From: a virus
Length of the DNA: 21,344 nucleotides
Strand: one strand, 5' to 3'
IMG/VR virus record: IMGVR_UViG_3300033553_000276
Span: 1 to 21,344 of that record
Positions 1 through 21,344 of this stretch are shown here, piece by piece (the stretch's first letter is position 1; each line of letters begins with the position of its first letter). The position numbers and the translations under genes were made by a program. The notes under the pieces were generated by a model. The model was not told the DNA's origin. It was given only the letters and a program-made list of their open reading frames with translations, and did no database searches.

Positions 1-93
1 GACGTGAACGGCGAGAGCCTATCGCTATGGGACCAGCTGGGGCTTCTCCACTTCCGCGCGCACCATCTCGGCCGGAGCATCGAGCTCGAGTAG
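1..93 (+). CDS. C-terminal end of an upstream gene, unrecognised (5' partial)
   Basis: An open frame enters from the left edge in frame 1 and ends at TAG (91-93), giving 30 visible residues that finish with GRSIELE. There is no recognisable domain in so short a piece. A gene just upstream of the small terminase in such phages is often an HNH nuclease or a small hypothetical protein, but nothing visible here (no HNH-type cysteines) supports either. The strand matches all other genes. The reading could also be chance openness of a GC-rich frame. Confidence 0.4.
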   Translation, partial: DVNGESLSLWDQLGLLHFRAHHLGRSIELE

Positions 94-189
94 GGGTGGG
101 GGGGACCCCCCTTGCCCAACCCTCACCCGCGGGGGGCTTAGGGCCTCAAATCCTGTACAAGACATCATATTTTCCCACGGAGGTGAGCC
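94..189. promoter_or_regulatory. GC-palindromic leader before the terminase genes; possible cos or regulatory region
   Basis: This gap contains a run of seven G (98-104), one A, then six C (106-111), a near-perfect palindrome. A second G run follows at 130-136 (CGCGGGGGGC), then an AT-richer stretch (about 147-175) that runs into the small terminase ribosome site GGAGGTG (179-185). In cos-type phages the cohesive-end site normally lies just upstream of the small terminase and is GC-rich, so the position fits. No experimentally known cos sequence was recognised, and no convincing -35/-10 pair is visible. The role is therefore inferred from position only. Confidence 0.3.
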
Positions 190-627
190 ATGCCTGGAGT
201 ACCCGGTCGAGGTGGCCCGCCTCCGAAGCGCTCAAGCCAAAGACGGCGCCGGAATAAGCCCGACCAGCCGATAGAGCAGGCCCCCGGCGAACCCGTCGCA
301 GAGCCGCCCAAGCTGGTGAACGCGCGAGCTCATTCAGCCCTCGGCCGGCGGGTTTGGAAAGCGGCCCAGGAGTCAGGGCAGAACCAATTCTATGAGGCCA
401 CCGACTGGGTCGCCGTCGAGCTCCTCGTGCATTCGGTAGACGCCTATGTGAAGCAACCGCGGGCGGGCATGTTGGCGAGCATCACGTCGCTCATGTCCTC
501 GCTGCTTTTCACAGAGGGTGATCGACGCCGTGCCCGCCTAGAGCTTGAGCGCAGCACTGGGGAGGGGGAGGTGACGGAGGATGCCGCCAACCTCGACGAG
601 TATCGCCGTCGTCTCCAGTCCTGCTGA
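190..627 (+). CDS. Terminase small subunit (putative)
   Basis: A 145-residue protein that should recognise phage DNA and hand it to the large terminase for packaging. The N-terminus is basic and proline/arginine-rich (PPPKRSSQRRRRNKPD, about residues 10-25), a pattern I recognise from small terminases of actinobacterial phages. A helical middle and an acidic C-terminal part (TEGDRRRARLELERSTGEGEVTEDAA) follow. The start ATG has a strong ribosome site, GGAGGTG at 179-185, four bases upstream. The last 47 bases overlap the large terminase gene, which supports the assignment. Family membership is inferred from the N-terminal motif and from position; a DNA-binding helix-turn-helix was not demonstrated. 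Confidence 0.75.
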   Translation: MPGVPGRGGPPPKRSSQRRRRNKPDQPIEQAPGEPVAEPPKLVNARAHSALGRRVWKAAQESGQNQFYEATDWVAVELLVHSVDAYVKQPRAGMLASITSLMSSLLFTEGDRRRARLELERSTGEGEVTEDAANLDEYRRRLQSC

Positions 628-2269
628 TCGACTCGCCACTCTCCCTCCTGGAGAGCCGAAGTTCACGCTCGGCTACGAGGGGGTCAAGTGGGCACATACA
701 TGGCTCATTCAACCGAACGGGCCTCGCGCCGGGCAACCGTTCAGATGCACATTCGACCAGTTCCGCTTCCTGCTCTGGTGGTATGCCATCGACGAGTTTG
801 GCGAGTGGCTGTTTAATCATGCGGTCCGGCGGCTAGCGAAAGGCTCCGGCAAGAGTCCCTTCGCAGGCGTTCTTGCTCTAATCGAGTTCTGCGCGCCGGT
901 CAGGTTGGCGCGGTTCGATCTACGACTAGACAAAGAGGGGCGGTGCCGCGGAAAGCCTGTCGATATGCCGCTAGTGCAGATCGCGGCAACGGCTGAAAGC
1001 CAGACTATCAACACGATGCGAATGGTGAGGGCGTTTGCTCCCAAGGGCTCAGAAGTGGTCCGGGAGTTCCACCTGGACCCAGGCAAGACCAAGTACTACA
1101 AACTCCCCGAGGGGACGCTCGAAGTGATCACATCGTCAGCCACCGCGGCTGACGGGGCTGAGGGGTCCTTCACCGTCGCCGATGAAACCGAGCACTGGAA
1201 GCCCTCGAACGGTGGCGTGGAACTGGCCTCCACGCTTGAGGACAACCTGGCGAAGTCAGGATCCAGGATGCTGGAAACCTCGAACGCCTGGGTGCCCGGC
1301 GCCGAGACCGTAGCCGAAGGGACCTGGGACGCATGGGTGGCCCAGGAAGAAGGACGTACGCGCGGCGAGACGCGGATCCTGTACGATGCCCGACTCGCTC
1401 CGCCCGATACCGACATGACGGACCCCGAGAGCCTGCGCTCGGCGCTCGAGTGGATCTACGGAGACTGCGATTGGAAGCGTCCAACACCGGACGCCCCGCC
1501 CAACGTCAAACCCATCATGGAGCGCATCTGGTCGCCCAGGGCACGCCCCGATGATTCGAAGCGCAAGTACCTCAACTGGCCGACGGCGGCTTACGACGCC
1601 TGGGTGACGCTCGAGGAGTGGAAGAAGCTCACCGACTCCACTGTGGTGGTGGATCCCGAGGAGCCGGTCGTCCTCTTCTTCGACGGCTCGAAATCCAAAG
1701 ACGCGACCGCCCTTGTCGGCTGCACGATCGACGCCGGGCATGTATTCACGCTCGGCGTCTGGGAACCGGATCAGAACGACCCTCTCTCGACCGTGGACTT
1801 TGCCGACGTTGACCGCGTGGTCATGGAGACCTTCAAGAACTACCGCGTGGTCGCCTTCTTCGCCGACGTCCGGGAGTGGGAGCAATTCACACTCACCACC
1901 TGGCCCGAGCGCCACAAGGCAGACCTCAAGGTGTGGGCAGCCCCCCAAGCTCGCCCGCCTCAATCGGTCGCCTGGGACATGCGCGGCCATAGCTACGAGT
2001 TCGCCAAGGCATCCGAAGCCTGCCACGCGGAAATTGTTGAGCAGGGATTCACCCACGACGGTTACTCGGCCACCACGCGCCACATCGCCAACGCCCGCCG
2101 GCGGCCCTATCGGGACGCGGTAGCCATCGGCAAAGAATCGCCCGACTCGCCCCGAAAGATTGACGCCGCGGTCTGCGTGATCGGCGCGCGGATGGTCCGG
2201 CGGATCGTAATGGGGTCGGGCAAGAGGCTCGGCCGCTCGAAACCGACCAAGGTAATCGTCCTCAAATGA
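581..2269 (+). CDS. Terminase large subunit (ATPase and nuclease)
   Basis: The 562-residue packaging motor cuts concatemeric DNA and pumps it through the portal. The N-terminal ATPase shows a Walker A loop AKGSGKS (residues 86-92) and a Walker B FTVADETEHW (197-206) with D201-E202. The C-terminal RNase H-like nuclease shows the expected acidic residues on strands: D368 (VVLFFDGS), D429 (VVAFFADVR) and D528 (PRKIDAAV). The length is typical for this family. The ATG is preceded by GGAGGTGA (567-574). The start lies inside the small terminase gene, so translation is probably coupled. The arrangement, followed by the portal, is the canonical packaging operon. This is among the safest calls in the window. 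Confidence 0.95.
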   Translation: MPPTSTSIAVVSSPADRLATLPPGEPKFTLGYEGVKWAHTWLIQPNGPRAGQPFRCTFDQFRFLLWWYAIDEFGEWLFNHAVRRLAKGSGKSPFAGVLALIEFCAPVRLARFDLRLDKEGRCRGKPVDMPLVQIAATAESQTINTMRMVRAFAPKGSEVVREFHLDPGKTKYYKLPEGTLEVITSSATAADGAEGSFTVADETEHWKPSNGGVELASTLEDNLAKSGSRMLETSNAWVPGAETVAEGTWDAWVAQEEGRTRGETRILYDARLAPPDTDMTDPESLRSALEWIYGDCDWKRPTPDAPPNVKPIMERIWSPRARPDDSKRKYLNWPTAAYDAWVTLEEWKKLTDSTVVVDPEEPVVLFFDGSKSKDATALVGCTIDAGHVFTLGVWEPDQNDPLSTVDFADVDRVVMETFKNYRVVAFFADVREWEQFTLTTWPERHKADLKVWAAPQARPPQSVAWDMRGHSYEFAKASEACHAEIVEQGFTHDGYSATTRHIANARRRPYRDAVAIGKESPDSPRKIDAAVCVIGARMVRRIVMGSGKRLGRSKPTKVIVLK

Positions 2270-2279
2270 GGGAGGGATA

Positions 2280-3692
2280 TTGGCACTTCTAAACTTCGCC
2301 CTCCCGCGGCTTACCGTACTTTCGGGTGATGAGAACGCGACCGTGCGGGTGCTGATTGAGCAGCTCCAGTCGGTGCAGCGTACAAACGCGCTGAAGGCCG
2401 GCTATTACGACGGCAAGCAGCGCGTCCGCGACCTCGGCATCGCCATCCCGCCGCACCTCAGAACGCTTGAAGCGGTCGTGGGTTGGCCGGGAACCGTGGT
2501 CGACGTCCTCGAGGAACGCCTTGACCATAACGGCTGGGTCTTTCCTAACGCACAGGACAGCCTCAGTCTAGAGCTAATCGTAGAGGAGAACCAACTAGAC
2601 GAAGAGTTCTCCCGCGGACACCTCGACGCCCTCATCTACGGCATCGCTTTCGGCGTGGTCGGCAAAGGCAACGAGGGGGAACCCTCCACTCTCATTACCG
2701 TGGAATCGCCTACGCGTATGACCGGGATCTGGAACCGCCGAAAGCGTGCGATGGACTCTGCCCTCCTCGTGACGGTGAATGACAACGCCGAGATCGACGG
2801 CGCGACCCTCTACCTGCCCGGGCAGACGCTTGAGATGACGTACGGTCAGGGGGTATGGGAACTGGAAGACCGCAAGCCGCACAGCTTGTCGGGTATTCCT
2901 GTGGAACCCATCGTCAACCGGACTCGCTCGGGCGACATGACGGGGCGCTCGGAGATCACTCCCGCCATCCGCGCCTACACCGACAACGGCGTGCGAACGG
3001 TACTCGGCATGGAGATCGCGCGGGAGTTCTTCGCCGCCCCGCAGCGCTACATTCTGGGCGCAGAGGAATCCGCATTTCAAGACGCAGAGGGTAACCCCAA
3101 GTCCGCTTGGGAGAGCTACGTCGGCAAGGTACTCGCGCTCACGGCGAACGAAGACGGGGGCATGCCCTCGGTGGGTTCCTTCGCTGCCGGTTCCCCCGAG
3201 CCGTTCCTTCGGCAACTCCAGGGCCTCGCGCAATTGGTAGCCGCTGAGAGCGGAATGAGTGCGAGTTATCTCGGCGTAATCCAAGATAACCCCGCCTCTG
3301 CCGACGCTATCCGCGCCGCCGACGTGAGGCTAGAGAAGCGCGCCGAGCGCCGCCAGAAGAGCTTCGGCGCGGCCGAAGGGCGTCTCATGCGGAAGGCTCT
3401 GTGGATTCAGGACGGGGCTGATCCGGGAGTGACGCCTCTGCCGATCTGGAGAGACGCCGCCACACCTACGCGCTCGGCGCAGGCCCAGGAAGCAGTCGCG
3501 CTTGTGACCGCGGGCATCCTACCGGCCGACTCCGAGGTGACCTACGAGCGTATTGGATTCTCCGAGACCGACCGGCAAAGGCTCCGTCAAGATGCGCGGC
3601 GTGCTCGGGCAGGCCGCACGGTAGCGGCGCTCGCCCAGGCCGCCGACCGTGCTATCACGCCGCAGGTTGAAGAGGTTGCGGGCGAGTCGTGA
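2280..3692 (+). CDS. Portal protein, SPP1 gp6-like
   Basis: A 470-residue protein expected to form the dodecameric ring at the capsid vertex through which DNA enters and leaves. The N-terminus (residues about 20-85), with a helix, YYDGKQRVRDLGIAIPP and then VVGWPGTVVDVLEERL, is the pattern of SPP1 Gp6-like portals in actinophages. The middle contains the wing/stem core (AIRAYTDNGVRTVLGMEIAREFF, about 232-254) and a helical C-terminus rich in Arg and Ala. The start is TTG at 2280, preceded by GGGAGGGA (2269-2276); no ATG is better placed. The stop overlaps the next gene's GTG by four bases (GTGA), showing coupling. Position after the large terminase supports the call. Confidence 0.92.
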   Translation: MALLNFALPRLTVLSGDENATVRVLIEQLQSVQRTNALKAGYYDGKQRVRDLGIAIPPHLRTLEAVVGWPGTVVDVLEERLDHNGWVFPNAQDSLSLELIVEENQLDEEFSRGHLDALIYGIAFGVVGKGNEGEPSTLITVESPTRMTGIWNRRKRAMDSALLVTVNDNAEIDGATLYLPGQTLEMTYGQGVWELEDRKPHSLSGIPVEPIVNRTRSGDMTGRSEITPAIRAYTDNGVRTVLGMEIAREFFAAPQRYILGAEESAFQDAEGNPKSAWESYVGKVLALTANEDGGMPSVGSFAAGSPEPFLRQLQGLAQLVAAESGMSASYLGVIQDNPASADAIRAADVRLEKRAERRQKSFGAAEGRLMRKALWIQDGADPGVTPLPIWRDAATPTRSAQAQEAVALVTAGILPADSEVTYERIGFSETDRQRLRQDARRARAGRTVAALAQAADRAITPQVEEVAGES

Positions 3693-4378
3693 GCATCCCC
3701 TGGGAGATGATCGCGGAGCAGCTGCGCGTCACTAGCCAAATCAAGACACTCACCGCGCGGGACCTCATAAAGCTTTGGGACGTACTCGACATCGAGGATA
3801 TGACCCGCTCCTGGGCGGTACTTGAGGAAGCCCTCCGGGACATCACGGCCACCTATGGCGACATATCCGCCGCGAGCGCGATTGACTTCCTGGAATCAGC
3901 AGCAGAGGCCGCGGGCAGACCAAGCGCCGTCATTCCCATGGCCGCCGTTGCACCAGACGAGCAAGTGGGCTCGATGATGCGTTGGGGCCTTGGTCCCTTG
4001 TGGGAAGAAACCCCGCGCCCATCCATGGCGCTCAAGCGACTAGCCGGTGGGGCCGGCAGGCTTTCGCTGCAACCCGGGCGCAACACCGTCCTCGACTACG
4101 TTCGCCGGGAGAGGATTCGCTGGGCGTTCGTTCCCCAAGGCACGGCCACCTGTCCCTTCTGCCTCATGCTCGCAAGCCGTGGAGCCGTCTACCACACCGA
4201 GCAACCCAGATATCACGAATTCTGCGACTGCAGCATAACGCCGATTCACGAAGACCAAGACGTCCCGCAGGTAAACCAGGACCTCGAGGACGAATGGCGC
4301 GCCGTCACCGCCGGAGCCCGCGATCAGCGCGCCGTGTGGGGCAAGCACATCCGCGAGACGCGGGGCCTCGAAAGCTAA
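3689..4378 (+). CDS. MuF-like minor head protein
   Basis: A 229-residue protein of the kind that sits inside the head near the portal and may be injected with the DNA. A helical N-terminus (residues 1-130) is followed by a MuF-type C-terminal domain with a clear cysteine/histidine set: C155-x2-C158 (CPFC), H176, C179 and C181 (HEFCDC). This is the signature of SPP1 gp7/MuF-like head morphogenesis proteins. The GTG start overlaps the portal stop. The protein is shorter than classic MuF proteins, as is common in actinophages. A terminator lies directly after the stop codon. No protease motif was seen, so a maturation-protease role is not supported. Confidence 0.82.
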   Translation: MSIPWEMIAEQLRVTSQIKTLTARDLIKLWDVLDIEDMTRSWAVLEEALRDITATYGDISAASAIDFLESAAEAAGRPSAVIPMAAVAPDEQVGSMMRWGLGPLWEETPRPSMALKRLAGGAGRLSLQPGRNTVLDYVRRERIRWAFVPQGTATCPFCLMLASRGAVYHTEQPRYHEFCDCSITPIHEDQDVPQVNQDLEDEWRAVTAGARDQRAVWGKHIRETRGLES

Positions 4379-4399
4379 CCGCCAAGGGGCGGTCTTTTT
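4378..4399 (+). terminator. Rho-independent terminator between minor head protein and scaffold genes
   Basis: ACCGCC (4378-4383) pairs perfectly with GGCGGT (4388-4393) around an AAGG loop and is followed at once by CTTTTT (4394-4399). The hairpin begins on the last base of the stop codon of the minor head gene. It sits inside a same-strand gene series, so it may reduce, or be bypassed during, late transcription. Confidence 0.85.
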
Positions 4400-4471
4400 A
4401 TACATCCCCCTCCTTAATCGCTCGGCTAGTTGCCGCTGCGATGCAAACCACCTCAAGAGAGGACGACCATC

Positions 4472-4987
4472 ATGGCAGAGGAAGCCCAAGCGGGCCCCGA
4501 AACCGGTGAAGAGCAACCAGAAAACCACGAACCGGAGTTCGAGGGCGAGTTCGACCCCGAACGCGCCAAGCGCACCATCGGCAACTTGCGCGCCACCGAA
4601 AAGCAGCTCAAGGCTCAGGTAGCCGAGTTGGTCAAGAAGGCGCAGAAGCTGGACGAACTCGAGGAAGCCGAAAAGACCGAGCAAGAGCGGCTCACCGAAC
4701 AACTGAACCAAGCGACCGAGAAGCTGCAAGCGCTCGAGCGGCAATCCCTCAGAAACCGCATCGCCCTGGAAAAGGGCGTTCCCGCGCAACTGGCAAGCCG
4801 CTTGCAGGGCGAGACCGAGGAGGAACTGGCCGCTGACGCCGATGCGCTGCTATCGCTTGTCACCTCGGAGCAGCACGAACCGTCCCCTCCCCGGGCCTCG
4901 CCCCGGCAGGGAACGCGAGAAACGCCCGCTCTCAACGACGACGATCCTCTGCTCCGCGACCTGAAGTCAAAGCTAGGCATTCAATAG
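4472..4987 (+). CDS. Capsid scaffolding protein
   Basis: A 171-residue, strongly acidic and coiled-coil protein expected to guide capsid assembly and then leave the prohead. After an acidic N-terminus (AEEAQAGPETGEEQPENHEPE) comes a long charged helix (about residues 30-95) with Lys/Glu/Leu heptads. The C-terminus ends in DDDPLLRDLKSKLGIQ, a short basic/amphipathic helix of the sort that binds capsid subunits in scaffolds. The open frame extends upstream to 4430, but the ATG at 4472 has AGAGAGGA (4456-4463) eight bases away, so it was chosen. The position directly before the major capsid gene is diagnostic. The family name is inferred from composition and order, not from a catalytic motif. 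Confidence 0.85.
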   Translation: MAEEAQAGPETGEEQPENHEPEFEGEFDPERAKRTIGNLRATEKQLKAQVAELVKKAQKLDELEEAEKTEQERLTEQLNQATEKLQALERQSLRNRIALEKGVPAQLASRLQGETEEELAADADALLSLVTSEQHEPSPPRASPRQGTRETPALNDDDPLLRDLKSKLGIQ

Positions 4988-4999
4988 AAAGGAGTGGTT

Positions 5000-5965
5000 G
5001 TGGCTATTACCGCTGCGTCCACCATCAGCGACTTTTCAGGCTTTCTAAACGAACAACAGTCCGCTGCTATTTTCGAACGCGCGCGCCGGATCTCGGCCGT
5101 GCAACGACTCACGCCTCAGATCCCCCTCGGCGCCAACGGCGTGGATATCCCGGTAGTTACCGGGAAGCTCTCCGCCGGGTGGGTTTCCGAGGGCACGGCA
5201 AAGCCCGCGTCTAAGGGCTCGATGGCCCTGAAGACCATTTCCCCGAAGAAGATCGCGGCCATCGCTGTGGTCTCCGCTGAGGTAGTCCGCTCGAACCCCG
5301 GCGGCTACATGGATCAAATCCGACCGGAGATGGCGGAAGCCTTCGCGGACGCGTTTGACCGCGCTGCTCTCCGTGACGAAGGCCCCGACGGCACCGCCAG
5401 TGGCGGCCCCTTCGCCACCTGGGTCGGCCAGACGACCAAGGCCGTCGAGTTCGGCACCGGCACCAACCTGTACGCCGACCTGATCGCGGGTGGTAAGTTG
5501 CTCGCCGCCGACGAGAAGAATCTCCAGGGGTTCGCCTTCGCCCGCCGGGTGGAGTGGGACTTCCTGGATGTTCTGGACCTGAACGAGCGACCGATCTTCA
5601 TCGACAGCCCACTGGACGACACCACCACGGCGCTGTTCGAGACCAACCAGAATATGCCAGCGCGCGCCGGGCGGCTTCTGAAGCGCCCCGTGTGGATGGC
5701 CGATGGCGTAGGCGAGGCCATTCCCGCCGGTCTGTCCACCACCTACATCCAGGGCTACGGCGGCGAGTGGGACCAGTGCCGTTGGGGCGTCGTCGGGGGC
5801 ATTAGCTACAAGGTGTCCACCGAGGCGACCGTGACCATCAACGGGACCCTGGTCAGCCTCTTCGAGAACAACCTCGTAGCGGTCCTGGGCGAGGCCGAGT
5901 ACGGCTTCCTCTGTAACGATACCGCAGCGTTCGTCGAGTACACCGAAACCACGCCGGCAGTTTAG
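5000..5965 (+). CDS. Major capsid protein, HK97 fold
   Basis: A 321-residue protein that builds the icosahedral shell. Visible family features are the N-terminal arm followed by VTGKLSAGWVSEGTAKPASK (about residues 50-69), the strand-rich segment KTISPKKIAAIAVVSAEVVR with the following spine helix YMDQIRPEMAEAFADAFDRA, and the later ALFETNQNMPARAGRLLKRP region. The size is usual for HK97-type capsid subunits that use a separate scaffold rather than a fused delta domain. GTG at 5000 was chosen over the in-frame GTG at 4994 because the ribosome site AAAGGAG (4988-4994) would overlap the latter. The gene directly follows the scaffold gene. Confidence 0.93.
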   Translation: MAITAASTISDFSGFLNEQQSAAIFERARRISAVQRLTPQIPLGANGVDIPVVTGKLSAGWVSEGTAKPASKGSMALKTISPKKIAAIAVVSAEVVRSNPGGYMDQIRPEMAEAFADAFDRAALRDEGPDGTASGGPFATWVGQTTKAVEFGTGTNLYADLIAGGKLLAADEKNLQGFAFARRVEWDFLDVLDLNERPIFIDSPLDDTTTALFETNQNMPARAGRLLKRPVWMADGVGEAIPAGLSTTYIQGYGGEWDQCRWGVVGGISYKVSTEATVTINGTLVSLFENNLVAVLGEAEYGFLCNDTAAFVEYTETTPAV

Positions 5966-5976
5966 GCGGATGACTC

Positions 5977-6120
5977 ATGTCTAAGAAAGACGAACAGCCC
6001 AAAACCGTGATCATGGTGAGCACCCACGGCACCAAGGTCACGGTGGATGAGGACCTCGCCGCGAAGCTCGGCGGCGGCTTCAAACCTATCAAGAAGGCCA
6101 AGGCCGAGTCCAATAGCTAA
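5977..6120 (+). CDS. Small conserved-looking protein after the capsid gene, unknown function
   Basis: A 47-residue frame (begins MSKKDEQPKTVIMVS, ends KAKAESNS) fills the gap between the capsid and connector genes. It has a predicted beta pair (TVIMVSTHGTKVTVDEDLAAKL) and a lysine-rich tail (FKPIKKAKAE). Small proteins at this position, with a strand, a KL/GF motif and a basic tail, occur in many actinophage genomes and are usually left as hypothetical. They could cement or line the head-tail junction, but that is a guess. The ribosome site is weak (GGCGGA near 5967-5972). Codon use matches its neighbours and the stop lies only ten bases before the next gene. Confidence 0.7.
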   Translation: MSKKDEQPKTVIMVSTHGTKVTVDEDLAAKLGGGFKPIKKAKAESNS

Positions 6121-6130
6121 GGAGTAACCC

Positions 6131-6550
6131 GTGAGCCTCCCCTCCCTCGCCACCGCCCAGGACTTCGAGACGCGCTACGGCGCCTCTGTGGACGACGCTG
6201 CTCGTCTTCAGGCTTTGCTCGACGATGCCTCGGCGCTGGCGCGGCAGGTAGCCGGCTCCGACTACGTCGGGGCCGGCGGCAGCCTGGAAGCCGTGCCGCA
6301 GACCATTGTCGCCGTTGTCTGTCAGTCGGTCCGCCGGGCATACGACAATGCCGAGGGCATGATTGGCGAGAACATTGGTGACTACAGCTACCGTTTGGCC
6401 GATGCGCGGGCAGAAGGTGTCTACCTGACAGAGACAGAAGAACGGCGCATTAAGAACGCGGCGGGCAAGGTGTCGCCGACTGCTTTCTCGGTGTCTACCT
6501 ACGGGCCGGTCGGCTACCTTGGCACGACTGAGGATACGGACTGGTCGTGA
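6131..6550 (+). CDS. Head-tail connector protein (gp6/gp15-like adaptor)
   Basis: A 139-residue, mainly helical protein expected to dock under the portal as the first connector ring. The N-terminal DFETRYGAS...ARLQALLDDASALARQVAG and IVAVVCQSVRRAYDN segments match the helix pattern of gp6-like adaptors. The C-terminal region (KVSPTAFSVSTYGPVGY) resembles the extended arm of this family. The start GTG at 6131 follows AAGGAG (6119-6124). The stop overlaps the next GTG by four bases. The family identification rests on helix pattern plus position between capsid and stopper genes. Confidence 0.8.
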   Translation: MSLPSLATAQDFETRYGASVDDAARLQALLDDASALARQVAGSDYVGAGGSLEAVPQTIVAVVCQSVRRAYDNAEGMIGENIGDYSYRLADARAEGVYLTETEERRIKNAAGKVSPTAFSVSTYGPVGYLGTTEDTDWS

Positions 6551-6939
6551 GTCTTTCTCCACACAGACTCCCTCAACTGCGCCGGCAGACCGAAGTCCAC
6601 ATGCAGGACACCTGCGTGATCGTCACTCAGACGGCAGGCACCCGCGACACCCTCGGCCGCACGACGACCACTCCAACCGACACCACTACAAAGTGTCGCT
6701 TCGACCCCCGCGGCCGCTCCAGCGTCGCCGGGGAGGAGCGCACCGGCAGCTACACTGTCACCGAGGCAGATGCTCTGGTGCATTTGCCATACGGCACGCA
6801 GGTGGCGCTCGCAGATCAGATCCGCATCACTCACCGTTTCGGCGAGTTGTTGGCCCCGCCCCTCGTCTACGAGGTAGCGGGACCCGCGGAGTTGGGCGCG
6901 CTTGATACCGCCGTCGTGCTGAATCAGGTGTCGACGTGA
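6547..6939 (+). CDS. Head closure / head-tail stopper protein (putative)
   Basis: A 130-residue, mostly beta protein in the position of the SPP1 gp16-like stopper, which closes the filled head below the adaptor ring. Visible features are a beta-rich core after residue 18 (MQDTCVIVTQTAG), a loop CRFDPRGR, and the strand series TGSYTVTEADALVHLPYGTQVALADQIRI, which matches the small OB-like fold of this group. It overlaps the upstream connector gene (GTGA) and the downstream gene (GTGA at 6936), so translation is coupled on both sides. Motif support is modest; order supports the call more than sequence. Confidence 0.72.
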   Translation: MSLSPHRLPQLRRQTEVHMQDTCVIVTQTAGTRDTLGRTTTTPTDTTTKCRFDPRGRSSVAGEERTGSYTVTEADALVHLPYGTQVALADQIRITHRFGELLAPPLVYEVAGPAELGALDTAVVLNQVST

Positions 6940-7415
6940 GCCGTACTCTTGGTGGCAACGTGCGTGGCCTGGATAAGCTGACGCGCAAGCTAAGCGCCCT
7001 CGCCAGCCTGGACCGAGGCAAAGTGCTTCGGCAGGCGGAAAAAGCGGCGCTCGAGGTGCTGGCCGATGAAGCGGACGCCGTTCTCCGCATGGACGGCCAC
7101 GCCGAGACCGAAGACCTCCGCCAAGAGACCGCGGACATGATCGGCAACTGGGAGGTCACCGAGCACCGCAAGAGCTCACGCCTCAGCAACGGCTCTCCAC
7201 AAGCTAAGCACCACGAGTTCGGCACCGGGGTCCACAACCCCTACGGCGGACGCAGCGAAGAGTGGGAATACAAGGGCGCGGACGGCAGGTTTCACCGCAC
7301 CGAAGGCATCACCCCTGTGGCTCCGCTTCGTCGCGCCGCTGACGCGAACGAGGGCAAGATTGCAGGTGCGGCGGCCAAGGAATTGAAAGCCGCAATCAAG
7401 AGGATCGTCCGGTGA
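6936..7415 (+). CDS. HK97 gp10-like head-tail joining protein
   Basis: A 159-residue protein with the family hallmarks of HK97 gp10-like minor tail/completion proteins: a helical N-terminus (LDKLTRKLSALASLDRGKV), the central KHHEFGTG motif (about residues 91-98), and a proline-containing block TPVAPLRRAADANEGKI before a final helix. These proteins act at the head-tail interface or tail end during joining. The GTG start overlaps the previous stop, and its own stop overlaps the next GTG (7412). It carries a somewhat longer insert (residues about 98-125) than the shortest members. Confidence is high for the family, moderate for its exact role. Confidence 0.85.
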   Translation: MSRTLGGNVRGLDKLTRKLSALASLDRGKVLRQAEKAALEVLADEADAVLRMDGHAETEDLRQETADMIGNWEVTEHRKSSRLSNGSPQAKHHEFGTGVHNPYGGRSEEWEYKGADGRFHRTEGITPVAPLRRAADANEGKIAGAAAKELKAAIKRIVR

Positions 7416-7801
7416 GTACGGCCCACGAGAACATCACCACGTATCTGAAGACCGTCACCGCGATCACCGACATCGTGGGCGCGAAGATAATGACCCCCGA
7501 CCTCGAGCAGGGCACCACGCCTCCCGCCCTTAACTTCTGGCGTGTGACCAACACCGCACTCCACGTGAGAAGCATCGTCCAACCCCGCTATCAGTTCGAC
7601 TGCTGGGCGCTTGACCCGCTGAACGCGGAGAAGCTAGGCGACGCGGTCAAGGGAGCGATCGAGGGCTACCACGGCCTCATGGGCTCCATGCACGTAGTTT
7701 CCTTGGTACTCACCGCCATGGGCCCCCGCCAAGATCCGGTGACGGGTCACTACCGCACCATCGTCGATGTAAGACTCCACTACGACGAGCCGGCGCCCTA
7801 G
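7412..7801 (+). CDS. Tail terminator protein, DUF3168-like
   Basis: A 129-residue protein expected to cap the finished tail tube and bind the head. The N-terminus (YLKTVTAITDIVGAKI) and the beta-rich body with VQPRYQFDCWALDPLNAEKLGDAVKGAIEG, then a strand that ends YRTIVDVRLHYDEPAP, fit the tail terminator fold (lambda gpU/SPP1 gp17 type, DUF3168). It is the last gene of a block of four coupled frames (6131-7801). A terminator hairpin begins 24 bases after the stop. The role is inferred from order and fold pattern. Confidence 0.82.
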   Translation: MSTAHENITTYLKTVTAITDIVGAKIMTPDLEQGTTPPALNFWRVTNTALHVRSIVQPRYQFDCWALDPLNAEKLGDAVKGAIEGYHGLMGSMHVVSLVLTAMGPRQDPVTGHYRTIVDVRLHYDEPAP

Positions 7802-7825
7802 CCGGTCAGTCACCGCCCTTTCACC

Positions 7826-7854
7826 AAGGACCGCTCTAGGCGGTCCTTTCTCTT
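7826..7854 (+). terminator. Rho-independent terminator before the tail tube region
   Basis: AAGGACCGC (7826-7834) is the exact complement of GCGGTCCTT (7840-7848), with a five-base loop TCTAG. It is followed by a pyrimidine-rich, T-containing run (TCTCTT). Nine base pairs with a mixed C/T tail make a good intrinsic terminator, weaker than the one at 4378 for lack of a pure T run. Confidence 0.75.
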
Positions 7855-7878
7855 GCCAAAGACCTGGAGGTGATCCGT

Positions 7879-8067
7879 ATGACGACCTACGCAAAAGAGG
7901 GGGCCGACCGGCTTGGTGTCTGCGATCCGAAAACCGGACGCTGCTACCAGTTCGATCTCCCTCATACCACGAAAGACGAGGCCGAGATCCGCGCGCTCAA
8001 GAGCGGCGGCGCCGTTGTGGCGGAACGGCCGCCGAAGAAGAAAGACAAGGAGCGTGAAACGGAATGA
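7879..8067 (+). CDS. Small hypothetical protein before the tail tube gene
   Basis: A 62-residue frame starting MTTYAKEGADRLGVCDPKTG and ending in a very lysine/glutamate-rich tail (PPKKKDKERETE). ATG 7879 was chosen over an in-frame GTG at 7870 because GGAGGTG (7866-7872) is its ribosome site. The stop overlaps the tail tube ATG (ATGA), so it is probably coupled to that gene. Overall design (short beta part, K-rich tail) resembles the 47-residue protein after the capsid gene. I do not recognise a family. Position suggests a structural or assembly accessory role for the tube, but nothing proves it. Confidence 0.75.
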   Translation: MTTYAKEGADRLGVCDPKTGRCYQFDLPHTTKDEAEIRALKSGGAVVAERPPKKKDKERETE

Positions 8068-9092
8068 GCATCAACGCCACGAACAATGCCTTCTACGTCG
8101 CCGCGCAGTCGGCCAAGGGAACGGCGGCCGCGGCCGCGGCAGGCTACTTCCTGAGTTACATCTCAGGCGACGTGCGCGTCGAACCCGCCCAGGGGCGACT
8201 GCAAAGCTCGAACGGAGGAGTGTGGGGCGGAGGCTACCCCTACGCCATGCCCGTGAACCTCGCCGAGCGCACGCTGCGCTTCGTGTTGTCCCCGAAGAAC
8301 GCAGGCGCAATTGTCGCTTGGCTGCTCGGCGCAGATGCGGTGGCCGGTATCGCAGATCCCTACTCGCACGCCATCACCGTCGCCGACACTGGTCCCTATC
8401 TCACCATGTGGCGCATGGTTGACGGCGAGTGGACTGTGTTCGAGGACGTCAAGATCGAGTCCTGGAAGATTGGCGCGGGGAACTCTGGCGATGACATCAT
8501 CGCCTACTGCGAGGTGACGGTAGCTCCCCTGGCGCTGCCGAAACACCTGGCCGCCGCTCCCGCCAGTCTCCCCGCACAGGAGTCGGCACGCTTTGACTTC
8601 TGGCAGGGTAATGGTGCCTACCTGGTCGACGCCGGCTCCGGTGCTGAGGCCGCGGTGGACTCCATCACCGCCTGGGAGGTCTCGGCCGAGAAGCAGATGA
8701 GCCTGCCGAACGGCGAGGACGTGACTCCCTACGACGCCTTCGAGGGCCGTGGGACCATTATGGCCGGCTACCAGTTGCTCGCGGTCGATCACACCATCGA
8801 ATTCATTCACAACTTCGGTGCAGCTGCCCCGGCCGACGCGGCCCCGCTTTCCACCTCGCTGCAATCCGGGTCGCTGAACTTCGCTCTGACCGAAACCCCC
8901 GCGGCCCCCGGCCCGGAGCGGTCCATCTCCTTCGATGTCAACGACCTGACCTACGACGCCGTGGAGAAGGCCACCATCGCCCCCGACAACTCCGCGAGCG
9001 AGCAATCCTACAACCTGCGCGGTACGGCCGAGGGTGTCTCGCCGATCACCGTGACGGTGAAGAACGGCGTGACGGCAGCCTACATCAGCTAA
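8064..9092 (+). CDS. Major tail (tube) protein
   Basis: A 342-residue protein expected to form the hexameric rings of the tail tube. The N-terminal NATNNAFYVAAQSAKGT with the following SGDVRVEP...GGVWGGGYPYAMPV pattern, and repeated beta strands, match siphovirus tube proteins of actinophages. An alanine run (residues about 19-26) reflects the GC-rich repeat at 8125-8141. The C-terminus, with ISFDVNDLTYD...IAPDNSASEQSYNLRGTAEG...ITVTVKNGVTAAYIS, could be a beta-sandwich add-on, though the boundary is not clear. The gene is followed by a hairpin and then the two-frame chaperone gene, exactly where the tube gene is expected. The ATG overlaps the previous stop. Confidence 0.88.
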   Translation: MSINATNNAFYVAAQSAKGTAAAAAAGYFLSYISGDVRVEPAQGRLQSSNGGVWGGGYPYAMPVNLAERTLRFVLSPKNAGAIVAWLLGADAVAGIADPYSHAITVADTGPYLTMWRMVDGEWTVFEDVKIESWKIGAGNSGDDIIAYCEVTVAPLALPKHLAAAPASLPAQESARFDFWQGNGAYLVDAGSGAEAAVDSITAWEVSAEKQMSLPNGEDVTPYDAFEGRGTIMAGYQLLAVDHTIEFIHNFGAAAPADAAPLSTSLQSGSLNFALTETPAAPGPERSISFDVNDLTYDAVEKATIAPDNSASEQSYNLRGTAEGVSPITVTVKNGVTAAYIS

Positions 9093-9103
9093 CCCCCTGA
9101 ACT

Positions 9104-9150
9104 TGCCCCGGTCCCCGCTGTTTCTCCTCGGTTGCAGCGGGGTCGGGGCA
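9104..9150 (+). terminator. Long GC-rich hairpin after the tail tube gene
   Basis: TGCCCC (9104-9109) and GTCCCCGCTG (9111-9120) pair with CAGCGGGG (9135-9142) and GGGGCA (9145-9150), leaving a small internal mismatch and a 14-base loop. There is no T run afterwards, so it is a less certain terminator. It may instead protect the tube mRNA from decay or partly block transcription into the chaperone gene. Confidence 0.6.
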
Positions 9151-9170
9151 TACAAACCGAGGAGACCGTA

Positions 9171-9632
9171 ATGGAACGCATCAACGTAGAGAACTTTGAA
9201 CGCGCCCGGGGGAAAGAACTGGTCTTCCCCGACGGCGAGGTGTGGGCGATCCGCGTCCCCGCCGACGGCGACCGCTACACCTGGCAGCGCCTCGCCAACG
9301 AGCGCCGCGCTCGGCTCCAGGAGTGGGGTAAACAGGTTCAGGCTATGGCCGACGCCGAACGTGAGCGTCTGGACGAAGAAGGAGACCTCGAGCCGGTGGA
9401 ACGCAACCGCCGGGTGCGGGAGTTCATCAACTCCCAGGTGCCACCCGACAACGTCACCGACAACTACCTGGACGCGGCGCAGCTGGCCGTGTTGATCGAC
9501 GGCGAACCGACTCCGGACGTGGTCCTGGAGCGCTTGGCCTTCCCCACCATCAACGCCCTGGTTGGCTGGGCCAAAGACATTCTCCGGGGTGGTGAGGGAA
9601 AAAACCTGCTCGGGGAGGCGAGCGAGAGTTAA
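9171..9632 (+). CDS. Tail assembly chaperone, short form (G-like)
   Basis: A 153-residue protein that would bind the tape measure protein during tail assembly. It begins MERINVENFERARGKELVFP and has a long charged helix (about residues 40-85), then AAQLAVLIDGEPTPDVVLERLAFPTINALVGWAKDIL. ATG 9171 was preferred to an upstream in-frame ATG at 9132, which lies inside the hairpin; GAGGAGA (9159-9165) is the ribosome site. Near the end, codons GA-G GGA AAA AAC form slippery heptamers that allow a share of ribosomes to move into the -1 frame and make the long form. The position between tube and tape measure genes is diagnostic. Confidence 0.88.
   Translation: MERINVENFERARGKELVFPDGEVWAIRVPADGDRYTWQRLANERRARLQEWGKQVQAMADAERERLDEEGDLEPVERNRRVREFINSQVPPDNVTDNYLDAAQLAVLIDGEPTPDVVLERLAFPTINALVGWAKDILRGGEGKNLLGEASES
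9596..9605 (+). promoter_or_regulatory. Composite -1 ribosomal frameshift site
   Basis: In the chaperone frame the bases read G GGA AAA AAC. Both G GGA AAA (9596-9602) and A AAA AAC (9599-9605) are complete X XXY YYZ slippery heptamers in the correct phase. A purine-rich, SD-like stretch (GGGGTGGTGA, about 9586-9595) precedes it. A small hairpin with stem GCTCG (9608-9612) / CGAGC (9619-9623) follows five bases after the first heptamer. This is the usual set of stimulators. Confidence 0.85.
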
Positions 9633-9922
9633 CCGAGGACGAGCTGGACTGGTTCTACACCCAGCTCACCTTCTGGTATCACATTCCGCCCTGGGAGTTT
9701 GCCCGAGCGCCTGCTGACTGGGTGCGGAAGCTCGCCCGTCACCTCCCCTCTCACCGAGACAACTACTTCCTGCGCCTGCAAGCAGCCTCCATGGGTGGCT
9801 ACAAGCCCACGGACACCGAGGAACCTGAACCCGACGCTCCCCACAAGACGCGCCTCACGGCCGCGTCCGAATCCCTGACCGGCTTCATGCGGGCTGGTCT
9901 CAAGAAAATGAAGCGGAGGTGA
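9602..9922 (+). CDS. Tail assembly chaperone, frameshifted extension (GT-like C-terminus)
   Basis: From the slippery site the -1 frame is open to TGA at 9920-9922 and adds 105-106 residues to the N-terminal 144-145, giving a roughly 250-residue fusion. The extension begins after the shift with LTEDELDWFYTQLTFWYHIP and contains the WEFARAPADWVRKLARHL block. It ends in a basic helix (SLTGFMRAGLKKMKRR). No good separate start with a ribosome site exists in its front part, so it is made by frameshift, as in lambda gpGT. The tape measure gene starts two bases after its stop. Confidence 0.85.
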   Translation, partial: KPARGGERELTEDELDWFYTQLTFWYHIPPWEFARAPADWVRKLARHLPSHRDNYFLRLQAASMGGYKPTDTEEPEPDAPHKTRLTAASESLTGFMRAGLKKMKRR

Positions 9923-9923
9923 C

Positions 9924-12900
9924 TTGGCTACTGAACTCGAACGTCTTGACGTAGTCCTCTCCGCCGACAACAAGGGGCTCATCCGCGGGCTGGACCAGGC
10001 CAAGCGGGACGTCAACACCTTTGGTAGAGACGGCACCCGGGCACTCTCCAACTTCGCCAGGGTAGGCGTAGGGGCAGCCGTGGCCGGGATCGGCGCCCTC
10101 AGCGTCGCCGTCGCCGGTTCCACCGTGGCCGCCGCCACAATGGCGATCAGCTGGGAATCGGCCTTTGCCGGCGTGCGCAAGACGGTCGACGCCACCGAAA
10201 CCGAGTTCGCTGCTCTGGATAAGGGCCTGCGCGAAATGGCGAAGCGCAAGCCGATCAAGGCGGAGGACCTCGCTGGCATCGCCGAGGCCGCCGGCCAGTT
10301 GGGCATCCAGAAGGAGAACATACTCGAGTTCACCGACGTGATCGCCGACCTGGGCGAGGCCACCAACCTCACCGGGGAACAAGGCGCCACCGAGCTCGCC
10401 CGCCTCGCCAACATCACGCGCATGAGCCAGACCGACTTCGATCGGCTGGGCTCCACCATCGTCGCCCTTGGTAACAACATGGCGACCACGGAAGCCGAGA
10501 TCAGCGCCATGTCGTTGCGCATCGCCGGCGCTGGGACGCAGGTTGGCCTCTCCGAGGATCAGATCCTCTCCTGGGCCGCCGCCATGAGCTCCCTCGGTAT
10601 CGAGGCGGAGCTTGGCGGCTCGGCCATCTCCCGGGTGTTCTTGGAGATGAAGTCCGCTGTGGTCGGGCAGACGGACGACCTAAAGACCTGGGCCGAGGTA
10701 GCCGGCCAGTCGGTAGACGAGTTCTCTGAGCTTTTCGAAAAGGACGCCTCCGCCGCCACGCTTGAATTCGTCGAAGGCCTGAACAAGCTGAACGAGCAGG
10801 GCGAGGACGTCACCCCCATCATCGAAGATCTGGGGCTTGAGGGCATCCGCCTGATGGACGTACTCGGCCGCTTGGCTTCAGGCCAGGAGACGGTGAACGA
10901 GGCGCTGGAGGTCGGCGGCGAGGCCTGGGAAGAGAACACCGCGCTCACCGAAGAGGCCGAGAAGCGCTACGAGACCGCCGCGGCCAAGCTCGGCATTATG
11001 TGGAACAACATCCGCGACGTGGGCATCGAACTCGGCGGGTGGACGCTCGGCCCGATCGTAGGGATGTCGGAGAGCCTCGTTGCGGCGGCGGAAAATGCGT
11101 CCGCTTTCCTGGAGAGCCTGAAGAAGGTGTCTGGTTGGGAAGGCGCTGACCTCACCGAGAAACTGGGCATCGCCTGGGAGGAACTGAACGGCCAACTCGA
11201 AGAGTGGTTCTACGCGGCCGAGTATCCGGTGCGCATCATTCCCACCTTCGGAATGGGGAGTCCTACTGGGGGCTCCTGGCGTGACGTAACCAGCACCGAA
11301 CTCCCCATGGGTGTGATGCAGGCGGAGATCCGCTTCGTCGAGGGCCAGGACACCGGGGCCGATCAAATAGCCCAGTGGGGTATCGACATCGGCCGCGCCA
11401 TTGGCGGGACGGTCGAAGCCCTGTTCGGCGCCATGAGCGACGATGACGGCTCCGTGCTTGGCGACATGGCCCATACCTTCGTGGACAGCGTGAAAACCGG
11501 TCTTGAGGAAACCGACTGGTCGAAGCTCGCGCAGACCATCCAGCAGGCCATCGTGCAGGCGGCACTCGGGATCGAAGCCGACTCGGAAAAAATAAGCGAG
11601 ATAGAGAAGTCCTACGAGGGGCAGCGGCCCGGCAGCGCGGGCTCGACGCTCGAAAGCCTGGGGTCCTTCTTCCCGGCGCTCAACGAGAAGCTGAATTCAG
11701 CGTACGATGCCCTCGACGGCTGGCTCGACGAGCTGTTCGGAATCGACGAGGCTCAGGCCGCCGAGATCCAGTCGGGCATCATTGACGCTGTCACCATCGA
11801 CTCCGCTCAGGCACAGCTGGTCGGCGCGCAATTCGCCTCTGACTTCCGCGAGGGCATCGGCCTGTGGACCGAGCAGATCGCGGCGATGTTCTCCGGCATT
11901 CGCCCCGACCCGACTGCGGCCGGGGTCTACTTTGCCGACGGCTTCCTCATTCAGAACGTGCGCATGGTGCCCACGCTCATCGACATCTTCGAATCGCAGA
12001 AACCGAACGGACTGGCGCCCGGAGTCAGCTTTGCGGACGGGTTCCTGATCTCGAACGTCCGCATGGTGCCGACGCTCATTGATATCTTTGAGAACCAGCG
12101 CCCGAGCGGGGGAGGCGGAGGCTCCTACTACGGCTCCACCTTCGTCTCCGCGGCCCAAGCCGAACTCAACAAATGGTCGCCCAGCGTCCCGTTGCCGACC
12201 ATCGGAGGAATCGCTCAGCGGGGCGGATCCGGTTTCGGCGAGGACATGCTGGCCGAACTCTTCCAGGGTGGCGGCATGGCCGATGTGGGCGGGCTCACGG
12301 GGTACACCGGGGGCATGGCGCAGACGATCGCGGGGATGTTCCCGATCTCACTGGGGTCCGGGTTCCGGCCCGGCGCTACCGTGAGGAACACCGGACGCAG
12401 GTCTCTACACGCTTCCGGGCGCGGGACCGACTGGTTTGGCAACTACGGAATGCTCCGACAGGCCTTCCAGTTCCTCGCTTCTAACGCGGGCCGGTTCGGG
12501 ATCCAAGAACTGCTCCACGACGACCTAGCTTGGTCGCTGGGCGCGCCCTACGTCCACAAGAACACCAACGCACAGAGCGTGGCCGATCACCGCGACCACC
12601 TCCACGCCGGCTTCCGCTTCCACGAGGGTGGCGAGGTTCCCGTGCTCGCCAAGGTAGGCGAGCGCTTCATCACCTCAGAGCAGAACGAGTGGTTAACCAA
12701 TTTCACCCGGACCATCCAAGCGCAGACCGAGGTGCTTCGCAGAGCCGTAGTAGCCGACACCCCCCTGGGGGAGCGCGGCGCCGAGTTCGTCGACCGGGTC
12801 ACGGAGATGTTCGATCAGCGCTTGGGCGATGTGGGGTCCTATTCCTCACGCGAGTCGGCCCGCTTCGGCATGCTGGAGAGCCTGGGAGCCATGCCGGCGA

Positions 12901-13754
12901 CACTGGAGCCGGTGCTTGAGCGTCTGGTGTCCCTCGCCGATGAGGCCGCGACGGAAGCTTTCGCGCAGCTCGAATGGGCCAAAGCCAACCGCGACCGCTT
13001 AGCCCCGGACGAGTTCAACGAGGTTGCCGAAACCTACTTCGAGCTTGCTGAGGCTGCCAAAGAGGCCCGGGACGAGCTCGTGGAGTTCGCCATCGGCGTG
13101 CAGGAGACAGCGATAGACGACGCCTTGAGCTTCGTAGGCCGCGAGGAAGCCCGGCTCGGGTGGCAAGAGGCCTCCGGTGCGCCACACTCAGGCATGGTTG
13201 ACACCGCCTGGGGCATCGCTAACTACTCGCAGCGGGCGGCCGATGAAGCCGGAGATCTCCTCGCCTGGGCGAAGGACAACCGGGCGCAGCTGTCCGACCA
13301 GGATTTCAACGAGATTGCCGAGAACTACTTCCAGCTCTCGGAGGCAGCCGGAGAGGCGGCTGACGACCTCGCCGAACTCACCTTCCGGCCGGTATTCGAC
13401 TTCCTGGATGGCGTAGAGCAGAACATCGATGTGCAGCGGGACGCCCTACGCCTCGACCGGGAACTTAACGATCTACGCTCGACCGAGCGGGACCTGAGAC
13501 AACTCCAGGCGCAGGGCTACTACACTGCGGCCGACATCGCCCGGATGCGCGACCTCGGATATGACATTGGCTACACGCGTGAGGATATGGCGCTTGATCG
13601 CCAGCAGGACATCGTCAGCCGAATCGATGCCGACATCAAGGTACGTGTGGAATCCGACGGGCCGCTCACCGACTCCCAGGTCCAGCAGATCGTGGACGGA
13701 GTCACTGCGGAGCTGGTAGGCGCTGGTTACTCCACGGAGGTGTCCATTGGCTAG
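9924..13754 (+). CDS. Tape measure protein with embedded M15-like peptidase domain
   Basis: A 1276-residue protein that sets tail length and may help DNA entry. The N-terminal 260 residues (VVLSADNKGLIRGLDQAKRD; ALAGIAEAAGQLG-like helices) have the TP901-type tape measure core. Residues 634-725 hold three 33-residue repeats. Residues about 810-900 contain SGFRPG, H829-x6-D836 and H892-x-H894, the zinc-ligand pattern of D-Ala-D-Ala type (M15-like) peptidases. FHEGGEVPVLAKVGERF follows, as in many tape measures. Residues 976-1055 and 1073-1152 are a duplication. The TTG start follows GGAGGTGA (9915-9922) closely. The extreme C-terminus overlaps the next gene by eight bases. Confidence 0.93.
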   Translation: MATELERLDVVLSADNKGLIRGLDQAKRDVNTFGRDGTRALSNFARVGVGAAVAGIGALSVAVAGSTVAAATMAISWESAFAGVRKTVDATETEFAALDKGLREMAKRKPIKAEDLAGIAEAAGQLGIQKENILEFTDVIADLGEATNLTGEQGATELARLANITRMSQTDFDRLGSTIVALGNNMATTEAEISAMSLRIAGAGTQVGLSEDQILSWAAAMSSLGIEAELGGSAISRVFLEMKSAVVGQTDDLKTWAEVAGQSVDEFSELFEKDASAATLEFVEGLNKLNEQGEDVTPIIEDLGLEGIRLMDVLGRLASGQETVNEALEVGGEAWEENTALTEEAEKRYETAAAKLGIMWNNIRDVGIELGGWTLGPIVGMSESLVAAAENASAFLESLKKVSGWEGADLTEKLGIAWEELNGQLEEWFYAAEYPVRIIPTFGMGSPTGGSWRDVTSTELPMGVMQAEIRFVEGQDTGADQIAQWGIDIGRAIGGTVEALFGAMSDDDGSVLGDMAHTFVDSVKTGLEETDWSKLAQTIQQAIVQAALGIEADSEKISEIEKSYEGQRPGSAGSTLESLGSFFPALNEKLNSAYDALDGWLDELFGIDEAQAAEIQSGIIDAVTIDSAQAQLVGAQFASDFREGIGLWTEQIAAMFSGIRPDPTAAGVYFADGFLIQNVRMVPTLIDIFESQKPNGLAPGVSFADGFLISNVRMVPTLIDIFENQRPSGGGGGSYYGSTFVSAAQAELNKWSPSVPLPTIGGIAQRGGSGFGEDMLAELFQGGGMADVGGLTGYTGGMAQTIAGMFPISLGSGFRPGATVRNTGRRSLHASGRGTDWFGNYGMLRQAFQFLASNAGRFGIQELLHDDLAWSLGAPYVHKNTNAQSVADHRDHLHAGFRFHEGGEVPVLAKVGERFITSEQNEWLTNFTRTIQAQTEVLRRAVVADTPLGERGAEFVDRVTEMFDQRLGDVGSYSSRESARFGMLESLGAMPATLEPVLERLVSLADEAATEAFAQLEWAKANRDRLAPDEFNEVAETYFELAEAAKEARDELVEFAIGVQETAIDDALSFVGREEARLGWQEASGAPHSGMVDTAWGIANYSQRAADEAGDLLAWAKDNRAQLSDQDFNEIAENYFQLSEAAGEAADDLAELTFRPVFDFLDGVEQNIDVQRDALRLDRELNDLRSTERDLRQLQAQGYYTAADIARMRDLGYDIGYTREDMALDRQQDIVSRIDADIKVRVESDGPLTDSQVQQIVDGVTAELVGAGYSTEVSIG
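11823..12098 (+). repeat. Three 33-residue repeats in the tape measure gene
   Basis: Copies begin at residues 634 (GAQFASDF), 667 (GVYFADGF) and 700 (GVSFADGF), exactly 99 bases apart (11823, 11922, 12021). Copies two and three share FADGFLI-NVRMVPTLIDIFE almost fully; the first is more divergent. The repeat block ends in a glycine-rich linker (SGGGGGS). Confidence 0.85.
12849..13379 (+). repeat. Duplicated 80-residue helical block in the tape measure gene
   Basis: Residues 976-1055 (12849-13088) and 1073-1152 (13140-13379) align with a constant 97-residue offset: RESARFG versus REEARLG, WAKANRDRL versus WAKDNRAQL, FNEVAETYFELAEAA versus FNEIAENYFQLSEAA. The pieces are diverged in DNA sequence, so the duplication is old. 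Confidence 0.85.
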
Positions 13755-14532
13755 CATCATTTTCGACGGCGTAGACCTCTCGCCCTACATAGAGTTCCCC
13801 CGTATTGATGACCTGTTCGCGCTTGCCGCTCTGGCCGAAGGCCCCCCAGGGGGAGAACTTGAAGCACGCTTCCCCATTCTTGCTGCGCTCGGGATGCAAC
13901 CCGTAGACGCGACTCTTCACGGCCTCACCAAGGGTTCGAGCCGCGCTAACCTTCTGTCGAAGAAGGATTCTCTCTACGCGGCGCTCAACCCGCGGAAGGG
14001 CTACTGCTATCTGACGCGCACAGACGTGACTGATCGCAGGTACATCGCCCGAGTGCTGGGCGCGCCCTGGCCTGAGCCGATGTTGCCCTTCCGGGCGGAT
14101 TGGGTGGAAGGCCTCGCCGTCAAAGTGCGCCGGCTGCCCTACGCCGAAGCCCTGACTGAAACGGTGCTCACCCTGGCGTCGGGTGCAGTGGTGATTAACC
14201 CCGGCCCGCTCCACGTGTTCCCCACCTACAGCTTGAAGAACGTCAGTGCTTCGGCGACCACCGTGAACACCGAACTGACTGTCTACAACGGCAACAGTCA
14301 GAAGTTCATCTACTACGGGGATATTGAAGCAGGCGAAACCCTGCACATCGACGCGGCCACCGGCATCGTCAAGGTGGACGCATCCACGCGTACCGAGTAC
14401 CTCAGTTCGTCTCGCTTCCCGCCCCTGCGCCCGACCGGGGAGTATGACCCCGAGCAGGAGGACAACACGGTCATCTTCGTCGACGCGGACTTCGACCTGA
14501 CCGTGACCTACCGCCGCCTCTGGTTGGCCTAG
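13747..14532 (+). CDS. Distal tail protein (Dit-like)
   Basis: A 261-residue protein expected to form the hexameric hub at the end of the tail tube. It starts ASIIFDGVDLSPYIEFP, has the fold-typical TLHGLTKGSSRANLLSKKDSLYAAL segment (about residues 57-81) and LTRTDVTDRRYIARVLG, then a C-terminal beta part with FPTYSLKNVSASATTVNTEL and a GDIEAGETLHIDA turn. These fit Dit N- and C-terminal domains. TTG 13747 was chosen because GGAGG (13736-13740) precedes it by six bases. It overlaps the tape measure stop by eight bases, the usual order TMP-Dit-Tal. No inserted carbohydrate module is seen in it. Confidence 0.85.
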   Translation: MASIIFDGVDLSPYIEFPRIDDLFALAALAEGPPGGELEARFPILAALGMQPVDATLHGLTKGSSRANLLSKKDSLYAALNPRKGYCYLTRTDVTDRRYIARVLGAPWPEPMLPFRADWVEGLAVKVRRLPYAEALTETVLTLASGAVVINPGPLHVFPTYSLKNVSASATTVNTELTVYNGNSQKFIYYGDIEAGETLHIDAATGIVKVDASTRTEYLSSSRFPPLRPTGEYDPEQEDNTVIFVDADFDLTVTYRRLWLA

Positions 14533-16191
14533 ATGGGCTGGGGAGACCAAGCATGGGGGCAGTTCCCGTGGGGTGGAGGAGCCGTGGCCGAATCGGGCAC
14601 GTCCACGCCCACTCCCCGCGCCGACGTTTTGTTCCTGCCGATGCTGGACACGGGAGGAGCGGTAATCGGCCAGCTGACTCCGTACCGAGTTACCCGCACC
14701 CGCTCGGTGGACCGCGCATGGCAACTGACTGTGGAGTTCTGGCCCGAGCGCATGGATGGCCTTGTGCCCATTGCTCAACTCTCGGCACTCTCATGGCAGG
14801 CGAAGTGGCTAGTCTACGAAGGCCACCGCTACCTGATTCATCTGCCCGCAGGTGATCCTGCCCGGCTGCGCACGCTCACCTGCTACTCGTGGGAGACGGC
14901 CCTCAAAGAGAGGCTGACCAATACCAGCGCCGGCGCCTTCTCCTGCGTCAGTCGCCTGCCCTCGGAGATCGGCAACTACTTTGTCGGCGACGAGATCCCG
15001 CTCGACCTCTTGAACGGCGACTTCGGGGCGTTCGACCCCTCTTTCGACGCCAACGGCAACCGACTGGCTCCGGTGTACCCCTCGTTCTGGAACATGCGGC
15101 ACAGCGATGGGGACGTAGTGCGCTTGAGCACTTTGGTGACCAGCGGGTGGAACGCCGGCCGGGGCATGGTGGCCTTGATGCCCGCAAACCCGTATGCCTC
15201 TGCGACCTCGTCCGTCCTGCACTCCAATATCCGTCGGGTGACTCCGGGCCGGCAGTATCGCATCCGCTTTGCTTCGTTCTTCAACCTAGTGGCCCAAGCG
15301 GGCTCCATCATCCGGGCCAGCGTGCGCTTCTGGAGCGACGATCTCTCCCGTGTGATCAAGCAGGACAACAAAGTTGTCTACCGCAGCCAGTCGGGGAACG
15401 GCTGGGTGGAAACGGTAACCAACTGGGTCACGGCCGCTTCCCGGAACATGGATATCGTTTTCTCGGTCTACTCGACCGACTCCCGAACCCTGGTGGACAA
15501 CGTCAGGCTGTTCGAGCGCCGGGATACACCGCTCGACCCCTTCATCTTCCTGTCCCCGGAGATGGACGTGCGTACCGAAGAAGAACGCGCCGTGGCCCAC
15601 AACGACGAACGGGTGACCGCGCTGGGCGGGTGGACCGACCAAGGCGAGTACCTCGTTTCCTCCGCTGCCGGGGACCTGATCGACTTCATCTTCACCGGGG
15701 CCGATCTGCAAGTGCGCTTCGGTCCTGGCACCAGCGGGACTATCAACTTCTCATTCGACGGCATGGCCAACGTGCTCTCCAACTGGCCGGTGACCGCGAA
15801 TCAAGTCTGGAACCTGTCCAGCACGCTGGCCGCTCTCAGCACCCAGACCGAGCACTACCTAACCATCGAGGTGGCCAGCGGCACCGTGCGGTTGGGGCAG
15901 TCGGGCGTGGCTTTCTACCTGACCAGCGAGAACCGGGTAAGCCTACGCGCCGAGCAGCGTCCCGTTCACGACATGCTTGCGGAGCTTCAGTCGCTGGTTG
16001 GGGGCGAGTACAGCTTTGCCCCAGACGGCGGCACGATCACCCTGAAACGCAGCGTGGGCAGTGACCGGACCAAGCAGGTCCGGTGCGACGAGCGCACCAT
16101 CATTTCCGGCAGCTATGCCTTCACTCAAGAGGAGCGCACATACAACCGAGTGGTCGGCACCGCCTACGGCGAGGGCGAGCACAAGCTGTAG
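14533..16191 (+). CDS. Tail-associated (Tal-like) baseplate protein with inserted sugar-binding-like domains; frame ends early
   Basis: A 552-residue baseplate protein that would plug the tail tip. It opens with a Trp/Gly motif (GWGDQAWGQFPWGGG) seen in other tail proteins. The hub core covers residues about 30-150 and resumes about 470-550 (RPVHDMLAELQSLVGGEYSF...). Between them lie two inserted beta domains: 161-330 (NGDFGAF...GRQYRIRFASFF...VDNVRLFE), like CBM4/9 modules, and about 357-465 (GEYLVSSAAGDLIDFIFTGADL), lectin-like. ATG 14533 abuts the Dit stop and has no clear ribosome site; GTG 14584, after GGAGGAG, is an alternative. The frame stops just where homologous proteins would continue; the expected C-terminal part lies in the -1 frame downstream. 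Confidence 0.8.
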   Translation: MGWGDQAWGQFPWGGGAVAESGTSTPTPRADVLFLPMLDTGGAVIGQLTPYRVTRTRSVDRAWQLTVEFWPERMDGLVPIAQLSALSWQAKWLVYEGHRYLIHLPAGDPARLRTLTCYSWETALKERLTNTSAGAFSCVSRLPSEIGNYFVGDEIPLDLLNGDFGAFDPSFDANGNRLAPVYPSFWNMRHSDGDVVRLSTLVTSGWNAGRGMVALMPANPYASATSSVLHSNIRRVTPGRQYRIRFASFFNLVAQAGSIIRASVRFWSDDLSRVIKQDNKVVYRSQSGNGWVETVTNWVTAASRNMDIVFSVYSTDSRTLVDNVRLFERRDTPLDPFIFLSPEMDVRTEEERAVAHNDERVTALGGWTDQGEYLVSSAAGDLIDFIFTGADLQVRFGPGTSGTINFSFDGMANVLSNWPVTANQVWNLSSTLAALSTQTEHYLTIEVASGTVRLGQSGVAFYLTSENRVSLRAEQRPVHDMLAELQSLVGGEYSFAPDGGTITLKRSVGSDRTKQVRCDERTIISGSYAFTQEERTYNRVVGTAYGEGEHKL

Positions 16192-16244
16192 TCACCCTGC
16201 AAACCGCCGCAGCCGAGGCGGACCCCCGTGAGGTGGTCCATGAC

Positions 16245-16520
16245 ATGCCCGACGTCGTCAGCGAGCATGCGGCTCTGGCTAAGGTGAAATCGGTACTCGA
16301 GCGGGTGAGCGAGAAGCGACTCTCCCACAGCCTGCGCTCCCACGAGAGCGTTGCGGGAGTGCTGGTGCCCGGAGACACCGTGCCCCTGCTCTACGAGGAC
16401 GTGGAGGACACCGATCTGCGAGTGCTGGAGATCAGCGACAGCTCCGACTCGGAGATTGTCTCCCTGCGCCTGGGCGACCGCACCGCTGACCTTGCCGATC
16501 GCATCAGGAGGATTCGATGA
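16245..16520 (+). CDS. C-terminal part of the Tal-like protein in the -1 frame (separate ORF or frameshift remnant)
   Basis: The frame is open from before the upstream stop. From 16188 it reads VVTLQTAAAEADPREVVHDMPDVVSEHAALAKVKSVLERVSEKRL..., the end pattern of Tal-like phage proteins (VVHD-DVVSE, helix, then VAGVLVPGDTVPLLYEDVEDTDLRVLEI and SLRLGD). The two pieces join perfectly if one G is restored near 16188 (ctg-gta instead of ctg-ta). A separate start is also possible: ATG 16245 has GAGGTGG (16230-16236) eight bases upstream and would give 91 residues. No slippery heptamer is at the break. So this is either a real split gene, a mutation, or a sequence error. The stop overlaps the next ATG. 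Confidence 0.65.
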   Translation: MPDVVSEHAALAKVKSVLERVSEKRLSHSLRSHESVAGVLVPGDTVPLLYEDVEDTDLRVLEISDSSDSEIVSLRLGDRTADLADRIRRIR

Positions 16521-17086
16521 CTGTTTCCCGCTCCAGCTTGGCTAAGCCGGTTGTCTCCCCCGACAACTACAGCTATCCGACGAACGTCGACGCGGCGATC
16601 GACCGGCTGAACTCCCTGCTGGCCGAAATGAGCGCCAAGGGCGACCTGCTCACCATGGACGGCACCAATCTGGTGCGGAAGGCAGCGGGAGTGGTCGGGC
16701 AGTATCTGACCCCGCAGGCCGACGGTAGCTTGGCCTGGGCCGATCTGCCCGCAGCCAGCAGCGGCGTGGGCTCCGTGGCGGCCAGCACCTGGACGGCCCC
16801 GGCGCAGAGCACCGACAACTACTACACGCTGACTGTGCCCGGCCAGATGCTGATTACCCGGCTGCGGGTGTCCGTTGTCGGCAGCGACCCCAACTGGAAG
16901 CTGCAGCTCTACGAGGATGCGGCCCGGAACATTCTGGCCTACGACTCGGGCTTCGTGTTGGCCGCCGAGTGGGACGACCGGATCCCCCTGGAGTGGTTCG
17001 GCGGCACCACCATCTATGCGCGTGTCCAGAACGCCTCGCTGTCCGCGGTCACGCAGTTCGCGCCCACGATCAACTACCGCCTCTAG
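16517..17086 (+). CDS. Minor tail protein, short fiber-like
   Basis: A 189-residue protein. Residues 1-75 contain NVDAAIDRLNSLLAEMSAKGDLLTMDGTNLVRKAAGVVGQYLT, with the KGDLL..DGT..VR...G..GQ.L pattern widespread in tail fiber stems of phages. The remaining part (from about residue 85: STWTAPAQSTDNYYTLTVPGQ through the end) is a beta-sandwich-like domain (LITRLRVSVVGSDPNWKLQLYED, ARVQNASLSAVTQF). ATG 16517 follows AGGAGG (16507-16512) and overlaps the previous stop (ATGA). Likely located at the tail tip and possibly surface-binding. A precise family is not recognised. Confidence 0.78.
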   Translation: MTVSRSSLAKPVVSPDNYSYPTNVDAAIDRLNSLLAEMSAKGDLLTMDGTNLVRKAAGVVGQYLTPQADGSLAWADLPAASSGVGSVAASTWTAPAQSTDNYYTLTVPGQMLITRLRVSVVGSDPNWKLQLYEDAARNILAYDSGFVLAAEWDDRIPLEWFGGTTIYARVQNASLSAVTQFAPTINYRL

Positions 17087-17089
17087 CCC

Positions 17090-18238
17090 GTGGGTAACGC
17101 AGCCACACGTCGAGTGCTGGTCCTGCCCATGGGCCTCCAACACGCAGCCACACGCCGAGTGCTGGTCGAAGCCGTCCCGGAATACCCGATTGTCGAACCG
17201 CGACCCTACCCGTCGATGGTCCGGGAGTTCCCGGCCAACTCCCGCAACTATCCCTGGTTCGGGCAGTTCATCCCGTTGGGCACCACGGAGTTCGTCTATG
17301 CTGCCACCCGTCGGGTGCTGGTGGCCGCCACCTTGCCCCTGACTCCCCCGGCCGGCGCAGCCATCGCCACGGACTTCGGGATTGTTGGGGACGGGACTGA
17401 CGAGAGGGCCGCGATGCAGGCCATGATCAACGCCACCGGAGTTGGGGACGTTCTCTGGTTCCCCGATCCCCCGGTGCGCTACTACTTCGGGCAGGCTCCC
17501 GGACAGAGCTACGGTTTGGCGGGGAGGACCGGGCTGGACATTCGCGGGGTTGGAGACGCAACGTACTTCTACACCCCAGCCACCTACCCGATCCAGTTCT
17601 TCTCCGGGGACAGCGGCATCACGCTCAAGAACTTCAGGCTCCAGGGGACGTACCTCACCAACCAGTACGGAGTCGTCTTTTCCGGGAACGTGTCGCAGGT
17701 CCTGATTGATGGTCTGACGGTTCACGACATGCTCTTTGCCGGTCTTTACTCGTCGGCTGCGCTCACCGAGGCCCTGGTTAAGAACACCACGCTCCACGAC
17801 AACGGCTTCGTCGGCGTCCAGCTGAAAGACGGCAGCGGTCAGGTCCGCTTCGAGGACTGCCTGAGTCACAACTGCATGGACCCCATGTATCCGCCGCACC
17901 CCTACTACATCAGCGGAGCCACCGGCCTGATCGAGTTCATCCGGTGCGAGGGCCACACAGTTGCCTCCCGGCCCAATGGCTACGGCGGGGTGCAGCTCAC
18001 CAACTGCTCGAATGTCTACCTCGAAGACTGCAACATGCACCACAACCGTCCGGTGGGCGCGAACGACGGCTACGGATACATCTTCGACGGGGCGACCAAC
18101 GCCGAACTCGTGCGCTGCATCGGCGCGAAGGACGGCTACACCGGCCCCTGCCTCGACAACTACTACACCTTCTACGAGATCGGCGGTCCGACTGTCACCT
18201 ACGAGGACTGCGTCGGCACCAAACGGGTCTACGGATAG
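17090..18238 (+). CDS. Tailspike-like protein with beta-helix (pectate-lyase-type) domain
   Basis: A 382-residue protein. After an N-terminal part of about 90 residues with three AATRRVLV motifs (residues 4-11, 19-26 and 71-78), the body begins DFGIVGDGTDERAAMQAMIN (about 95-114), the entry motif of pectate-lyase-3 type right-handed beta-helices. It continues with many short N/T/D-rich turns (ITLKNFRLQGTYLTNQYG, VLIDGLTVHDMLF, VYLEDCNMHHNRPVG). Such proteins usually bind or cut host surface polysaccharide. No catalytic residues can be assigned by eye. GTG 17090 starts three bases after the previous stop and lacks a clear ribosome site, so the start is uncertain; ATG 17129 is an alternative. 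Confidence 0.8.
   Translation: MGNAATRRVLVLPMGLQHAATRRVLVEAVPEYPIVEPRPYPSMVREFPANSRNYPWFGQFIPLGTTEFVYAATRRVLVAATLPLTPPAGAAIATDFGIVGDGTDERAAMQAMINATGVGDVLWFPDPPVRYYFGQAPGQSYGLAGRTGLDIRGVGDATYFYTPATYPIQFFSGDSGITLKNFRLQGTYLTNQYGVVFSGNVSQVLIDGLTVHDMLFAGLYSSAALTEALVKNTTLHDNGFVGVQLKDGSGQVRFEDCLSHNCMDPMYPPHPYYISGATGLIEFIRCEGHTVASRPNGYGGVQLTNCSNVYLEDCNMHHNRPVGANDGYGYIFDGATNAELVRCIGAKDGYTGPCLDNYYTFYEIGGPTVTYEDCVGTKRVYG
17097..17323 (+). repeat. Triplicated AATRRVLV-encoding repeat
   Basis: Two 26-base copies at 17097-17122 and 17142-17167 differ at one base and are 45 bases apart. A third, more diverged copy is at 17298-17323. All are in the same frame and encode AATRRVLV. The two near copies look like a recent in-frame duplication. 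Confidence 0.9.
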
Positions 18239-18252
18239 AGAGGTCTGATTAG

Positions 18253-19191
18253 ATGCCCACTTTTGGACGCACTCAGAACGACGGTGCCTCTTCCTCCACC
18301 GCCTACATCGGTCGCTGGCATGGCGGCTACTACGAACTGACCGAGAAGGCCCTGGTTTCCAAGTTGACCGGCCGTTTCGCAGGCGGCACTGAGGCGGTCA
18401 ACGCCAAGGGCGTGATCTACGCCGCTGACGGCACTTACGTCTACACGGGAACCCCGAACCAGAACGGTCCAGGCACGCTCCTGGGAGCGTCGAACCCCAC
18501 AGTGATCGCGGCCACCACCGACCCGCAGGTGCTCGACTTCAATTTTGCCTCCGCGGTGGCTCTCGATGCGGGCTGGTACTGGATAGGTTTTATCTACGAT
18601 CACGACGGCGGAGTGACCAACGCCCGCTTCTACCAGACCTGGAACGGCAGCGCCTACATCTACGGCCAGATCACCAGCGGGATGAACTACACCACGCCGG
18701 CTAACCCGGCCCTGGCCGTTTCGCTGGAGGACTATACCTGGCCCAACGTTTACGCCACTTACACCGTGGTCGTGGTGGGGGAGATTCACCTCTACGACGG
18801 CACCCCCACGGCGGCCGCGACGGACGGAACCGAGGTCACCGAGACGCTGACCAACCCGGTAGAGGGCGGGGATCTCACCCTGGGGGAGACAGAGGACCTG
18901 ACCGACCCGCTCAAGCTGGCCGTGAGATGCAATACCGGGTGGGCGCGTTCCGGGAGCTTTACGATCACTCCCAGTGGGACAACGCAGACCGCTTGGAGGC
19001 TGGCTCCAGACAGCGCTGGTTCTCCCGGCACCTGGGGAGCCTGGGGCGACCCGCTCACCCTTGCCGGACCCATCGGTGGCACCAACACCATCTGGTGGGT
19101 GCAGGCCAGGAACCTGCCGACCGAGGATACCCCCGCCACCGACATCAGCGTCACCCTGGCCCACCCGGTGGACAACATTGTGGCGGTGTAA
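18253..19191 (+). CDS. Minor tail protein, two-domain, unknown specificity
   Basis: A 312-residue protein. The N-terminal part (residues about 1-180) begins PTFGRTQNDGASSSTAYIGRW and is beta-rich with many aromatic residues (LDAGWYWIGFIYDHDGGVTN, YQTWNGSAYIYGQITSG). This is typical of jelly-roll adhesion domains in actinophage tail proteins. The C-terminal part (about 190-312) is another beta domain (TEVTETLTNPVEGGDLTLGE...). ATG 18253 has GAGAGG just upstream (18237-18242). It is the last structural gene before the lysis genes, where host-binding proteins are often found. A family name or ligand cannot be given. Confidence 0.75.
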   Translation: MPTFGRTQNDGASSSTAYIGRWHGGYYELTEKALVSKLTGRFAGGTEAVNAKGVIYAADGTYVYTGTPNQNGPGTLLGASNPTVIAATTDPQVLDFNFASAVALDAGWYWIGFIYDHDGGVTNARFYQTWNGSAYIYGQITSGMNYTTPANPALAVSLEDYTWPNVYATYTVVVVGEIHLYDGTPTAAATDGTEVTETLTNPVEGGDLTLGETEDLTDPLKLAVRCNTGWARSGSFTITPSGTTQTAWRLAPDSAGSPGTWGAWGDPLTLAGPIGGTNTIWWVQARNLPTEDTPATDISVTLAHPVDNIVAV

Positions 19192-19196
19192 CAGCC

Positions 19197-19574
19197 GTGA
19201 CCTACGAAGAACGCCAATTCGCGCTAGTCGTAAAGGGGATCATGGCCGAAGAACTGCGACCCCTATGGGACGAGATCAAGGAGATGCGAAGAGAACTCGC
19301 CTCGATCAACACCGAAGCCCGCCTTGACGAATCCGCGCTTGCCGCACGGCGAGAGTACTGCCATGCCAAGCACGAGCAGGTGGACCGGGACTTGGGCGAG
19401 ATCCGCGCGGCGATAGCCGAGGGCGATAAGACGTCATCGCAGTCGGGGCAGCGCATGTTTGTCACCTGGAAGGAAAAGTGGTCCTGGCTCTGGGTAGCCG
19501 TGGCCGCGACACTGCTTCTGCTTGTCGAGGTTCTGGCGGACAAGGTGATCTCGCTTATGGACGCCGCCCTGTAG
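19197..19574 (+). CDS. XhlA-like membrane protein, likely lysis accessory
   Basis: A 125-residue protein with a hydrophilic, alternately charged helix (residues about 15-75: AEELRPLWDEIKEMRRELAS, then CHAKHEQVDRDLGEIRAAIA). It ends in a transmembrane segment (about 95-114: WSWLWVAVAATLLLLVEVL) preceded by a positive/aromatic anchor (WKEKWSW). A coiled coil plus one C-terminal membrane helix at the start of a lysis region is the layout of XhlA-type accessory proteins. The longer open frame starts upstream inside the tail gene, but GTG 19197 lies five bases after that gene's stop and was chosen. ATG 19242 is a possible inner start. Function is inferred from layout. Confidence 0.7.
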   Translation: MTYEERQFALVVKGIMAEELRPLWDEIKEMRRELASINTEARLDESALAARREYCHAKHEQVDRDLGEIRAAIAEGDKTSSQSGQRMFVTWKEKWSWLWVAVAATLLLLVEVLADKVISLMDAAL

Positions 19575-19596
19575 TTCCCCCCTGATCGGAGGTTCG

Positions 19597-19809
19597 ATGG
19601 GCTTCACCCTCCCCTGCCCCTGCCGCTGCCCCGACTGCGGCAACGTCCTTCTCCAAGACCGCAAGACAAACCTCTGCAGCTGCTCCGATGCCCGCCACGG
19701 TGGCTACTACGGGTGCCCGGGGCTGGGTCACGTTCAGCGCCTGCCCTTAGACGCCCCCGGGCGGCTGAGAGACGAGGCGGCGCACTGTGCGCAGAGCGTG
19801 AGTCGGTGA
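19597..19809 (+). CDS. Small Cys-rich protein, zinc-ribbon-like
   Basis: A 70-residue frame with cysteines at 7, 9, 11, 14, 27, 29 and 40, and histidines at 34 and 45: CPCRCPDCGN, then CSCSD and YYGCPG. This is a metal-binding-looking pattern (ribbon or knuckle). ATG 19597 has GGAGG at 19588-19592. The end overlaps a tiny GTG frame (GTGA at 19806). I do not recognise a family. It could be a small regulatory or structural zinc protein of the lysis region. Confidence 0.7.
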   Translation: MGFTLPCPCRCPDCGNVLLQDRKTNLCSCSDARHGGYYGCPGLGHVQRLPLDAPGRLRDEAAHCAQSVSR

Positions 19810-19853
19810 CCTTCCGCAAGCGAGGCGGCGAAGTGGAGGTGGAGTGCGAGTGA
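19806..19853 (+). CDS. Tiny frame (15 residues), coupled chain member
   Basis: The GTG overlaps the previous stop (GTGA). It encodes MTFRKRGGEVEVECE and stops at TGA (19851-19853), which again overlaps a GTG (19850). A convincing ribosome site is absent, so it relies on coupling if translated. It may be only a leader or chance frame. Confidence 0.25.
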   Translation: MTFRKRGGEVEVECE

Positions 19854-19909
19854 TCCGGATATGGCCCTTCCGCCGGCGACGGTGGTTCAGGATGAGGAGG
19901 AGGCACTGA
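19850..19909 (+). CDS. Tiny Arg-rich frame (19 residues)
   Basis: GTG at 19850 follows GGAGGTGGAG (19836-19845) and encodes MIRIWPFRRRRWFRMRRRH, then stops at TGA, whose last base is the first base of the next ATG (19909, TGATG). The peptide is highly cationic with aromatic residues. It could be a translated coupling peptide, or a membrane-active peptide. With 19 codons the coding evidence is thin. Confidence 0.35.
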   Translation: MIRIWPFRRRRWFRMRRRH

Positions 19910-20151
19910 TGAGTGATCGACTGCACCCTGTGACGGGCAAGCCTCTGCCGCCCCTACCCGCAACGGTCGAGCTGCCCTGCCGACACCTCTGCGAGCGGAT
20001 CTGGGAGCCCGGGGATCCCCCCATCCTGCCGCCTATCGAGTCAGCGTACTGCAGCCGACCGGTGCAGCTGACCGAGGAGCGTGCGGAGCAGCTGCGGGCA
20101 CAAGGCCGCACTGACGACGTCCGCTGCCTCGAGCATTCGGGGAAGGTCTGA
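19909..20151 (+). CDS. Small hypothetical protein with four cysteines before the endolysin
   Basis: An 80-residue protein: proline-rich start (PVTGKPLPPLPATVELP), cysteines 24, 28, 48 and 73 (CRHLC, YCSR, VRCLEH), and an acidic/polar helix (QLTEERAEQLRAQG). The open frame begins at 19861, but ATG 19909 is preferred because a GAGGAGGAGG ribosome site lies at 19894-19903. Its stop is one base before the endolysin GTG. No family is recognised; the four cysteines could bind zinc. Confidence 0.72.
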   Translation: MSDRLHPVTGKPLPPLPATVELPCRHLCERIWEPGDPPILPPIESAYCSRPVQLTEERAEQLRAQGRTDDVRCLEHSGKV

Positions 20152-20152
20152 C

Positions 20153-21007
20153 GTGGGCACCGCATTCACCGACGAATCCAAACGGCTCTTCCTGGGCCGT
20201 TTTCTTTTGCCCGAGGAGATCGAGCCCTGGATCCGGGCGCAGTCCTTGGGCTCGCTGCCCGCGATCTACGGGGTGACGCATCACACGTGGGCCCCGACCC
20301 CGGCCACCTGGAAGGGTCGCTCGAGCCTCGACGGCATCTTCCGCTACTACCGAGAGAATCTCGGCTGGCCGGCCGGCGTGGGTCCGCACTTCTTCGTCGC
20401 CCCCCGAGAGAGAGGCGGGCCGTGGGGCGTCTGGGTCGGAACCCACCCTCGGCACGACGGGATCCACGTCTCCGGGTGGAACTCCCGCTCGATCGGCATG
20501 GAGTACGTCTGGAACGGCGACCTCGCGCCCTTCACCCCCGAGATGCTCCGAATAGGGACGCTCGTCTGGCAGGCGATTGAGCGGAAGATCGGCCTCCCCA
20601 TTCGCATCAGCTACACCCGCGGCTCGCCCGGCCACTTCATGCACAGGGACAAGAGCCCGAAGAGCTGCCCTGGCAACCGCAACGACCGCGCTGCGATCAT
20701 CGACGCCTACCGAGCAAGCACGCAGACGCAGATTCCCGACTTCCTGGAGGACCTCATGGCTCAGCTCACCGACGAAGAGAGGGACCAGCTGCTCGCCGAC
20801 ATCCACAACACGGCGCTCGCCTCGATGGAACAGACCGAACTCCAGAAGCGAACGGTAAAGAGCGGGCAGGCGCTCAGCTACCGGGTGAACGCGCTCCTGG
20901 CGGGTGTGCTGTCGCTGGTTGAAGAGGAGGGCGAGCTGCCCGAGGTCGTGCGCGCCGAACTCGCCAAGGCGACCGAGGCGGGCTTTACCGTGCCGGGGTC
21001 GGCTTAG
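20153..21007 (+). CDS. Endolysin, N-acetylmuramoyl-L-alanine amidase (Amidase_2)
   Basis: A 284-residue cell-wall amidase that would cut the bond between muramic acid and the stem peptide to release the virions. It has the zinc-site pattern of Amidase_2/T7 lysozyme enzymes: H43-H44 in GVTHHTWAPT, and H164 with C172 in MHRDKSPKSCPG, the eight-residue H-to-C spacing of this family. SGWNSRSIGMEYV (middle) and GPHFFVAP are further core segments. GTG 20153 was selected because GGAAGG (20141-20146) precedes it. The C-terminal 80 residues (MAQLTDEERDQ...) form a helical domain with its own start at 20756. Strong call for the enzyme; the C-terminal role is unknown. Confidence 0.93.
   Translation: MGTAFTDESKRLFLGRFLLPEEIEPWIRAQSLGSLPAIYGVTHHTWAPTPATWKGRSSLDGIFRYYRENLGWPAGVGPHFFVAPRERGGPWGVWVGTHPRHDGIHVSGWNSRSIGMEYVWNGDLAPFTPEMLRIGTLVWQAIERKIGLPIRISYTRGSPGHFMHRDKSPKSCPGNRNDRAAIIDAYRASTQTQIPDFLEDLMAQLTDEERDQLLADIHNTALASMEQTELQKRTVKSGQALSYRVNALLAGVLSLVEEEGELPEVVRAELAKATEAGFTVPGSA
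20756..21007 (+). CDS. Internal in-frame product of the endolysin gene (C-terminal domain only)
   Basis: ATG 20756 is endolysin residue 202 and in frame. It has GGAGG (20746-20750) five bases upstream, a better ribosome site than that of the full gene. It would make an 83-residue protein (MAQLTDEERDQLLADIHN...). Other endolysins, such as the enterococcal amidase Lys170, make separate C-terminal binding subunits from such inner starts. Here this is an inference; no protein data are available. Confidence 0.55.
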   Translation: MAQLTDEERDQLLADIHNTALASMEQTELQKRTVKSGQALSYRVNALLAGVLSLVEEEGELPEVVRAELAKATEAGFTVPGSA

Positions 21008-21135
21008 TGGGTCAGTGTCTCCGCTGGACCCCAGCATCTATGCATGCGGATCGGCGCAACCGGTCGTGCGAGAACTGCGGCCGGAGAGGCCGCACCGAGT
21101 GCCCCGAGACCCCTGACCAAGGAGAACCGACATGA
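21007..21135 (+). CDS. Tiny Cys-rich protein between endolysin and holin
   Basis: GTG 21007 starts on the last base of the endolysin stop (TAGTG). The frame encodes 42 residues with C4, C21-x2-C24 and C32 (SCENCGRRGRTEC), a zinc-knuckle-like arrangement, and ends ATGA overlapping the holin start (21132). A later start at ATG 21040 is also possible. The tight coupling on both sides supports translation. Function unknown. Confidence 0.55.
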   Translation: MGQCLRWTPASMHADRRNRSCENCGRRGRTECPETPDQGEPT

Positions 21136-21344
21136 AGCTGATCCCAAGAACTGTCCTGGTGCGCGGCCTGCGCACCGCACTGCAAGTCTTCGTCGCCTTC
21201 ATCCTGGCATTCATCGGCACCGTGATGGTCGAAGTGGCCGGGGCGGGAACCCTCCGCGCCTTTGCCGACATGGACATGCTGGACAAGGCCGCATTCGCTG
21301 GGGTTATGTCTGCCCTGGTCCTCGTGGTCAGCCTGCTCCAGAAC
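21132..21344 (+). CDS. Holin, r1t-like (3' partial)
   Basis: The 71 visible residues hold a basic start (MKLIPRTVLVRGLR), one membrane helix (about 17-38, ALQVFVAFILAFIGTVMVEV), a polar turn (RAFADMDMLDK), and a second helix (54-70, AAFAGVMSALVLVVSLLQN) as the window ends. The SALVLVVSLLQN-type second helix is familiar from r1t-like actinophage holins. AGGAGAA (21119-21125) lies seven bases before the ATG. It would form the membrane holes that let the endolysin out. The gene is cut at the right edge, so its C-terminus is not visible. Confidence 0.8.
   Translation, partial: MKLIPRTVLVRGLRTALQVFVAFILAFIGTVMVEVAGAGTLRAFADMDMLDKAAFAGVMSALVLVVSLLQN

Follow-up and report, generated by a model that had tools for sequence, protein, structure and literature searches.

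Does the endolysin gene of this phage direct the synthesis of one protein or of two? The gene lies at the lysis end of the window, the whole 21,344-nucleotide stretch of DNA analyzed here, which carries a phage structural module with a large terminase and a tape measure and which corresponds to the entire contig C12 (21,344 bases) of a 2.47-Mb genome bin of 49 contigs, referred to below as the host bin. A first-pass annotation had pointed to an in-frame ATG with a near-ideal ribosome site exactly at the border between the amidase and a C-terminal helical domain, and had suggested a lysin composed of one catalytic chain with extra free C-terminal subunits. The GTG at 20153 was taken as the start of the full-length protein, since a single base separates it from the TGA (20149-20151) that ends the preceding gene and since the protein read from this position is conserved in relatives, its N-terminal sequence being shared with L002, L012/L042, and L013 (described below); a longer frame, reaching back to 20081, is also possible. 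Downstream, the start of a gene for a 42-residue protein overlaps the endolysin stop (TAGTG) and its end overlaps the beginning of a putative holin gene; on this basis the lysis cassette looks translationally coupled. The 42-residue protein gave no Pfam match and the putative holin no significant one, and the name of the latter is inferred from its position and hydrophobicity. Elsewhere in the window, a 26-nt direct repeat is present in three copies (17097-17122, 17142-17167, and 17298-17323; 96% and 81% alike). Translated, these copies yield repeats of the motif AATRRVLV toward the N-terminal side of the tail-fibre-like protein at 17090-18238.

Table 1. Features of the endolysin gene and the neighboring lysis genes, in coordinates of the window.
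Feature	Position	Strand	Basis
Endolysin gene, full-length product (FLP), 284 aa	20153..21007	+	Open frame, upstream neighbor, conserved N terminus
Shine-Dalgarno (SD)-like sequence GGGGAAGGT of the main start	20139..20147	+	Sequence
Amidase_2 (PF01510) catalytic domain, residues 39-175	20267..20677	+	Pfam
Internal Shine-Dalgarno GGAGG, 5 nt 5' of the internal ATG	20746..20750	+	Sequence; identical in L002
Internal in-frame start ATG, Met202 of 284 counted from GTG 20153	20756..20758	+	Initiation score 2.9
Predicted C-terminal product (CTP), 83 aa, all-helical orphan domain	20756..21007	+	Open reading frame, structure model
42-aa protein with CxxC...C (zinc-ribbon-like) residues, next cassette gene	21007..21135	+	Sequence; conserved in L002 5855-5983
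Putative holin, hydrophobic, running off the contig end	21132..21344	+	Sequence; L002 5980-6243, 87 aa there

The catalytic domain was identified by a profile match of 33.8 bits against a curated Pfam cut-off of 26 (E 5e-8). Residues H43, H44, H164, and C172, which form the adjacent histidine pair of HHTW, the histidine of HRD, and the cysteine of CPG, fall in columns invariant among five aligned relatives, and we take H43 or H44, H164, and C172 to be the likely zinc ligands (two His, one Cys) of Amidase_2 in this protein. Folding of the whole protein from its single sequence was useless (mean pLDDT 38). Beyond the amidase, the internal GGAGG is separated by the spacer ACCTC from the ATG, which opens a frame of 83 codons (20756-21004; stop 21005-21007), confirming the strong in-frame ribosome site of the first-pass annotation. 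Its placement at the domain border also holds in that the ATG lies between the amidase and the C-terminal part, although "exactly" was slightly generous, as Met202 is 26 residues past the end of the Pfam match (residue 175), in the linker or at the linker end. The gene therefore has the architecture of a two-product endolysin with one catalytic and one C-terminal domain, in which the stretch between the domains holds an internal start and a ribosome site to serve it.

The C-terminal part was predicted to be all helical in a structure model, as had been proposed, with helices at residues 6-58 and 63-74 and a mean pLDDT of 77.6 from an alignment of two near-identical sequences. Searches with the 83-residue domain gave no significant match in Pfam or PHROGs and recognized no known wall-binding family, while 299 genomes of the class returned weak matches alone (E 0.002 and worse), mostly inside long unrelated frames. 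The sole copy returned by a scan of viral contigs was that of L002/L122, at 94% identity. On the basis of this arrangement, ribosomes starting at the GTG would produce the 284-residue amidase with its C-terminal helical domain, and ribosomes entering at the internal GGAGG and ATG would produce the free 83-residue domain, a putative cell-wall-binding or assembly subunit. Judging from the sequence, it is highly probable that the gene makes both products. The free domain would probably be in excess over the full-length chain, because the internal site is the stronger of the two. If Lys170 and LysP7951 are a guide, free subunits would most likely join the C-terminal domain of the full-length chain, so that several wall-binding or scaffold subunits would carry a single catalytic domain. 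A multimer of this kind is plausible by analogy with Lys170, LysIME-EF1, CTP1L, and LysP7951, and we give a hetero-oligomer with extra C-terminal subunits roughly even chances. Taken as a whole, a two-product endolysin whose free C-terminal subunits, made in excess, assemble with the full-length chain is the reading we favor with some confidence, and in adopting it we infer use of the site, excess of the short product, assembly, and wall binding.

The two products may instead form no stable complex, with the free C-terminal protein acting alone, either competing for wall sites or tuning lysis timing, or limiting the re-killing of fresh hosts. The two products of LysJavan488 do not associate and the isoforms of Ms6 LysA affect lysis timing (PMC9430671), and for the present domain no oligomerization signal was obtained, as a test for coiled-coil heptads in the C-terminal part was not significant (p 0.25) and a structural search with its model was uninformative (no match below E 1.9). 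However, the case known not to associate contains two catalytic domains, and the cases with one catalytic and one C-terminal domain associated wherever this was shown. We consider a solitary C-terminal protein rather unlikely.

A second alternative is that the site arose by chance, GGAGG before a methionine being a by-product of coding for an acidic linker at high GC content, while the full-length protein alone is made. The linker sequences LED, QED, and EEE are readily encoded with GGAGG, and a survey of the host bin (239 gene-like frames) found an SD of at least five bases at suitable spacing before 28 of its 1,259 internal ATGs (2.2%), which amounts to about one such ATG per eight genes. 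As an argument against chance this plain count is only moderately impressive, and an initiation-energy score was therefore devised, a simplified measure combining anti-SD pairing, spacing, start codon, and local mRNA folding that is distinct from the published RBS Calculator and in which lower values are better. The internal ATG scored 2.9 compared to 9.2 for the gene's own GTG; it was the best internal start of the endolysin gene and ranked first among the 270 internal starts of the window's genes, with the runner-up at 9.7. The 215 host-bin genes scored in this way contain 4,114 internal start codons, of which only two, in two genes, reached 3.22 and none reached 2.92. Resampling among the gene's own synonymous codons, with the protein sequence unchanged, kept GGAGG in 28% of draws here and in up to 66% in relatives, so the site is partly explicable by the amino acids of the acidic linker. 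For the three independent genes, the observed strength was reached in only 6%, 3.5%, and 11.5% of draws, indicating that codon choice favors initiation beyond the amino acid constraint. Additionally, methionine is not expected in linkers, and six Amidase_2 lysins of Streptomyces phages, with C termini judged by eye to be LysM- or PG-binding-like, had best scores of 12.5-26 at any internal start, which argues that the site is not generic to GC-rich amidase genes.

Further evidence against chance comes from relatives of the gene. A homolog about 93% identical was found on the viral contig L002 (amidase 92%, C-terminal part 94%). Conservation of the GGAGG-ATG among relatives had been proposed as a check, with relatives keeping the domain while losing the site as the refuting outcome; L002, the only other copy of the C-terminal domain found, keeps both, the site lying within a 47-nt run without any difference. 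This identity alone is weak evidence, since elsewhere in the gene identical runs exceed this length three times and equal it once. A second viral contig, L012, carries the same gene as L042 (=L004); the latter genome belongs to the same GTDB family as the window and has a public record labeled Actinomycetes bacterium. In these the amidase is 58-60% identical, the linker is longer and proline-rich, and the C-terminal part has no detectable similarity, and CAGGAGGACCCCATG follows the amidase in frame with AGGAGG as the equivalent of GGAGG. In L044 (=L005) the amidase is 35-36% identical and is joined to yet another, unrelated C terminus, and AGGAGG again takes the place of GGAGG in GAGGAGGAACCCATG, in frame after the amidase. 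With scores of 3.2 (L012/L042) and 0.1 (L044/L005), these are the best internal starts of their genes and better than the respective main starts. An (A)GGAGG-N5-ATG in frame just past the amidase is thus common to this gene, L012/L042, and L044/L005.

The internal site is not universal, as it is absent from L013 (amidase 52% identical over the best segment), which has an unrelated C-terminal extension, and as L043 (34% identical, from a bin labeled Gracilibacteria), whose extension is likewise unrelated, lacks any internal start preceded by an SD. The C terminus of L013 (3529-3792) gave a weak S-layer-homology match below the cut-off (E 0.07), suggesting that some members of this amidase group may be wall-anchored via S-layer-type motifs. 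The many single-domain relatives have no comparable site. A search of the phylum added one phage-type amidase, that of L146 (1426-2322), from another class of the same phylum; it is directly followed by an in-frame SD-like sequence and ATG (PPTGDDD-M) with a weaker score of 10.1, which was not counted as support. Three of the five lineages with extension-bearing homologs (L002, L012/L042, and L044, as against L013 and L043) have the site at the same relative place, a recurrence resting on three independent cases, with two of the phage contigs from one metagenome. A tblastn search of 50,697 phage records gave no match at 1e-5, the weak matches being to enterobacterial phage amidases (records of ~39-41 kb, E 0.03 and worse); scans of viral contigs found no relatives of the L044 protein and, with L012, L012 itself and nothing else. 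At the per-gene rate in the host bin, the odds of three such coincidences are roughly (2/215)^3, or about 1e-5 once the two relatives without the site are allowed for. Chance is therefore an improbable source of the internal start. Still less probable is a fusion relic, in which the C-terminal domain derives from a once independent downstream gene, joined in frame to the amidase, and the ribosome site of that gene is a useless leftover: the C termini of relatives do diverge from about the internal start onward and each opens with its own SD and ATG, but no convincing free-standing homolog of the 83-residue domain was found in the 299 class genomes or the viral contigs, and a leftover should decay, yet the site is the gene's strongest internal start in all three lineages.

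A second, C-terminal product, as originally suggested, is thus well supported, given that the site is strong, suitably placed, and found again in relatives. That the internal start recurs in front of C termini unrelated in sequence is the most interesting part of these results. Preservation of the start next to C-terminal sequences that are no longer recognizably similar would provide independent evolutionary evidence for selection of a free subunit. We tentatively raise the less likely idea that, within this lineage of amidases, the start is a conserved hinge, where C-terminal modules would be exchanged between phages, each bringing or keeping a strong start, and selection would maintain free subunits whatever module is attached. 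On the two-product reading, such endolysins would also occur in phages of a lineage that is uncultured and apparently actinobacterial, and would include one whose helical C-terminal domain is an orphan. In practical terms, if lysins of this type are expressed with the internal start recoded, the enzyme obtained could be incomplete.

Finally, the gene was compared with known two-product endolysins. Internal starts are predicted in about half of the endolysins of Gram-positive phages and also in 15% of portal genes (PMC9430671), so that prediction alone is no proof of use. That endolysins with one catalytic and one C-terminal domain can yield two products is experimentally established, and Pinto et al. 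(PMC9430671) divide the proven cases into two groups according to whether the short product retains a catalytic domain or consists of the C-terminal domain alone. The latter group includes Lys170, LysIME-EF1, CTP1L, CD27L, CS74L, LysLW32, and LysP7951, with reported hetero-oligomers of 1:3, 2:2, and 1:5 (PMC9430671), and the anatomy predicted for the present gene is that of this group. LysA of mycobacteriophages Ms6 and Pollywog also combines Amidase_2 with an internal start in actinobacterial phage lysins, but its start lies between two catalytic domains and the short product is still an enzyme, unlike the one predicted here. In the clostridial phage endolysins CTP1L, CD27L, and CS74L, the secondary translation product is the wall-binding domain alone, to which the predicted CTP may be likened; a 2:2 assembly has been proposed, a crystal structure of CTP1L exists (PMC4777826), and their C-terminal domains have no recognized relation to the present one. 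LysP7951 of Streptococcus thermophilus phage P7951 likewise has its internal start between the catalytic and C-terminal domains and a short CTP (10.8 kDa with tag), similar in size to the 83-residue product predicted here, but its catalytic domain is GH25 instead of Amidase_2, and its 1:5 stoichiometry was determined by native MS. Lys170 of Enterococcus phage F170/08 and LysIME-EF1 similarly have one catalytic and one C-terminal domain with an in-frame start between them and a C-terminal product without the catalytic domain (PMC9430671), as predicted here; they differ in having a demonstrated 1:3 hetero-tetramer, in their host, which belongs to a different phylum, and in that the present C-terminal domain matches no known family. 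The first-pass remark that no such case was known for this kind of amidase C terminus is accordingly true of the domain and not of the architecture, which is that of an established group. We conclude that the gene very probably encodes a two-product endolysin like Lys170, CTP1L, and LysP7951, in which an already known architecture is combined with an orphan C-terminal domain.
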